Source: Serratia liquefaciens (lineage in GTDB: Bacteria > Pseudomonadota > Gammaproteobacteria > Enterobacterales > Enterobacteriaceae). From it: 64,000 nucleotides of DNA. Shown here piece after piece: positions 1-64,000 of the stretch. Position numbers and translations under genes: made by a program. The notes under the pieces were generated by a model. The model searched no databases. It was not told the origin of the DNA and worked only from the letters and a program-made list of their open reading frames with translations. Where the stretch lies: the NCBI GenBank assembly GCA_012719855.1, contig JAAXZN010000023.1:1-64000 (forward strand), given 5' to 3'. The first letter of the stretch is position 1; each line of letters starts with the position of its first letter.

Positions 1-105
1 ACTTCTATAACTGCTCATGTCAGTGATTTCCTTCTTACTTGTGGTGAGTAAGCTGGAATTTTCTGGCATGGGCTTTCTTCAGGCTAGAGCCTCACAGGGA
101 CAATC

Positions 106-126
106 ACCACCTCCCCAGGAGGTGGT
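106..126. repeat. perfect 9-bp hairpin, origin unknown
   Basis: ACCACCTCC at 106-114 pairs perfectly with GGAGGTGGT at 118-126 across a CCA loop. No T-run follows, so it is not an ordinary terminator. The strong short hairpin 22 bp before a real terminator resembles the subterminal hairpins of IS200/IS605-type elements, but no transposase is visible and the window edge cuts the context. Bases 1-105 hold no gene I can support. Confidence 0.5.
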
Positions 127-147
127 TTAGGGCTGACAATTAAAGAC

Positions 148-178
148 GCCTGCTTAAGGAAACTTAAGCAGGCTTTTT
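148..178 (+). terminator. rho-independent terminator
   Basis: GCCTGCTTAAG (148-158) pairs with CTTAAGCAGGC (163-173) over a GAAA tetraloop and is followed by five T (174-178). It would end a transcript entering from left of the window. On the minus strand it lies 73 bp beyond the phzF-like stop and could also serve that gene, although the T-run there is poor. Confidence 0.85.
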
Positions 179-250
179 GCTTTCGGATATGGGGTGAACG
201 GCGGCTAAGGTGACAGCAGACCTTATATTTTGAGCCACATTCGAGCAGGT

Positions 251-1042
251 CTAGCGCAACAGCACTTTGCCAATCAGATAGGTTGTTGCCTGTCCGCCGA
301 TGTAAACGCGATCGCCCACCAGCTGGCAGCGTAAATCCCCGCCACGCTCTAATCCCTGGTGCGCCAACATCTGCGTTTTATTCAGTTTTTCAGCCCAGTA
401 AGGAATGAGCATGCTATGCGCCGAACCTGTCACAGGATCTTCCGCCACGGCTTCACCTGGGCAGAAGAAACGGCTAACAAAATCGTATTCACTGTCACCA
501 GGGGCTGTTATACAAACCATTTTTCCCAGGGGAAGCATGTCATTGATGTTCGGGCGTACAGTTTCGACCTGCTGCCGATTCTCCATTACTACCAGGTAAT
601 CACGCGCCACGCGCACTTCTTTGCATTCTGTAATGCCCAACGTTTCCAGCAATAATGCCGGTGGCGTGACAGGCTTGGTTTCCCACGCAGGAAAATCGAG
701 CGTCAGCCATTTACCGTTGCGTACCACCGTCAGTGGGCCAACAAAACGGGTATCAAAATGAATAGTCGTGCCTTGGTAATCAAGATGTTCAAAGATAACG
801 TGCGCAGCTGCCAGTGTGGCATGTCCACACAGATTTATTTCAGCCAGGGAGGTAAACCATCGCAACTCAAAGCCAGTATCATTTGCGACAAAGAATGCTG
901 TTTCTGACTGGTTATGCTGCTGGGCCATTTTCAATAATGTCTCATCAGGCAACCATTCTGTTAACGGACATACCGCTGCGGCATTACCGCCAAAAGTCGT
1001 GTTGCTAAAGGCATCTATCATGTAAAAATCAATTTGTTGCAT
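251..1042 (-). CDS. PhzF-family phenazine biosynthesis-like isomerase
   Basis: This 263-residue protein has the PhzF/DAP-epimerase-like fold signature: an N-terminal stretch FYMIDAFSNTTFGGNAAAV, the QSETAFF segment with the expected catalytic glutamate at about E47, and a C-terminal EDPVTGSAH motif. PhzF in pseudomonads isomerises a phenazine precursor, but no other phz gene is near, so the substrate here is unknown; such solitary paralogues are common in enterobacteria. The start at 1042 is chosen because AGAGG lies 8 nt upstream and the protein then begins with the family's MQQIDFY. The frame stays open to an ATG at 1129, but the extra 29 residues look unlike the family. Confidence 0.85.
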   Translation of the reverse strand: MQQIDFYMIDAFSNTTFGGNAAAVCPLTEWLPDETLLKMAQQHNQSETAFFVANDTGFELRWFTSLAEINLCGHATLAAAHVIFEHLDYQGTTIHFDTRFVGPLTVVRNGKWLTLDFPAWETKPVTPPALLLETLGITECKEVRVARDYLVVMENRQQVETVRPNINDMLPLGKMVCITAPGDSEYDFVSRFFCPGEAVAEDPVTGSAHSMLIPYWAEKLNKTQMLAHQGLERGGDLRCQLVGDRVYIGGQATTYLIGKVLLR

Positions 1043-1257
1043 GGCGTAAACCTCTAGTCGTTCTTCGGGCAGCCCACACTCTACCACGCCACGACAACAT
1101 GCAATTTCGTATTTTTCATGTATCCACATCCCCCCGAAAAATGAAGATAGCGTCTAACTAACACTGAATACGGTATAACGTTTTCTTGCGATATGAAGAC
1201 GTCTGCTTCACGCCCTGAATAGCCGCCCCTCCAACCCGCTCGTACCACTCCCTATTC

Positions 1258-2211
1258 CTAAATCAACAGCCGGACCCGATCATAAATCACTCGGTCCTCC
1301 TGTCGTGCGGAACGGGCGTGCTGGCGCAGAGCACGCACCAAATTATCAATCAGCGCATGGGCGGCGGTGCTGAGAATGCTGTTGCGACGAGTCACGATAT
1401 TCAATCGTGCCAGATCGCAACTTTCCCGCAGCGCCAACGGCTGCAAACGCTCGGCAAACTGCGGCAGGCCGACCAGCGGCGCCGGACACCAGGTACACAT
1501 GTCCGCCGACTCCACCATCGCCTGCAACATGCCCAGGGAATGCGCATGAATAATACGATTCGGATCAAGGTGAGCACCGTGTCGGCTGAACAGTTGATGA
1601 ATTAAATCGTCATGACTCTCCGGTGTGTAATTCAGTACCCAATCCTGCTCCAGCAACTGGTGAATCGAGGTGCTTTGGCTCAACGGATGCCCCTGCCGCA
1701 CCATCACCGCCGTTTCATAATCGAGCAAGGGTTCGCAATGAAACTCCTGCGGTGCCATCGAAACCGGAAGCGGCGTGATGGCAAAATCCATCGTGCCCTC
1801 ACGCAGTTGTGATTGCGCGTTGGCCATCAGGCTTTCAAACAGTTCCAGTTTGACCTTGGGCATCTTTTTGCGAAAGGCCAACACCGCCGTCGGCAACACC
1901 GTCAACATCAGCCACGGCGTAATGGCGGCTTTCACCTGCTCTTGCGCTAATCCGCGTAACCCTGCCATTTCATTATCAGCCTGTTCCAACTGATTCAGCA
2001 CCAACCGGGCATGTGCCAACAGCGTTTTCCCGTAAGGCGTAAACCCCAGACCGCTCGGAGAGCGGAGCAGCAACGGCAGTTCCTGTTGCTGCTCCAGCTC
2101 ACGTAAAGCCCGCGTAACCGCTGCCTGTGAAAGCCCCAATTGCCGCGCGGCGGCGCGGATACTCCCGCCGTCGGCGCTGGCGACCAATGCCTGTAACTGA
2201 TGCAGTTTCAT
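1258..2211 (-). CDS. LysR-family transcriptional regulator
   Basis: This 317-residue protein has an N-terminal winged helix-turn-helix (about residues 3-60, including AARQLGLSQAAVTRALRELE) and a C-terminal effector-binding domain, the usual LysR layout. It is transcribed divergently from the M20 amidohydrolase, with 139 bp between the two starts, so it most likely controls that gene and the binding protein behind it and represses itself. The start at 2211 gives the canonical MKLHQLQAL beginning, with a G-rich ribosome site (GGGGGC) just upstream; an upstream ATG at 2244 adds 11 atypical residues. The ligand is unknown, though an N-acylated amino acid or peptide would fit the target genes. Confidence 0.85.
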   Translation of the reverse strand: MKLHQLQALVASADGGSIRAAARQLGLSQAAVTRALRELEQQQELPLLLRSPSGLGFTPYGKTLLAHARLVLNQLEQADNEMAGLRGLAQEQVKAAITPWLMLTVLPTAVLAFRKKMPKVKLELFESLMANAQSQLREGTMDFAITPLPVSMAPQEFHCEPLLDYETAVMVRQGHPLSQSTSIHQLLEQDWVLNYTPESHDDLIHQLFSRHGAHLDPNRIIHAHSLGMLQAMVESADMCTWCPAPLVGLPQFAERLQPLALRESCDLARLNIVTRRNSILSTAAHALIDNLVRALRQHARSARQEDRVIYDRVRLLI

Positions 2212-2350
2212 GATGCCCCCATGACAACCTATTGTTGTCAGCATAACCGAACGGCGGCTCCCCGACCAACGGCTTGTTTGCTAGTGTCGGGAGCATCTTG
2301 TTTTCCGGTTATCTAACGTCGGAAATCGACTATTCAATCAGGACGCCGTG

Positions 2351-3520
2351 ATGAATAATCCACTTGTTTTACCTGAAATAGCGGCGGTTAAGCATGAAAT
2401 GGTCGCTATCCGCCGCCATATTCATGCTCACCCCGAATTGGGATTCAACGAGTTTGCCACCGGTGAGTTGGTAGCAAAACTGCTGTCCGAGTGGGGTTAT
2501 CAGGTCACGCGGCACCTGGGGCAAACAGGCGTTGTCGCCACCTTGCAACGAGGCACGGGAAAATCACTGGGCTTACGTGCCGATATGGATGCATTACCGA
2601 TGGAAGAAACCAGCGGGTTAACCTACGCCAGCACCCACCGTGGCGTGATGCATGCCTGCGGTCATGATGGCCACACCACTATGCTGCTGGCCGCTGCGCG
2701 TTATCTGGCGCAACACTCTGACTTTACCGGGACTCTGCATCTGATTTTTCAGCCAGCGGAAGAAGATGGCGGCGGCGCCAGAGTGATGATTGAAGACGGA
2801 TTGTTCGAGCGGTTCCCCTGTGATGCGGTGTTCGCCATGCACAACGTACCTGGCTTTCCGGTCGGCCAGTTGGGCTTTGCCAGCGGGGCTTTCATGTGCT
2901 CGGCCGATACGGTCAATATTACCCTGCACGGCCACGGCGGCCACGGCGCGGTGCCGCAGCACACGGTCGATCCGGTGGTGGTTTGCGCCGCCATTGTGAT
3001 GAGTCTGCAAACCATCGTCTCCAGAAATATCGATCCGCAGGAAACGGCGATCGTGACGGTTGGCGCGATCCAGGCAGGCCGTGCCGCCAACGTGATCCCT
3101 GACACCGCAACCATGACGCTTAGCGTACGCGCATTGGATGCGGGAGTTCGTCAACGTCTGGAAAACCGCATTACGGCGCTGGTAGAAGCACAAGCCGTCA
3201 GTTTTGGTGCTCGGGCAGAAATTGATTACCACCAGGGTTATCCGGTTTTGGTCAATCACGTGGCGGAAACTGAACTGGCACGCAAGGTCGCATTGGACTG
3301 GGCGGGTGAACAGCAGTTGATCCCGTCTCTACGTCCCTTTACCGCCAGCGAAGACTTCGCATTTATGTTGGAGAAATGCCCCGGTAGCTATATTTCGATC
3401 GGCAATGGGGAAAGTACGCCCGGCAATTCACTGCATAACGCCGGTTACGATTTTAACGACGAGTGCCTGCCGATTGGCGCCACTTACTGGGTCAGGCTGG
3501 TTGAGCGCTTTTTGGCTTAA
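2351..3520 (+). CDS. M20-family metallo-amidohydrolase (hippurate/N-acyl amino acid hydrolase-like)
   Basis: This 389-residue zinc or manganese peptidase belongs to the M20D/HipO group. The metal-binding segments are visible: RADMDALPMEE near residues 76-86, HACGHDGHTTM near 101-111 (Cys103 and His105), and FQPAEEDGGGA near 135-145, followed by the dimerisation insert and a C-terminal TASEDFAFM segment. Such enzymes cleave N-acyl amino acids such as hippurate or acetyl-amino acids in the cytoplasm. AGGA lies 7 nt before ATG 2351, so this is preferred to the overlapping GTG at 2348. It runs 35 bp ahead of an amino-acid binding protein gene, which suggests scavenging of a modified amino acid. 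Confidence 0.88.
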   Translation: MNNPLVLPEIAAVKHEMVAIRRHIHAHPELGFNEFATGELVAKLLSEWGYQVTRHLGQTGVVATLQRGTGKSLGLRADMDALPMEETSGLTYASTHRGVMHACGHDGHTTMLLAAARYLAQHSDFTGTLHLIFQPAEEDGGGARVMIEDGLFERFPCDAVFAMHNVPGFPVGQLGFASGAFMCSADTVNITLHGHGGHGAVPQHTVDPVVVCAAIVMSLQTIVSRNIDPQETAIVTVGAIQAGRAANVIPDTATMTLSVRALDAGVRQRLENRITALVEAQAVSFGARAEIDYHQGYPVLVNHVAETELARKVALDWAGEQQLIPSLRPFTASEDFAFMLEKCPGSYISIGNGESTPGNSLHNAGYDFNDECLPIGATYWVRLVERFLA

Positions 3521-3555
3521 TCCCTTTTGCACACCACTACGCTGAGGAACATAAA

Positions 3556-4344
3556 ATGAAAACAAAAATTGGCCTGGTTCTCCTGTTGCCGCTGGCGTTC
3601 AGTTTCGCCGTTTCTGCTGGGGAATTCAGCGGAAAAGTGATTAAACTCGGCGTGGATCCGACCTATCCACCGCTGGAATTTAAAACGCCTCAGGGGGCGT
3701 TGACCGGATTTGGTGTCGATATTGCGCAGGCGATGTGCGATCAAATGCAGGCCAAATGCGTTTGGGTTGAGAGCAGTTGGGACGGGATGATCCCGGGGTT
3801 GCTGGCGAAAAAATTTGATGCCATCGCCTCGTCGATGACCATTACGCCGCAGCGTCAGGCGCAGATCGCCTTCTCGAACAAAGTATCCAATGCGCCGGCA
3901 CGATTAGTGGCCCGTAAAGGCAGCAACCTGCAACCCACGGCGGCTTCGCTGCAAGGCAAATCCATTGGCGTGCAGCAGGGATCCAGCCAGGAAACCTATG
4001 CCAACGCCCTGTGGCGGCCGGCTGGCGTTAACGTGGTGTCCTACCAAAGCCAGCAGGAAGCCAATGAGGATTTGATCAACGGGCGACTGGACGCTTCGTT
4101 GTTGGCCAGCGTCAGCGCCAGTGAGTTTTTCCACACCCCAGCAGGAAAAGACTTTGCCTTTATCGGAGCCGAACTCAGTGACAGCAAATATTTCGGCATC
4201 GGTGACGGCATTGGGCTGCGTAAAGAGGATACCGCCCTGCGTAACGCGTTCAATGCTGCGCTTCAGGCGATCATCGCCAACGGCACCTACAAGAAGGTGA
4301 ACGATAAATATTTCGATTTTGACGTGTATGGCGCAGGCCACTAA
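3556..4344 (+). CDS. periplasmic amino-acid-binding protein of an ABC transporter (family 3)
   Basis: This 262-residue protein has a Sec signal peptide (cleavage probably after residue 21, AVSA|GEF) and the solute-binding family 3 pattern: LGVDPTYPPLEF, SSWDGMIPGLLAKKFDAIASSMTITPQR, and a GKSIGVQQGSSQETY hinge. It resembles the HisJ/ArgT lysine-arginine-ornithine group. It follows the M20 amidohydrolase by 35 bp and probably shares its transcript. No cognate permease or ATPase lies nearby, so it may dock on a transporter encoded elsewhere. Confidence 0.85.
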   Translation: MKTKIGLVLLLPLAFSFAVSAGEFSGKVIKLGVDPTYPPLEFKTPQGALTGFGVDIAQAMCDQMQAKCVWVESSWDGMIPGLLAKKFDAIASSMTITPQRQAQIAFSNKVSNAPARLVARKGSNLQPTAASLQGKSIGVQQGSSQETYANALWRPAGVNVVSYQSQQEANEDLINGRLDASLLASVSASEFFHTPAGKDFAFIGAELSDSKYFGIGDGIGLRKEDTALRNAFNAALQAIIANGTYKKVNDKYFDFDVYGAGH

Positions 4345-4380
4345 AGGGGCCGAAATGGGGATGCAGGGAAAACAGTAAAA

Positions 4381-4402
4381 GGGCCAGGCGAATGCCTGGC
4401 CC
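4381..4402 (-). terminator. tmaR terminator
   Basis: GGGCCAGGC (4381-4389) and GCCTGGCCC (4394-4402) form a perfect 9-bp stem with a GAAT loop. Read on the minus strand it is followed by TTTT, so it ends the tmaR transcript 11 bp past the stop. Confidence 0.8.
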
Positions 4403-4413
4403 GATAAAAACGG

Positions 4414-4746
<333 letters not shown>

Positions 4747-4864
4747 TTAGTAATACACAGATTCATTTGCTTACGGCCACAATGATACCAAGATACAGGT
4801 TTGTGGCGGTCAGGCACAACACTCATCGCCCTATCTTACTCACTTTGGCGTCCTGACAAAAACC

Positions 4865-4880
4865 TGAAGCGTCCGCTTCA
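4865..4880 (-). terminator. yeeA terminator
   Basis: TGAAGCG (4865-4871) and CGCTTCA (4874-4880) form a 7-bp stem with a two-base loop. Read on the minus strand it is followed within two bases by a run of five T (4858-4862), just past the yeeA stop. Confidence 0.6.
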
Positions 4881-4892
4881 TGATCTGACCCC

Positions 4893-5960
4893 CTATTCAC
4901 GTCCGCTGGCGGTACACACCTTGAGCAGATCGCCCAGTTCTTCCAACTGCTGCGTCAGTTCCATGCTCAACCATACGTAGCCATAAATTGGCGCTTCGCC
5001 ATGCTGACTGACGCTGGCCTCCTGCATCAGGGTTTTCAATTCGGCGGCAATTTCGCTCAGTTGCCCCGCTTCTGCCGACGGCTGCGCCTGCGGGCCGTCA
5101 CGCATAGTCACTGCCAGCGACTGCAGCGAATTCAGCGTTAGCAGTTGCGCACTGCGCAGCGTTTTGGCATTCAGCATAATGAAATGGGTTTCACGCGAGG
5201 CCCAATAAGCGTCGGCCAACAATTCCAGCGTACAGACCAGGTTGCGGCTCAGCGTTTGCACCGCCTCGAAAACCGCTTTGGGGATGTGGGTCTCCTTGCT
5301 GCTGGGGACAATCAGGCCGCGCAATTTAACGATCTTATTGAGCAGGTCTTTCAGCTGCGGCTCCAGCCTCGGCCGTTCTATCATATTCGGCGACAGGTAA
5401 GCGCCGTAGATTTTGCTCGCGCTTTGCAAGCAGTCGGCCATCTCCATACGCCACAGGATATAGGCGCGCTGCGGATAAATGCTGGTGAACAACAGCGCCA
5501 GCAGCGAGCCAAATATTACGTCGCCGCTGCGCCACAGCGCGGTATGCATATCACCGGCTCCCGCACCGCAAACCACCGCCAGCGTGATCCCCACCAGCAG
5601 CGCCATATAGGGACGTTTGCCGAGCGTCAGATAGCCACAGAAAAACATCACCACCCCGCACCACACCAGCATCAGCGGCAACGAATAAAGCTCGAGATAC
5701 AGGGCAATCAGCCCCGAGGCGGCGCCAAACACCGTACCGGCGATTCGCTGCAGCGCACGTTGCAACACGTTGCCCCAAAAAGAGATCGGCCCCATCACCA
5801 CCACCAGCGTAATCAGTGGCCAGGTGCCTTCCGGCACTTCGAGCAGGCGGATCAGCATAAAGGTCAGGATAAACGCCAGCCCAATGCGCACGCCGTGCAC
5901 AATGCGGTAATGGCGATAGGTCAGACGTTCAAACGAGGATATTTTTCTGTCGAGGCGCAC
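4893..5960 (-). CDS. yeeA: YeeA-like FUSC-family inner membrane protein
   Basis: This 355-residue protein has about six hydrophobic segments in its first 180 residues (for example IGLAFILTFMLIRLLEV and LITLVVVMGPISFWGNVL), followed by a soluble helical C-terminal region. That is the layout of fusaric-acid-resistance/YccS-like FUSC proteins. E. coli YeeA has the same size and also neighbours yeeX(tmaR). FUSC proteins are thought to export aromatic or weak-acid compounds, and no substrate can be read from this sequence. Confidence 0.85.
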   Translation of the reverse strand: MRLDRKISSFERLTYRHYRIVHGVRIGLAFILTFMLIRLLEVPEGTWPLITLVVVMGPISFWGNVLQRALQRIAGTVFGAASGLIALYLELYSLPLMLVWCGVVMFFCGYLTLGKRPYMALLVGITLAVVCGAGAGDMHTALWRSGDVIFGSLLALLFTSIYPQRAYILWRMEMADCLQSASKIYGAYLSPNMIERPRLEPQLKDLLNKIVKLRGLIVPSSKETHIPKAVFEAVQTLSRNLVCTLELLADAYWASRETHFIMLNAKTLRSAQLLTLNSLQSLAVTMRDGPQAQPSAEAGQLSEIAAELKTLMQEASVSQHGEAPIYGYVWLSMELTQQLEELGDLLKVCTASGRE

Positions 5961-6021
5961 GATGCATCCCGTAATCAGTGGCGAGAAAGAGCATCAGTTT
6001 AGCGGAGTAAAGGGTTGGGAG

Positions 6022-6050
6022 AAAAGGCGGATAAGGCGTCCCTCATCCGC
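6022..6050 (-). terminator. probable terminator of the amidase gene
   Basis: On the minus strand, GCGGAT (6050-6045) pairs with ATCCGC (6032-6027) over a 12-nt loop and is followed by CTTTT (6026-6022). It starts 10 bp past the amidase stop. The stem is short, so support is moderate. Confidence 0.5.
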
Positions 6051-6059
6051 ACTCAGGCC

Positions 6060-6827
6060 TTAAGCGGCATATTTATCCACCAGCGCACGCAAAATGGCGG
6101 CGGTTTCGGCATCCATCACACCGTCATACTGCCGTTGACGGAAATGCAGCTGGAAGGCACGAACCAGCTGGCGGTAACCTTCTGCATTGGTCGCCGCCGA
6201 GGTGTCGTAACCGTATTTGGCGAATAACGCCAGCAAATCCGGCTGTGCGGGCACACCCTGGCATTGGTACTCATGCTGATAACGCTGCTTTACCGCGTCG
6301 TCATACCAGGCACCGACACCGGCCAGATACAGCTGACGCCACGGGAATTGCGGGCCGGGATCGCTTTTGCGGCCCGGGGCAATATCGGAATGTGCCACGA
6401 CGTTAACCGGCGTGATATCCGGATAGCGCTGCAGAATGTTTTGCGTCAATTGAATCACCGCCGCAATCTGTTGCGGGTTAAACGGTGGGAAGGTGATGTC
6501 TTCGCCATCCCCGCTCGCCAGATTGACGATCTCAATGCCAATCGCCGTATCGTTGAGATTCGAACGATTGCCCCACTGGCTGGTGCCGGCGTGCCAGGCC
6601 CGCTCGACTTCATCGACCAGATTGAAAATCCTTACGCCGCTAAAGCCCGTCGCCTTATAGGTTGGATCTTCGGGATCCGGCACCAGATAATGAGCGCTGA
6701 CCGACTTGCCGGTCAGTGACTGCACCGAATCAGCAAAATTCTGTGCGGTATAGTGCAGCACCAAAAAGCGCACGCGGTGACCGAAGCTGGCTACCGAACG
6801 GTAGCTGTTGTAATCCATACTGAACAT
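6060..6827 (-). CDS. AmpDh3-like N-acetylmuramoyl-L-alanine amidase with peptidoglycan-binding domain
   Basis: This 255-residue zinc amidase (Amidase_2 fold) cuts the bond between MurNAc and the L-Ala of the stem peptide. The probable zinc ligands are His25 (FLVLHYTA), His146 (VVAHSDIAPG) and Asp156 (RKSDPGP). The C-terminal third (about 175-255) resembles a peptidoglycan-binding domain. It has no signal peptide or lipobox. Segment by segment it resembles Pseudomonas AmpDh3 (DYNSYR at the start, RVRFLVLHYTA, YDG.MD.ETAAILRAL..KY at the end), a type VI secretion substrate, rather than the lipoprotein AmiD. The start at 6827 has AAGGA 7 nt upstream. It is divergent from an S24 repressor gene across an operator array. 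No immunity-like gene is evident next to it. Confidence 0.88.
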   Translation of the reverse strand: MFSMDYNSYRSVASFGHRVRFLVLHYTAQNFADSVQSLTGKSVSAHYLVPDPEDPTYKATGFSGVRIFNLVDEVERAWHAGTSQWGNRSNLNDTAIGIEIVNLASGDGEDITFPPFNPQQIAAVIQLTQNILQRYPDITPVNVVAHSDIAPGRKSDPGPQFPWRQLYLAGVGAWYDDAVKQRYQHEYQCQGVPAQPDLLALFAKYGYDTSAATNAEGYRQLVRAFQLHFRQRQYDGVMDAETAAILRALVDKYAA

Positions 6828-6957
6828 CGTAGATTCCTTGTGGGTTAAACCTGTGTAATCCAACCACTGTAGAGGGCGAGTATATTCGCCCTGGCTCATA
6901 CTGGCGCGACTTGCAGCGCCCTACAATTCCTTCATGGACCTTGTCCACCCGTCAATA

Positions 6958-7023
6958 TTTAGCTAATTGCTAAATTTAAAGCAAGCTAAATTTAGCAAAA
7001 ACGATATTTACCTTTTTGCTAAA
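6958..7023. promoter_or_regulatory. operator array for the S24 repressor (TTTAGC/GCTAAA repeats)
   Basis: Five copies of a 6-bp half-site lie between the divergent amidase and repressor genes. TTTAGC (6958-6963) and GCTAAA (6969-6974) form one site with a 5-nt spacer. GCTAAA (6985-6990) and TTTAGC (6991-6996) form the perfect palindrome GCTAAATTTAGC. Another GCTAAA lies at 7018-7023. Clusters like this are typical of CI-like repressors that control themselves and a divergent gene. A TTGACG reading towards the amidase (6954-6949) abuts the first site and could be its -35 element. Confidence 0.75.
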
Positions 7024-7041
7024 GAATGCGATCATCCGGCA

Positions 7042-7788
7042 ATGGAAACCAAAGAAATAAGACGCAATAATTTGCGCGAGCTGATGGCTAGCTACGCCCG
7101 ACAGGGTATCAACCAGAACGATTTTGCGGTGCTGGTTGAGTCCTCTTCGCCCACGCTAAGCCAAATCAGCGGTGAAAAGTCCTCCCGTAACCTGGGCGAT
7201 AATCTCGCCAGACGCATCGAGGCCAAACTGAACCTGCCCAAGGGCTGGTTCGACGTGTTCCATGAAAAAGAGTTGGTGCGCCCGTTCGATAACGTGGCGG
7301 CGGAGTCGGATTTTCAACCCGCCCGCCTGAAGCCGGTGGTCTGGGATGATACCGAACAGGACAAGGAAGAGTTTGTGGAAATCCCCCTGCTGGATATCAA
7401 TTTTTCTGCCGGCGATGGCTGTTATGAAATCGTCGATCGTGAAGAGTTTTCGCTGATTTTCCGTCGCTACTACCTGCACAAGATGGGGGTGGCGGTGAAT
7501 GCCGCGCGGATCATCCGCATTTCAGGATCCAGCATGGAGCCCCGGCTGCAAGACGGTGACGTGGTGGGGATCAATACCGATGACACTCGTATCCGAGAAG
7601 GGAAAACCTACGCAATTCGCCACGGTAATTTGCTACGGGTAAAAGTGCTGATCGAACAGCCCGACGGTGGCGTCACCATTCGCTCGTTGAACAGAGAAGA
7701 ATACCAGGACGAACACCTGAGCTACCCTCAACGCAAAGACCAACTGGTGGTTCTGGGGCGCGTTTTCTGGTCGTCTTCGTCCTGGTAA
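7042..7788 (+). CDS. HTH plus S24 peptidase repressor (LexA/CI-like)
   Basis: This 248-residue protein has an N-terminal helix-turn-helix (about 5-65, NQNDFAVLVESSSPTLSQIS) and a C-terminal S24 self-cleavage domain. The expected catalytic Ser164 (SGSSMEP) and Lys201 (LLRVKVL) are present, with an Ala-Gly pair at 123-124 (FSAGDG) as a candidate cleavage site. The spacings (41 and 37 residues) are close to those of LexA. It should repress the divergent amidase and itself, and could be released by RecA-stimulated self-cleavage after DNA damage. The start at 7042 is chosen because the longer frame (6967) begins inside the operator array; its ribosome site is weak. It looks like a phage-derived repressor, but no other phage genes are nearby. 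Confidence 0.87.
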   Translation: METKEIRRNNLRELMASYARQGINQNDFAVLVESSSPTLSQISGEKSSRNLGDNLARRIEAKLNLPKGWFDVFHEKELVRPFDNVAAESDFQPARLKPVVWDDTEQDKEEFVEIPLLDINFSAGDGCYEIVDREEFSLIFRRYYLHKMGVAVNAARIIRISGSSMEPRLQDGDVVGINTDDTRIREGKTYAIRHGNLLRVKVLIEQPDGGVTIRSLNREEYQDEHLSYPQRKDQLVVLGRVFWSSSSW

Positions 7789-7803
7789 TGCGAGGATGCA
7801 GCA

Positions 7804-7833
7804 GGCGCCGCTGACCGGCGCCGTGCTGTTATT
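7804..7833. terminator. probable shared terminator, repressor/SDR
   Basis: GGCGCC at 7804-7809 pairs with GGCGCC at 7817-7822 across GCTGACC, with partial extension by the flanking GCA/TGC. TTATTT follows on the plus strand. It sits between the convergent repressor and SDR genes. Confidence 0.45.
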
Positions 7834-8938
7834 TGAAATCCACCACCATCTGCTGCTGAATGGACAGGCCCCGGGTAGACTGTACGCAACAGGCGATATA
7901 GTCAGTAAAACGCGGCGGTTTCGGCATGCCCAGCTTAAGGATTTTGTCATTGCTGAAGCGCACGTTGAGCATGGCGAAAGATCCATACAGGCGCATCGCT
8001 TTCAGCATCAGGCGTTCATTGCACGGCCCGAAAATATCTTTGAGCTGCTTGCGCATTTTCAACAGGGCTTCGTAACTGACCTGCGCATAATGATCGCCAA
8101 GCGGAGGTTTCTCCAGTGCGGCGGCAATGGCACGATCGATGTCCGCGAAGCTGACGCTGCTCTCTTCACCGGCGGAGATATGGTAAACGTCATTATCCAG
8201 CGTCTCGCTGTTCAACAACATCACCATCGCATCGGCACAGTAATCAACCGGGATCACATCGATATTGTCCTGCAGCGAGCACATAAACTTGCGCAGCATC
8301 AGCGCCATGCTGAATACCCAGAAAATGCTGCTGGAAGGCTGGCAGCCCAGGCGAGTGTGCCCCACCACAATGGAAGGACGGGCAATCACCAGCGGCAATT
8401 GCGGGCACTGCTGACGCATTAACTGTTCGATGGTGGATTTGGAACGGGTATATTCCACCAAATGCTCGGCTGTTTCTTCAAACTCACCGCTCTCCGCGAC
8501 CAGTGAACCCGGCTCCGGCGTGCAGGACATTGCCGTCCCCACATGCAGGAAGCGTTTTAATCCAGACACCTGCGCCATTCTTTTCGCGAAGGCCAACGTG
8601 CCCTCCACGTTTACCTTCCAAATAAGCGGGTTATTGCCAAACGACGCGACGGCGGCACAATTGATAACGTGCGTTACATTGTTAATGCGTGTGTCCGATA
8701 AAAAACCAGCCGGCTCACCTAAATCGCCCAACAATATATTTTCCATCGTAATTTTAGAGAATAAACTGGCATCAACATTAAACTTCTCCATATTCATCCG
8801 AATACGGTCAAGTCCCTGCTGTGCATTATCAGCCCGCACTAACAGAAGATAGTTAATGGCCTGATTTTCTTTCAGTAATTTTTCAAGCACTGCACCACCG
8901 AGAAAGCCGGTAGCGCCGGTTAACAGCAGAGTTTTCAT
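7829..8938 (-). CDS. NAD(P)-dependent SDR, thioester-reductase-like
   Basis: This 369-residue extended short-chain dehydrogenase has the nucleotide-binding motif GATGFLGG at residues 8-15, an active-site YTRSK, and the male-sterility/thioester-reductase type core (NVTHVINCAA, FLHVGTAMSC, IARPSIVVGH). Proteins of this class reduce acyl-thioesters or act on NDP-sugars; as a stand-alone protein the substrate is unknown. MKTLLLTG at 8938 is preferred over an ATG five codons upstream, although neither has a good ribosome site. Its 3' end is convergent with the repressor gene. The upstream 258 bp is AT-rich and holds no gene. Confidence 0.75.
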   Translation of the reverse strand: MKTLLLTGATGFLGGAVLEKLLKENQAINYLLLVRADNAQQGLDRIRMNMEKFNVDASLFSKITMENILLGDLGEPAGFLSDTRINNVTHVINCAAVASFGNNPLIWKVNVEGTLAFAKRMAQVSGLKRFLHVGTAMSCTPEPGSLVAESGEFEETAEHLVEYTRSKSTIEQLMRQQCPQLPLVIARPSIVVGHTRLGCQPSSSIFWVFSMALMLRKFMCSLQDNIDVIPVDYCADAMVMLLNSETLDNDVYHISAGEESSVSFADIDRAIAAALEKPPLGDHYAQVSYEALLKMRKQLKDIFGPCNERLMLKAMRLYGSFAMLNVRFSNDKILKLGMPKPPRFTDYIACCVQSTRGLSIQQQMVVDFK

Positions 8939-9196
8939 AATACGTACCCACATTGGTATTGAATGCTGCTGATTGTATGTGGGGATAATTAAACGGATAT
9001 TAAATAAAACTCAGTGGCACAAACTTATCTTTTCTTAATACTATCTTAAGGAATATTTTGAAACATGGCTGCGGCATTTGGTAACACATTAATAAGAAAG
9101 CAACCCTAATAAACGCCGCCGTTGACAGAGCATTGATATAAACTCTGATTTAATTCTCTGGTAAATGTTATTCCCTTTTATCATCCGGAGTTTTTT

Positions 9197-9406
9197 ATGA
9201 GCTATAACCAAAAAGTCTGGTTGGGCGTCCTGGTCCTGTGCAGCCTCTTCTGGCTGACGGTAATTGGCGGTGTATTATCGGCCCATAAAGTGTTTGAGCG
9301 CGCCCAGACACAGAATCAGCAGGAATTCACGGCCAAATACTCTCAGCATTATCAGGGGACTGCGACATCAGGCCACACCTTGCAGGCAAGGTCACCCACT
9401 TCTTGA
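9197..9406 (+). CDS. small single-pass membrane protein, unknown function
   Basis: This 69-residue protein has one strongly hydrophobic segment (about residues 7-29, VWLGVLVLCSLFWLTVIGGVL) and then a polar, Gln/Ser/Thr-rich tail. A GGAG site lies about 8 nt before the ATG, and the gene stands alone with AT-rich DNA upstream. I do not recognise the family. The topology suggests an inner-membrane anchor with a short soluble tail. Confidence 0.6.
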   Translation: MSYNQKVWLGVLVLCSLFWLTVIGGVLSAHKVFERAQTQNQQEFTAKYSQHYQGTATSGHTLQARSPTS

Positions 9407-9482
9407 GACTCCCCCCTGAATGGGGTAGGGACAAGTCAGGTTAACGATCCTATGATGCCCTTACAATCACAGGGAGAATCAT

Positions 9483-9674
9483 ATGGGGCGAAAGCTGGAT
9501 AGCTTACCGCAAGCAGAACGTGAAAAAATTGAAACCGACTTACTCGCACTCAGCGTGATTTATAACGAGCGTTATGGTATTTCCGCCGACAGCGGCACCC
9601 ACGCCGAAGAACAGGTGCCCGATCACTTACGCCCCTACTTTCATCTGCGCCTGAACTACTACCGCAGTGCGTAA
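9483..9674 (+). CDS. small conserved-looking protein, unknown function
   Basis: This 63-residue, acidic, soluble protein (MGRKLDSLPQAEREKIETDL at its start, DHLRPYFHLRLNYYR near its end) is preceded by a strong AGGGAGA ribosome site. Its composition and ribosome site argue for a real gene. It has no hydrophobic segment or recognised motif. It lies 100 bp before sbcB on the same strand and could share its promoter region. Confidence 0.65.
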   Translation: MGRKLDSLPQAEREKIETDLLALSVIYNERYGISADSGTHAEEQVPDHLRPYFHLRLNYYRSA

Positions 9675-9774
9675 TCCCACGCATTTCGGCGATTAACGCT
9701 AACGACTGCTTGGCATCACACATCTCGCCGTTACAATAGAGGGATATTCCCTACGCCACGTGAGAGATGCGAAT

Positions 9775-11202
9775 TTGAGCAGCAAGGCACCGGCCACATT
9801 TTATATTCACGACTACGAGACCTTCGGTAAAAGTCCCTCCCTGGATCGCCCGGCGCAGTTTGCCGGCGTGCGTACCGATATGGATTTCAACATTATCGAA
9901 GAGCCGTTGGTCATCTACTGCACCCCGGCCGATGACTACTTGCCCGATCCTGAAGCGGTGATGATTACCGGTATCACACCGCAGCTGGCGTTAGCCAAAG
10001 GCGTCAACGAGGCCGAATTTGCGCGCCAGATCCATCAGGCGTTCAGCGTGCCCGGCACCTGCATTCTCGGTTACAACAACATCCGCTTCGATGACGAAGT
10101 CAGCCGTAATATTTTCTACCGCAGCTTCTACGATCCCTACGCCTACAGTTGGCAAAACGGTAACTCGCGTTGGGATCTGCTTGATGTGATGCGCGCCTGT
10201 TATGCGCTGCGCCCGGACGGCATCGTCTGGCCAGAAAACGAAGAGGGTTTCCCCAGCTTCCGTCTGGAACACCTGACTCGCGCCAACGGCGTCGAGCATG
10301 AACACGCCCATGACGCCATGTCGGACGTTTACGCCACTATCGCCATGGCGAAACTGGTCAAGCAGGCACAACCGCGACTGTTCGATTTCCTGCTGCAACA
10401 CCGCAACAAGCATAAGCTGAACGCCCTGATCGACATCGCAGAGATGACGCCATTGGTGCACGTTTCCGGCATGTTCGGTGCCGCGCGCGGCAACACCAGT
10501 TGGGTATCGCCACTGGCCTGGCATCCGGACAACAAGAACGCCGTCATCATGTGCGATTTGGCCGGTGATATGACTCCCCTGCTGACGCTGAGCGCCGACG
10601 AGCTGCGTGAGCGGCTGTATACCCGCCGGGACGATCTGGCGCCCGAACAATCGCCGGTACCGATCAAACTGGTGCATATCAACAAGTGTCCGGTGCTGGC
10701 GCCGGCCAAGACTTTGTTGCCGGAAAACGCCGAGCGACTGGGGATCGACCGCCAGGCCTGCCTGCAAAACTTGCAGCTGCTGCGCCAGCATCCGGAGGTG
10801 CGTGAAAAAGTGGTGGCGTTGTTCGCCGAAGCCGAACCTTTCAAAGGCTCTGACGACGTCGACGCCCGGCTGTATGACGGTTTCTTCAGCGATGCCGACA
10901 AGGCTGCGATGAAAATCATCCAGCAAACTAAGCCGCAGAACCTGCCGGCGCTGGATCTGACTTTCAGCGATGGGCGCATGAAGGAACTGTTGTTCCGTTT
11001 TCGTGCCCGCAACTACCCCAATACGCTGGACGATGCCGAACAACGCCGCTGGTTACAGCACCGCCAGGAAGCCTTAAGCGCCGAGCGGGTACAAAGCTAC
11101 GTGCTGCAACTGGAATCGTTGTACAACCTGCATGAAGGCGACAAAGAAAAGACTGCGCTGCTGAAGGCGCTGTTTGAATACGGCAAACAATTGGTGGGTT
11201 AA
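9775..11202 (+). CDS. sbcB: exodeoxyribonuclease I
   Basis: This 475-residue 3'-5' single-strand DNA exonuclease acts in recombination and mismatch repair. The DEDDh exonuclease motifs are visible: HDYETFG near residue 13, GYNNIRFDDEVSR near 100, and AHDAMSDVYAT near 183, followed by SH3-like and helical domains. It aligns along its whole length with E. coli SbcB (475 residues). I choose TTG 9775 because GAGAG sits 8 nt upstream and the length then equals E. coli; the frame is open to GTG 9760, which lacks a ribosome site. The neighbour plaP (yeeF) is also next to sbcB in E. coli. Confidence 0.95.
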   Translation: MSSKAPATFYIHDYETFGKSPSLDRPAQFAGVRTDMDFNIIEEPLVIYCTPADDYLPDPEAVMITGITPQLALAKGVNEAEFARQIHQAFSVPGTCILGYNNIRFDDEVSRNIFYRSFYDPYAYSWQNGNSRWDLLDVMRACYALRPDGIVWPENEEGFPSFRLEHLTRANGVEHEHAHDAMSDVYATIAMAKLVKQAQPRLFDFLLQHRNKHKLNALIDIAEMTPLVHVSGMFGAARGNTSWVSPLAWHPDNKNAVIMCDLAGDMTPLLTLSADELRERLYTRRDDLAPEQSPVPIKLVHINKCPVLAPAKTLLPENAERLGIDRQACLQNLQLLRQHPEVREKVVALFAEAEPFKGSDDVDARLYDGFFSDADKAAMKIIQQTKPQNLPALDLTFSDGRMKELLFRFRARNYPNTLDDAEQRRWLQHRQEALSAERVQSYVLQLESLYNLHEGDKEKTALLKALFEYGKQLVG

Positions 11203-11215
11203 CAAAAACGACAAA

Positions 11216-11236
11216 GGGCGCCAAGGCGCCCTTTTT
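11216..11236. terminator. sbcB/plaP shared terminator
   Basis: GGGCGCC (11216-11222), loop AA, GGCGCCC (11225-11231), then TTTTT (11232-11236). It lies 13 bp past the sbcB stop. On the minus strand a shorter TTT follows, so it may also serve plaP. Confidence 0.85.
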
Positions 11237-11255
11237 AATGCTTAGCGATAAAGGC

Positions 11256-12623
11256 TTACGCCACGTCTTCGCTAGCCTGCGGAACCGGCAGACGGAAGCT
11301 GCGCGTCACGAAGGCCAGATAAATCAGACCAATCGCCGCCCATACCAGACCCAGCGTCATTGAGCTGGCTTCCAGATTGATCCACAGTGCGCCAACGGTT
11401 AGCGCCCCTAATATCGGCAGGATCAGGTAGTTGAAGGTATCTTTAACGGTACGGTTCAGCTTGTCGCGGATATAGAACTGCGAGATCACCGACAGGTTCA
11501 CGAAGGTGAACGCCACCAGCGCACCGAAGTTAATCAACGCCGTCGCCGTCACCAGGTCAAACGACACCGCAGACAGCGCAATCACGCCGACCAACAGCAC
11601 GTTCAGCGCTGGAGTGCGCCATTTCGGATGCACATACCCGAAGAAGCGTTCCGGGAATACGCCGTCACGGCCCATCACGTACATCAGGCGTGAAACACCG
11701 GCGTGCGACGCCATGCCTGAAGCCAGGACGGTGACGCAGGAGAACACCAGGATCACCGACTGGAAGAACTTGCCGGCCACGTACAGCATGATTTCCGGCT
11801 GGGACGCATCAGGATCTTTGAAGCGTGAGATGTCCGGGAAGTACAACTGCACGAAGTAAGACACCACGATAAAGATGATGCCGCCGATCAATGCCGTCAG
11901 GAAGATGGCTTTCGGGATCACATTCTCTGCATCTTTGGTTTCTTCGGACAGCGAACTGATGCCGTCAAAACCGAGGAACGAGAAGCACAAAATGGTCGCA
12001 CCGGTAATCATCGGCACCACGTGCGCGTTCTCAGACCAGAACGGGCGGCTGCTGACCAGCGTACCGGCACCTTCGCCATGGGAAAGACCGTTCACCACCA
12101 GGAACAGGAACACGATCATGATCGCCACCTGCACTACCACGATAATGGAGTTCAGGTTCGCCACCAGTTTGATGCCACGCAGGTTGAACATCGTCATCAG
12201 CGCGACCAGCGCCGCCACGAAGATCCACGAAGGCACGCCCGGGAAAATGGCTTCCAGGTAAATTTTTGCCAACAGAATGTTGATCATCGGCATGAACAGG
12301 TAGTCCAGCAGTGACGACCAACCCACCATAAAGCCGACGTGCGGGCTGATTGCCTTCTGGGCATAGGTGTAGGCGGAACCGGCGGACGGGAATTTCCGTA
12401 CCAGTTTGCCGTAGCTCAATGCGGTAAACAGAACCGCCAGCAGAGCAAAGGCGTACGCCGTCGCGACGTGACCATCGGTCAGGCCGGAGACGATGCCGAA
12501 GGTATCGAAGATGGTCATTGGCTGCAGGTAAGCCAGGCCCATCATCACTACCGGAACTAAAGTCAGGGTTTTACGCAGCTGTGCGCGTTGAGCCGGTGCG
12601 GCGCTGATGATGTTATCGGACAT
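11256..12623 (-). CDS. plaP: putrescine importer PlaP (APC family)
   Basis: This 455-residue APC-superfamily permease has about 12 membrane spans. It follows E. coli PlaP (YeeF) from [20 protein letters not shown] to the final EDVA. PlaP is a low-affinity proton-driven putrescine importer linked to swarming in E. coli. The start at 12623 has a strong AAGGGGGG site 7 nt upstream; the open frame to 12671 is not used. Gene order with sbcB is as in E. coli, but here the puu catabolic genes follow within 0.5 kb, so uptake and degradation are neighbours. Confidence 0.92.
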
Positions 12624-12956
12624 TGCGCAGCCCCCCCTTACCTTCTGCCTTGCGGAATATAGACACGCCAAGACTTAAGGTTGCGGGGAAACTTCGCAAC
12701 TTGCGACTGAATTCAAAAAGAAGGGGATTGGAAGCTGGATAACGAGTCAAGGCGGCCTTGGCTGCTCCATAATCGCTGCGACCGCAGCGGAAACCGGCGG
12801 GCACCGGTGCTAAAGTGAAAAATTGCCCCATCTTTCTTATCCTCATGAGTCACGACCATAAAGTTTTGTTTGATCGCGCACGAAACTATTTATCTATCCG
12901 GATCGGTGTCCGGCCTCGCTTGGTGTATGAAACGCACAGTTTGTAGAACATAAAAT

Positions 12957-12989
12957 GCAAAAAAAATAACCGACGCGTTAAAACGTCGG
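12957..12989 (-). terminator. second minus-strand terminator downstream of puuA
   Basis: CCGACG (12970-12975) and CGTCGG (12984-12989) form a stem with an 8-nt loop. Read on the minus strand it is followed by TTATTTTTTTT (12969-12959). It lies 169 nt beyond the puuA stop and beyond another terminator. Confidence 0.7.
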
Positions 12990-13016
12990 CTATCTGCATT
13001 AGGGATATTTTGCACC

Positions 13017-13044
13017 AAAAACCCTCCTGATGACAAGATCAGGA
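13017..13044 (-). terminator. puuA terminator
   Basis: TCCTGAT (13025-13031) and ATCAGGA (13038-13044) form a 7-bp stem over GACAAG. Read on the minus strand it is followed by GGGTTTTTGG. It is 114 nt past the puuA stop. Confidence 0.7.
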
Positions 13045-13157
13045 AGGCCTCTGAAACAAATTCTTTTCGCGATCGTTCGGAAAACAACCCTTACAGGTGA
13101 ATTAATCCGCTATCTTTCTATCGCATATCAAGTTATTGACGCACATTTTACGCCCCT

Positions 13158-14576
13158 TCAGGCATTTTTCAACATCCAATCAATCTCGGTTTCGGTCACC
13201 AGCCGCTCAAATTGCATCAGTTCATCCATCTTGCAGGCATGGTAAACGTGGGCAAAACGTTCGCCCAGATACTGCGTCAAAGCTTGCTGATGCTCAAACT
13301 CGTACAGCGCGTCGCTTTGGCGGATCGGGAACGGCAGCCCTTCTTGTTCAAGCCCGTTACCGGTCACCGGCTCAGGCAGCGGTAATTCGTTGTCCAGCCC
13401 GTAAAGAATGCCTGACAGGATCGCCGCCACCACCAGATAAGGATTGGCATCGGCTCCCGCCACGCGGTATTCCACCCGATGATTCTCCGGCTCACCGCAG
13501 GGAATGCGCAGCGCCACGGTGCGATTGTTGTGGCCCCAGGACGCCTGAGTGGGCACATACATGCCCGGCTGGAAGCGGCGAAAGGCATTCACATTGGGAG
13601 CCAGTAGCGCCATCGAGGCCGGCATCAAGGTGATCATCCCTGCCAGCGCACGGTGCAACAACGCTGAGTCTTCGCCGTCGGGCTGTGCGAACAAATTATT
13701 GCCGTTGCCGTCCAGCATGCTGATATGCACATGCATGCCGCTGCCGGCGTATTCCTCATAGGGCTTTGCCATAAAGGTGGCGTGCAGGTGATGATTTTCC
13801 GCCACCAGCCGTACCAGGCGTTTCAACGACAGCGCGTGATCGCAGGCCAGCAGCACGTTATCGGTATGCTGCAGATTTACCTCGAACTGGCCGGGTGACG
13901 CTTCCGCCACCGCACCGTCCGCCGGTAAGCCCTGCATCTGCGCCAGGGTGTCGATGTCGTTGAGTACTTCGGCAAAATGATTCAGATTGTCCAGCGAATA
14001 AACCTGGCTCTGCATGTTGCGCTCCTGGGTGCCGGGCGCACAGGGCGGTTGCAAATACCCCTCAGAGTCTCGCTGTCGATCAATGAGATAGAACTCCAAC
14101 TCTACCGCTACCACCGGGAACATGCCGCGCTGGCGCAATGCCTGCCAAACTCGATTCAGGACATTACGGGGTTCAACGTCAAAGGGAGTACCATCTTCAT
14201 CCAGCATGGTCAGCAACACCTGACCGATATTGTCCGGATCCGCCGCTGACGGCGTCAACGTGCCGGCCACCGGCATGCACACGCGGTCCGGTTCGCCCAG
14301 TTCCTGGCCCAGGCCCGCCTCTTCCACCACGTTGCCCAAGATATCCATAGCGAATACCGAGGCGGGGAAGTAACAGCCTTTTTCCAATTTTTTCAGTCCG
14401 GAGACGGGAATACGTTTACCGCGGAAGGAACCATTCAGGTCAGTGAGAAGGATATCGATATACTGCGTGGAGGGATGGCGTTCCAAATAGTGAGCTACTT
14501 CACGTTGGAACGCGCTACTTCGCCTCTCTTCATTATGCTGTGCAAAATTTTCAACTGCTGCGATATTGGTTTGCAT
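13158..14576 (-). CDS. puuA: gamma-glutamylputrescine synthetase
   Basis: This 472-residue glutamine-synthetase-family enzyme joins glutamate to putrescine using ATP, the first step of the Puu pathway. It matches E. coli PuuA (472 residues) throughout: LLTDLNGSFRGKRIP, VVAVELEFYLIDRQRD, DGAVAEASPGQFEVN, GSGMHVHISM, NNRTVALRIPCG and the terminal EIDWMLKNA. The Glu and His metal-site residues of the family lie in these blocks. It is divergent from puuR, with 394 bp between the starts, and is probably repressed by PuuR. Confidence 0.95.
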   Translation of the reverse strand: MQTNIAAVENFAQHNEERRSSAFQREVAHYLERHPSTQYIDILLTDLNGSFRGKRIPVSGLKKLEKGCYFPASVFAMDILGNVVEEAGLGQELGEPDRVCMPVAGTLTPSAADPDNIGQVLLTMLDEDGTPFDVEPRNVLNRVWQALRQRGMFPVVAVELEFYLIDRQRDSEGYLQPPCAPGTQERNMQSQVYSLDNLNHFAEVLNDIDTLAQMQGLPADGAVAEASPGQFEVNLQHTDNVLLACDHALSLKRLVRLVAENHHLHATFMAKPYEEYAGSGMHVHISMLDGNGNNLFAQPDGEDSALLHRALAGMITLMPASMALLAPNVNAFRRFQPGMYVPTQASWGHNNRTVALRIPCGEPENHRVEYRVAGADANPYLVVAAILSGILYGLDNELPLPEPVTGNGLEQEGLPFPIRQSDALYEFEHQQALTQYLGERFAHVYHACKMDELMQFERLVTETEIDWMLKNA

Positions 14577-14768
14577 ACATCACCCGCCATTATGCTCTGA
14601 GAGCGCCGCTGCGCCCGCCTGCCGATAGGTTCAACACATGGTCTGATTTCTCTGTAGACTGCGCCACCAGGGGCGCTCAAAATAACATCCATAATATGAA
14701 ACATAGCCTTAACACAAATGGTTTGCAAATGTTACAATCCTGTTTGATTATTCGCCACCGACTGCTAA

Positions 14769-14786
14769 ATTGATAAAATATTGACC
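14769..14786. promoter_or_regulatory. candidate PuuR operator 1
   Basis: ATTGATAAAATATTGACC resembles the PuuR recognition sequence described in E. coli (ATGGACAATATATTGACC, quoted from memory), sharing the AATATTGACC half. It lies between the divergent puuA and puuR genes. The match is by eye only. Confidence 0.5.
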
Positions 14787-14845
14787 GAAAAGGCGTTAAC
14801 ACTCTTTTTACGTGCAGAATTTCGTCCGCCAGAACGGGGGGAGTT

Positions 14846-14863
14846 ATGGGCAATATATTTTCC
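14846..14863. promoter_or_regulatory. candidate PuuR operator 2
   Basis: ATGGGCAATATATTTTCC differs from the remembered E. coli PuuR site at only three positions. It lies 108 bp before the puuR start, in the puuA-puuR regulatory region. Confidence 0.55.
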
Positions 14864-14970
14864 AATTCCGTTACAACTACCGATATCATGCTGTGCCGAT
14901 ATCACTCAGGCAGGCACCTGATACCGATCTTCACTTTTGCCTGTCGTCCCTACCAGAAGGAAGTACCGCT

Positions 14971-15528
14971 ATGAGCGAAGTCAGCTTGGCGCCGGGTAAG
15001 CGCCTGTCACAGATCCGTCTGCAATTGGGTTTGTCGCAGCGCCGGGTCGCCGAACTGTCCGGGTTAACCCACAGCGCAATCAGCACCATTGAACAGGACA
15101 AAGTCAGTCCGGCTATCAGTACGCTGCAAAAGCTGCTGAAAGTTTATGGGCTATCGCTGTCTGCCTTCTTTGCCGAACCTGAAGCCGCCAATGAGCCCAA
15201 AGTGGTCATAGAAGCCGAGGATCTGATCGAGATTGGCAGCCAGGGGGTGTCGATGAAGCTGGTGCATAACGGCAGCCCAACGCGCAATCTGGCGATGATG
15301 CTGGAAACCTATCAGCCCGGCACCACCACCGGCGAAAAAATCAAGCACCAGGGCGAAGAAATCGGCACCCTGCTCGAAGGCGAGATCATGCTGACGATCA
15401 ACGGCCAGACCCATTGCCTGACCGCCGGTCAAAGCTATGCCATCAACACCGGCATTCCGCACAGCTTCAGTAATACCTCGGCGCGCGTCTGCCGTATCGT
15501 CAGCGCACATACGCCGACTACCTTCTGA
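14971..15528 (+). CDS. puuR: PuuR, putrescine-responsive repressor
   Basis: This 185-residue regulator has an N-terminal Xre-type helix-turn-helix (about 8-65, LGLSQRRVAELSGLTHSAIS) and a C-terminal cupin domain (about 105-178, GEEIGTLLEGEIMLTINGQ, INTGIPHSF) that senses putrescine. It matches E. coli PuuR in size and layout. The start at 14971 has AGAAGGAAG upstream; the frame open from 14812 runs through the operator region and is not used. It is followed at 20 bp by puuB, likely one operon, so the repressor probably controls its own operon and divergent puuA. Confidence 0.93.
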   Translation: MSEVSLAPGKRLSQIRLQLGLSQRRVAELSGLTHSAISTIEQDKVSPAISTLQKLLKVYGLSLSAFFAEPEAANEPKVVIEAEDLIEIGSQGVSMKLVHNGSPTRNLAMMLETYQPGTTTGEKIKHQGEEIGTLLEGEIMLTINGQTHCLTAGQSYAINTGIPHSFSNTSARVCRIVSAHTPTTF

Positions 15529-15548
15529 CCTTTTCAGGCGGAGGCCCC

Positions 15549-16829
15549 ATGACGGAACACGTTGCCAGTTATTATGCCGCTACCGCCAACCCGTTCGCGC
15601 CCTACCCAAGGCTGAACGAGAATATCCGCTGTGACGTCTGCATTATTGGTGGGGGGTTCACCGGCCTGTCGTCGGCGTTGCATCTGGTCGAAGCCGGTTT
15701 TGACGTGGTGCTGCTGGAGGCCGCGCGTATCGGCTGGGGTGCCAGCGGCCGTAACGGCGGGCAGGTAGTCAACTCTTACAGCCGCGATATCGATGTGATT
15801 GAAGCACGTTATGGCGCTGACGCCGCCGCCATGCTCGGCAGCATGATGTTCGAAGGCGCAGAGATTATCCGCAAGCGCATCGATCAATACGCCATCGCCT
15901 GTGACTACCGGCCCGGCGGTATCTTCGCCGCCTTGAACCCTAAACAAAGCCATGCGCTGCAGCGACAGCAGGCCCGCTGGCGGCGCTATGGCAATGACCA
16001 ATTGGAATGGCTGGATCAGCAGGCTATCCGCCGCGAGATCGCCAGCGATCGTTACGTTAGTGGGCTGCTGGACCGCAACGGCGGCCATTTGCACCCGCTC
16101 AATCTGGCGCTGGGCGAAGCCGACGCGGTGCGCCGTCACGGTGGGCGGCTGTTCGAACAATCAGCCGCCACGCGCATTGATTACGCGGACCCGGCAAAGG
16201 TGCACACCGCCCAAGGCTCGGTCAGCGCCAACTTTGTGATCGTTGCCGGCAACGCCTACCTTGGCGATCGGCTTGAGCCCCGGCTCAGCCGGTTGAGCAT
16301 GCCCTGCGGCTCGCAAATCCTCGCCACCGAGCCGTTGTCCAAAGATATGGCGCTGTCGCTGCTGCCCAATAATTTCTGCGTCGAAGACTGCAATTACCTG
16401 CTGGACTACTTTCGCCTGACCGCCGACAACCGGTTGCTGTATGGCGGCGGCGTAGTATACGGCGCCCGCGATCCCGCCGATATCGATCCGCTGATCCTGC
16501 CCAAAATGCTGAAAACCTTCCCACAGCTGAAACAGGTACGGATTGATTACCGCTGGAGCGGCAACTTCCTGTTGACGCTATCGCGCATGCCGCAGTTCGG
16601 TCGCCTGGAAAACAATGTCTATTATATGCAGGGTGACAGCGGCCACGGCGTCACCTGCACCCATCTGGCCGGCAAGCTGATCGCCGAAGTGCTGCGCGGT
16701 GATGCCGAACGCTTTGACGCCTTCGCCCGATTACCACACCTGCCCTTTTTCGGTGGCCGCCAGTTCCGTGTGCCTTTCACCGCCCTGGGAGCGGCCTATT
16801 ATGCGTTGCGCGACCGCCTGGGGTTCTAG
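15549..16829 (+). CDS. puuB: gamma-glutamylputrescine oxidoreductase
   Basis: This 426-residue FAD-dependent DAO-family oxidase carries out the second Puu step, oxidising gamma-Glu-putrescine to gamma-glutamyl-aminobutyraldehyde with release of ammonia and peroxide. The FAD-binding GGGFTGLSSA lies near residues 34-43, with WGASGRNGGQ near 71-80 and a C-terminal GDSGHGVTCTHLAGKLIAE block. A GGAGG-type site precedes ATG 15549. It is cotranscribed with puuR. The aldehyde dehydrogenase (puuC), hydrolase (puuD) and transaminase (puuE) are not in the window. Confidence 0.93.
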   Translation: MTEHVASYYAATANPFAPYPRLNENIRCDVCIIGGGFTGLSSALHLVEAGFDVVLLEAARIGWGASGRNGGQVVNSYSRDIDVIEARYGADAAAMLGSMMFEGAEIIRKRIDQYAIACDYRPGGIFAALNPKQSHALQRQQARWRRYGNDQLEWLDQQAIRREIASDRYVSGLLDRNGGHLHPLNLALGEADAVRRHGGRLFEQSAATRIDYADPAKVHTAQGSVSANFVIVAGNAYLGDRLEPRLSRLSMPCGSQILATEPLSKDMALSLLPNNFCVEDCNYLLDYFRLTADNRLLYGGGVVYGARDPADIDPLILPKMLKTFPQLKQVRIDYRWSGNFLLTLSRMPQFGRLENNVYYMQGDSGHGVTCTHLAGKLIAEVLRGDAERFDAFARLPHLPFFGGRQFRVPFTALGAAYYALRDRLGF

Positions 16830-16951
16830 CGTCACCCGCCAGGAATTTTTTCATCTCAGTTATGCCATTTCGGCTGTTGCGAAAATCGCAATCTGTGTTA
16901 CAAAAGATCTACTTTAGCCATCTAAACACCTAAACGGCTTTAAATTACACT

Positions 16952-18463
16952 ATGCCAACCCTTACGCCCTCACGCCTCGAGATGCGCAATATCTCGATCG
17001 CCTTTGCCGGATTCAACGCGCTGCAAAACGTCGACTTCACCTTGCTGGGCGGCTCAACACACGCGCTGGTCGGCGCTAACGGCGCAGGAAAATCTACGTT
17101 GATGGCGATCCTTTCCGGCGCGCACGACCATTATCGCGGCGAGATCTTTATCGACGGCCAGCAAGTGGATATTCACTCTCCGCTGCAAGCCCGGCAACAC
17201 GGCATCCACGTGGTGCAGCAGGAAGTGGATGTAGCGTTGATCCCCACGCTGTCCGTGGCGGAAAACATCATGCTCGATTGGCTGAACGAGCCGGGCCATC
17301 TGCTTAACTGGGCGCAGTTGTACCGCCAGGCGGCACAGCTACTGAAACAGCTGGATTTGACCATTAACCTGCGCCAGCGTTTGGCGGAGTGCACCCTGGC
17401 GGAAAAACAGCAGGTGCTGTTGGCGCGCGCACTCTCCCACCGCTGCCGCTTTCTGGTGCTTGATGAGCCCACCGCCCCCCTCGACCGTGCCGAAAGTGAG
17501 CGCCTGTTTCGCGTGGTGTGCCGCCTGCGGTCCGAAGGGATCGGCGTAGTGTTTATTTCCCACCGAATCCATGAATTGAGTAAAATTTGCGACCGGCTGA
17601 CGGTGCTGCGCGATGGTCGCCATGTCAGTGAGGATGCCATGCAGGGTCTGAACGGCGAGCAGATCGTCGAGAAAATGCTCGGCCATCGGCTGGACGATAT
17701 TTTCCCGCCCCCGCGCCCGCCGCACGGCTCTCGTCCCCTGTTGCGGGTCGAAGGCCTGCACGATCGCCATAAGCTGCGCAACGTCAGCCTGCAACTGCAT
17801 CAGGGGGAAATCCTCGGCATCGCCGGGCTGGCCGGCGCGGGAAAAACCGAGCTGTGCAAGGCACTGTTTGGCGCTTCGCCGGCGCGAATTGAACGGGGTG
17901 AACTGCTGGGGAAACCCTGGGCTCCTCGTGCTCCGCACCTTAGCGTCGAACAAGGGCTGGCGCTGGTGCCGGAAGAGCGGCGCAAAGAAGGCATTTTTAT
18001 CGACGAAGCTATCCCGATGAACCTGAGCGTCAGCGCCGACGACAGCTTTTCCCGCTGGAGCCTGTTCAGCCGTCGCCAGGAACTGCGCTGGGCGCGAGAC
18101 ATCATGCAGCGCCTCAATATTCGCGCCTCCGGCCCGCAGCAGAAGCTGGCGCGGCTTTCCGGCGGCAACCAGCAAAAGGTGGCGATTGGCAAGTGGCTGC
18201 GCGGTGACGCTAACGTACTGATTTTCGATGAACCAACCAAAGGGGTGGACATCAAGGCCAAACAAGAGCTGTTCACCCTGATCGACGGCCTGGCGCGCGA
18301 CGGCAAAGGCATTATCTATGCTTCCGGCGAGTTTTCGGAGCTGGTCGGCCTGTGCGATCGCATCTGCGTGCTGTGGGATGGTCGGGTCGTCGCGGAACTG
18401 AATGCCGCCGACATTGATGAAGAAACCCTATTACTGTATTCCACCGGAGGAACCCCAACGTGA
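16952..18463 (+). CDS. CUT2-family sugar ABC transporter ATPase (RbsA/XylG-like)
   Basis: This 503-residue protein carries two tandem ABC modules. The first has Walker A GANGAGKST (near residue 44) and FLVLDEPTAPLDR. The second has a variant Walker A, GLAGAGKTE, signature LSGGNQQKVAIGKWL and LIFDEPTKGVD. This fused layout is typical of ribose/xylose/galactose-type importers. The permease gene overlaps its stop by 4 bp. ATG 16952 has no clear ribosome site; ATG 16982, 10 codons in, is an alternative. No periplasmic binding protein is adjacent, so the substrate cannot be named. Confidence 0.85.
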   Translation: MPTLTPSRLEMRNISIAFAGFNALQNVDFTLLGGSTHALVGANGAGKSTLMAILSGAHDHYRGEIFIDGQQVDIHSPLQARQHGIHVVQQEVDVALIPTLSVAENIMLDWLNEPGHLLNWAQLYRQAAQLLKQLDLTINLRQRLAECTLAEKQQVLLARALSHRCRFLVLDEPTAPLDRAESERLFRVVCRLRSEGIGVVFISHRIHELSKICDRLTVLRDGRHVSEDAMQGLNGEQIVEKMLGHRLDDIFPPPRPPHGSRPLLRVEGLHDRHKLRNVSLQLHQGEILGIAGLAGAGKTELCKALFGASPARIERGELLGKPWAPRAPHLSVEQGLALVPEERRKEGIFIDEAIPMNLSVSADDSFSRWSLFSRRQELRWARDIMQRLNIRASGPQQKLARLSGGNQQKVAIGKWLRGDANVLIFDEPTKGVDIKAKQELFTLIDGLARDGKGIIYASGEFSELVGLCDRICVLWDGRVVAELNAADIDEETLLLYSTGGTPT

Positions 18464-19455
18464 GTAAAGAATTATCCCTGCAGACTGCGCAACCCTGGCG
18501 CAATCAGCTGTTTGAGTTTCTCTACAAGTGGGGGATGTTACTCACCGTTGTCGCGCTGATTGCCCTGTTCGGAATAGCGTCGGACAACTTCCTCGATCCG
18601 AACAATATCATCAACATTCTGCGCTCGATTGCCATCGTCACGGTGATCGCCATCGGGGTCTCGATATCGCTGTCGGTAGGCGGTTTCGATCTCTCCGTCG
18701 GTTCCACTGCTTCACTGGCCAACGCTCTGGTGGTTTCACTGTTCGTCTGGTACGGCTTCGGCACCACCGGTGCGATTGTGCTGACGTTGCTGATTTGTAC
18801 GCTGGTCGGCCTGTTCAATGCATTTCTGATCGTGGTGTTGAAAATCCCCGATATGCTGGCGACGCTGGCCAGCCTGTTTGTGATCCAGGGCGTGGCGATG
18901 ACCTACAGCTACGGCGGATCAATCACCCAGAATATGCTGCTGCCAAACGGCGATATGGCGGAAGGCCTGATCCCGGAGGTCTTTTCCTCACTCGGGCAGG
19001 TGCCGGTGATCGTGGTGATCATGCTCGCGGTCACCGTAGTGGTGCAGCTTTTCCTGTCGCTGACCAAGCACGGCCGCCGTATGTACGCCATTGGCGGTAA
19101 TCCGCAGGCCGCGCGCCTGTCGGGCATTCGCACGGTACGTTACAGGGTTGCCGCCTATGTCATTTCTGCCCTGCTGGCCTCGCTTGGCGGCATATTGCTG
19201 GCGTCACGTATCGGCTCTTCGCAGGTGAACGCCGGTGGCGGCTATCTGATGGATGCGGTCGCTGCCGCTTACATTGGCTTCTCGCTGGCCGGCTCCGGCA
19301 AACCCAACGCGCTCGGCACGCTGGTGGGCGCAGTGATCCTCGGCGTGCTGCAAAACGGCCTGGTGATGCTCTCCGTTCCCTACTATGCCATGGACATTAT
19401 CAAAGGCCTGGTGCTGGCACTGGCGCTGGCTATCACCTACATCCAGAAACGCTAA
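18460..19455 (+). CDS. CUT2-family sugar ABC transporter permease (RbsC-like)
   Basis: This 331-residue protein has about 8-10 hydrophobic segments and the BPD_transp_2 permease pattern (VGGFDLSVGSTASLANALVVS, GGNPQAARLSGI, GSGKPNALGTLVGAVILGVLQNGL). It starts with GTG, overlapping the ATPase stop by 4 bp behind a GGAGG site, so the two are translationally coupled. A terminator follows. The gene pair lacks the binding protein normally encoded with it. Confidence 0.87.
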   Translation: MSKELSLQTAQPWRNQLFEFLYKWGMLLTVVALIALFGIASDNFLDPNNIINILRSIAIVTVIAIGVSISLSVGGFDLSVGSTASLANALVVSLFVWYGFGTTGAIVLTLLICTLVGLFNAFLIVVLKIPDMLATLASLFVIQGVAMTYSYGGSITQNMLLPNGDMAEGLIPEVFSSLGQVPVIVVIMLAVTVVVQLFLSLTKHGRRMYAIGGNPQAARLSGIRTVRYRVAAYVISALLASLGGILLASRIGSSQVNAGGGYLMDAVAAAYIGFSLAGSGKPNALGTLVGAVILGVLQNGLVMLSVPYYAMDIIKGLVLALALAITYIQKR

Positions 19456-19466
19456 CCCCCTCCCGC

Positions 19467-19492
19467 GGCGCAGATTCTGCTGCGCCCTTTTT
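19467..19492 (+). terminator. terminator of the sugar ABC operon
   Basis: GGCGCAG (19467-19473) pairs with CTGCGCC (19480-19486) over a 6-nt loop and is followed by CTTTTT. It lies 12 bp past the permease stop. Confidence 0.8.
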
Positions 19493-19537
19493 CCCTTGTA
19501 TTCATGCGGTTAATGATTCCCCTCGCCTAAACACATA

Positions 19538-19560
19538 CAAATGATACGAATTATCATTTG
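19538..19560. promoter_or_regulatory. Fur box upstream of the TonB receptor gene
   Basis: CAAATGATA (19538-19546) and TATCATTTG (19552-19560) form a perfect 9-bp inverted repeat with spacer CGAAT, matching the Fur consensus built on GATAAT/ATTATC. It is 152 bp before the receptor start, so iron repression by Fur is expected. Confidence 0.85.
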
Positions 19561-19711
19561 CGTTTACATTTTGTCGAAAATCCTTACAATGGCCTGACGA
19601 AATACTGACGGAACGACGATCCCCGCAACGACGGGGCCCGTTTCTACTTATTATTCAAACCGTTAAAACGACACTTTGTCGATTTACATCAGACCAAGAA
19701 AGGTTTGCCTC

Positions 19712-21706
19712 ATGGAAAAGCCACGTTATAACAAATTAACCGCATTGATCATTGCTACATTGACCAGCGCCGGCGCCGTCGCTGCGCAACCAGACGCTCA
19801 GGACACCATGGTGGTAACCGCTTCCGGTTTCCAGCAGAAAATCCAGGACTCCGCAGCGTCCATTTCGGTCATCCCACGTCAGCAAATTGAAGACAAAGCC
19901 TACCGCGACATTACCGATGCGTTGAAAGACGTGCCGGGCGTCGTCGTGACCGGCGGTGCCAGCAGCAGCGATATCAGCATCCGCGGCATGTCCTCCAAAT
20001 ACACCTTGATCCTGGTCGACGGCAAACGCGTAGACACGCGCGGCACGCGCCCGAACAGTGACAACTCGGGTATTGAACAAGGCTGGTTGCCGCCGCTGGA
20101 AGCGATTGAACGCATCGAAGTGGTACGTGGCCCGATGTCTTCTCTATACGGTTCCGACGCCATGGGCGGCGTGATCAACGTCATCACCCGCAAAACCTCC
20201 ACCACTCAGGCATGGAAAGGTTCACTGCACGGCGACGCCACCTTCCAGGAAAACAGCAATTCCGGCGATCTTTTCCAGACCAACGCCTACGCTTCCGGCC
20301 CGCTGATTGATGGCCTGCTGGGCCTGCGGGTCAACGGCCTGCTGTCGCGCCGCGCCGAAGACCAAATCCTCAACGGCTTCAACGAACAGCGCATGCGCAG
20401 CGGCACCGCGGTATTCAGCCTGACGCCAAACGAACAAAACGACTTCGATTTCGAAATTGGCCGCTCTTTGCAGGATCGTAACAGTACGCCAGGCAAATCC
20501 ATGGCGACCGAAAACTGCCGCAATAAAAAGTGTACGCCGAACAGTGCCAGCGACAGCCTCTACACCCGTACCAACTACGCGGTAACCCACAACGGTTATT
20601 ACGACTTCGGCAACACCACCAGTTATATTCAGCGCGAAGAGACCAATAACCCAGGGCGCGACATGAAGATGTACAACACCATCTTCAATACGCAAACCCA
20701 GTTTGATCTCGGCAGCCATATGCTGAACCTGGGCGGCCAGTACCGTTACGAAAAATTGAGTGATGGCGGTAATCAGTTAGCCGCAGCCGATAAGCTGAAC
20801 CAGCTGACACGCTGGAGCTGGGCGCTGTTTGCCGAAGACGAATGGGCGATGACCAACGACTTCAGCCTGACCAGCGGCATTCGTATGGATCAGGATCAGA
20901 ACTACGGCAACCACTGGACGCCGCGCATGTACGGCGTCTGGCACCTGACTGAACAATTTACGCTGAAAGGCGGTGTCTCCGCCGGCTACCGTTCACCGGA
21001 TCTGCGTCAGTCTTCCGCCGGTTGGGGGCAAATCACCGGTGGTGGCCGTACTTCAATCATTATCGGTAACCCGGATCTGAAGCCAGAGAAGAGCCTGAGC
21101 GAAGAGATCGGCGTGATGTGGGACAACCAAAAAGGGCTGAACGCCGGTGTCACTCTGTTTAACACCGACTTCAAAGATAAAATCACCGAAGTGCGCCGCT
21201 GTGACAGCGGTGACGGCGACGCGCAATGCATGCTCGGCAACACGCCTTATTACTTTATCAGCGACCGCACCAACGTCGATAAAGCCAATATGCGCGGCGT
21301 AGAAGCGACTTTCGGTTGGGAAATCACCAAAGACTGGCAGTTGACCACCAACTATACCTACACCTCTTCCGAACAGAAGAGCGGGGATTTCCAGGGCAAG
21401 CCGCTGAACCAAATGCCAAAGCATATGGTTAACAGCGTATTGGACTGGCAGGCCACTCACGACGTCAGCCTGTGGTCGCGCGTTAACTTCCGCAGCAAGA
21501 CTTCAGACTACATGGGCCGTGCAGCCATGGCCAAGAGCACGCCGTCTTACACCTTTGTCGATGCCGGCCTGAGCTACCAGGCGAATAAAAATCTGATGGT
21601 GACCGGCGGGGTTTACAACATCCTCGACAAGACCGTCGATTACGATAACTACAATACCGTGCTGGATGGCCGCCGTTACACCGTCGGCATGACCTACAAC
21701 TTCTGA
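19712..21706 (+). CDS. TonB-dependent siderophore receptor (FepA/CirA/IrgA type)
   Basis: This 664-residue outer-membrane receptor has a signal peptide to about residue 25, then a TonB box DTMVVTAS, a plug domain (DALKDVPGVVVT, SIRGMSSKYTLILVDGKRV, RIEVVRGPMSSLYGSDAMGG) and a 22-strand-type barrel ending in NF. The plug resembles CirA/IrgA catecholate receptors. Two cysteine pairs (CRNKKC near 270, CDSGDGDAQC near 500) probably form loop disulfides. ATG 19712 has AAGAAAGG upstream; the 12-residue longer frame from 19676 is not used. It is Fur-linked and followed by its lipoprotein binding partner. Confidence 0.9.
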   Translation: MEKPRYNKLTALIIATLTSAGAVAAQPDAQDTMVVTASGFQQKIQDSAASISVIPRQQIEDKAYRDITDALKDVPGVVVTGGASSSDISIRGMSSKYTLILVDGKRVDTRGTRPNSDNSGIEQGWLPPLEAIERIEVVRGPMSSLYGSDAMGGVINVITRKTSTTQAWKGSLHGDATFQENSNSGDLFQTNAYASGPLIDGLLGLRVNGLLSRRAEDQILNGFNEQRMRSGTAVFSLTPNEQNDFDFEIGRSLQDRNSTPGKSMATENCRNKKCTPNSASDSLYTRTNYAVTHNGYYDFGNTTSYIQREETNNPGRDMKMYNTIFNTQTQFDLGSHMLNLGGQYRYEKLSDGGNQLAAADKLNQLTRWSWALFAEDEWAMTNDFSLTSGIRMDQDQNYGNHWTPRMYGVWHLTEQFTLKGGVSAGYRSPDLRQSSAGWGQITGGGRTSIIIGNPDLKPEKSLSEEIGVMWDNQKGLNAGVTLFNTDFKDKITEVRRCDSGDGDAQCMLGNTPYYFISDRTNVDKANMRGVEATFGWEITKDWQLTTNYTYTSSEQKSGDFQGKPLNQMPKHMVNSVLDWQATHDVSLWSRVNFRSKTSDYMGRAAMAKSTPSYTFVDAGLSYQANKNLMVTGGVYNILDKTVDYDNYNTVLDGRRYTVGMTYNF

Positions 21707-21715
21707 TGCCACTTT

Positions 21716-21739
21716 GGGCGCGCGCTGCGCGCCCTTTTT
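21716..21739 (+). terminator. strong terminator between receptor and binding-protein genes
   Basis: GGGCGCGC (21716-21723) and GCGCGCCC (21727-21734) form an 8-bp GC stem with a 3-nt loop, followed by TTTTT. It lies between two genes of the same locus, so downstream expression needs read-through or a separate promoter. Confidence 0.85.
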
Positions 21740-21764
21740 ATTTCTCTCACCCAAGGAAGCCACA

Positions 21765-22712
21765 ATGACATTACGCCGCTCCCCTATGGTTCTCGCCCTG
21801 CTGGCCTGTATGGCGCTAGCCGGCTGTAACGGCAAGGTTCGCACACCGGCCGCGGATGCCCCTGCGACCGTCAGTTTTCAACATCTTAACGGTACCACCG
21901 AAGTGAAAAAGCACCCACAGCGCGTGGTGGTGCTGGACTATGCTTCGCTGGAAACATTGCAGTTGCTGGGCGTAGAGCCGTTGGCACTGCCGGGCAATCG
22001 CACCCGGCTGCCGGACAGCCTGAAGCAGTACCAGAATGCCAAATACCTTAATGCCGGTACCCTGTTTGAACCGGATATGGCCACGCTACGCGCCGCCAAA
22101 CCGGATCTGATCCTGATCGCCGGTCGTTCCTCCAAGGCCTATACCGAACTCAGCGGCATTGCGCCGACGTTGAATATGGCAATCGATCCGCAGGATCAAC
22201 TGGGCAGCCTGAAACAACGCACTCTGCAACTGGGTGAATTGTTCGACAAACAGCTGCAGGCTCAGGCGGCCGTAGACAAGCTGGATGCCGAAATTGCGGC
22301 GATCAAACCGCAGGTGGCCAAAGCCGGACGCGGCCTGGTGGTGCTGTTCTCCGGGGGTAAAATCAGCGCTTACGCGCCCAAGAGCCGCTTCAGCTTTACC
22401 TATGACGCCCTCAGCTTCCCGTCGGCACTGCAAAGCGAGAACCCTGATGTGCGCGGCAATAAGCTGTCGCCAGAGCAGGTGGCTCAGTTGAACCCGGATT
22501 GGCTGTTTATCATCGATCGCGATGCGGCTACCGGTCGTCCGAACGCGGTAGCTCCGCAGAAGATCCTCACCACCACGGCGTTGAAAAACACCGTAGCGGT
22601 CAAGAAAGGTCAGGTGGTTTATCTGCCGGCGGCTGAGGTCTATCTTTCCGGCGGTATCATCACCAGCCAGCATATCGTCGAACGCGTCGCCGAGGCGCTG
22701 AACAAGAAGTAA
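21765..22712 (+). CDS. iron-siderophore ABC transporter lipoprotein binding protein
   Basis: This 315-residue periplasmic binding protein of the FatB/CeuE-like group has a lipoprotein signal with lipobox LAGC (Cys21) and the segments QRVVVLDYASLETLQLLGVEP, PDLILIAGRSS and a long helix between two lobes. AAGGAAG precedes ATG 21765. It follows the receptor on the same strand across a strong terminator and faces the ATPase/permease pair convergently. The four components form one siderophore import system, comparable in parts list to the Yersinia Yiu system (single permease); that comparison is from memory. Confidence 0.87.
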   Translation: MTLRRSPMVLALLACMALAGCNGKVRTPAADAPATVSFQHLNGTTEVKKHPQRVVVLDYASLETLQLLGVEPLALPGNRTRLPDSLKQYQNAKYLNAGTLFEPDMATLRAAKPDLILIAGRSSKAYTELSGIAPTLNMAIDPQDQLGSLKQRTLQLGELFDKQLQAQAAVDKLDAEIAAIKPQVAKAGRGLVVLFSGGKISAYAPKSRFSFTYDALSFPSALQSENPDVRGNKLSPEQVAQLNPDWLFIIDRDAATGRPNAVAPQKILTTTALKNTVAVKKGQVVYLPAAEVYLSGGIITSQHIVERVAEALNKK

Positions 22713-22715
22713 TAA

Positions 22716-22746
22716 AAAACCCGGCGCTGTGAAGCGCCGGGTTTTT
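22716..22746. terminator. bidirectional terminator of the siderophore locus
   Basis: CCCGGCGCT (22720-22728) and AGCGCCGGG (22733-22741) form a 9-bp stem over GTGA, flanked by A5 and T5. It serves both the binding-protein gene (+) and the ATPase gene (-), which converge here. Confidence 0.92.
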
Positions 22747-22761
22747 AGGTATCCACCGGGA

Positions 22762-23550
22762 TCAAATCGACGGTTGGTTCACCAATCCATCAATCAACAC
22801 CTGCGGTGTGCCCTGCGAGCAGCGCTCAATACGCCCACGAACGCCATACACCCGCGCCAGACTCTGCGGCGTGATCACCTCTTCCGGCGCACCGTCGGCA
22901 ATCAATTCGCCATCCTGCAGCATCAGCACGTGATCGCCATGACGCAAAGCTATATTGATGTCATGCACCACCACCACCGTGATGATATTGCGTTTGCGCG
23001 TCTCTTTGCGTACCAAATCCATCACGTGGAACTGATAGTTAAGATCGAGCGCGCTCAGGGGTTCGTCCAGCAGCAGCAACGAAGGCTGGCGGATCAGCGA
23101 TTGCGCCAACCCCACCAACTGTTTCTGCCCGCCGGAAAGCTGATCGAGATAGCTCAGCGCCAGGTGGGCAATGCCAAGCTGTTCCAGCAGCGCCATCACC
23201 TCCGCCTCGCTGCCGGCGTTGCTGCGGCCACCCGAAGCGCGTTGCGCCACGATGATCGACTCCAGCACGTGCAAATGCACCCCGGCAGGCAACGACTGCG
23301 GCAGATACACCACCTTTTCCGCGCGACGGGCAAATGGCATCTGCATCAAATCAATGTCGTCCAGCCACAGTTGCCCCTGCGCCGGGTTTAAGCCCGCCAA
23401 AGAGCGCAGCAGCGTCGACTTGCCGCTGCCGTTCGGCCCCAGCAGCACGGTGATTTGTCCGCGCGGCAGCATCGGGACCGCCAGATTACTGATCACCTGG
23501 CGCTTGGGATAACCGGCGGAGAAACCTTCAATACGCAATCCCTGATTCAT
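22762..23550 (-). CDS. siderophore ABC transporter ATPase (FecE/FepC-like)
   Basis: This 262-residue ABC ATPase has Walker A GPNGSGKST, signature LSGGQKQLVGLAQ and Walker B LLLLDEPLSALD, followed by the H-loop VVVVHDINIALRHGD typical of iron-siderophore importers. Its start overlaps the permease stop by 4 bp (23547-23550), so the pair is coupled. It energises uptake with the binding protein encoded convergently. Confidence 0.92.
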   Translation of the reverse strand: MNQGLRIEGFSAGYPKRQVISNLAVPMLPRGQITVLLGPNGSGKSTLLRSLAGLNPAQGQLWLDDIDLMQMPFARRAEKVVYLPQSLPAGVHLHVLESIIVAQRASGGRSNAGSEAEVMALLEQLGIAHLALSYLDQLSGGQKQLVGLAQSLIRQPSLLLLDEPLSALDLNYQFHVMDLVRKETRKRNIITVVVVHDINIALRHGDHVLMLQDGELIADGAPEEVITPQSLARVYGVRGRIERCSQGTPQVLIDGLVNQPSI

Positions 23551-24629
23551 ACATTCCCCCGATGACGCAGAATAATGCTCAGGAAGAACGGCACGCCCAC
23601 CAGCGAGGTGACGATGCCCACCGGAATGATAATGCCCGGGATCAGGTTTTTCGACGCCACGGAGGCCATCGACAGTACCAACGCACCAATCAAGGCGCTG
23701 GCCGGCAGATAAAATCGGTGATCTTCACCGAAGATCATTCGGGCGATGTGCGGCGCTACCAGGCCGATAAAACCGATAGGCCCGACAAAGGCCACCGCCA
23801 GCGCGGAAAGAATGCTGATGCGCAACAGGGTCGTCAGGCGCAAACGGCGCACGTCGATACCGAAGCTGACAGCGCGATCCTCCCCCAGACGCAGCGCGGT
23901 CAACTTCCACGAGCTCATCATCGACAGCGGCAGCAGCACGGCGAATACGCCGAGCAAGATACCCAGTTTGTCCCACGAGGCGCGCGCCAGGCTGCCCATG
24001 GTCCAGAACACCAGCCCCTGCAGCGTGTCTTCGCTGGCAATAAACTGCATCATGGAAACCAGTGCGTTAAAGGTGAACACCAGCGCGATGCCAAACAGCA
24101 CCACGCCAGAGGTGGCAACCCGAGTCCAACGCGTAATGCCGTCCAGCATCAATGCGGCAAAAAGGGCGAATATGAAGGCGTTAGCGGAAATAAACCATTG
24201 ATCGGGAATGCCCGGAACGCCAATCCCCAACACGATAGCCAGCGCCGCACCGAAAGCCGCGGCAGAAGAGACGCCGAGGGTAAAGGGGCTGGCCAGCGGG
24301 TTGTTCAGGATGGTCTGCATTTCTGCGCCGGCCAGGCCAAGCGCAAAGCCCACCACCACCGCCATCAAGGCGTAAGGCAGGCGGATATCCCAGACGATCA
24401 CCCGCGTGCCGGCGTCGGCCGCCGCAGGATCAATCAGGGTTTGCCACAGGGAAGACAAAGAAAGCCCGGATGGGCCCATGGTAAAATCCAGCAGCAGCGA
24501 ACCCATAATCGCCAGTGCCAACACCCCCATCATCAATAAACGGTGGCGGAGAATATGGTGATAACGCCCCATGACGTTGACGTCGGGTTTCCCCTTGGCG
24601 TCAGGCATAGGATCGGTGGATACGCTCAT
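23547..24629 (-). CDS. siderophore ABC transporter permease (FecCD family)
   Basis: This 360-residue permease has about 9-10 membrane segments and the FecCD motifs DIRLPYALMAVVVGFALGLA, GAEMQTILNNPLASPFTLGVSSAAAFGA and FVGPIGFIGLVAPHIAR. It is the only permease in the locus, so it probably works as a homodimer. The first 30 residues form a polar cytoplasmic tail. A candidate Fur site lies about 90 bp upstream of its start, so it is probably iron-repressed together with the ATPase. Confidence 0.9.
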   Translation of the reverse strand: MSVSTDPMPDAKGKPDVNVMGRYHHILRHRLLMMGVLALAIMGSLLLDFTMGPSGLSLSSLWQTLIDPAAADAGTRVIVWDIRLPYALMAVVVGFALGLAGAEMQTILNNPLASPFTLGVSSAAAFGAALAIVLGIGVPGIPDQWFISANAFIFALFAALMLDGITRWTRVATSGVVLFGIALVFTFNALVSMMQFIASEDTLQGLVFWTMGSLARASWDKLGILLGVFAVLLPLSMMSSWKLTALRLGEDRAVSFGIDVRRLRLTTLLRISILSALAVAFVGPIGFIGLVAPHIARMIFGEDHRFYLPASALIGALVLSMASVASKNLIPGIIIPVGIVTSLVGVPFFLSIILRHRGNV

Positions 24630-24717
24630 TATTTCGGATACCTGTTACGACAATGACCACAGCGGCGCGGAAACGGCCGCCTGAACGGAATAAGCAGCCG
24701 CTAACAATAAAGCAAAC

Positions 24718-24730
24718 GATAATACTTATC
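24718..24730. promoter_or_regulatory. candidate Fur box upstream of the permease/ATPase genes
   Basis: GATAATACTTATC is a 13-bp inverted repeat (GATAA-TAC-TTATC) resembling the core of the Fur consensus. It lies 89 bp upstream of the permease start in AT-rich DNA. It is weaker than the box at 19538 and was matched by eye. The rest of the 352-bp gap (24630-24981) holds no gene I can support. Confidence 0.5.
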
Positions 24731-24981
24731 AATCATATCAATAGCTATTACCTGCCATATAAAGATGTAACACTTTATTTTATAACGTTATTAACCCAAC
24801 TCTTGCCATACCCTCACCGCAGTGCCCAGGGTTAACAATTCCGAAAATATCGCCCCTTCCCGCTCTGCTGTGACAAATTGCAATAAAACCACATAGAATC
24901 CAAATCCTGACTGGTCACTGCGCCCTGCGCCGGACCGGATATTTGGAGCCTGCAAGCGGGGCCCTTATCAAAGAGGCTGCA

Positions 24982-26094
24982 ATGAGAAGTCGAATACCTG
25001 CGTTAACGCCTAAAAAACCCGCCCTGCTGCACTGGCTGGTACAAAGCCCACGGCTGGCGGATGACGCCCAATTACAACGCCAGATGCGGCTTACGTTGGT
25101 GCCTTCTCCCACCACCCCTTGGTGGAATGCCGCCGGCGTGGCACTGCTGCTGCTGGCCTATATCTGGCTGAGCCATCAGGCGATCGGCGTGGGTCTGTTG
25201 CTGCTGCTGCTGTTGCTGACCGGCGGGCGTTGGTGGCTGGCTCGAGCCAATCCCCCCCGCTGGCCCAACGCAATGCTGGTGACGGTACTGCTGTGGTGCG
25301 CACTGGTGGGCGCGGTCGCCCTGATGGCCATGCTTTCTGGCCGCATGGTGATCATCGTGTTCGCCGGCTTGTTGATTACCGGGTTGGCGTTCTGGCTGAT
25401 GCAACGCCACGCCGCAGCACCGCGTTTTGCCCTGCTGGAAATCATGGTGCTGACGCTGCCCTATTTGCTGGCCGCGCCGCTGTCACGCGTGCAAAACCTG
25501 TTTTTACTGGCGGATATCATCCCGCTGTGGCTGGTGTTGGCCCATGGATTGACCACGTCTTATCATCGCCAACTGGCTGAGCGCGTTACCCTGAGCGCAG
25601 AAAAACAGAAAGCCGCCCATCAGGATCATTTGACCGGTTTCCTCAACCGCGCAGGGGGTGAGGCCGTGATGCAGGATATTTGTCGTCCTTCGGCGACGGC
25701 ACATCCGCTTTCCCATCTGTTTATTTTCGAATTTACCCCACTGGCGGCGTTGTATCAGAGCCACGGTGTACAGATCGGTGATGACGTGCTGCGCACCATT
25801 GGCGAACGCCTGAAAATGCTGGTCCGGCCCAGTGATTTTGTCTGCCGCTATACCGGCGGTCAGTTTCTAATCCTGGTTCACGATCTGCCTTACGGCTCCG
25901 AAGGTGAATTTTTGGCACGCTTCATTCCGGCGCTGGAAGCCCCCTACAGTTTTGGCGCATTCGGTGAGGTGTCGCTGCAGCTCAATACCGGTGTATTAGC
26001 TTTAACGCAGGATTATCAATCGGTTGACAGTTTGATGAGCGCGGCGCAGCAGGCGCTGACGGCAAAAGGGAAGGAACAGGAAGTCAGGGGATAA
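24982..26094 (+). CDS. membrane protein with degenerate GGDEF domain
   Basis: This 370-residue protein has about six hydrophobic segments between residues 50 and 190 and a C-terminal GGDEF-fold domain (about 210-368). The DHLTGFLNR start of the domain is intact, but the active-site motif reads TGGQF (291-295) instead of GGDEF or GGEEF. The usual metal-binding Asp in the first motif is also replaced (FEFTPLAALYQ). It should therefore lack diguanylate cyclase activity and may act as a c-di-GMP or GTP sensor, or by protein contact. AGAGG precedes ATG 24982; an in-frame TTG at 24943 is not preferred. Confidence 0.82.
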   Translation: MRSRIPALTPKKPALLHWLVQSPRLADDAQLQRQMRLTLVPSPTTPWWNAAGVALLLLAYIWLSHQAIGVGLLLLLLLLTGGRWWLARANPPRWPNAMLVTVLLWCALVGAVALMAMLSGRMVIIVFAGLLITGLAFWLMQRHAAAPRFALLEIMVLTLPYLLAAPLSRVQNLFLLADIIPLWLVLAHGLTTSYHRQLAERVTLSAEKQKAAHQDHLTGFLNRAGGEAVMQDICRPSATAHPLSHLFIFEFTPLAALYQSHGVQIGDDVLRTIGERLKMLVRPSDFVCRYTGGQFLILVHDLPYGSEGEFLARFIPALEAPYSFGAFGEVSLQLNTGVLALTQDYQSVDSLMSAAQQALTAKGKEQEVRG

Positions 26095-26098
26095 GAAT

Positions 26099-26123
26099 AA
26101 CGCGGCGGGCTCCCGCCGCGTTT
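26099..26123. terminator. shared terminator, GGDEF gene / lysP
   Basis: CGCGGCGGG (26101-26109) and CCCGCCGCG (26112-26120) form a 9-bp stem with a CT loop, flanked by AA and TTT. It lies between two convergent genes. Confidence 0.7.
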
Positions 26124-26135
26124 CATAATAGGACG

Positions 26136-27614
26136 TTAATTCACGTCCATTTTCGGGAATTCCATTTCGCTGTACTTCACGACACGGGTGCCGCGCGTCA
26201 GCTTGTAACCGAACCAAATGATCAGGAACAGCGGAATGCCGATATAGGTCGCGGTCACGCCGTACCAGTCGATCCGGTCTTGCAGGAACGCCTGATAGTT
26301 CTGACCCAGGGTGATGATCAGGCACAGCACAAAGGCAAAGATCGGGCCCAGCGGGAAGAAGCCGGAACGATAAGGTAAATCGTTCAGATCACGACCCTGG
26401 ATCATATAACCGCGACGGAAGCGGTAATGGCTGATGGCTATCCCCAACCAGGCGATGAAGCCGGTCATGCCCGAGGTGTTCAGCAGCCACAGGTAAACCG
26501 ACTGATTGCCGAACATCGAGCTCAGGAAGCACAGGCCAGCAACCACGGTCGTCGCATACAACGCGTTACGTGGCACCCCGCCCTTCGACAGCTTGGCGAA
26601 GATACGCGGCGCTTTGCCTTCCGACGCCAGAGTAAACAGCATACGGGTTGAGGCGTACATCCCGGAGTTACCGGCAGACAATACCGCCGTCAGGATCACC
26701 GCGTTCATCACCGCCGCCGCCGACAGCAAACCGGCATGCTGGAACACCAGGGTGAACGGGCTGACGCTGATGTCTTTCACGTCATTGCGCAGCAGGCTCG
26801 GATCGGTATAGGGAATGATCAGGCTGATAATCAGGATCGCGAAGATATAGAACAACAGGATACGCCAGAACACCTGACGCACCGCGCGCGGGATATTTTT
26901 GCCCGGATTTTCAGATTCGCCGGCCGCGATACCGATAAGCTCGGTGCCCTGGAACGAGAAACCGACGATCATCGCCACGCCTATCATGGCCGAGAATCCT
27001 CCGGCAAACGGCGCGTCGCCGATGGTCCAGTTCTGCCACCCCGCGTGCTCGCCCCCTTTGAGGATGCCGAAAATCATCAGCACGCCGATAGCGATAAAGA
27101 TGATGACGGTGGTCACCTTGATCAGTGAGAACCAGTATTCCGCTTCACCGAAGCCTTTAACCGAAATGTAGTTCAACAGGAACATCAGGCACAGGAACAG
27201 CGCACTCCAGATCCAACCGGGAGTATCCGGGAACCAGTACGTCATCACCAGCTGCGAGGCCACCAGGTCAACGGCGATGGTCACCGCCCAGTTGTACCAG
27301 TAGTTCCAGCCCAGCGCGAAGCCAAAACCTTCTTCTACATATTTGGCGCCGTAGGTGGAGAAAGAACCGGACACCGGCATAAAGGCCGCCAGTTCACCCA
27401 GGCTGGTCATCAAGAAGTACACCATCAGCCCAATCAACGCATAAGACAGCAACGCCCCGCCCGGGCCTGCCTGCGAAACGGTCGCGCCAGAGGCGACAAA
27501 CAGACCGGTGCCGATAGAACCACCAATAGCAATCATGGTTAAGTGCCGCGCCTTCAGCTCGCGCCGCAATCCGGGTGCTGGTTGCCCCGATGTTTTTATA
27601 TCCTGCTGAGCCAT
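26136..27614 (-). CDS. lysP: lysine-specific permease LysP
   Basis: This 492-residue APC-family transporter has about 12 membrane spans and follows E. coli LysP almost throughout (LRRELKARHLTMIAIGGSIGTGLFVASGA, SQAGPGGALLSY, GFSFQGTELIGIAAGESENP). LysP imports lysine with protons and in E. coli also inhibits the CadC regulator. AGGG precedes the ATG at 27614. The next gene, yeiE, is on the same strand 200 bp upstream, as in E. coli. Confidence 0.95.
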   Translation of the reverse strand: MAQQDIKTSGQPAPGLRRELKARHLTMIAIGGSIGTGLFVASGATVSQAGPGGALLSYALIGLMVYFLMTSLGELAAFMPVSGSFSTYGAKYVEEGFGFALGWNYWYNWAVTIAVDLVASQLVMTYWFPDTPGWIWSALFLCLMFLLNYISVKGFGEAEYWFSLIKVTTVIIFIAIGVLMIFGILKGGEHAGWQNWTIGDAPFAGGFSAMIGVAMIVGFSFQGTELIGIAAGESENPGKNIPRAVRQVFWRILLFYIFAILIISLIIPYTDPSLLRNDVKDISVSPFTLVFQHAGLLSAAAVMNAVILTAVLSAGNSGMYASTRMLFTLASEGKAPRIFAKLSKGGVPRNALYATTVVAGLCFLSSMFGNQSVYLWLLNTSGMTGFIAWLGIAISHYRFRRGYMIQGRDLNDLPYRSGFFPLGPIFAFVLCLIITLGQNYQAFLQDRIDWYGVTATYIGIPLFLIIWFGYKLTRGTRVVKYSEMEFPKMDVN

Positions 27615-27814
27615 TCTTACCCTATCTGCTGGTCAAAAAAATAAGGGGCGGATTGTAACAAATACCCGCCGACGAACTAGTAACATTGCACTGATATAAG
27701 ATAGCTTCATAATTCAGGGCTAATTATTAGCAACGGCCCTCGAGGCCTTACTTACTGTCATTAATGTGACAGGGAGCAGATTTTTATGCTTCATTTCTGC
27801 TTACGGAGGCATTT

Positions 27815-28687
27815 TTAGGACGCAAGCGTGCAGTAGCCAAGAAAACGCTGCAGCGCGTTGGAGATATGCTTTTGCCGGTGATGGATCAGGTAAAGCGTTC
27901 GCATCAAGGGCGGCAACGGCAACTGCAGCTCCACCAGCACGCCGCTGGCCAACTGTTCGCCGATCACCCGCCGCGACAGGCAACTGATGCCAATGCCGTG
28001 GCGCACCGCATGCTTGATCGCTTCCGAGTTCCCCAGTTCCATCACCAACTGAAAGTGCGGCAGATGCGCCAGCAGCAGATGATCCAGCACTTCACGCGTG
28101 CCCGAGCCGCGTTCCCGCAGGATCCACGGCGCATTGGCCAACATCGCCAACGTCAAAGGCTGACCTGACAGCGGATTGTCCGGCGCAGCGAACACCACCA
28201 GCTCATCCTCCAGCCAGGGCTGGGTGACCAGCTCCGGCATATGGCAAGGGCCTTCGATCAGGCCTAAATCGACCCGAAAATCCGCTACCGCCCCGATCAC
28301 GTCCTGACTGTTTCCCACATTGAGCTCCAGCGGCGTGGCGGGAAAATCTTGCCGATAACGGGCGATCATCTCCGGCAACATATAGTTGCCGATGGTGCTG
28401 CTGGCCGCGATGCGCAGCGCGCCGCCGTCATGGCGGAACAGTTGCTCAATCTCCCCCGCCTGCTCGAGCAACGCCAGCGCCTTCGGGTACAACAACCTCC
28501 CATGCTCATTGATAACCAAACGCTTGCCGACACGATCGAACAACTGCACGCCCAATTGCCCTTCCAGATCGGCCAGCGCCGCGCTGACCGCCGATTGCGA
28601 TAACGCCAGAACGACCGAGGCCTGCGTGGTCGAACCGCTTTTCAGCACTTCGGTAAAAACTTCCAATTGACGTAAGGTGATATGCAT
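27815..28687 (-). CDS. yeiE: YeiE, LysR-family regulator
   Basis: This 290-residue LysR regulator matches E. coli YeiE along its length ([42 protein letters not shown]-like [36 protein letters not shown]). YeiE has been linked to sulfite handling and iron homeostasis in enterobacteria and lies divergent from yeiH, its likely target. The start at 28687 has GAGAAG upstream and gives the E. coli N-terminus; the frame open to 28768 is not used. Confidence 0.93.
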
Positions 28688-28947
28688 AAACTTCTCGGTA
28701 TATAAAAAGTGGCCTGTCAATAAAGCCACTGAAACTAATGCTAAATCTGCGCCACTGGCCGGCAGCAACGCACAGGGTGAATAACACTAAGGTTATCACG
28801 TTTGCAGAAATCGACATGGGGGCCACTCATGCTTCAGGCTGCAGACTAACCACTTATTCAGATAGGTTATAAATATATAATCAATTTCTCTTTTATGCCG
28901 CCAGCACGTAGTCTTTGGCTCAAGGATTTGATGACAAGGGCTGACTT

Positions 28948-30036
28948 ATGGCGACCAATACCACACACGATTTTCCAACGCGGCAATTTCCTCTATTCGG
29001 CCTACCTCGGCTGGTGCCGGGGCTGCTGCTGACCGGCGCCATCACTGCGCTGGCGGTCTGGGTTGGTGATATTCCCTGGGTAGCCGGGCTGGGACTGGGC
29101 GCGCTGACGCTGGCCATTTTGCTGGGTATTTTGGTGGGCAATACGGTTTACCCCTGGCTGCAACCGAGCTGCCATGGCGGTGTTCAACTCGCCAAACAGC
29201 GTTTACTGCGTCTGGGCATTATCCTTTACGGTTTTCGCCTGACGTTTCAGCAAATTGCTGACGTGGGCACCACCGGCATCATCATTGATGCGTTGACCCT
29301 GAGCACCACTTTCCTGCTCGCCTGCTGGCTGGGTAAAAAAGTGTTCGGTATCGACAGCCAGACCGCGATGCTGATTGGCGCCGGCAGCAGCATTTGCGGC
29401 GCGGCGGCCGTGATGGCGACCGAGCCGGTGCTGAAAGCCGATTCCAACAAGGTGGCGGTGGCGGTAAGCACCGTGGTGGTGTTCGGTACGCTGGCGATCT
29501 TCGCTTATCCGTGGTTGTACCAGTTGAACGAGCATTTCCAGTGGCTGCCGTTTAACCAGGAAAGTTTCGGCATCTTTACCGGTTCAACCATTCATGAAGT
29601 GGCGCAAGTGGTCGCGGCCGGGCACGCTATCGGGCCGGATGCTGAAAACGCCGCGGTCATCGCCAAAATGATCCGCGTCATGATGCTGGCCCCTTTCCTG
29701 CTGCTGCTCTCAGGCTACATCAGCCGCAGCCGTAGCGCAGGAAGCACCGGCAGCCAGGCGGAAAAATCCGCCATCACCATTCCGTGGTTTGCGGTGTTGT
29801 TCATTGCCGTTGCCGGACTGAACTCGTTCAACCTGCTGCCGGCGACGCTGGTGAAACACCTGATTACCGCCGATACCTGGATGTTGGCGATGGCCATGGC
29901 GGCGCTGGGGTTGACCACCCACATCAGCGCGGTGCGCCAGGCCGGGGTTAAACCGATTCTGCTCGCCACGCTGCTGTTCGTTTGGCTGATTGTTGGCGGC
30001 GGCGCCATTAACCTGCTGGTACAATATTTTATCTGA
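28948..30036 (+). CDS. yeiH: YeiH, UPF0324 inner membrane transporter
   Basis: This 362-residue protein has about ten membrane segments and the UPF0324 signature blocks ([58 protein letters not shown]). YeiH is a putative sulfate or sulfite exporter in the family's annotation. It is divergent from yeiE with 260 bp between the starts, the arrangement found in E. coli. Several His and Glu residues in the STIHEVAQV block lie within a membrane segment. Confidence 0.92.
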
Positions 30037-30048
30037 TTTGCTTCCCTT

Positions 30049-30077
30049 CAGGCCCGCAACCGCGGGCCTGCGCTTTT
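30049..30077 (+). terminator. yeiH terminator
   Basis: CAGGCCCGC (30049-30057) and GCGGGCCTG (30062-30070) pair perfectly over AACC and are followed by CGCTTTT. It lies 12 bp past the yeiH stop. Confidence 0.75.
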
Positions 30078-30139
30078 CCTGCCATTCAATCCTTCCGCTA
30101 TCAATGCCATAATGACGCCGATTACACAGGAGAATGAAA

Positions 30140-30979
30140 ATGAAGTTTGTCGGTGCACATGTCAGCGCGTCAGGCGGCGTGGATCAGGCGGTTATCCGCG
30201 CGCACGAATTAGAGGCGACCGCATTCGCCCTGTTCACCAAAAATCAGCGTCAATGGAAGGCCGCCCCGCTGCCTGCCGACGTGATCGATAAGTTTAAAAG
30301 CGCCTGTGCGCAGTACGGCTACGGCCCAGGGCAGATCCTGCCGCACGACAGCTATCTGATTAACCTTGGCCACCCGGTGACCGAAGCGTTGGAAAAATCC
30401 CGCGAAGCCTTCCTTGATGAAATGCAGCGCTGCGAACAACTGGGGCTGACCCTGCTGAACTTCCATCCCGGCAGCCACCTGCTGCAGATTGAGGAAGACA
30501 AATGCCTGGCACGCATCGCCGAATCCATCAACATGGTGCTGGACAAGACTGAAGGCGTGACGGCCGTGATCGAAAACACCGCCGGTCAGGGCAGCAATCT
30601 GGGCTTCAAATTTGAACATTTGGCGGCGATTATCGATGGCGTAGAAGACAAGAGCCGCGTCGGCGTTTGCATCGATACCTGCCACGCCTTTGCCGCCGGT
30701 TACGATCTGCGTACCGAAGAAACCTGCGAGCAGACGTTTAAAGCGCTCGGCGACATCGTGGGCTTCAAGTACCTGCGTGGCATGCACCTGAACGATGCAA
30801 AGAGCGAGTTCGGCAGCCGCGTCGACCGCCACCACAGCCTGGGTGAAGGCAATATCGGTAAAACGGTGTTCAGCTATATCATGCGCGACGATCGTTTCGA
30901 CAATATTCCGCTGATCCTGGAAACCGTGAACCCGGATATCTGGGCGGAAGAGATTGCCTGGCTGAAGGCACAGCAGTAA
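30140..30979 (+). CDS. nfo: endonuclease IV
   Basis: This 279-residue AP endonuclease cuts 5' of abasic sites and some oxidised bases, with a TIM-barrel fold and three zinc ions. The metal-site blocks are intact: [40 protein letters not shown] and [11 protein letters not shown]. It matches E. coli Nfo (285 residues), which has a slightly longer tail. ATG 30140 is chosen because AGGAG lies 7 nt upstream, whereas ATG 30134 is one base from it. Confidence 0.95.
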
Positions 30980-30990
30980 TAACCAGATAA

Positions 30991-31019
30991 AAAAACCGGA
31001 GCCTGAGCTCCGGTTTTTT
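30991..31019. terminator. bidirectional nfo/fruA terminator
   Basis: CCGGAGC (30996-31002) and GCTCCGG (31007-31013) pair over CTGA, extended by A5 and T6 on the two sides. It lies between the convergent nfo and fruA genes. Confidence 0.92.
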
Positions 31020-31035
31020 ACTGCCTGCGCCGGCG

Positions 31036-32727
31036 TTAGGCTACCGTAGCCGCAGGGACTTCAGCACGTTTCAGCAGCGCGTAAGACACCCCCGCCAGCA
31101 GCGTACCGGCGATAATCGCCACCAGATACAACAGCACCGGGGTGATAGCGCCAGGGATCAGCAGGACGAACAGCCCACCGTGCGGTGCCATCAGCTTGGC
31201 GCCAAACGCCATCGACAGTGCACCGGTCAACGCGCCACCAGCGATGCAGCATGGCAACACGCGCATCGGGTCACGGGCGGCGAACGGAATGGCGCCTTCA
31301 GAGATAAAGCACAGACCCAACACCAGCGCCGCTTTACCGCCTTCCTGTTCGGATTTCTCGAACTTGCGACGCGCCAGCAAAGTCGCCAACCCCATCGCCA
31401 GCGGAGGTACCATGCCGGCCGCCATAATGGCCGCCATTGGGGCATACACCGAGGAGCTCAGCAGCGCCACACCGAAGGCGTAGGCCGCCTTGTTAACCGG
31501 CCCGCCCATATCGGTACACATCATGGCACCGAGGATTGCCCCCAGCAGCACCGCATTGGCGGTACCCAGTGATTGCAGCCAATGAGTCAGGCCTTCCATG
31601 ATTTTCGCGACCGGCGTACCGACGACGAAAATCATGATCAGACCGACGAACAGGCTGGCGACCAACGGAATGATCAGGATCGGCTTCAGCGCTTCCATAC
31701 TCTGCGGCAGTCGCAGTTTAGTGCTGATAAATTTGGCCGTATAGCCCGCCAGGAAACCGGCAATGATACCGCCGAGGAAACCGGCGCCGGTGCTCACGGC
31801 CAGCATGCCGCCAATCAACCCCGGCGTCAGGCCCGGACGGTCAGCAATTGAGAAGGCAATAAAACCGGCCAATACCGGGACCATCAACGCAAAGGCCGAG
31901 CCCCCGCCGATCTGCATCAGCGCTGCTGCCAGCGTGCCCTTGACTTCAAATGCCTTGATCCCGAACACGAACGACAGTGCGATACACAAACCGCCCGCCA
32001 CCACCATCGGCAGCATGTAAGACACACCGGTCAACAGGTGACGATAAGGACCAGCGCTCTCTTTCTTCTTACCGGCGGTGGCCGGCGCACCGCTTTTTTG
32101 CGGTTGAAAAATCTCGGCTTCAGCCTGCGCCTTGTCCAGCTCCTGCGCCGTTTTTTTCAGCGCCAGGCCGGTAGAGGTACGGTACATCGGCTTGCCGGCG
32201 AACTTGTCCAGATCCACTTCAATGTCCGCCGCCACGATCACCAGATCGGCCGCCGCCACTTCTTCTGGCGTAATGGCATTGCCGGCGCCGACGGAGCCGC
32301 GGGTTTCTACTTTCACCCACCAGCCACGCTTTTTGGCTTCGCTCTCAATGGCTTCGGCCGCCATAAAGGTATGGGCCACGCCGGTCGGGCAAGCGGTGAT
32401 CGCCACAATGCGTTTTTGACCGGCGGCTTTTGCCGGTTCGACGGCGGCAACGGTCGGGGCCTGGTAGGCTTTCGCTTCGGCCATCGCCTGCGCCAGGAAG
32501 GCTTCCGGCTCACGCACCGCATGCGCCACGTCACCCACATAAACCCGTTTACCGTTCAGCGCGGCGTCAGCAGGCACAGTTTGGCCAGCCACCACCACCA
32601 GTTCGGCCTCGGCCACCGACTCAACCAACGTCAGGCCGGTTTTCACCGCAGCAGCGCCAAGCATGCGTTTCGCCAGGTGACTACGAGCCTGCCCCAGCGA
32701 ACTGTCTATCATCAGCAGTGTTTTCAT
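31036..32727 (-). CDS. fruA: PTS fructose transporter subunit IIB'BC
   Basis: This 563-residue protein has a degenerate B' domain (1-100), a B domain with the phosphorylated Cys in ACPTGVAHTFMAAEA (near residue 115), and a membrane C domain of about 8-10 spans from residue 230. It imports fructose and phosphorylates it to fructose 1-phosphate. AGGAGG precedes ATG 32727. It is the last gene of the fruBKA operon, 11 bp after fruK. Confidence 0.95.
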   Translation of the reverse strand: MKTLLMIDSSLGQARSHLAKRMLGAAAVKTGLTLVESVAEAELVVVAGQTVPADAALNGKRVYVGDVAHAVREPEAFLAQAMAEAKAYQAPTVAAVEPAKAAGQKRIVAITACPTGVAHTFMAAEAIESEAKKRGWWVKVETRGSVGAGNAITPEEVAAADLVIVAADIEVDLDKFAGKPMYRTSTGLALKKTAQELDKAQAEAEIFQPQKSGAPATAGKKKESAGPYRHLLTGVSYMLPMVVAGGLCIALSFVFGIKAFEVKGTLAAALMQIGGGSAFALMVPVLAGFIAFSIADRPGLTPGLIGGMLAVSTGAGFLGGIIAGFLAGYTAKFISTKLRLPQSMEALKPILIIPLVASLFVGLIMIFVVGTPVAKIMEGLTHWLQSLGTANAVLLGAILGAMMCTDMGGPVNKAAYAFGVALLSSSVYAPMAAIMAAGMVPPLAMGLATLLARRKFEKSEQEGGKAALVLGLCFISEGAIPFAARDPMRVLPCCIAGGALTGALSMAFGAKLMAPHGGLFVLLIPGAITPVLLYLVAIIAGTLLAGVSYALLKRAEVPAATVA

Positions 32728-32738
32728 TCTGCCTCCTG

Positions 32739-33680
32739 CTATTGATTAAAAGGTTTCAGATCGACACGCGCCATCATCGCGGCCAACTGTGGACGATCGG
32801 TCACGCCAACGTTGCTCTGGCTTACCGCCAGCGCAGCCACGGCGGTGGCCAAACGCAAAGTGTGTTCACTGGATTCACGCATCAGCAGGCCGTAAATCAG
32901 GCCGCCGACCATCGAGTCGCCGGCACCCACGGTGCTGACCACTTCGCAGGCCGGCGGCTTGGCAATCCAGGCGCCGGACGCGTTGACCCACAGCGCGCCT
33001 TCGGCACCGAGGGAGATCACCACGTGGGCAATGCCCTGATCGCGCAGCGCATGCGCCGCCTCGACCACGTCAGCCAGCTGCGGCAGCGGACGCCCGGCCC
33101 AAATTTCCAGCTCGCGGCGATTCGGTTTCACCAACCACGGCGCCGCTTTCAAACCGGCAACCAAAGCTTCACGGCTGCTGTCGAAAATGATGCACGGGCA
33201 CTGCGCGCGTAAACGGATCATCCAGTCGGTGAAGGCGTCGGGATCGACACCCGCCGGCAGGCTGCCGCTGACCGCGACCATGTCGAACTGACCCAGCCAG
33301 CTCAGGGAATCGGTCACGAAACGTTCCCAGTCCTGCCCGTTCACTTCAAATCCGGAGAAATTGAAATCGGTGACTTCGCCGTCTTTCTCCGTCAGTTTGA
33401 CGTTAATACGGGTGCGGCCCGGCACCACCTGAAAGCGGTTGGCAATGCCCAGATCGCTGAACAGCAGTTGGAAACCGTCCTGGTTGTCTTTTCCCAGAAA
33501 GCCGCCCACCGTCACATCAATACCCAGATCCTTCAGCACTTTGGCGACGTTTATGCCTTTCCCGGCGGCATGCAGGCCGGCGGTTTTGACCAGGTTCACT
33601 TCACCGCGCTCGATCTCCGGGCAAAAGCCCACCAGATCGTAAGCCGGATTCAAGGTAATTGTTGCTACTCTTCTGCTCAT
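32739..33680 (-). CDS. fruK: 1-phosphofructokinase
   Basis: This 313-residue PfkB/ribokinase-family enzyme phosphorylates fructose 1-phosphate to fructose 1,6-bisphosphate. Family motifs are visible: [15 protein letters not shown] near the N-terminus and [16 protein letters not shown] near residue 245 with the catalytic Asp. Its start overlaps the fruB stop by 4 bp. Gene order fruB-fruK-fruA is as in E. coli. Confidence 0.95.
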
Positions 33681-34810
33681 GCTGCGCCCTCGCCCAGTCC
33701 TTCGTTAATCGCTTCACCGATCGCCTTCAGCGCCGTTTCAGCATCTTCACCTTTGGCGGTAAAACGCAGGTGATGTCCTTTCTTCACGCCCAATGCCACA
33801 ACCTTCATCAGGCTGCGTCCGTTGGCCGGTTTGCCACTACCATCCAGGTTAGTGACGGTAATTTCACTGCTGAATTGCTTGATCACATTGACCAACGCCG
33901 TGCCCGGACGGGCATGCAGGCCATGTTCATTGCGGATCACGTACTCGGCGCTCAGCGTGGTGTCTTCTTCTTCCACCTCACTGGTCAGCAATGCTAACAG
34001 GGTGACGGCATCCGCGTTCAGCAAGCGTTCAGCTTTATTCGCCAACAGCAGGTCGCCAAGGTAGTTCAGCACTGCCAGCGGCTGCGAGTCAGCCACCGAC
34101 AGCGTCAGCAACAGCGCAACCTTCTCGCCCTCTTCGTCAAACGGCTGCGCCGGACGGCTCACCGTAGCCGCGCTGGCCAAATTGCCTTCGGTGCTGTCGC
34201 TCAGCCAAATGCCTTGCCCCAGGTTCAGCGGTTTGCGGGTGATGACGTCGCTGACGAACTGGGCGTTGACCGCACCGATTTTCTGCAGGCGGCCCGCATT
34301 CAGCGCCTGCAGCGTCATCAGGCTGTCGGCGGCCACGTCGAGCGCAATCAGGGAAGCGTCAAACTTGAATTCCGCCGTCAGCTTTTCGCCCATCAGCAGG
34401 CTGCGCAGCTCTTCTGCCGAGGTGGTTTTCGCCAGCTGTTCGGCTACGCTGTCGTCGCTCAGAACGTGGGTCAACTGACGCAGCAGCGCCAGGTGTTCAT
34501 CGGAACGTGCGGCAATGCCGATCACCACATAAGCGGTTTGGCCTTCGCCCCACTCGATCCCCTGAGGGAACTGAAACACCTGTACGCCGGTGTTCAGCAC
34601 CAGATCGCGGGTATCGGTGGTGCCATGCGGGATAGCAATACCGTTCCCCAGGTAAGTGGAAGTTTGCAGCTCACGCTGCAACATGCCGTCCACGTAGGCC
34701 GCGCTGACGCAACCGGCCTCGGTCAGTGCGGCAGCCACCTGACGGATAGCTTCCTGTTTGTTACTCGCGGTAGCACCCAGGTGAATATCTTGCTGTGACA
34801 ACTGGAACAT
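33677..34810 (-). CDS. fruB: fused PTS fructose IIA/HPr protein
   Basis: This 377-residue diphosphoryl-transfer protein has an N-terminal IIA domain with the phosphorylated His in [10 protein letters not shown] (near residue 62), a middle linker domain, and a C-terminal HPr-like FPr domain with [11 protein letters not shown] (near residue 295). It carries phosphate from enzyme I to FruA. It is the first gene of the fru operon; two Cra boxes lie just upstream. Confidence 0.95.
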
Positions 34811-34831
34811 GATTCTCCTCTCCTGCTGAAT

Positions 34832-34843
34832 TGAATCGTTTCA
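34832..34843. promoter_or_regulatory. Cra (FruR) operator 1
   Basis: TGAATCGTTTCA matches the Cra consensus TGAAACGTTTCA with one mismatch. It begins 22 bp upstream of the fruB start. Cra bound here represses the operon until fructose 1-phosphate releases it. Confidence 0.9.
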
Positions 34844-34898
34844 GCTTCGTTGGGAAAAAGGAGCGTTACCGGTACGATCATCATCGCGCCCATAACGC

Positions 34899-34910
34899 TG
34901 AAACGTTTCA
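34899..34910. promoter_or_regulatory. Cra (FruR) operator 2
   Basis: TGAAACGTTTCA is the perfect palindromic Cra consensus, 67 bp from operator 1. Two operators before fruB also occur in E. coli. Confidence 0.93.
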
Positions 34911-35058
34911 AGGAGTGTGTAAGGCCCCATGGGCGAAAGCAAGTTTTCTCAATTTTGACGTGATAGATTTTTGACCTTACGCACACTTTTCCCTTAGGGT
35001 TACCCGTCGCAGCGCGAAAATGACATACTGTGCTGAAATTTTGCTGACGGAGGGAAAC

Positions 35059-35481
35059 ATGACTGTAGTCGCGGGCGTAGGGGTAATTATCGTCAATGAG
35101 CGAGGGGAAATATTGCTGGGCAAACGCTGCGGCAAGCACGCCCCCTTCTGGTCCATTCCCGGCGGGCATCTGGATGCCGGCGAAAGCTTTGAACAATGCG
35201 CCCAGCGCGAGATCGCCGAAGAAACCGGGTTAAGCATCGCCACGCCGAGTTTTATCGGCATCAGCAACAACCTGCAAACCTGGCGCGCGGAGGGAAAACA
35301 TACGGTTTCCATCTGTTTGCTGGCGCCCCATCCTGGCGGCGAAGCCGAGCTGAAAGAGCCGGAAAAATGTGCCGAATGGCGCTGGTGCCTGCCGGAGGCA
35401 TTACCTGAACCGCATTTTGAAGCCAGCCGCAATGCCATCCATCTCTGGCTCTCAGGCCAAACTTATCTGCCGGCAAAATAG
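35059..35481 (+). CDS. NUDIX hydrolase (NUDT15/MutT-like)
   Basis: This 140-residue protein has the complete Nudix box, GGHLDAGESFEQCAQREIAEETGL (residues about 36-59, key REIAEE), within the usual alpha-beta-alpha fold. It probably hydrolyses (deoxy)nucleoside triphosphates or related pyrophosphates. A strong GGAGGG site precedes ATG 35059; the frame open from 35020 is not used. It is not part of the E. coli fru-setB interval, so it was gained here or lost there. Confidence 0.85.
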   Translation: MTVVAGVGVIIVNERGEILLGKRCGKHAPFWSIPGGHLDAGESFEQCAQREIAEETGLSIATPSFIGISNNLQTWRAEGKHTVSICLLAPHPGGEAELKEPEKCAEWRWCLPEALPEPHFEASRNAIHLWLSGQTYLPAK

Positions 35482-35552
35482 CTGTTTTCAATCATGAAAT
35501 ACCCACTCTGTCCGTGATCTCGCTCATGGTCTGATAAACCCATATGAAAAAT

Positions 35553-35578
35553 GCGTTATATACACCAAAATATAACGC
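35553..35578. promoter_or_regulatory. 8-bp inverted repeat, candidate operator for torYZ
   Basis: GCGTTATA (35553-35560) and TATAACGC (35571-35578) form a perfect inverted repeat with a 10-nt spacer. No T-run follows, so it is not a terminator. It lies 163 bp before the cytochrome gene. Which protein might bind is unknown. Confidence 0.45.
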
Positions 35579-35740
35579 TGCAAAAACCCCCGAACGGCCA
35601 TTTTTCCTCTAAAAATACCCCTATAGTATTAGATGACTTTGCTAATAGTACCTATACTTCCTCAGGTATGTCGGCGCTCGGCCGGCACTTTTTTTTGGCA
35701 AGGTTTTCCTTGGTATTTCATAATTATAAGCGGATTCAAT

Positions 35741-36901
35741 ATGACCAATAAACTCACTGGCTTGATAAAAAAGCACCGCTGGGGATGGCTGTGGATTTTG
35801 CTGCTCGGGATTATCCTCGGGGCAGCATTATTGGCGGGTACCGCCACCGTATTCCATAAAACCAGCGACACCGCCTTCTGCGTTTCCTGTCACACCATGC
35901 AACAGCCCCTGGCCGAATATCAGGGCAGCGTCCACTTCCAAAACACCAAAGGGATCCGCGCTGAATGTGCCGACTGTCACGTCCCGCATGAGCCACTCGA
36001 CTACCTGTGGACCAAAATCCGCGCGGTAAAAGACATTTATGGCGAGATGGTGGGCACTATCGATACGCCTGAGAAATACGAGGCGCACAAGCTGGCCATG
36101 GCGCAGTCGGTCTGGAAGACGCTCAAAGAAAGCGACTCCGCCACCTGCCGTTCATGCCACAGCTTCGACGCCATGGACATTACCGCCCAGCGGCCTGAAG
36201 CTCGTATTCAGCATCCGGTGGCCATCAAACAGGGCGAAACCTGTATCGACTGCCATAAAGGGGTCGCGCATATCCTGCCGGACATGAGCGGTGCGGCCCA
36301 GGCCGGAGCCGCCGAACTGGCGAAAGCCGCGGCGGAAACTTCGCCGACTGCCACCACGCTGTATACCATTGCCACGGAACCTTTCTTCCTCAAACCGGAC
36401 GACAGCCACAATGCCGGCAACCTGATGCCCTCCACCGAAGTGCAGGTGGTGAAGCAGGAAGGCGACAAGGTGTTGGCCAGCGTCACCGGCTGGCAACAGG
36501 ACGGCGTCAGTGAAGTGTTCTACGCCGCCCAGGGCAAACGCATCCTCAGCGTGCTGCTGGGTGAAGACGCCCGCAAACTGCTGAAAACCGGCACCACCAT
36601 GACCGATGCTGAAACCGGGCTGGTATGGCACCAGGTTTCTCTGCAGGTCTGGCTGCCGCGCAAACAACTGATCGACGATCAGCAAAAAATCTGGCGCTAC
36701 ACGGCGGATATGATGTCGGCCAACTGCACCGGTTGCCACGGCCTGACCGCCCTCGATCGCTTCAACGCCAACCAGTGGATCGGCGTAATTAAAGGTATGG
36801 CTCCTCGCACCTCGCTGACGCAGGAACAGCTGCGCGTTCTGACACAGTACGTGCAGAAACATGCCAGTGACATGCAGCCAGCCGCACCAGCCAAGCTTTA
36901 A
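35741..36901 (+). CDS. torY: pentahaem c-type cytochrome of the NapC/NirT-TorC family
   Basis: This 386-residue membrane-anchored cytochrome passes electrons from menaquinol to the reductase encoded next. One N-terminal anchor (about 13-37) is followed by four CXXCH haem motifs (47-51, 76-80, 136-140, 168-172) and a fifth, CTGCH, in the C-terminal domain (329-333), the TorC/TorY layout. The name torY rather than torC is chosen because the partner is TorZ-like and no torD is present. ATG 35741 is preferred; the frame open from 35633 would bury the anchor. Confidence 0.87.
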   Translation: MTNKLTGLIKKHRWGWLWILLLGIILGAALLAGTATVFHKTSDTAFCVSCHTMQQPLAEYQGSVHFQNTKGIRAECADCHVPHEPLDYLWTKIRAVKDIYGEMVGTIDTPEKYEAHKLAMAQSVWKTLKESDSATCRSCHSFDAMDITAQRPEARIQHPVAIKQGETCIDCHKGVAHILPDMSGAAQAGAAELAKAAAETSPTATTLYTIATEPFFLKPDDSHNAGNLMPSTEVQVVKQEGDKVLASVTGWQQDGVSEVFYAAQGKRILSVLLGEDARKLLKTGTTMTDAETGLVWHQVSLQVWLPRKQLIDDQQKIWRYTADMMSANCTGCHGLTALDRFNANQWIGVIKGMAPRTSLTQEQLRVLTQYVQKHASDMQPAAPAKL

Positions 36902-36913
36902 GGGAGAAGCGAA

Positions 36914-39394
36914 ATGAGCAAATATCAACAACAAGCGTTAAAAATGAGTCGCCGCCGCTTCCTGACCGGCGCTACCGCGCTGGCAGCCGCCCCTCTGCTG
37001 GCTGGCCTGTGGCCCAAGTCGGCGCTGGCGCAGGCCATCAGTCAGGCGCTGCCGCAGTTTGTGGTGTTGCGCCAGGCGCAAAAAGGTATTTTGACCGGCG
37101 CACACTGGGGCGCCTTCGAGGCCATCGTTCAGGACGGTAAAATGGTCGGCGTGCAACCGGTCAAAGACGATCCTTACCCGAACGAACTGATCACCATGGC
37201 GCCCTACCAGGTGCACGCCGAAAACCGCATCAAATACCCGATGGTGCGCAAAAGTTGGCTGGAAGGCGGCCCCGGCAGCCGTACCGAACTGCGCGGGCGC
37301 GACGAGTGGGTACGCGTAAGCTGGGACAAGGCGATTGAACTGGTGTGCGGCGAAATTACCCGTTTGCAAAAAGATCACGGCCCGCAGTCGATCTATGCCG
37401 GCTCCTATGGCTGGAAAAGCGTCGGCATGCTGCACAACAGCCGTACGCTGCTGCAACGCCTGATGAACCTGACCGGCGGCTTCCTCGGTTACGCCGGCGA
37501 CTACTCGACCGGTGCCGCACAGGTGATCATGTCACACGTGGTGGGCTCCATGGAGGTTTACGAACAGCAGACCGCCTGGCCGAACGTGATTGAAAACAGC
37601 CAGTTGGTGGTGCTGTGGGGCTGTAACCCGATGATCACGCTGAAAAACAGCTGGAACGTCCCGGACCACTACGGCCAGACGGGCTTTGAGGCGCTGAAGA
37701 AGAAAGGCACCCGGGTGATCAGCATCGATCCGGTGCACAACGACAGCGCCAAATTCGTCGACGCTCAGTGGATCGCCCCGCGTCCTTATACCGACGGCGC
37801 CATGCTGATCGGCATCGCACATACGCTGCTGACCGAGAAACTGCATAATCCGGACTTCCTGAAAACCTACACCGCCGGTTTCGACAAGTTCCAGGCCTAT
37901 CTGTTGGGTGAAAACGACGGCACGCCGAAAACTGCCGAATGGGCGGCCGATGTGTGCGGCGTCGATGCTGAAGTGCTGCGTCAGTTGGCGCGCGACATGG
38001 CGAAAAATCGCACCATGATCATGGGCGGTTGGGGCATCCAACGCCAGCATCATGGCGAACAGCAGCACTGGCTGTTGGTTACCGTGGCGGCGATGCTCGG
38101 CCAGATTGGCCTGCCGGGCGGCGGCTTCGGTTTCAGTTATCACTACTCTTCCGGCGGCAGCCCGACGGCAAAAGGCGGTATCATTTCTGGCATTTCCGCC
38201 GGCAACGCACCGAAGAACTCACCGGCGCCGATCCCGGTGGCACGCATCGCCGAATGTCTGTCCAACCCGGGCAAGACGATTAACTTCAACGGTGCGCAGG
38301 TCACCTACCCTGAGGTGAAAATGGTCTATGTGGCGGGTGGCAACACCTTCCACCAGCATCAGGACACCAACAATCTGGTCAAGGCCTGGCAGAAACCGGA
38401 CACCATCGTGGTGAACGAACCTTACTGGACGGCCACCGCCAAGCATGCCGATATCGTTCTGCCGGCCACCACCAGCTACGAACGCAACGATCTCGAAATG
38501 GGCGGCGACTACTCGCAGCTGTATGTGTTCCCGATGCACCAGTGCGTAGCGCCGCAGCATGAGTCACGCAGCGATTTCGATATCTTCGCAGCCATGGCGG
38601 CCAAGCTGGGGGTGCAGGATGCCTTTACCGAAGGCAAGGATGAAACCCAATGGCTGAAAGGCATGTACGACGACATGAAAACTCAGGCGCGTGCCGCCCG
38701 GGTGGCCCTGCCGCCGTTCGACATGTTCTGGGAATCCAACAACTATGTGCGCTTCCCGGTGCCGGAGGCCAATACCCAATGGGTGCGTTTTGCCGACTAT
38801 CGCGAAAACCCGCTGCTCAATCCGCTGGGGACGCCATCCGGTAAAATCGAGATCTACTCCGACGCCATTGCCAAAATGAAGTATCAGGATTGTCCGGGCA
38901 TTCCGACCTGGATGCCGCCGCATGAATGGTATCGTGGACCGGAAGCGGTGAAATATCCGCTGTCGCTGAACACCGCGCACCCAATCAACCGCCTGCATTC
39001 GCAGCTCGACAATACGCCACTGCGCAAAAAATACGCGGTAGCCGATCGGGAAGCGATTGTGATCCACCCGCAGGACGCCCAGTCACGCGGTATTGCCAAT
39101 GGCGATCTGGTGCGAGCCTTTAACGATCGCGGCCAGATCCTGGTGGGTGCGGTGGTGAGCGAAGACGTGCGTCCAGGCGTAGTGCGTATCAGCGAAGGTG
39201 CCTGGTTCGATCCGGCCGATCCGTCTCAGCCGGGTTCACTGTGCAAGAACGGCAACGTCAACTGCCTGACCTTTGACGTCGGCTCCTCCAGCCTGGCTCA
39301 GGGGAACTGCGGGCAAATGGCACAGCTGCAGATCGAGAAGTATCAGGGCGAGGTACTGAAAAACACTGCGCACGACGTGCCGGCCGGCGCGTAA
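36914..39394 (+). CDS. torZ: TMAO/biotin-sulfoxide reductase, molybdopterin type (TorZ-like)
   Basis: This 826-residue periplasmic molybdoenzyme of the DMSO reductase family has a twin-arginine signal (SRRRFLTG at 12-19) and the molybdenum-ligand serine in GDYSTGAAQ (S198). Blocks such as AGSYGWKSVGMLHNSRTLL, GWGIQRQHHGEQ, FSYHYSSGG and KKYAVADREAIVIHPQDA are closer to TorZ than TorA. It reduces TMAO or other N-/S-oxides in anaerobic respiration, with electrons from the cytochrome 12 bp upstream. No torD chaperone gene is nearby. Confidence 0.9.
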   Translation: MSKYQQQALKMSRRRFLTGATALAAAPLLAGLWPKSALAQAISQALPQFVVLRQAQKGILTGAHWGAFEAIVQDGKMVGVQPVKDDPYPNELITMAPYQVHAENRIKYPMVRKSWLEGGPGSRTELRGRDEWVRVSWDKAIELVCGEITRLQKDHGPQSIYAGSYGWKSVGMLHNSRTLLQRLMNLTGGFLGYAGDYSTGAAQVIMSHVVGSMEVYEQQTAWPNVIENSQLVVLWGCNPMITLKNSWNVPDHYGQTGFEALKKKGTRVISIDPVHNDSAKFVDAQWIAPRPYTDGAMLIGIAHTLLTEKLHNPDFLKTYTAGFDKFQAYLLGENDGTPKTAEWAADVCGVDAEVLRQLARDMAKNRTMIMGGWGIQRQHHGEQQHWLLVTVAAMLGQIGLPGGGFGFSYHYSSGGSPTAKGGIISGISAGNAPKNSPAPIPVARIAECLSNPGKTINFNGAQVTYPEVKMVYVAGGNTFHQHQDTNNLVKAWQKPDTIVVNEPYWTATAKHADIVLPATTSYERNDLEMGGDYSQLYVFPMHQCVAPQHESRSDFDIFAAMAAKLGVQDAFTEGKDETQWLKGMYDDMKTQARAARVALPPFDMFWESNNYVRFPVPEANTQWVRFADYRENPLLNPLGTPSGKIEIYSDAIAKMKYQDCPGIPTWMPPHEWYRGPEAVKYPLSLNTAHPINRLHSQLDNTPLRKKYAVADREAIVIHPQDAQSRGIANGDLVRAFNDRGQILVGAVVSEDVRPGVVRISEGAWFDPADPSQPGSLCKNGNVNCLTFDVGSSSLAQGNCGQMAQLQIEKYQGEVLKNTAHDVPAGA

Positions 39395-39414
39395 CGACGC
39401 CTGCCGCAACAGCA

Positions 39415-39443
39415 GGGGCGATAATTGTATCGCCCCTTTTTTT
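39415..39443 (+). terminator. torYZ terminator
   Basis: GGGGCGAT (39415-39422) and ATCGCCCC (39429-39436) form an 8-bp stem over a 6-nt loop, followed by T7. It lies 20 bp past the torZ stop. Confidence 0.93.
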
Positions 39444-39560
39444 GTCCTTATGCCGGAAAAGACTTTTTACTATTCAGCCCAATAAAACCGGTTTTTGTTT
39501 ATGGTTTTTTGGGCGTATCATGCGCGCGACTCTCCCATTTACGGCTATTTGCTGACCTCT

Positions 39561-40739
39561 ATGCCTACTTCAACTGCGGTAACACGACGCTCCCCCGACC
39601 TGACTTCGCTGGCCTTTTTAGTGGTGGCCTTCCTTACCGGGATTGCCGGTGCGCTACAAACCCCGACGCTGAGCCTGTTCCTGGCAACCGAGGTGAAGGT
39701 TCGTCCCTCCATGGTTGGGCTATTCTTCACCGGCAGCGCGGTGATCGGCATCCTGGTCAGCCAGTTTCTCGCGCGCCGCTCAGATCAAAAAGGGGATCGC
39801 AAGACGCTGATCTTCCTCTGCTGCATGCTGGGTGCACTGGGCTGCGTGCTGTTCGCCTGGAACCGTAATTATTATCTGTTGCTGGCAGTCGGCGTAATGC
39901 TGACCAGCTTCGGCTCCACCGCCAACCCGCAAATGTTTGCCCTGGCACGCGAACACGCCGATCGCACCGGTCGCGAGGCGGTAATGTTCAGTTCTATCCT
40001 GCGGGCGCAGGTTTCTCTTGCCTGGGTGATAGGCCCGCCGATTGCCTTTGCGCTGGCGTTGGGATTCGGTTTTAAGGTGATGTACCTGGCCGCCGCCGCC
40101 GCGTTTATTCTGTGCGGCGCACTGGTGTGGAAAATGCTGCCGTCGATGCGCAAAACGCCGCTGGTGGCCAGCACCACGCTGGAGGCTCCGCGACAGAACC
40201 GGCGCGATACGCTGCTGCTGTTTTTGGCCTGTACCTTCATGTGGACCGCCAACAGCATGTACCTGATCAATATGCCGCTGTATATGGTGCATGAGCTGCA
40301 ACTGCCGGAAAAACTGGCCGGGATATTGATGGGGACGGCGGCGGGGTTGGAAATACCGACCATGCTGTTGGCCGGCATGGTGGCGAAGCGCTTCGGCAAA
40401 CGTTTTTTGATGCGTTGCGCGGTGGCGGCAGGCCTGCTGTTTTACTTCGGGTTACTGTTTATCACCGGTACCTGGCAACTGATTGCCCTGCAATTACTCA
40501 ACGCGGCGTTTATTGGCGTACTAGCAGGCATTGGTATGCTCTATTTTCAAGATTTGATGCCCGGTCAGGCCGGGGCCGCAACCACTTTGTTTACCAACAC
40601 TACGCGCGTGGGCTGGATTTTCGCCGGTTCAATTGCCGGCGTGGTGGCGGAGGTCTGGAACTATCACGCGGTGTTTTATTCCGCGTTGGCGATGGTGGTC
40701 GGCGCGGTGCTGTGCCTGTGGAAGCTGAAAGATGCTTAA
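39561..40739 (+). CDS. setB: sugar efflux transporter SetB (MFS)
   Basis: This 392-residue MFS transporter has 12 predicted spans and follows E. coli SetB (393 residues): DLTSLAFLVVAFLTGIAGALQTPTLS, GSAVIGILVSQFLARRSDQKGDRK, ALAREHADRTGREAVMFSSILRAQVSLAWVIGPP and YFQDLMPGQAG. SetB exports glucose and lactose-type sugars and has been tied to chromosome segregation in E. coli. ATG 39561 gives the E. coli-like N-terminus, although no clear ribosome site precedes it. Its 3' end faces yeiW with only 6 bp between the stops. Confidence 0.92.
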   Translation: MPTSTAVTRRSPDLTSLAFLVVAFLTGIAGALQTPTLSLFLATEVKVRPSMVGLFFTGSAVIGILVSQFLARRSDQKGDRKTLIFLCCMLGALGCVLFAWNRNYYLLLAVGVMLTSFGSTANPQMFALAREHADRTGREAVMFSSILRAQVSLAWVIGPPIAFALALGFGFKVMYLAAAAAFILCGALVWKMLPSMRKTPLVASTTLEAPRQNRRDTLLLFLACTFMWTANSMYLINMPLYMVHELQLPEKLAGILMGTAAGLEIPTMLLAGMVAKRFGKRFLMRCAVAAGLLFYFGLLFITGTWQLIALQLLNAAFIGVLAGIGMLYFQDLMPGQAGAATTLFTNTTRVGWIFAGSIAGVVAEVWNYHAVFYSALAMVVGAVLCLWKLKDA

Positions 40740-40745
40740 AACCGA

Positions 40746-41000
40746 TTAAGGCGCCGTATCCGCTTCCAGCTTGATCAGATAGACCAACGCCTGGTCGCGG
40801 TGGTCATGGCACATTTCGCGGCTGGCCTGTAGGCTGCCGCAGACTTTTGGCCGCAGCGGCGAATGAAACAGGCCGCAACGCAGCTGCTCGCTCAGATGAA
40901 TACAGCGGGTGTTGGCGGGCTTGCCGTTAGGCATGCCGGGGATCGGGCTGGATATTGAAGGCGCAATACAACAGGCGCCACAGTCGGTACGACAGTCCAT
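40746..41000 (-). CDS. yeiW: YeiW, cysteine-cluster protein (UPF0153/YkgJ-like)
   Basis: This 84-residue protein has a cysteine pattern likely to bind metal: [10 protein letters not shown] at the N-terminus, C31-type NTRC, then C40, C52 and C62. It matches E. coli YeiW ([29 protein letters not shown]). Its function is unknown. GGGAG lies 8 nt before ATG 41000; the frame open to 41042 is not used. Confidence 0.88.
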
Positions 41001-41225
41001 CAGCGAGTCTCCCGGTGGGCTGGCGGAATTGAAGCGCGACAATATCAGTCGCGCTCATCCGCCGCCAGCATAATCCGTGTTGGTGCGTGAATCTTTACAT
41101 CGCGCGGTTTGAGTCGTGAATCGCCCGCTTTCATACCTGCACGCAAATTGCCATAAACACCCCTTAGGTCGCCAATTAATGCATGAAACAAGCGTATTCG
41201 CGGCTTTACATGCGCCAACCACACA

Positions 41226-41245
41226 TGTACCATTGAGCTAGTACA
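41226..41245. promoter_or_regulatory. candidate TrpR operator upstream of mtr
   Basis: TGTACCATTGAGCTAGTACA (41226-41245) carries the CTAGTACA half of the Trp operator and a TGTAC counterpart, and resembles the E. coli aroH operator. It ends 39 bp before the mtr start. TTTACA half-sites at 41094 and 41215 could be parts of TyrR boxes but have poor partners. Confidence 0.6.
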
Positions 41246-41283
41246 AAAGAACTCAAGGCCGATGAGGCCAATCAGGAGCAAAA

Positions 41284-42528
41284 ATGTCCGCGGACACCAT
41301 CCAGAAGCTTTCCCGCCCTTCCGTCCTTGGCGGCGCGATGATCATTGCAGGCACCGCCGTCGGCGCCGGCATGTTCTCCATTCCCATAGTCACTTCTGGC
41401 GTGTGGTTCAGCGGCTCCGTCGCGCTGCTGGTTTATACCTGGGCCTGCATGCTGATTTCCGGCCTGATGATCCTGGAAGCCGCCCTGCACTACCCAAGCG
41501 GCGCCAGCTTCCACACCATCGTCAAAGATCTGCTCGGTAAAGGCTGGAACGCCGTTAACGGCATTTCCATCGCCTTTGTGCTGTATATCCTCACCTACGC
41601 CTATATTTCCGCCGGGGGGTCGATCATCGCCCACACGCTGGAAGGTATCGTCGGCGTCGGGCAGTCCACCGCCGGTTTGGTGTTTGCCGTGGTGGTGGCG
41701 TTTATCGTTTGGCTCTCCACCCGCGCCGTTGACCGCCTGAGCACTATCCTGATCGGCGGTATGGTGATCACCTTTGTGATGTCGGTGGGCGACATGTTCA
41801 CGCATGTGCAACCGGCAGTGCTGTTCAACCGCGGCGACGACCAGGCCAGCTATCTGCCTTACGCCCTGGCGGCGCTGCCCTATCTACTGACGTCCTTCGG
41901 TTACCACGGCAATGTACCGGGGTTGGTGAAGTACTACCACAAAGACAGCGGCGCGGTCGTGCGCAGCCTGGTGTACGGCACCCTGCTGGCACTGGCGATC
42001 TATGTCCTGTGGCAGTATGTGATCCAGGGCAACATCGCGCGCGATGCCTTCAAGCAGGTGATTGCCGAAGGCGGCAACATCGGCAGCCTGCTCAAACAGA
42101 TGGGCAACGTTTCCAGCAGCCAGACCGTTGGCCAGCTCCTGAACGCCTTCTCTTATATGGCGTTGGCGAGTTCGTTCCTTGGGGTGTCGCTGGGGCTGTT
42201 CGATTACCTGGCAGATTTCTTCAAATTCAGCGATGACACCGTCGGACGCAGCAAAACCGCGCTGGTGACCTTCGCACCGCCGACCATTGCCGCTCTGCTG
42301 TTCCCGAACGGCTTCCTTTACGCCATCGGCTTCGCCGGCCTGGCCGCCACCGTTTGGGCGGTAATAGTGCCGGCCATGATGGCGCGCGCCAGCCGCCGCC
42401 GCTTTTCCGAGGCGCAATACCGCGCTCCCGGTGGCTACGGCATGATCCTGTTCATCATTCTGTTCGGGGTGATCAACGCCGTCGCACACGTGTTGGCACT
42501 GCTGGGTCTGTTGCCGGTGTTTCAGTAA
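41284..42528 (+). CDS. mtr: tryptophan-specific permease Mtr
   Basis: This 414-residue HAAAP-family aromatic amino acid transporter has 11 predicted spans and matches E. coli Mtr rather than TyrP ([87 protein letters not shown]). It imports tryptophan, and possibly indole, with protons. A TrpR-like operator upstream supports the assignment. In E. coli mtr lies elsewhere, so its place between yeiW and efpL is a lineage difference. Confidence 0.9.
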
Positions 42529-42535
42529 TCCCGCA

Positions 42536-42558
42536 GGGGATGGCACCCGCCATCCCTT
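42536..42558 (+). terminator. mtr terminator
   Basis: GGGATGGC (42537-42544) and GCCATCCC (42549-42556) form an 8-bp stem over ACCC, followed by TTCTTTCT. It lies 8 bp past the mtr stop. Confidence 0.75.
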
Positions 42559-42657
42559 CTTTCTGTCACTGTTTTTGCTCGATCTGCTTGCCTGAAATCA
42601 GCGGCGCGAGTAACTTGTCGCAACTTCCCAAAAACTCTTCATTGCAGGTTATTTTAG

Positions 42658-43230
42658 ATGGCAAAAGCTAACGAAATTAAGCGCGGCATGGCGATCAACT
42701 ACAACGGCAAACTGCTGCTGGTGAAAGACATTGATGTGCAAAGCCCAAGCGCACGCGGTGCCAGTACCTTATACAAAATGCGCTTCTCCGACGTCCGGAC
42801 CGGACTGAAGGTGGAAGAGCGTTTCAAGGGCGACGATATTCTGGACACCATTAGCCTGTCCCGCCGCAAGGTGAACTTCTCTTATATCGACGGCGAAGAA
42901 TACGTGTTTATGGATGACGAGGATTACACCCCGTATATCTTTAAGAAAGACCAGATCGAGGATGAACTGCTGTTTATTCCTGAAGCCGGTCTGCCGGGCA
43001 TGCAGGTACTGACCCTGGATGGCCAGGTGCTGGCGCTGGAACTGCCGCAGACCGTGGACATGGAAATTGTCGACACCGCGCCGGGCATCAAAGGTGCCTC
43101 TGCCAGTGCCCGCAACAAGCCGGCTACCATGGCGACCGGCCTGACCATTCAGGTACCGGAATACCTCAGCGCCGGTGACAAAATCCGCATTCATATTGCC
43201 GAGCGCCGCTACATGAGCCGCGCCGACTAG
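42658..43230 (+). CDS. efpL: elongation factor P-like protein EfpL (YeiP)
   Basis: This 190-residue three-domain EF-P paralogue matches E. coli YeiP/EfpL ([54 protein letters not shown]). It enters stalled ribosomes to help form difficult peptide bonds. The tip of domain I has Arg33 (SARG) where EF-P carries its modified lysine, as expected for EfpL, so no lysine modification is needed. AGG lies 9 nt before the ATG. Confidence 0.95.
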
Positions 43231-43240
43231 TCGATATTCT

Positions 43241-43262
43241 GGGGCCTGCGTGGCCCCTTTTT
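43241..43262. terminator. efpL terminator
   Basis: GGGGCC (43241-43246) and GGCCCC (43252-43257) pair over TGCGT, followed by TTTTT. It sits between the convergent efpL and uxuA genes. Confidence 0.8.
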
Positions 43263-43268
43263 AATGGC

Positions 43269-44459
43269 TTAGGGTAAATCAGGGAAGAAGCGGCGTTTAA
43301 GCGCCAGCTCCACCCCGCGCAGTTCCGCCAACCCCTTCAAACGACCAATCGCCGAGTAGCCCGGGTTGGTTTTTTTCTTCAAATCGTCCAGCATTTGGTG
43401 CCCATGGTCGGGACGCATCGGGATCGGCCGGCGATCGCCTGCCTGATGGCGCAGTTGCTCCTCAGTGAGGATCGCCTCGATCACCGCTACCATGTCCACG
43501 TCGCCCTGCAGATGCGCCCCCTCGTGGAAACTTTTCGGGTTTTCTTCGCGACAGGTGGCACGCAAATGGGTGAAATGAATGCGGTCGCCGAAGGTTTCGA
43601 TCATCCGCACCAGATCGTTCTCCGCCCGGACGCCGTAAGAGCCGGTGCACATGGTGAAGCCGTTATACCGGCTGTCGACCGTTTGCTTGAACCACTGCAT
43701 ATCCTCAATGGTAGAGACGATGCGCGGCAACCCCAGAATCGGCCGCGGCGGATCGTCCGGATGCACCGCCAAACGCACGCCAACTTCCTCGGCCACCGGC
43801 ACAATTGCACGCAGGAACACCGCCATATTCTCTCGCAGCTGTGCCTTGTCGATCCCATCGTACTCCGCCAGGCGCGCGCGGAATTGATCGAGGGTATAGC
43901 CCTCTTCGGCACCCGGTAATCCGGCGATAATATTGCCGGTCAGCTTGGCAACCGCCGCCTCGTTCATCGCGGAAAAATAGGCTGCAGCCTGCTCTTGTTC
44001 TAGCGGCGTGTAATCCTGCTCTGCGCCAGCGCGCTGCAGGATATGCAGATCAAAAGCCGCGAAGGCGGTCTGATCGAAACGCAACGCTTTCGACCCGTCC
44101 GGCAGCAAATACTCCAGATCGGTGCGCGTCCAGTCCAGGATCGGCATAAAGTTGTAGCACACGGTGTCGATGCCACAGGCCGCGAGGTTCCGCAGCGATT
44201 GCTGATAGTTAGCGATATGCTGCTCGTAATCGCCGCTGTGGGTTTTGATCTCTTCATGTACCGGGATACTTTCCACTACCGACCACACCAAGCCTTTCTC
44301 CGCCAACAGGGCCTGACGGGCCTTGATCTCTTCGACCGGCCACACCTCGCCATTCGGGATATGGTGCAAGGCGGTGACGACGCCAGTGGCGCCGGCCTGG
44401 CGCACATCGTCAAGAGAGACAGGATCGTTCGGCCCATACCAACGCCATGTTTGTTCCAT
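43269..44459 (-). CDS. uxuA: mannonate dehydratase
   Basis: This 396-residue enzyme (E. coli 394) dehydrates D-mannonate to 2-keto-3-deoxygluconate in glucuronate catabolism. The TIM-barrel family blocks are clear: [92 protein letters not shown] and [24 protein letters not shown] precedes the ATG. It is divergent from yeiQ across 336 bp holding a UxuR-like site. Confidence 0.95.
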
Positions 44460-44524
44460 TGTTTATCCTTGTAAAAATCGCCCAGTATTACGGAAGTGAG
44501 AAAGACCGCACGGCCTCGTCAATC

Positions 44525-44536
44525 TTGTTATACCAA
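44525..44536. promoter_or_regulatory. candidate UxuR/ExuR operator
   Basis: TTGTTATACCAA, extended to TTGTTATACCAAATT, closely resembles the UxuR/ExuR half-palindrome TTGGTATACCAA. It lies 65 bp upstream of uxuA and 260 bp upstream of yeiQ, in the shared regulatory region. The remainder of the 336-bp gap is AT-rich with no gene seen. Confidence 0.65.
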
Positions 44537-44795
44537 ATTAAAATAGATATCGGTTATCTTTCACCTTACTCTTTCACCTATCCCTGTCAAAAGTGAAACT
44601 GCGATTGGTTGATCCACTTCACGAATCTGGCTTATTTTGCACGAGGCAATGTTATTTATGCGCTTACAGCCTTACACTGGCGACAGAAAATTCGTGCAAG
44701 CCCAGGCAAAAACAGCGCCGCATTCTGCACAAAAAACTGGTCTGATAACTTTTTAAGTTAACCGCCAACACCTCTACTCAGCCTTGGAGCTTTGC

Positions 44796-46277
44796 ATGAA
44801 GACTATCGCCAACACGCCGCTTCCGGATGCCGTCCAGCAGCCAGGTTACGATCGCAGCGCATTACAGAGTCGCATGGTGCATATTGGATTTGGTGCCTTT
44901 CACCGTGCCCATCAGGCGCTGCTGACCGATCGGGTGTTGAATCGTCAGGGCGGTGACTGGGGGATCTGCGAAATCAGCCTGTTCGGCGGTGATAATTTGT
45001 TCCGGACGCTGCGCCAGCAGGATCATCTTTACAGCGTGCTGGAAAAAGGCGCGGCGGGTAATCAGGCTATCGTGATCGGTGCGGTACATGAGAGCGTACA
45101 CCGCAAGCTGGAAGGGATTGGCGCCGTATTGGAAAAGCTGGCGGAGCCGCAGGTGGCGATTGTCTCCATGACCATTACCGAAAAAGGCTACTGCATTGAA
45201 CCCGGCAGCGGAAACCTGGATCTTCAACATCAGGGGATACGCGCCGATCTGGCGGATCCCGGCGAGCCGTCCACCGTACCGGGGATCCTGGTGGAGGCGC
45301 TGCGCCTGCGCCTGGAACGCGGCCTGCCCGCCTTTACCCTGCTCTCTTGCGATAACATCCCGGAAAACGGCCACGTGCTGCGTAACGCGATCGTTGGTTT
45401 GGCTCAAGCGCGCGACGGCGCGCTGGCCGACTGGATTGCCCGCGAGGTAAGCTTCCCCAGCACCATGGTAGACCGTATCGTTCCCGCCGCAACGCCAGAG
45501 ACGCTGGATGAAGTGGCCGAGGCGCTCGGCGGCGTTCGTGATGAATGCGCTATCGCCTGCGAACCCTTTATCCAATGGGTCGTTGAAGACAACTTTGTCG
45601 CCGGCCGCCCGGCCTGGGAACGGGCCGGCGCGCAGTTGGTCAATGACGTGCTGCCTTTTGAGCAGATGAAACTGCGCATGCTGAACGGCAGCCACTCTTT
45701 CCTGGCCTATCTCGGGTATCTTGGAGGCTATCAGTACATCAACGATTGCATGGGCGATGAATCTTATCGCCGCGCCGCACTCCACCTGATGCTGGCCGAA
45801 CAGGCACCGACGTTGAACGTTAGCGGTATCGATTTGCCCGCCTATGCAGCACAGCTGATTGAGCGCTACAGCAACCCGGCGTTGCAGCACCGTACCTGGC
45901 AAATCGCCATGGACGGCACGCAAAAATTACCGCAGCGTATGCTGGACTCGGTGCGTTGGCATCTACAGCATGGCGGCAGCCTTGCCGGTCTGGCTCTGGG
46001 CGTGGCGGGCTGGATGCGCTATGTCGGCGGCGTGGATGATGCCGGACAGCCAATCGACATTCGCGATCCCTTGTTGGCTACGCTGCAACAGACAGTGGCG
46101 ACAACGCCGGATGATGAACAACGGGTGAAAGGCCTGTTGGGTCTTACGGCTATTTTTGGTGAGCAGTTGGCGGCTAACGAGGAATTTGTCACAGCGGTCA
46201 CCCGCGCCTACTTGTCATTGCGCGATCGCGGTGCGCGTCAAACGGTGCAAAACTGGGTGTCGACTCAGCTGGCTTAG
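44796..46277 (+). CDS. yeiQ: YeiQ, mannitol dehydrogenase-family oxidoreductase (fructuronate reductase-like)
   Basis: This 493-residue NAD-dependent enzyme of the polyol/mannitol dehydrogenase family has an N-terminal Rossmann domain (VHIGFGAFHRAHQALL near residue 30) and the C-terminal catalytic block KLRMLNGSHSFLAYLGYLGGY. It is closer to E. coli YeiQ (HRAHQALLTDRVLN.QGGDWGICEISLF) than UxuB, and synteny agrees. Its divergence from uxuA suggests it supplies the fructuronate-to-mannonate step. TTGGAG precedes ATG 44796; an in-frame start at 44784 overlaps that site. Confidence 0.9.
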   Translation: MKTIANTPLPDAVQQPGYDRSALQSRMVHIGFGAFHRAHQALLTDRVLNRQGGDWGICEISLFGGDNLFRTLRQQDHLYSVLEKGAAGNQAIVIGAVHESVHRKLEGIGAVLEKLAEPQVAIVSMTITEKGYCIEPGSGNLDLQHQGIRADLADPGEPSTVPGILVEALRLRLERGLPAFTLLSCDNIPENGHVLRNAIVGLAQARDGALADWIAREVSFPSTMVDRIVPAATPETLDEVAEALGGVRDECAIACEPFIQWVVEDNFVAGRPAWERAGAQLVNDVLPFEQMKLRMLNGSHSFLAYLGYLGGYQYINDCMGDESYRRAALHLMLAEQAPTLNVSGIDLPAYAAQLIERYSNPALQHRTWQIAMDGTQKLPQRMLDSVRWHLQHGGSLAGLALGVAGWMRYVGGVDDAGQPIDIRDPLLATLQQTVATTPDDEQRVKGLLGLTAIFGEQLAANEEFVTAVTRAYLSLRDRGARQTVQNWVSTQLA

Positions 46278-46310
46278 CCATTGAAACAGGCGCAAAGAGG
46301 GGAAAATGAC

Positions 46311-46333
46311 GATGCCGGATATCATCCGGCATC
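46311..46333 (-). terminator. probable terminator of the pilin-like gene
   Basis: GATGCCGGAT (46311-46320) and ATCCGGCATC (46324-46333) form a perfect 10-bp stem with a 3-nt loop. Read on the minus strand it is followed by GTCATTTT. It lies 10 bp past the pilin-like stop and 33 bp past the convergent yeiQ stop. Confidence 0.65.
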
Positions 46334-46343
46334 GCCGAACGAC

Positions 46344-46652
46344 TTAACGATAAACTACCGTCATCACTGCAAGTTTTTTCTGTTGATCCACCCACTTCAT
46401 TTCGGTCGAACCTAAATTCAGCGGCAGTTCTTTGCGTGTAGCATCAAATTTCGACAGGGCCTGTTGATCTTGATAGTGCTGCCCATTTCGGTAACATTGC
46501 GTATTGGCCGTTGAAGCGGTAACTTTCACCGTACAGGGGCTTTCCACAATAGATCCGACAAAACGAATAACTCCGCCAGTGGTTCCTGCATGACTTGCTG
46601 CCGTCCATGAAAACAACATTCCTGCGATCAAAAATAACCGAAAGACATTCAT
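46344..46652 (-). CDS. miniature type 1 pilin-like secreted protein
   Basis: This 102-residue protein has a signal peptide (cleavage probably after residue 22, SHA|GTTGG) and then GGVIRFVGSIVESPCTV, the start of a type 1 fimbrial subunit with its usual first cysteine. A second cysteine follows at NTQCY. It is little over half the normal pilin length and no usher or chaperone gene is near. It could be a stand-alone periplasmic protein with a half-size pilin fold. GAGG precedes the ATG. I do not know its role. Confidence 0.72.
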   Translation of the reverse strand: MNVFRLFLIAGMLFSWTAASHAGTTGGVIRFVGSIVESPCTVKVTASTANTQCYRNGQHYQDQQALSKFDATRKELPLNLGSTEMKWVDQQKKLAVMTVVYR

Positions 46653-46698
46653 GGCAACCTCATTTTTTGTTAAGCCAATTTAAACATAGAGGATCTTC

Positions 46699-46822
46699 TT
46701 AGGAATAATCGCAAGGTAAGGGCATTTATTTGGCGGGTAATCGGGCAATTAACAAAGTTAAAACAAGCTACTAACAATCATTTCCCTTAGGTAATATCAG
46801 GTTTTTGCTAGGATTTTTCCTA
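46699..46822. promoter_or_regulatory. TTAGG-motif cluster, possible RcsB-type boxes
   Basis: Three related motifs lie upstream of the pilin-like gene: TTAGGAATAATC (46699-46710), TTAGGTAATATC (46787-46798) and the inverted repeat TAGGA-TTTT-TCCTA (46809-46822). The last resembles an RcsAB/RcsB box. They could also act on divergent yeiR. No other gene is seen in this 318-bp gap. Confidence 0.35.
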
Positions 46823-46970
46823 ATAATGACCGCCATTTTGTTGCTTTAAAATGACGCATCTCAATCTGTCGGATTTGTGACTTAACGCAGGGAAAGCAGC
46901 GTCATCCGGCCAGGTGAAGTAGAATGGCCGAAGTATTGCCCCTTAAATTCATTAACATCAGGAATAATTA

Positions 46971-47945
46971 ATGACGAAAACTAACCTGATCACCGGTTTT
47001 CTCGGCAGCGGCAAAACCACCACCATCCGTCATTTGCTGGCTAACAAGCCGGAACATGAACGCTGGGCGGTGCTGGTGAATGAGTTCGGTGAAATTGGCA
47101 TCGACGGCGCGTTGCTGGCTGACAGCGGCGCAGTGTTAAAGGAGATCCCTGGCGGCTGCATGTGTTGCGTGAACGGACTGCCGATGCAGGTCGGGCTGAA
47201 CATGCTGCTGCAACAAAACAAACCCGATCGCTTGCTGATTGAACCCACCGGGCTTGGGCATCCGAAACAGATCCTGTCATTGCTGACGCAAGACAGCTAC
47301 GCCGGTTGGATCGATCTGCAGGCCACGCTGTGCCTGTTGGATGCGCGCCAACTCAGCGAACCGCGCTACCGCGAGAACGAAAACTTCCGCGATCAACTGG
47401 CGGCCGCCGACATTATTCTGGCCAGCAAAAGCGACACCTATCAGCCGCAAGATCTGTTGGCCCTACAGCAATGGATAGAACAGGATGGTCACCAGCGTCC
47501 GCTTTATCACATTGAACGCGGTCAGGCCGATGTCGCCTGGCTCGACCAGCCTCGCACTAATCGTACAGAATTACCCGATGCACAACATCATCATAGTCAT
47601 GCCAAAACGCAGGGCCTGGCCGCATTGCGGCTGCCGGAAACCTCCCGCTGGCGTCGAGCACTCAACCAGGGCCAGGGTTTTAACAGCTGTGGTTGGATTT
47701 TTGACGCCGACACGGTGTTCGACACCGTTGGCATTATGGAGTGGATACGTCTGGCACCGGTCGAACGCGCCAAAGGCGTGGTGCGTATTGCTGAAGGTAC
47801 ACTTTTAATCAACCGTCAGGGGCAAGATCTCAATATTGAAACGCGCCCTGTTGCGCCGCTGGACAGCCGAATTGAACTGATTCACAGCGAGAATGCGGAC
47901 TGGAATGCGTTGCAATCCAAGCTGTTTAATATTCGTTTAAGTTGA
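46971..47945 (+). CDS. yeiR: YeiR, zinc-binding G3E GTPase (COG0523)
   Basis: This 324-residue metallochaperone-type GTPase has a P-loop GFLGSGKT (residues 9-16), the COG0523 metal-binding CMCC (Cys63, 65 and 66), IEPTGLGHPKQ and SKSD-type base recognition (ASKSDTY). A His-rich stretch HHHSHAK near residue 206 is a further likely zinc-binding site. It matches E. coli YeiR and probably delivers zinc to a client protein. The C-terminal CobW_C domain ends in NALQSKLFNIRLS. Confidence 0.93.
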   Translation: MTKTNLITGFLGSGKTTTIRHLLANKPEHERWAVLVNEFGEIGIDGALLADSGAVLKEIPGGCMCCVNGLPMQVGLNMLLQQNKPDRLLIEPTGLGHPKQILSLLTQDSYAGWIDLQATLCLLDARQLSEPRYRENENFRDQLAAADIILASKSDTYQPQDLLALQQWIEQDGHQRPLYHIERGQADVAWLDQPRTNRTELPDAQHHHSHAKTQGLAALRLPETSRWRRALNQGQGFNSCGWIFDADTVFDTVGIMEWIRLAPVERAKGVVRIAEGTLLINRQGQDLNIETRPVAPLDSRIELIHSENADWNALQSKLFNIRLS

Positions 47946-47997
47946 GATCTTTACCGTTAGTGCCCTTTTACTCTTTAGACAGACTACAGGTTATGCC

Positions 47998-48702
47998 ATG
48001 ACTCGCCGCAATTTACCCCTCATCATTTTCTTCAATATATTGGGCATTGTGCTGTTCTTGTCCTGGTTCCTGCCGGCGAATCACGGTTATTGGTTTACCC
48101 TGGACTCATCGATTTTCTTCTTTTTCAACCGTCATCTGGCAACCGATCCCGGTTTTCTGCATTTGGTGGCCATCACCAATAACCGCGCCTTTGACGTCAT
48201 TTCTCTGCTGGCCATGGGGTTGTTGTACCTGTGCTTTTACCTGCAGCAGGATGCCGTCGGCCGTCGCCGCTTGCTGATTACCGGCGTCGTCATGCTGCTG
48301 ACCGCTGTGGTGCTGAATCAGCTTGGGCACTTGTTGCCGGTCAAGCACCCCAGCCCTTCGCTGAGTTTTGAGAACATCAACCGCGTCAGCGAACTGACCG
48401 GTATTCCTACCAAAGACGCTTCTGGCGACAGCTTCCCCGGCGATCACGGCATGATGCTGATGATCTTTTCCTGCTTTATGCTGCGCTACTTTAACCGCCG
48501 CGCGTTCGCCGTCGCGCTGCTGATTACGGTGGTATTTTCATTACCACGCGTGATGATTGGCGCACACTGGTTTACCGATATCGCCGTCGGCTCGCTGTCG
48601 GTGGTGCTGGTTGGCGCCAGTTGGTGCCTGATGACGCCGTTTAGCGATGTGCTGATCCGGGGTCTCAACCGTATGCTGCCCGGTAAGCACCGTCCAGCCT
48701 AG
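47998..48702 (+). CDS. lpxT: Kdo2-lipid A phosphotransferase LpxT
   Basis: This 234-residue inner-membrane PAP2-superfamily enzyme has about six spans and transfers a phosphate from undecaprenyl pyrophosphate to lipid A on the periplasmic side. The three PAP2 motifs are present: KHPSPSLSF, SFPGDHGMM and RVMIGAHWFTDIAVG. It matches E. coli LpxT (YeiU, 237 residues) in sequence and position after yeiR. Confidence 0.93.
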   Translation: MTRRNLPLIIFFNILGIVLFLSWFLPANHGYWFTLDSSIFFFFNRHLATDPGFLHLVAITNNRAFDVISLLAMGLLYLCFYLQQDAVGRRRLLITGVVMLLTAVVLNQLGHLLPVKHPSPSLSFENINRVSELTGIPTKDASGDSFPGDHGMMLMIFSCFMLRYFNRRAFAVALLITVVFSLPRVMIGAHWFTDIAVGSLSVVLVGASWCLMTPFSDVLIRGLNRMLPGKHRPA

Positions 48703-48736
48703 TCATAACCAAGTCATAACTATTGGTTATGATCCC

Positions 48737-48758
48737 CAGGAGGCCCGCCGGCCTCCTG
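48737..48758 (+). terminator. probable lpxT terminator hairpin
   Basis: CAGGAGGCC (48737-48745) and GGCCTCCTG (48750-48758) form a perfect 9-bp stem over CGCC, followed by AACATTTT. It lies 35 bp past the lpxT stop. The delayed T-run is short. Confidence 0.6.
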
Positions 48759-48854
48759 AACATTTTCCCACCGCATTGCGTTTATTTCCCCATCAGCGCG
48801 TTAACGCTTTCGCCACCTGATTTCACGCAAAACCAGCACAACCGACATTCAGCG

Positions 48855-48905
48855 TTTTTTATATGAAGTTTTACATTATGTTACATCACAAATTCATATA
48901 AAAAA
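48855..48905. promoter_or_regulatory. 13-bp perfect inverted repeat in the mepS leader
   Basis: TTTTTTATATGAA (48855-48867) and TTCATATAAAAAA (48893-48905) are exact reverse complements separated by 25 nt. The spacer contains two TTACAT copies (10 nt apart). It lies 224 bp before mepS. As DNA it could be a paired binding site; as RNA it would form a weak AT-rich stem. No gene is seen in this 426-bp gap. Confidence 0.55.
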
Positions 48906-49128
48906 GGGTGGAAAAAGGCTCGCAATCCCCAATTCGTTACGGTAATCTCGGATGCGTTTGTGCCTGGTTTAACCTGACTCAGCTTCAAATCCACTAAAAA
49001 TGTGCGTTCCAGCACGTTTTCAGAGGTAACTGATTGTCGTTAAAACAGCTGCAGATTAGTCTCGTTCCGTTTGGCATTTTTCAGGTAGCGACTGACGTCG
49101 TTAAGGACTTCAAGGGAAAACAATAACA

Positions 49129-49704
49129 ATGGTCAAATCTCAACCGTTTCTGAGATATTTTTTGCGGGTAGTACCTGCAATTGCCGCAGCGGTAATGCTC
49201 TCCGCGTGCAGCACGACTCACACTTCGAACTTGAATAACGCACAAACTGAGATGCGTGCAGTTAATGACAAAGATGGTCTTTTACTGCAAGCCTCTCAGG
49301 ATGAATTCGAAGCAATGGTCCGTAACGTTGACGTCAAGTCAAAGATTATGGATCAGTATGCAGACTGGAAAGGCGTTCGCTACCGTTTAGGCGGTGAAAC
49401 CAAGCGCGGCATCGATTGCTCGGCGTTTGTACAGCGTACTTTCCGCGAACAGTTTGGCATGGACTTACCGCGTTCGACCTATGAACAGGAAGACATGGGC
49501 AAGAAAATCTTGCGTACCAAACTGCGTCCTGGCGATCTGGTGCTGTTCCGCGCCGGCTCAACCGGGCGCCATGTCGGCATCTATTTAGGTAACGATCAAT
49601 TCGTTCATGCCTCTACCAGCAACGGCGTGATGATTTCGAAACTGAGCGATAACTACTGGAATAAACGTTATCGCGAAGCCCGCCGGGTGCTTACCAGCAG
49701 CTGA
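49129..49704 (+). CDS. mepS: murein DD-endopeptidase MepS (Spr)
   Basis: This 191-residue NlpC/P60 outer-membrane lipoprotein cuts D-Ala-mDAP cross-links to open the wall for growth. It has lipobox LSAC (Cys27) and catalytic residues Cys97 (GIDCSAF), His148 (GRHVGIY) and His160 (FVHAST). It matches E. coli Spr (188 residues). Its level in E. coli is set by proteolysis through NlpI-Prc. A strong terminator follows. Confidence 0.95.
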
Positions 49705-49746
49705 CGGCGCATGACCTGATTGTCCTGAATACCAAACGAGCGATAG

Positions 49747-49774
49747 AACGCTGCCTTCGGGCAGCGTTTTTTTT
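49747..49774 (+). terminator. mepS terminator
   Basis: AACGCTGCC (49747-49755), loop TTCG, GGCAGCGTT (49760-49768), then more T to 49774. It lies 42 bp past the stop. The rest of the gap to 50045 is AT-rich and holds the pdeN promoter region. Confidence 0.93.
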
Positions 49775-50045
49775 GCGCCGCTGTCTGCCCCCGGATTGAG
49801 ATCTTATTATCCGTTCGCAGCGCTTTGCCTCTACCCCAGTATTTCGCGATATTATTTGTAGGAAACTACGCACCGATGAAAAACTCACCTATTATCGTCA
49901 AATGGGATAATGGTGGTTATGCCTGATTTAAACGATTAACAACCGTTAAATAAACAGTAATGACTGCAATAGCGCCGTTGGGATATATTAGGCAGTCACT
50001 CTATAACAAAAACAAATTGATACGCCGTGCTCAGGGGGCAGGTTT

Positions 50046-51632
50046 ATGGGCTTGAAAAGGGCATTTGCACGCCACGTCTCTCACAGACGACGCAGCTTGG
50101 CTAAAAGCGCCATCGTAGCCCTGGTATTTTTTATCCTGTTCGTGGCGATTACACTCTCTTTGATTGACCACCAGCGCACCCAATATCAACACCGTGTTGA
50201 ACAACGCACGCAGAAATTCACCGTCGACACGCTCAATAACCTGACGGAAATCATGCAGCAGTTAATGCCGTTGATTGACCGCCCCTGCACCGCCAGCCAA
50301 CCGGATATTACTTACCAAGCAGCTTTCCATTCCGGCGTGCGTACCTTTATGCTGGTAAAAAATGGCTTTGCCTACTGCTCTTCCGCCACCGGCGACATGA
50401 TGCTGGCGCTGAAAAACATCTACCCGGAGATTGACCCCCATCAGTCGCTGGATCTCAAACTGCAGCAAGGCACCCCGCTGGTACCGGGTAAACCGGCAGT
50501 AGCGGTGTGGTTGCGTCAGTCCGGAAAGGAAGATTCCGGCATACTGGCGACGCTGGATATCGCACTGATGCCCTATCAGCTGTTCAGCTCCAACGCCGAA
50601 CGAGCGCCGGGCATCGCCATTATTCTGGGCGATCGCGCACTGACCAGTTTTAGCCCGAACCTGATGCCGGTCAATCAGTTGCCGGACGAGAAAGCCGATC
50701 GTATCTCCATCGCCAATACGCCGATGACCATTCTGTTTTATAACCAAAAACTCACGCCCAACGATATACGCCTGACGCTAATGGGCAGCCTGGTGCTGTC
50801 ATTGATGATCGGCGTGTTGTGCTATTACATGCTGTTGCTGCGCCAAAGTCCGGAACGCGCACTGATGCGCGGCATCAAGCGCAATGAATTCTTTATCGAA
50901 TACCAGCCGGTGTTCCATACCCAAAGTGGCACCATCGGCGGGCTGGAGGCCCTTATCCGTTGGCAGCATCCGATCGAGGGCCGCATCCCACCCGATCTGT
51001 TTATTCCCTATGCCGAAAGCGAAGGGCTGATCGTTCCGTTAACGCGCCATCTGTTCCGCCTGATTGCCGAAGATGCGCCAAAGCTGGCGACGGCGCTACC
51101 GCAGGGGGCAAAGCTCGGTCTGAACATCTCCCCTTCCCACCTTAGCGCCCCCTCCTTCCACCACGACGTGTATGAATTGCTGGCGCAACTGCCGGGCGAT
51201 TACTTTACGCTGGTGTTTGAAATTACCGAGCGCGGCATGGTGGAAGAAGGCAACGCGCTGGCGGAGTTCGACTGGCTGCACCAGCAAGGTATTGAAATCG
51301 CCATTGATGATTTCGGTACCGGCCACAGCGCGCTGATCTATCTGGAACGCTTTAGCATGGACTACCTGAAAATCGACCGAGGCTTCGTTAACTCCATTGG
51401 CCGCGATACGGTCACCGCCCCGGTATTGGACGCGGTAATTTCGCTGGCGAAAAAGCTGAAAATGCAAACCGTGGCGGAAGGCGTAGAAACCGCAGAACAG
51501 GTGAGTTTCCTGCAGGAACAGGACGTTAATTTTATGCAGGGTTACTATTACAGCAAACCGCTGAGCATCGACAACTTCGTGGCCTTCTGCAATGCCCATA
51601 CGGTCATGGATCATCAGGCGCTAAAGGGCTGA
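50046..51632 (+). CDS. pdeN: c-di-GMP phosphodiesterase PdeN (Rtn), CSS-EAL type
   Basis: This 528-residue inner-membrane enzyme has spans at about 19-40 and 243-265 flanking a periplasmic CSS-motif domain with Cys81 and Cys111-Ser112-Ser113, followed by a cytoplasmic EAL domain. The catalytic EAL is E301-A302-L303 (GGLEALIRW), and metal-binding blocks NISPSH, FEITERG, DDFGTGHS and KIDRGFV are intact, so it should hydrolyse c-di-GMP under redox control of the CSS cysteines. It matches E. coli Rtn in sequence and position next to mepS. Confidence 0.92.
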   Translation: MGLKRAFARHVSHRRRSLAKSAIVALVFFILFVAITLSLIDHQRTQYQHRVEQRTQKFTVDTLNNLTEIMQQLMPLIDRPCTASQPDITYQAAFHSGVRTFMLVKNGFAYCSSATGDMMLALKNIYPEIDPHQSLDLKLQQGTPLVPGKPAVAVWLRQSGKEDSGILATLDIALMPYQLFSSNAERAPGIAIILGDRALTSFSPNLMPVNQLPDEKADRISIANTPMTILFYNQKLTPNDIRLTLMGSLVLSLMIGVLCYYMLLLRQSPERALMRGIKRNEFFIEYQPVFHTQSGTIGGLEALIRWQHPIEGRIPPDLFIPYAESEGLIVPLTRHLFRLIAEDAPKLATALPQGAKLGLNISPSHLSAPSFHHDVYELLAQLPGDYFTLVFEITERGMVEEGNALAEFDWLHQQGIEIAIDDFGTGHSALIYLERFSMDYLKIDRGFVNSIGRDTVTAPVLDAVISLAKKLKMQTVAEGVETAEQVSFLQEQDVNFMQGYYYSKPLSIDNFVAFCNAHTVMDHQALKG

Positions 51633-51721
51633 TCTTTTAACTTCTTTACCCTGCGGCGCGGCGGCAAATGTTATGCTGGCCGCAGGCTTAATTGACTCTA
51701 CAGCAGGAGCTTTCCGTCAAG

Positions 51722-53529
51722 ATGTCCGTGCGCGTTTTTGCTGCCCTGGTGCTCTCAGCACTGAGTTTCGGTCTGCAGGCTGAAACCCTCAATGAAAGCT
51801 ATGCTTTCGCCCAGCTCGGTGAGCCTAAATACTCCACCGACTTTAGCCATTACGACTACGTTAACCCTGCGGCGCCCAAAGGTGGCGATGTGCGACTGGC
51901 GGCGATCGGCACCTACGATAACTTTAACCGCTATGCGTCGCGCGGCGTGCCCGGCGAACGTACCGACGCATTGTATGACTCTCTGTTTACCACCTCGGAC
52001 GATGAAATAGGCAGCTACTACCCGCTGATTGCCGAATCCGCCCGCTTCCCGGCCGACATGCGCTGGGTAGAGATCGATATCAACGCCCGCGCCCGCTTCC
52101 ACGATGGCTCGCCCATCACCGCCGCCGATGTGGCTTTCACCTATAACAAGTTTATGACCGAAGGCGTACCCCAGTTCCGTGTGCTGTACAAAGGCATTAC
52201 GGTCAAGGCTATCTCACGTCTGACGGTGCGCGTCGAATTCCCGCAGCCGGACAAAGACAAACTGCTGGGGCTGTTCGGGTTGCCAGTGTTACCGCAGAGT
52301 TTCTGGAAAGATCACAAGTTGAATGAGCCCCTGAGCACACCGCCGCTCAGCGCGGGCCATACAAGATTTCCAGCTACCGGCTAGGCCAATATATTACCTA
52401 TCAGCGAGTGCGTGATTATTGGGCGGCTAACCTGCCGGTTAACCGTGGCCGTTTTAACTTCGACAGCATTCGCTACGACTACTACCTGGACGACAAAGTG
52501 GCGCTGGAAGCTTTCAAAGCCGGTGCCTATGACTTCCGCATCGAAGGTTCGCCGAAAAGCTGGGCAACCCAGTATCAGGGGGGCAACTTTGCCCGCAACT
52601 ATATAATCAAACAGGACGAAACCAACCAGTCGGCGCAAAATACCCGCTGGATGGCCTTCAACCTTCATCGCCCGATATTTGCCGATCGCCGGGTGCGCGA
52701 AGCTATTACCCTGGCGTTCGACTTCGACTGGATGAACAAGGCGCTGTATTACGATGCCTATCAGCGCACCAACAGCTATTTCCAAAATACGCCTTACGCC
52801 GCCAGCGGTTACCCAGACGCGGCCGAATTGGCGCTGTTGGCACCGCTGAAGGGCAAGGTACCGGCGGAGGTATTCACCAGTATCTACCAGCCACCGTCCT
52901 CCGACGGCAGCGGCAACGATCGCCAGAACCTGCTGAAAGCCACGCAGTTGTTGAAACAGGCTGGCTGGGAAGTGAAAAATCAGCGGTTGGTGAACAGCAA
53001 AACCGGCCAACCCTTCAGCTTCGAACTGATGCTGCTGAGCGGCAGCAACTTCCAGTACGTATTGCCGTTCCAGCACAACCTGAAACGGCTGGGCATCGAT
53101 ATGCAGATCCGTGAAATCGATGCCACTCAGTACACCCGGCGCATGCGCGAACGCGATTTCGATATGATGGCCACGGTGTATATGGCCATGCCGTTCCCCA
53201 GTGCCGATTTAAAAATACTCTGGGATTCTGAATACATTAACTCCAGCTATAACCGGCCTGGTGTGAGCGATCCTGCCGTCGACAGTCTGGTCAGGCAGAT
53301 CGCCGCGCACCAGGGTGACGAGAAAGCCCTGCTGCCGCTGGGCAGAGCGTTGGATCGGGTACTGACCTGGAACATGTACATGCTGCCGATGTGGTATTCC
53401 AATCACGATCGCTACGCCTACTGGGACAAGTTCTCCACGCCGCCTATTCGCCCGGCCTATGTGATCGGTTTCGATAACTGGTGGTTTGACGTCAACAAGG
53501 CGGCGCGTTTGCCGACTCAACAACAATAA
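51722..53529 (+). pseudogene. yejA: yejA, microcin C/oligopeptide-binding protein, frameshifted
   Basis: YejA is the periplasmic binding protein of the YejABEF peptide importer (microcin C uptake in E. coli; about 604 residues). Here the first 220 or so residues read in one frame from ATG 51722 (signal peptide MSVRVFAALVLSALSFGLQA) and stop at 52382-52384. The remainder continues in another frame from about 52360 to 53529. At 52355-52360 the sequence reads GGCCAT where GGCCCAT would restore the conserved SAGPYKISSYRLGQ. One missing C thus explains the break. Everything else looks intact, so this is either a recent inactivation or a sequencing error. Confidence 0.9.
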
Positions 53530-53539
53530 GGAATCTGCG

Positions 53540-54634
53540 ATGGCGGCTTATTTGATTCGCAGACTGCTGCTGATTATCCCCACCCTGTGGGCGATCATCA
53601 CCATTAACTTTTTTATCGTGCAAATCGCGCCCGGCGGCCCGGTCGATCAGGCCATCGCCACTATCGAAATGGGCCAGAGCAGCGGCTTCGGCGGCGGCGG
53701 AATGGGTGAAGGCCTGGGGCATGCGCGTACCGGCGTTGCCAGTGCCACAGACAGTCAGTACCGTGGTTCCCGAGGGCTGGATCCGGAAGTGATCGCCGAA
53801 ATCACCAAACGCTATGGCTTCGACAAGCCGCTGCACGAGCGCTATTTCACCATGCTGTGGAACTATATGCGCCTCGACTTTGGCGACAGCCTGTTTCGCG
53901 GCGCGTCGGTGATGCAGCTGGTTGGCCACAGCCTGCCGGTCTCCATCACCCTGGGGTTGTGGAGTACCCTGATCATTTACCTGGTGTCGATCCCGCTGGG
54001 GATCCGCAAAGCCGTACATAACGGCAGCGCCTTCGATACCTGGAGCAGCACCCTGATTATCATCGGCTACGCCATTCCGGCCTTTCTGTTCGCCATTCTG
54101 ATGATTGTGCTGTTCGCCGGCGGCAGCTACCTCGATTGGTTCCCGCTGCGCGGTCTGGTTTCCAGCAATTTCGACACCCTGCCGTGGTACGGCAAAATCA
54201 CCGATTACCTGTGGCATATCACCCTGCCGGTGCTGGCGACGGTGATTGGCGGTTTCGCCACCCTGACTATGCTGACCAAGAATTCGTTCCTCGACGAGAT
54301 CCGCAAACAGTACGTGGTCACCGCTCGAGCCAAAGGGTTGGACGAGAACAAAATCCTTTATCGCCACGTATTTCGCAATGCCATGCTGCTGGTGATCGCC
54401 GGCTTCCCTGCGACCTTTGTCAGCATGTTTTTCACCGGTTCTTTACTGATCGAGGTGATGTTCTCGCTTAACGGACTGGGCCTGTTGGGCTATGACGCCA
54501 CGCTTCAGCGCGATTATCCGGTGATGTTCGGCACGCTGTATATCTTCACCCTGATTGGCCTGCTGTTGAATATTCTCAGCGATATCACCTATACCCTGGT
54601 CGATCCGCGCATTGATTTCGAGGCCCGCCAATGA
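53540..54634 (+). CDS. yejB: microcin C/peptide ABC transporter permease YejB
   Basis: This 364-residue permease of the DppB type has about six spans ([29 protein letters not shown] at the N-terminus) and the EAA-like loop [23 protein letters not shown] Gly-rich segment [14 protein letters not shown] (about 50-64) is a lineage insert in the periplasmic loop. AAGGA precedes ATG 53540, 10 bp after yejA. Its stop overlaps yejE by 4 bp. Confidence 0.93.
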
Positions 54635-55656
54635 GCCGCTTAAGCCCGATCAACCAGGCGCGCTGGGCACGTTTTCGCAGCAACCGCCGCGGCTACTGGT
54701 CGCTGTGGATTTTTCTGGTGCTGTTTGTTCTCAGTCTGGGGGCCAACCTGATCGCCAACGACAGGCCGCTGCTGGTGCGTTACGAAGGGTGCCTGTACCT
54801 GCCGTTCATCATCGACTACAGCGAGACCACCTTCGGCGGCGAGCTGAACACCGCCACCGACTATCAGGATCCCTTCGTAAAAAAACAGATCGACAGCCAC
54901 GGCTGGGCGGTTTGGCCGCCGATACGTTTCAGTTACGACACCATCAATTTTGCTACCGAAGTGCCCTTCCCCTCCGCGCCTTCACGCCAAAATCTGTTGG
55001 GCACCGACGGTAACGGCAGCGACGTGCTGGCCCGCGTGCTGTATGGCTTTCGTATTTCGATGCTGTTCGGGCTGGCGTTGACGCTGTTTTCCAGCGTGAT
55101 TGGCGTTTGCGTCGGCGCCGTACAGGGCTACTACGGCGGGCGCATAGATCTGTGGGGCCAGCGCTTTATCGAAGTGTGGTCGGGCATGCCGACGCTGTTT
55201 TTGATCATTTTGTTATCGAGCATCGTACAACCCAATTTCTGGTGGCTGCTCGGCATCACCATTTTATTCGGCTGGATGAGCCTGGTGGGCGTGGTGCGCG
55301 CTGAGTTTCTTCGTACCCGCAACTACGACTATATCCGCGCCGCACGCGCCATGGGGGTGCAGGATCGGGTCATTATGTATCGCCATATGCTGCCCAATGC
55401 GATGGTGGCGATGCTGACTTTCTTGCCGTTTATTCTGTGCGGCTCCATCACTACCCTGACCTCGCTCGACTTCCTGGGCTTCGGCCTGCCGATAGGCTCG
55501 CCGTCGCTCGGCGAACTGCTGCTGCAGGGTAAGAACAACCTTCAGGCACCGTGGCTCGGCATCACCGCTTTCCTGGTACTGGCGGTGCTGCTGTCTTTAC
55601 TCATCTTTATCGGCGAAGCGGTACGCGACGCCTTTGACCCCAGCAAGGCGCATTAA
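54631..55656 (+). CDS. yejE: microcin C/peptide ABC transporter permease YejE
   Basis: This 341-residue DppC-type permease has one N-terminal span, a long periplasmic loop with the family block [23 protein letters not shown], and five further spans. The coupling loop [23 protein letters not shown] is clear. It is coupled to yejB by a 4-bp overlap and to yejF by a 1-bp gap. Confidence 0.94.
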
Positions 55657-55657
55657 T

Positions 55658-57250
55658 ATGGCTAGCACTCCTCTGCTTTCAATTCAGGATCTCGGCGTGG
55701 CTTTTCGTCAGGGAGAGGTATTGAACCCGGTGGTCAACGGCCTTTCGCTGCAGATCGAAAGAGCAGAGACGCTGGCGTTGGTGGGTGAATCCGGCTCAGG
55801 CAAAAGCGTCACTGCGCTGTCGGTATTGCGCCTGCTGCCCTCGCCTCCGGTGGTCTATACCGCCGGCGATATCCGGTTCAACGGCAATTCGCTGCTGCAT
55901 GCGCCAGAGGCCGAGCTGCGCAAGGTGCGCGGCAACCAGATTTCGATGATATTCCAGGAGCCGATGGTGTCGCTCAATCCGCTGCACACCATTGAAAAAC
56001 AGCTGGCAGAAGTACTGGCGCTGCATCGCGGCATGCGGCGCGACGTCGCACGTGGCGAGATCATTCAATGCCTGGATCGCGTCGGTATCCGCAATGCCAA
56101 GGGCCGGTTGAAAGACTATCCGCATCAGCTTTCCGGCGGCGAACGGCAGCGGGTGATGATCGCCATGGCGGTGCTGACCCAGCCCAAATTGCTGATTGCG
56201 GATGAACCCACCACCGCGCTTGATGTGACCATCCAGGCGCAAATTCTGCTGCTGCTGAAGGAGCTGAAGCAGGAAATGGGCATGGGGCTGCTGTTTATCA
56301 CCCACAACCTGAATATTGTGCGTCGCCTGGCGGACAACGTGGCGGTGATGCGCCACGGCCAATGCGTTGAGCAGAACGACCGCACCCGCCTGTTTAGCCA
56401 GCCGCAGCACCCTTACACCCAGCAATTGCTGGCGGCGGAGAACGTGGGCGATCCGCTGCCGTTGCCGGCGGATGCCGCTCCGCTGCTGAAGGTGGAAAAC
56501 CTGCAGGTCAGCTTCCCGATCAAACGCGGTTTGCTGCGCCGCACGGTCGGCCATCATTATGCACTGAAGGATTTGAGTTTTGAGCTGAAGGCCGGGGAAA
56601 GCGTAGGGCTGGTGGGAGAATCCGGTTCGGGGAAAAGCACCACCGGGCGGGCGCTATTGCGTCTGCTGAGTGCCAAAGGCGCTATGTGGTTTAACGGCCA
56701 GCCGCTGCACCAGTTCAGCATGAAACAAATGCTGCCGTACCGCAGCCAGATGCAGATTGTGTTCCAGGATCCTTTCTCGGCGCTGAATCCCCGGCTGAAC
56801 GTGCTGCAAATCATCGCCGAAGGTCTGGAAGTACACCAGAAACTGAGCGCCGAACAGCGAGAACAGCGGGTGATCGAGGTGTTGCAAGAAGTGGGATTGG
56901 ACCCAGCGCTGCGCCACCGTTACCCCACCGAGTTTTCCGGTGGCCAACGCCAACGCATCGCCATCGCGCGTGCGCTGATTTTACAACCGCAGTTGCTGAT
57001 CCTGGATGAACCCACCTCGTCGCTGGACAAATCGGTGCAGGCGCAAATCCTGACGTTGCTGAAATCACTGCAACAGCGCCACCGGCTGGCCTATCTGTTT
57101 ATCAGCCACGATTTACAGGTGGTGCGTTCGCTGTGCCATCAGGTCATTGTATTGCGGCAGGGAGAGGTGGTTGAGCAAGGCGATTGTCAGACGATCTTTA
57201 ACTCGCCCGCCGCCGCTTATACGCAGCAGCTGTTACAGTTGGCGGACTAG
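55658..57250 (+). CDS. yejF: microcin C/peptide ABC transporter ATPase YejF
   Basis: This 530-residue protein carries two fused ABC modules. Each has Walker A GESGSGKS, a signature ([16 protein letters not shown] and [15 protein letters not shown]) and Walker B ([12 protein letters not shown] and [12 protein letters not shown]). It powers the YejBE permease. AAGG precedes ATG 55658, one base after the yejE stop. It is the last gene of the operon and ends 9 bp from convergent yejG. Confidence 0.94.
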
Positions 57251-57259
57251 CGGCGGGAG

Positions 57260-57604
57260 TCAGAAAGGGTATTGCGCACTCATCGGTTCGGCAATAGCGG
57301 CACCGACGTTTTTTAGCCGGCACAGGGTGGTGCTTTCGTCACAGCGTTGCACAAACAGGCAAGGCTCGCCTTCCCACTCCACGATGGCGCAGTCGACCTG
57401 AATCTCCTGCAAAGACAGATTAAGCTGCTGCATGACCTGCCAGGCGTCAGCCCCTTCATGGCTGAGCAGTTTCAGGCCAATCAGGTTGTTATCTTCGTCT
57501 ATTCCACTGAGCGGGATCGGTTCAACCTTGACGCCGGTAAAACCTGATAGCCAACGATAACTTTGCGGCAAGCGATGCACTACCGAAAGTTGGATACTTT
57601 CCAC
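57260..57604 (-). CDS. yejG: YejG, conserved protein of unknown function
   Basis: This 114-residue protein matches E. coli YejG in length and sequence (LSVVHRLPQSYRW, VKVEPIPLSG, EGEPCLFV, CRLKN.G.AIAEP). It has no signal peptide or membrane segment and three cysteines near the C-terminus. E. coli YejG has been linked to aminoglycoside tolerance; the mechanism is unknown. It is convergent with yejF. Confidence 0.9.
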   Translation of the reverse strand: MESIQLSVVHRLPQSYRWLSGFTGVKVEPIPLSGIDEDNNLIGLKLLSHEGADAWQVMQQLNLSLQEIQVDCAIVEWEGEPCLFVQRCDESTTLCRLKNVGAAIAEPMSAQYPF

Positions 57605-58207
57605 ATGAAATCCCTAGTTTGAAAAATGAAACGCTTTTTACCTGACAGGGTAACTAAGTTATAGCCGCTGCGTCCCGACTCTGCTGCCCATGAATGTTAT
57701 TTAAATGTAAATAATGTCACAGACAGTTAACCTACCCCTGCGCTTACTGATGTCCTGCCGTTTTTAAGACACTCTGCGTTGTCGTTTCACCGCATTTTGC
57801 GACTCAGCTCGCATTTTTGCGTTATATGTAACCCTTTCCCGCCGCAATCTCAACTCTTTTTTCTCTCAATGCGGTTACTTTTCGCTCTTTATAATTTTAC
57901 ATTGTGGAAACATTTAACTTCTTGACGCCGACGTCAACCTTAGGTTAACGCCTTGATTATCAATGGTCCTAACCTAAACATCTGCCGATTCCCCATCAAA
58001 ACCCGGGGTGTAAATACCCGCTGCCGCTTCCCGCAGGAAGAGCAATTTATTTAACAAAAAGCACACAGCCTACGCGGCGACCGGCCCTTTGGCGCACGGA
58101 TGCTTAGCAATAAACAGACTGACGTCATTGAATTTCAAGGAGGCAAAACGGAAGGTGCAACCCACTCAGGCCCAAACGCAACGTTGAACCTGAGTCAGGG
58201 AGGAGAA
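57605..58207. other. 603-bp AT-rich intergenic region
   Basis: This gap lies between yejG and the 3' end of bcr, both on the minus strand, so it needs to hold only the yejG promoter and the bcr terminator. It contains the inverted repeat TTAGGTTA (57940-57947)/TAACCTAA (57970-57977), a hairpin ACTCAGG/CCTGAGT at 58164-58194 that may end bcr, and a TTGACG at 57923. An open frame from 58100 has no ribosome site and overlaps bcr, so I do not call it. Confidence 0.5.
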
Positions 58208-59422
58208 CTACGGCGTGTCCGGCGAGGTTTTATGGCGTGGCCGGCTGGCGTACAAATAGAACAGCACCGCAACGATGCTGCACAACGCCATCGAAGAGAC
58301 CATCGGCCAGGCGCTCTTGCCGGGCGCCATCGCCAGTATCGCCCCCACCAGCGCACCAATGCTGAAACGTAGCGTACCGGCCAGAGAGGAAGCGGTGCCC
58401 GCCATATGCGGGAAATCGTCCAGGATCACCGCCATGGCGTTTGACGAAATCATGGCGATACAGCCCAAATACACTGCCACGCCCATCACCAGCGCCCAGA
58501 AGCCAAGGCCGATGGCGCTAACCGCCAGCAACCATAACCCCATCGCCAATTGAACAAACAGGCCCAAACGGAACATTTTGATCGGCCCCAGCCGCCGCAC
58601 ATTGCGGCTGTTGACCAGCGTCGTCAGGAACAAAAACACAATGTTCAGCGCAAAATAGTAACCAAAATGCTGCGGCGATACGTGATTAAGCTCGATATAC
58701 ACAAATGGCCCGGCGCTGAGGAACGAGAACATGCCGGCAAACGAGAAGGCGCTGGCCAGCATGTAGCTCAGCACCCGCTTGTGCCGGAACAATGAAGCGA
58801 AGTTGCCCAGCGTGGTTCGCAGATGAAATTTCTGCCGTCGCTCTTTCGGCAGCGTCTCCTTGATAAAGAACGCCACCAGCAACGAACCGATCAGCGCCGC
58901 CGCGCCCATGGTCCAGAAAATCGCATGCCAACTGAACCACAGCAGCAGTGCACCGCCGATCATCGGCGCCAGCAAAGGTGCGATGGTCATCACCAGGATG
59001 ACGAACGACATCATGCGTGAGAATTCGTCCTTGGTGAACATATCGCGCATCAGGGCGTTAATCACCACGCTCGCCGCCGCCGCCGACAGCCCGTGCAGGA
59101 AACGCAGGTTGATCAATTGGTCGATCGACTGCGCCATCGCACAGGCGCCGCCGGCAATCGCGAAGATCAGCGTTCCCCACAGGATCACCGGCTTGCGGCC
59201 GATACTGTCTGACATTGGCCCGTAGAACAGCTGCCCCAAAGCAAAGCCGAGCATATAGGCGCTGAGCGTCATCTGCACGCTGCCCGCCTCGACGCCGAAC
59301 TGTTTGGCAATCACCGGCATACTGGGCAGGTACATGTCGATAGCCAACGGCATCAGCATGGAAAGCAGGCCCAGAATAAAAATCAAACCGAGGTGAGATG
59401 ACCGGTTCTGTTGCACGTTCAA
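58208..59422 (-). CDS. bcr: Bcr/CflA-family multidrug MFS transporter
   Basis: This 404-residue, 12-span proton antiporter of the DHA1 family matches E. coli Bcr ([68 protein letters not shown]). In E. coli it exports bicyclomycin, sulfonamides and cysteine. It lies 33 bp downstream of rsuA and is probably cotranscribed with it, as in E. coli. Confidence 0.92.
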
Positions 59423-59455
59423 CGACTCCTTAATCAGCCGTAGTGTAGTAATGAA

Positions 59456-60169
59456 TTAATCCTGCAGGTGCGGTGCGCCCACGCTGGCAATCTCTTCTTC
59501 GGTCAGCGGACGGTATTCGCCCTCGGCCAAATCCTCATCCATCACGATGGCGCCGATACGCTCGCGGTGCAGTTCGATAACCCGGTTGCCGACCGCCGCA
59601 AACATGCGTTTCACCTGGTGATAGCGCCCTTCGCTGATGGTCAAACGCACCAGGTTGTCTTCTATCTTTTCCAGTTGCGCAGGATGGGTCAGATCTTTTT
59701 CGTTATGCAACTGTACGCCTTCGGCAAAGCGCTGCGCGGTGTCTTCCGCCAGCGGGTGCTCCAGCGTCACCAGATAGGTTTTCTCACAGTGGTGTTTCGG
59801 CGAGGTGATGCGGTGCGACCATTGACCGTCGTCGGTCATCAACACCAGGCCGGTGGTATCGATGTCTAGGCGACCGGCGGCGTGCAGCTTGTAGGCAACC
59901 GGCTCATCGAGGAAATACAGCACCGTCGGATGATCGGGATCGTCCGTGGAACACACGTAGCCCTGCGGTTTGTTGAGCATAAAGTAGCGCGCGCCCGTGA
60001 GCTGCTGCAGCGGGTTGCCGTCAAACGCCACCACCTGCTCCGGAGCCAGTTTCAGCGCTCCGCTCTTAACCACTTCACCGTCGACGGTGACGCGTTTGGC
60101 CCGAAGTTCACGCGCTACCAGCGCACGGCTAACACCTAACTGCTGAGATAAAAACTTGTCCAGTCGCAT
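59456..60169 (-). CDS. rsuA: 16S rRNA pseudouridine516 synthase RsuA
   Basis: This 237-residue enzyme isomerises U516 of 16S rRNA. It has an N-terminal S4 RNA-binding domain (1-60, [27 protein letters not shown]) and a catalytic domain with the aspartate in [17 protein letters not shown] (near residue 102). MRLDKFLSQ at 60169 is the family start; an open frame extends to 60337 but is not supported. The ribosome site (AAAGCAGA) is weak. Confidence 0.94.
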
Positions 60170-60478
60170 TGAATCTGCTTTGCCTGTCGTTGTTATGATC
60201 GCATTGATCGTGTTGCTAAAATATGACACCCACCGTTGCACTGAGTGCAACAGGGCAGGTTCGAAGAGGGGGGAACAGCGATTACTGTCACACGAGTATA
60301 GCGGCGGAAACGGCCCCCTGACAGAGGTAATTTCCACGCTTCTCGCACCGCGCGCGCTCAGAAGGCATAATAATAGAAATTTTTTAGCCGTCAGGGGAGT
60401 AGAATGTCACAGTTTTTGTGGGTTCAGATGTTACAAAACCTGTTCCCGATGGCCCTTCTCAACCCACGGCGTTAATTT
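60170..60478. other. rsuA-radD divergent promoter region
   Basis: This 309-bp gap separates two divergent genes. It contains a perfect 17-bp palindrome, GTTGCAC-TGA-GTGCAAC (60235-60251), 66 bp upstream of rsuA, which could be an operator for an unknown regulator. AT-rich promoter-like DNA lies before radD. No gene is seen. Confidence 0.5.
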
Positions 60479-62236
60479 ATGGCCTTTACTCTGCGCCCCT
60501 ACCAACTGGAAGCGGTCGAAGCCACCATTAAACATTTCCGTCAGCACCCGCAGCCTGCGCTGATTGTGCTGCCGACCGGCGCCGGTAAAAGCCTGGTGAT
60601 CGCCGAGTTGGCAAAACGCGCGCGCGGCAGGGTGCTGGTGTTGGCCCACGTGAAAGAACTGGTGGCGCAAAACCACGCCAAATATCGCGCTTACGGGCTG
60701 GAGGCGGACATCTTTGCCGCCGGTCTTCAGCAAAAAGACAGCGCCGGCAAGGTGGTATTTGGCAGCGTTCAATCGGTGGCGCGCAATCTGCCGCTGTTCG
60801 ACGGCGCGTTTTCCCTGCTGATCATCGACGAATGCCACCGCATCAGTGACGACGACGAAAGCCAGTACCAACAGATCATTCAGCATCTGCAGAAAACCAA
60901 TCCGCAGTTGCGGCTGCTGGGCCTGACCGCCACGCCCTACCGGCTGGGAAAAGGCTGGATTTATCAGTATCACTATCATGGTTTTACCCGCGGCGATGCC
61001 CGCAGCCTGTTCCGCGACTGCATTTATGAGCTGCCGCTGCGTTACATGATCAAGAACGGCTATTTGGTGCCGCCGGAACGGCTGGACATGCCGATTGTGC
61101 AGTATGACTTCAGCCGTCTGGAAGCCAGAAGCAACGGCCTGTTCAGCGAGGTTGACCTGAACCGCGAACTGAAGCAGCAAAATCGCATCACTCCGCATAT
61201 CATCAGCCAGATCGTGGAATACGCCGAAACGCGTAAGGGAGTGATGATTTTCGCCTCCACCGTGGAGCATGCCCGTGAAATTCACGGGCTGTTGCCGTCA
61301 GGCGAAGCCGCGTTGGTCAGTGCAGAAACCCCTGCCGCCGAGCGCGATGCCCTGATTGAAGCGTTCAAACAGCAACAGTTGCGCTATCTGGTCAATGTCG
61401 CGGTACTGACCACCGGTTTTGATGCACCGCATGTCGATCTGATCGCCATCCTGCGCCCCACCGAATCCGTTAGCCTGTACCAGCAAATCGTCGGACGCGG
61501 ATTGCGGCTGGCCCCCGGCAAAGAGGATTGCCTGATCCTCGACTACGCCGGGAATCCGCACGATCTGTTCACGCCGGAAGTGGGGGTCAGCAAGCCACAC
61601 AGCGACAGCCAGCCGGTGCAGGTATTTTGTCCCGGCTGCGGCTTCGCCAACCTGTTCTGGGGCAAGTGCACCGAGAATGGCGACATCATCGAACATTACG
61701 GCCGCCGCTGTCAGGGTTGGCTGGAGGACGATGAAGGCCATCGCGAGCAGTGCGATTACCGTTTTCGTTTCAAAAGCTGCCCGCACTGCGGGGCGGAGAA
61801 CGACATTGCCGCCCGCCGCTGCCATCAGTGTCAGGAGGTGCTGGTCGATCCCGACGATATGCTGAAGGCGGCGCTGAAGCTGAAAGACGCTCTGGTATTA
61901 CGCTGTGGCGGCATGGAGCTGCAAAGCGGCCGCGATGAAAAAGGCGAGTGGCTAAAGGCGACCTATTACGACGAAGACGGCACCAGCACCAGCGAACGTT
62001 TTCGATTGCAAACGCCGGCGCAACGCAAAGCCTTCGACATGCTGTTCCTGCGCCCACATCAGCGTGCGCCTGGGGTGCCGTTCGCTTGGCAAAATGCCGC
62101 CGACGTGCTGGCCAAGCAAGCGCTGCTGCGTCATCCGGATTTTGTTGTGGCACGCAAACGCGGGCAATTCTGGCAGGTACGAGAAAAAGTGTTCGATTAT
62201 CAAGGACGCTTCCGCCGCGCCAATGAGCTGTACTGA
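60479..62236 (+). CDS. radD: RadD (YejH), superfamily 2 DNA repair ATPase
   Basis: This 585-residue SF2 helicase-like ATPase aids double-strand break repair and RecA-mediated strand exchange. Walker A is PTGAGKS (K37), Walker B IIDECHR, followed by [11 protein letters not shown] and the motif VI-like [13 protein letters not shown]. Eight cysteines in two clusters ([14 protein letters not shown] and [18 protein letters not shown]) form a zinc finger. It matches E. coli RadD (586 residues). The ribosome site before ATG 60479 is weak. Confidence 0.94.
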
Positions 62237-62268
62237 TCTTTGCCCCTTGCAAATCAGGCAGGTTTCCA

Positions 62269-62297
62269 TTGCCCTGTGGGCGGCTTTCCGTTAAAAT
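62269..62297 (+). promoter_or_regulatory. rplY promoter
   Basis: TTGCCC (62269-62274) and TAAAAT (62292-62297) with a 17-bp spacer fit a sigma-70 promoter. Transcription would start near 62304 and run through the ERIC-like element into rplY. Confidence 0.65.
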
Positions 62298-62337
62298 GCC
62301 GCCCGCTTTGCCTGGGTTCGCCCGGTGCTAAAGCAGG

Positions 62338-62465
62338 TTATACCCTATGAATTTCAAGTTACAGTTAGGCGCCCAGCTTACTCATCTCCTGGCGCTTACT
62401 TAGGTAAGTAACTGGAGTGAGTCAGTGCAGGTAACAACACTGTGACTTGAAAGGCGACGGGTGAA
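62338..62465. repeat. ERIC-like palindromic repeat in the rplY leader
   Basis: An imperfect 128-bp palindrome. The left arm (TTTCAAGTTACAGT at 62352-62365) pairs with the right arm (ACTGTGACTTGAAA at 62439-62452), and ACCC/GGGT lie at the outer ends. The middle, CTTACTTAGGTAAGTAACTG followed by GAGTGAGTCAGTGCAGG, resembles the ERIC core. Such elements fold into long hairpins in RNA. Here it ends 58 bp before rplY, inside the predicted transcript. Confidence 0.75.
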
Positions 62466-62523
62466 TCGAACTTGCTACTGGGTCGCCTGTAGCAGGGTAA
62501 ATTTTCTTTTAAGAGAAAAAACA

Positions 62524-62808
62524 ATGTTCACTATCAAAGTAGAAGTACGTAAAGACCAGGGTAAGGGTGCGAGCCGCCGCCTGCGTGTTGCTAACAAATT
62601 CCCAGCTATCGTTTACGGTGGCGAAGAAGCTCCAGTTTCCATCGAACTGGACCATGATTCTGTTAAGAACATGGAATCCAAACCAGAATTCTACAGCGAA
62701 GCAGTAACTCTGGTTATCGACGGTAAAGAAACCAAAGTTAAAGTTCAGGCTGTACAGCGTCACCCGTTCAAGCCGAAACTGGCTCACATCGACTTCCGTC
62801 GCGTTTAA
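62524..62808 (+). CDS. rplY: 50S ribosomal protein L25
   Basis: This 94-residue protein binds 5S rRNA in the 50S central protuberance. It matches E. coli L25 (94 residues): [25 protein letters not shown] and [15 protein letters not shown]. Codon use is visibly biased to highly expressed-gene codons (CGT, CTG, AAA, GAA), unlike most neighbours. AAGAG precedes ATG 62524. It lacks the CTC-type C-terminal extension seen in other phyla, as expected. Confidence 0.97.
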
Positions 62809-62846
62809 TCGCAACGAAATCGAACCTTTCGGGACGCCGAAGTAGA

Positions 62847-62871
62847 AAACGCCGCAATTGCGGCGTTTTTT
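62847..62871. terminator. bidirectional rplY/yejK terminator
   Basis: AAACGCCGC (62847-62855) and GCGGCGTTT (62860-62868) pair over AATT and are followed by TTT. It lies between the convergent rplY and yejK genes. Confidence 0.92.
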
Positions 62872-62892
62872 ATTGTCTGCGATCCGGCGAAA

Positions 62893-63903
62893 TTATTTGT
62901 TGCCGCCGCCCAAACGACGTTGCAACTGATCGCGCAGGTTCGGCGGCGTGCCTTTAATGGTTAGCGTGTCGGGCGCCGCATCCCAGAACACGCGCTCTCC
63001 CAGCAGCATGGCGTCAAAGTTCATGCTGATGCCGCCGCCGCTACCGGCAAACTTGGTCAACTGACGCAGCGTACCGCGATCGGCCGGGAAGCTGTCTTCC
63101 AGCTGATAGCCCTGCTCGCTGGAAAACTGCAGAAAATCTTTCTCGCCCACCGGCGCGATCTCTTTCGACAGCTCCTGCAGCTCGATCTCTTCACCGGCCT
63201 GCAACTGTTCGTTGCAATAGCTGTAAACCTGCTGACGCACCGACTGGCGCTCATTTTTGTCCAGCTGCGCATCAGCGCAATAATCGTCAACCGCCTGCAA
63301 CAAGCCGCGGTTCTGCGCCTTGGTGTCCAACCCTTCCGCCGCCGCCAGGAAGTCCATAAAGAAATCGGAAACCTTGCGGCCCACACGCCCTCGAAGGAAG
63401 GTCAGGTAACGGGTCGATTCCGGATTGGTTTCCCACTCGGTCAGATCGATACGCGCGACGATATCGGCGTGGTTGATGTCCAGATAATGGGTGGTGTTGA
63501 TATCCAACTCTTCGTTGACGCGCGAACTGTTGCGGCTGTTGAGTACCGCAATCAATAAATACTCCGCCGCCAGATAACGGTACTGCCCAAACAGCACCAC
63601 GCCCCCTTCGGCAAACGGGTATTTGGCCAGTTCATCGCGCAGACGGCCGGTCGCCGCACGGCTGAAAGCCAGAAAATCTTTGTCTTCCTTACGGCAGGTG
63701 CGCAGCGCTTCCGCCAGCTCACTGCCCTCGTTGAACAGGCCGTAAGCCTTGCTCTTGGCGCTGTAGACACGATGCAGCTCTTCCATCATCTCTTCCACCG
63801 CCGCATTGGTGGGCAGCAAAGTATCGCGCAGCACCACGTCCAGCGTTTGTTCGTCGCGTTTAATCAACTGGTGCAGAGCAATCTGGTCGATATCCAGACT
63901 CAT
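62893..63903 (-). CDS. yejK: nucleoid-associated protein YejK (NdpA)
   Basis: This 336-residue protein matches E. coli YejK ([74 protein letters not shown]). It is found with the nucleoid and co-purifies with topoisomerase IV and gyrase subunits in related bacteria. An AGGAGG site lies just before the ATG at 63903. Bases 63904-64000 hold its promoter region and probably that of a divergent gene (yejL in E. coli) outside the window. Confidence 0.94.
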
Positions 63904-64000
63904 GGTAAATCCTCCTGTTCTTTTAGCGCGTATTCAAACACTGAAGGCCCCCGCGCTGCAACTTTAAAGCAGTGCACATCCCGCCAGAGATCTATAAATT

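Follow-up and report, generated by a model that had tools for sequence, protein, structure and literature searches.

A putative captured lambdoid phage switch beside the AmpDh3-type amidase gene of Serratia

The closest described system is the AlpR-AlpA/ampDh3 (PA0807) pathway of Pseudomonas aeruginosa, which likewise places an autocleavable DNA-damage repressor upstream of an orthologous amidase. According to the available text of two reports, ciprofloxacin induces AmpDh3 through autocleavage of AlpR and then AlpA (PMC9998450), and AlpR/AlpA control of ampDh3 by DNA damage is also described in PMC7969949. The pathway has two steps, and its antiterminator serves the alpBCDE lysis genes as well. 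In the same accounts, AmpDh3 is mainly cytoplasmic and lowers AmpC (PMC9998450), and the ampDh3 locus makes no apparent contribution to lysis (PMC7969949). The available part of PMC12494544 calls AmpDh3 periplasmic, with action on prey cell walls, and an excerpt of PMC12165300 lists it, by homology, as a T6SS effector family in all Serratia species.

Two further homologues are documented. Yersinia enterocolitica ampD3 is 65.2% identical to AmpDh3, is predicted to be cytoplasmic and acts with AmpD on ampC; it resembles the amidase described here as a cytoplasmic-type AmpDh3 homologue but, in the available text, is described without such a repressor (PMC4988969). In Serratia marcescens, ampC stood at 0.91-fold after deletion of ampD, 1.38-fold after deletion of amiD2 and 44-fold after deletion of both, with amiD2 redundant with AmpD for AmpC control; the excerpt mentions neither a repressor nor operators (PMC10777825). 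Since the double deletion had this effect and ampD alone did not, AmiD2 is a recycling amidase active in ordinary growth. On the regulatory side, the closest systems are the lambdoid cI-OR-cro regions of H-19B/ST2-8624, mEp506, Chronis and KO-TP1. They share with Serratia the operator class, the O1-O3-ATG spacing, the helix class and the PR position, whereas Serratia has an amidase for cro, no surrounding phage and a conserved chromosomal position in the genus.

Here, we analysed 64,000 nucleotides of Serratia liquefaciens (contig JAAXZN010000023.1; "the window"). Unlike in AlpR-AlpA, a single repressor gene adjoins the amidase gene, the operators are of phage type, and no lysis genes were recognised among the neighbours scanned.

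The amidase, the repressor and their conservation

The two genes are divergent, as the first-pass annotation had described. The amidase gene (6060..6827, minus strand) encodes a zinc N-acetylmuramoyl-L-alanine amidase of the AmpDh3/AmiD2 type, 255 aa long and with no evident signal peptide, and starts at 6827 behind the ribosome-site-like AAGGAATCTACG. This start was backed by tblastn, with residues 1-255 covered in 25 and residues 1-253 in one of 26 same-genus loci at which the two genes are intact; a 279-aa reading from 6899 was dropped, 6827 being the start kept across same-genus loci. Pfam matched Amidase_2 (1.5e-27), and the AmpD-type essential residues His, Glu, His, Lys and Asp were present as H25, E99, H146, K154 and D156, matched to AmpD by motif with roles taken from the available text of PMC4988969. 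AmpDh3 (PDB 4bxd) aligned with residues 1-255 at 342 bits, and E. coli AmiD (202), AmpDh2 (about 154) and AmpD (54) all scored below it. This full-length match bears out the AmpDh3 likeness proposed at first pass and, as we read the alignment, makes the amidase an AmpDh3 orthologue. A peptidoglycan-binding domain had also been assigned to this signal-less zinc enzyme. The Amidase_2 match and the lack of an evident signal peptide agree with that description, but Pfam showed no such binding domain at E <= 0.001, and it is the full-length alignment to AmpDh3 and AmiD that suggests one.

The S. liquefaciens genome also holds a separate AmiD-like relative (50%) and an AmpD-like match. We take the amidase to be the published S. 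marcescens amiD2, because the deletion primers printed in the available text of PMC10777825 match its gene. The 5' primer matched 20/20 directly upstream of the amidase ATG in genomes G008 and G021 and with at most two mismatches in others, and the 3' primer matched 20/20 in G008. No phage carrying this amidase was found: the viral scan gave three relatives at 34-36%, and the best record of the phage collection, a 63% amidase, was rejected as a phage gene, the record being a Salmonella genome contig. On that contig (L100, Salmonella enterica subsp. houtenae), the 63% identical amidase has a tmRNA gene and transposase genes less than 5 kb away, is also near iroB and has no such repressor annotated beside it, which suggests horizontal transfer of the amidase alone.

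The repressor gene (7042..7788, plus strand) encodes an HTH-S24 protein of 248 aa starting at ATG 7042; TTG 6967 was dropped as the start, since ATG 7042 fits the operator-ATG spacing of phages. Pfam matched Peptidase_S24 (2.3e-15), and the residues named at first pass, A123, G124, S164 and K201, were verified. The Ala-Gly pair, Ser and Lys were retained in 45/45 repressor proteins (23 distinct, some species being represented twice). Ser and Lys lie 37 residues apart. The Ala-Gly spacing had been called LexA-like; the pair and the dyad are in place and the Ala-Gly to Ser distance of 41 equals that of phage BZS1 CI, but it exceeds the 35 of LexA (UmuD 36, lambda CI 38). Eight residues separate Pro from Ala, as they do Pro from Cys in UmuD, and LexA has seven. 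The first-pass reading also depended on the pair lying inside the cleavage loop; by eye it does, but in the automatic alignment the pairs did not line up. With the loop placed in this way, the Ser/Lys dyad and the scissile Ala/Cys-Gly of RecA-dependent self-cleaving S24 repressors are present, and the protein is a CI/LexA-type repressor with an apparently intact cleavage site.

At E <= 0.001, no second match of the repressor's kind turned up in the genome; two other S24 places are, by sequence likeness, presumably LexA and a UmuD-like protein. A PDB sequence search gave a best E of 0.07, and a class-level search matched 1/369 genomes, the window's own. The nearest phage repressor overall was BZS1 CI (57%), which has the C-terminal domain of the repressor and not its helix. 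Two Serratia prophage-type repressors (L031, L032) had only the C-terminal domain in common with it and lacked the operator; together with L298 and L299, they combine a C-terminal domain at 72-77% with an unrelated N-terminal domain, that is, a domain swap.

The immediate neighbours of the pair are chromosomal, namely TmaR, a FUSC transporter and an SDR-type reductase. In agreement with the first-pass annotation, none of these neighbours was recognised as a phage-lysis, T6SS or immunity gene, and no holin was recognised beside the amidase. The frame at 9760 is presumably exonuclease I (sbcB). No LexA box (CTGTN8ACAG, at most one mismatch) occurred between 4761 and 14940 of the window.

A search for the divergent pair in Serratia, as proposed at first pass, found it intact in 26/30 same-genus genomes, which puts the pairing beyond chance; in all 26 the genes were divergent with a gap of 174-224 bp. 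The repressor was present in 27/30 (E <= 1e-20), at the locus intact in 26 and with stops in G028, and an amidase orthologue (81% or more) was present in 27/30, plus a stop-bearing fragment in G028. G015 had only an AmiD-like relative and G027 neither gene. A reduced genome of 1.9 Mb (G026, L059) held the amidase at 81% identity, with no repressor found. Among 295 family genomes, the amidase passed the 1e-80 threshold in 38 and the repressor the 1e-50 threshold in 15, nine of these at 84% identity or more. The flanks of 26 family-sample amidase loci, judged by eye over about 1.5 kb each side, showed four Serratia-like pairs (L063, L064, L065, L067) and 22 loci with other neighbours, and the 15 genomes with a repressor match include none of these 22. 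Named genomes, when scanned, gave 17 repressor loci, all titled Serratia. Sixteen were at the amidase-repressor locus, and the 17th is a prophage-type relative matching residues 107-248 only.

Operators and promoters shared with lambdoid phages

The intergenic DNA holds three operator-like sites: O1 (TTTAGCTAATTGCTAAA, 6958..6974), a perfect palindrome; O2 (6991..7007), degenerate with one good half (TTTAGC); and O3 (TTTACCTTTTTGCTAAA, 7007..7023). Offsets of O1, O2, O3 and the repressor ATG are 0, 33, 49 and 84. O1 overlaps the -10 of the predicted amidase promoter (6956..6984, minus strand; TTGCTT, 17 bp, TAAATA) at the phage PR position, and O3 overlaps the -35 of the predicted repressor promoter (7007..7035, plus strand; TTTACC, 17 bp, GATCAT, with TGC ahead of the -10) at the phage PRM position. 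By position, O1 would block the predicted amidase promoter and O3 the repressor's own, and the whole appears to be a captured lambdoid right operator, which the first-pass annotation had missed. Six bases separate the predicted -10 from the repressor ATG downstream, an arrangement like that of a leaderless mRNA, with transcription predicted to start near the ATG. A generic promoter scan listed neither predicted promoter, and the 130-nt amidase leader was not found to be structured (z = -1.42). The final T that phages keep in the -10 of PR is missing in the host, and because of this loss the host amidase promoter is probably weaker.

O1 was the only perfect TTTAGCN5GCTAAA in the 5.46-Mb genome. 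O1/O3-like sites with at most one mismatch numbered 12 genome-wide, O1 and O3 included, compared with 23 for a reversed control, and a large repressor regulon was rejected on these counts. Four further operator-like sites were viewed: L145 and L147 lay inside a long frame, and L144 and L146 did not. The L144 site (TTTACCGCTATGCTAAA, position 888, G008:C1:1380687) recurs in many genomes of the genus, lies between two long frames in G008 and is also present in G015, which lacks the repressor. Among the sites viewed, no further conserved repressor target was established beyond O1/O3.

Scanning IMG/VR viral contigs for the O1-O3 pattern gave at least 120 stretches and at least 80 loci. Among the matches listed, TTTAGC stood at +33 and ATG at +84 in 80/80 loci, and a divergent ORF of 66-85 aa, cro-sized and recognised by size and position without homology to cro, was found in 79/80; the one exception (L195) comes from a Serratia chromosome and sits at the edge of a provirus contig. 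Apart from five listed repressors that read short, the remaining 75 reduce to 49 distinct proteins, every one of which matched the N-terminus of the Serratia repressor. A TTG -35 and a TAAANT -10 lay at one fixed position around O1 (PR) in 79/79 of the viral loci listed. In the host set of 33 loci, which counts L089 and L124 from the same species and the provirus-contig copy L195 and leaves out L091, as its O3 did not fit the search pattern, the TTG was kept at this position in 25/33. It was one base out of register in L015, L029 and L090, and absent in L092 and in the amidase-less L089, L124, L122 and L125.

Phage records with this helix class numbered 49 (40 phages listed), and we inspected nine of the 40, plus BZS1. 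The operator class was present in 6/6 same-helix phages, which form three distinct groups. Klebsiella phages Chronis and KO-TP1 had offsets of exactly 0-33-49-84, counted to the ATG where the alignment begins; mEp506 and ST2-8624 had O1-O3-ATG at 0-49-84 with deposited starts; and Pseudomonas phages Pacha_bin_1 and AV001 had sites 50 apart. The deposited repressor starts of Chronis, KO-TP1, Pacha_bin_1 and AV001 lie upstream of the aligned ATG. OR1 and OR3 of ST2-8624 are deposited as repressor binding sites, and their spacing is identical to that of Serratia O1-O3. The operator class was found in 0/4 other-helix phages; yong2, SfV and EPP-1 have a different helix and TGTACC-type palindromes, and common operators with BZS1, the nearest CI, were rejected as its cro-cI region differs in sequence. 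An S24 domain was present in 4/4 phage repressors scanned.

The exact O1-O3 pattern, which overlooks Serratia relatives whose sites are 48 apart or whose O3 is altered, occurred in 10/392 family genomes. Six are Serratia (genus g1) at the amidase-repressor locus, and in the other four the ATG of a repressor lies at the same offset, opposite a divergent ORF of 75-82 aa; none of the matches listed was to the reversed control pattern. Of the features of a lambdoid cI-OR-cro region, the operator/ATG spacing and the HTH plus S24 domains were found in Serratia, and cro opposite OR was not. Judged from gene order, the amidase stands in place of cro, and because it occupies the cro side of OR, we regard the Serratia region as a derivative and not as a phage immunity region.

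Nine IMG/VR provirus contigs (L289-L297) have the Serratia chromosomal repressor at or close to their start. They are collinear with the window to 9816 (8/9; one to 9811) and then carry different DNA, the end at 9816 falling just inside the sbcB-like frame, within its first codons (window 9760-9816). What we take to be a DinI-like frame was seen in two of the four contigs read. These provirus calls overreach into the chromosome, and sbcB, 2 kb from the putative captured switch, seems to serve prophages as an attachment site.

Loci without the amidase

We compared 34 loci. O1 was perfect in 29/31 loci with the amidase, the exceptions being the decayed L030 and L092, versus 0/3 without it, indicating that O1 goes with the amidase. 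O3 was found with at most one mismatch in 29/31 loci with the amidase (exceptions L030 and L091) and in 3/3 without. That the operator covering the predicted amidase promoter disappears together with the amidase supports the first-pass proposal that the repressor controls the amidase. Two loci stood apart: L091 has the amidase and a degraded O3, and L092 (G115) has the divergent pair with a gap of 96 bp and an intact amidase, with O3 present and O1 and the PR-like promoter missing.

The amidase-less species are S. silvae, S. oryzae and Serratia sp. H1w, absence being judged over some 3.5 kb of either flank in each of them and genome-wide (1e-80) for S. silvae G106 only. They retain the repressor at 91-92% identity, and O3 is unchanged. 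The three form one clade, and its sister L092 has lost O1. The "all Serratia" statement in the excerpt of PMC12165300 does not fit these species, unless relatives such as AmiD are counted. Repressor dN/dS was 0.031-0.051 among the three species (dS 0.44-0.87) and 0.016-0.062 in ten pairs from amidase-bearing species (several with dS > 1); amidase dN/dS covers 4/10 pairs, 13 amidases having been caught among 32 loci. Because the amidase-less species keep the repressor under such strong purifying selection, a second role for it in these species is probable. In G106, which has the repressor alone, a looser operator pattern gave 6 sites versus 0 in the control, and a small repressor regulon may persist there.

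Phage immunity is the boldest option for this second role. The repressor could be kept mainly for a different task, most probably immunity to incoming TTTAGC-class lambdoid phages, or else control of another promoter, with the amidase a secondary passenger. The repressor-only clade with its unchanged O3, its dN/dS within the range of amidase-bearing species and the loss of O1 in its sister all point this way, as does the abundance of the same operator set in viral contigs, and no Serratia phage was among the 49 same-helix phage records. However, O1 is perfect at nearly all amidase loci, and selection therefore seems to maintain amidase control at those loci; no other conserved target could be established; and outside genus g1 the operator pattern occurs in 4/386 genomes, too few for an avoidance test in Serratia. 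We consider this reading unlikely.

The proposed switch and its standing

The reading we favour, and hold to be reasonably probable, is that of a captured phage switch (cI, OR, PR and PRM), with the amidase for cro, used for damage-responsive recycling. A Serratia ancestor would have captured a lambdoid immunity switch comprising cI, the full right operator (O1-O2-O3), PR and PRM, and ampDh3/amiD2 would have come to lie in the cro position, transcribed from the former PR. In growing cells, repressor on O1 would hold the amidase at basal transcription, and repressor on O3 would regulate its own gene. After DNA damage, activated RecA would stimulate the repressor to cut itself at Ala123-Gly124, so that its level falls and that of the amidase rises. 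The amidase would then strip stem peptides off cytosolic muropeptides and thereby damp AmpR/AmpC signalling, as with AmpDh3 in P. aeruginosa. The sequence itself shows the OR architecture, the orthology, the conservation and the tie of O1 to the amidase; binding, cleavage, induction and the effect on AmpC are predictions. By analogy with that species, DNA-damage induction of the Serratia amidase is plausible, and the wiring of the two looks convergent, since induction of P. aeruginosa AmpDh3 uses another repressor (AlpR, then AlpA).

Several points count against the captured-switch model. Repression would be leaky or weak, because AmiD2 works without deliberate induction in the available account of S. 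marcescens (PMC10777825); the -10 is weakened and neither promoter is listed by the generic scan, L092 keeps the amidase but has lost O1, L091 has a degraded O3, repressor-only species exist, the Ala-Gly to Ser spacing is long, and AmpDh3 has been reported as periplasmic and as acting on prey cell walls. A bolder extension, in which the core Serratia pair both ties a recycling amidase to DNA damage and gives prophage-free immunity to TTTAGC-operator lambdoid phages, seems to us improbable.

The switch might also be a fossil as far as DNA damage is concerned, with a repressor that still binds and controls its own gene but has lost cleavage, and an amidase expressed at a constant basal rate. In the excerpt of PMC10777825, AmiD2 at its basal level already stands in fully for AmpD with respect to ampC, and both the long spacing of 41 and the weakened -10 fit this reading. 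However, the cleavage residues are retained in every one of the repressor proteins compared, the spacing is that of BZS1 CI and O1 is kept perfect, and we give the fossil reading little chance. The first-pass proposal that DNA damage turns on a cell-wall hydrolase for self-lysis or T6SS delivery, which can draw on the AmpDh3 orthology, on an end-to-end match to a PHROG labelled endolysin (2.9e-63) and on the prey-wall and effector-family statements in the parts available of PMC12494544 and PMC12165300, is very improbable, as no holin or immunity gene was recognised beside the amidase (an adjacent one is expected of a T6SS effector, and the neighbours are TmaR, FUSC, SDR and the repressor) and the available texts make AmpDh3 cytoplasmic with an AmpC role (PMC9998450), its locus without apparent part in lysis (PMC7969949) and amiD2 a recycling gene (PMC10777825). 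Damage-responsive recycling is favoured over self-lysis, and T6SS delivery of the Serratia amidase is possible by analogy.

The titles and abstract openings listed on AmpDh3, AmpD homologues, amiD2, the Serratia SOS response and domesticated cI, with subscription journals mostly outside, held no description of this switch; its parts are known and their combination is new. If the captured-switch model is true, Pseudomonas and Serratia separately placed the same recycling amidase under a DNA-damage repressor, and this would argue that a link between genome damage and muropeptide recycling is adaptive. DNA-damaging drugs would be predicted to change AmpC induction in Serratia. The locus would further provide a clear example of an entire lambda-type switch put to new use, another gene having taken the place of cro, and Serratia would offer natural species in which the output is lost but the repressor is kept.
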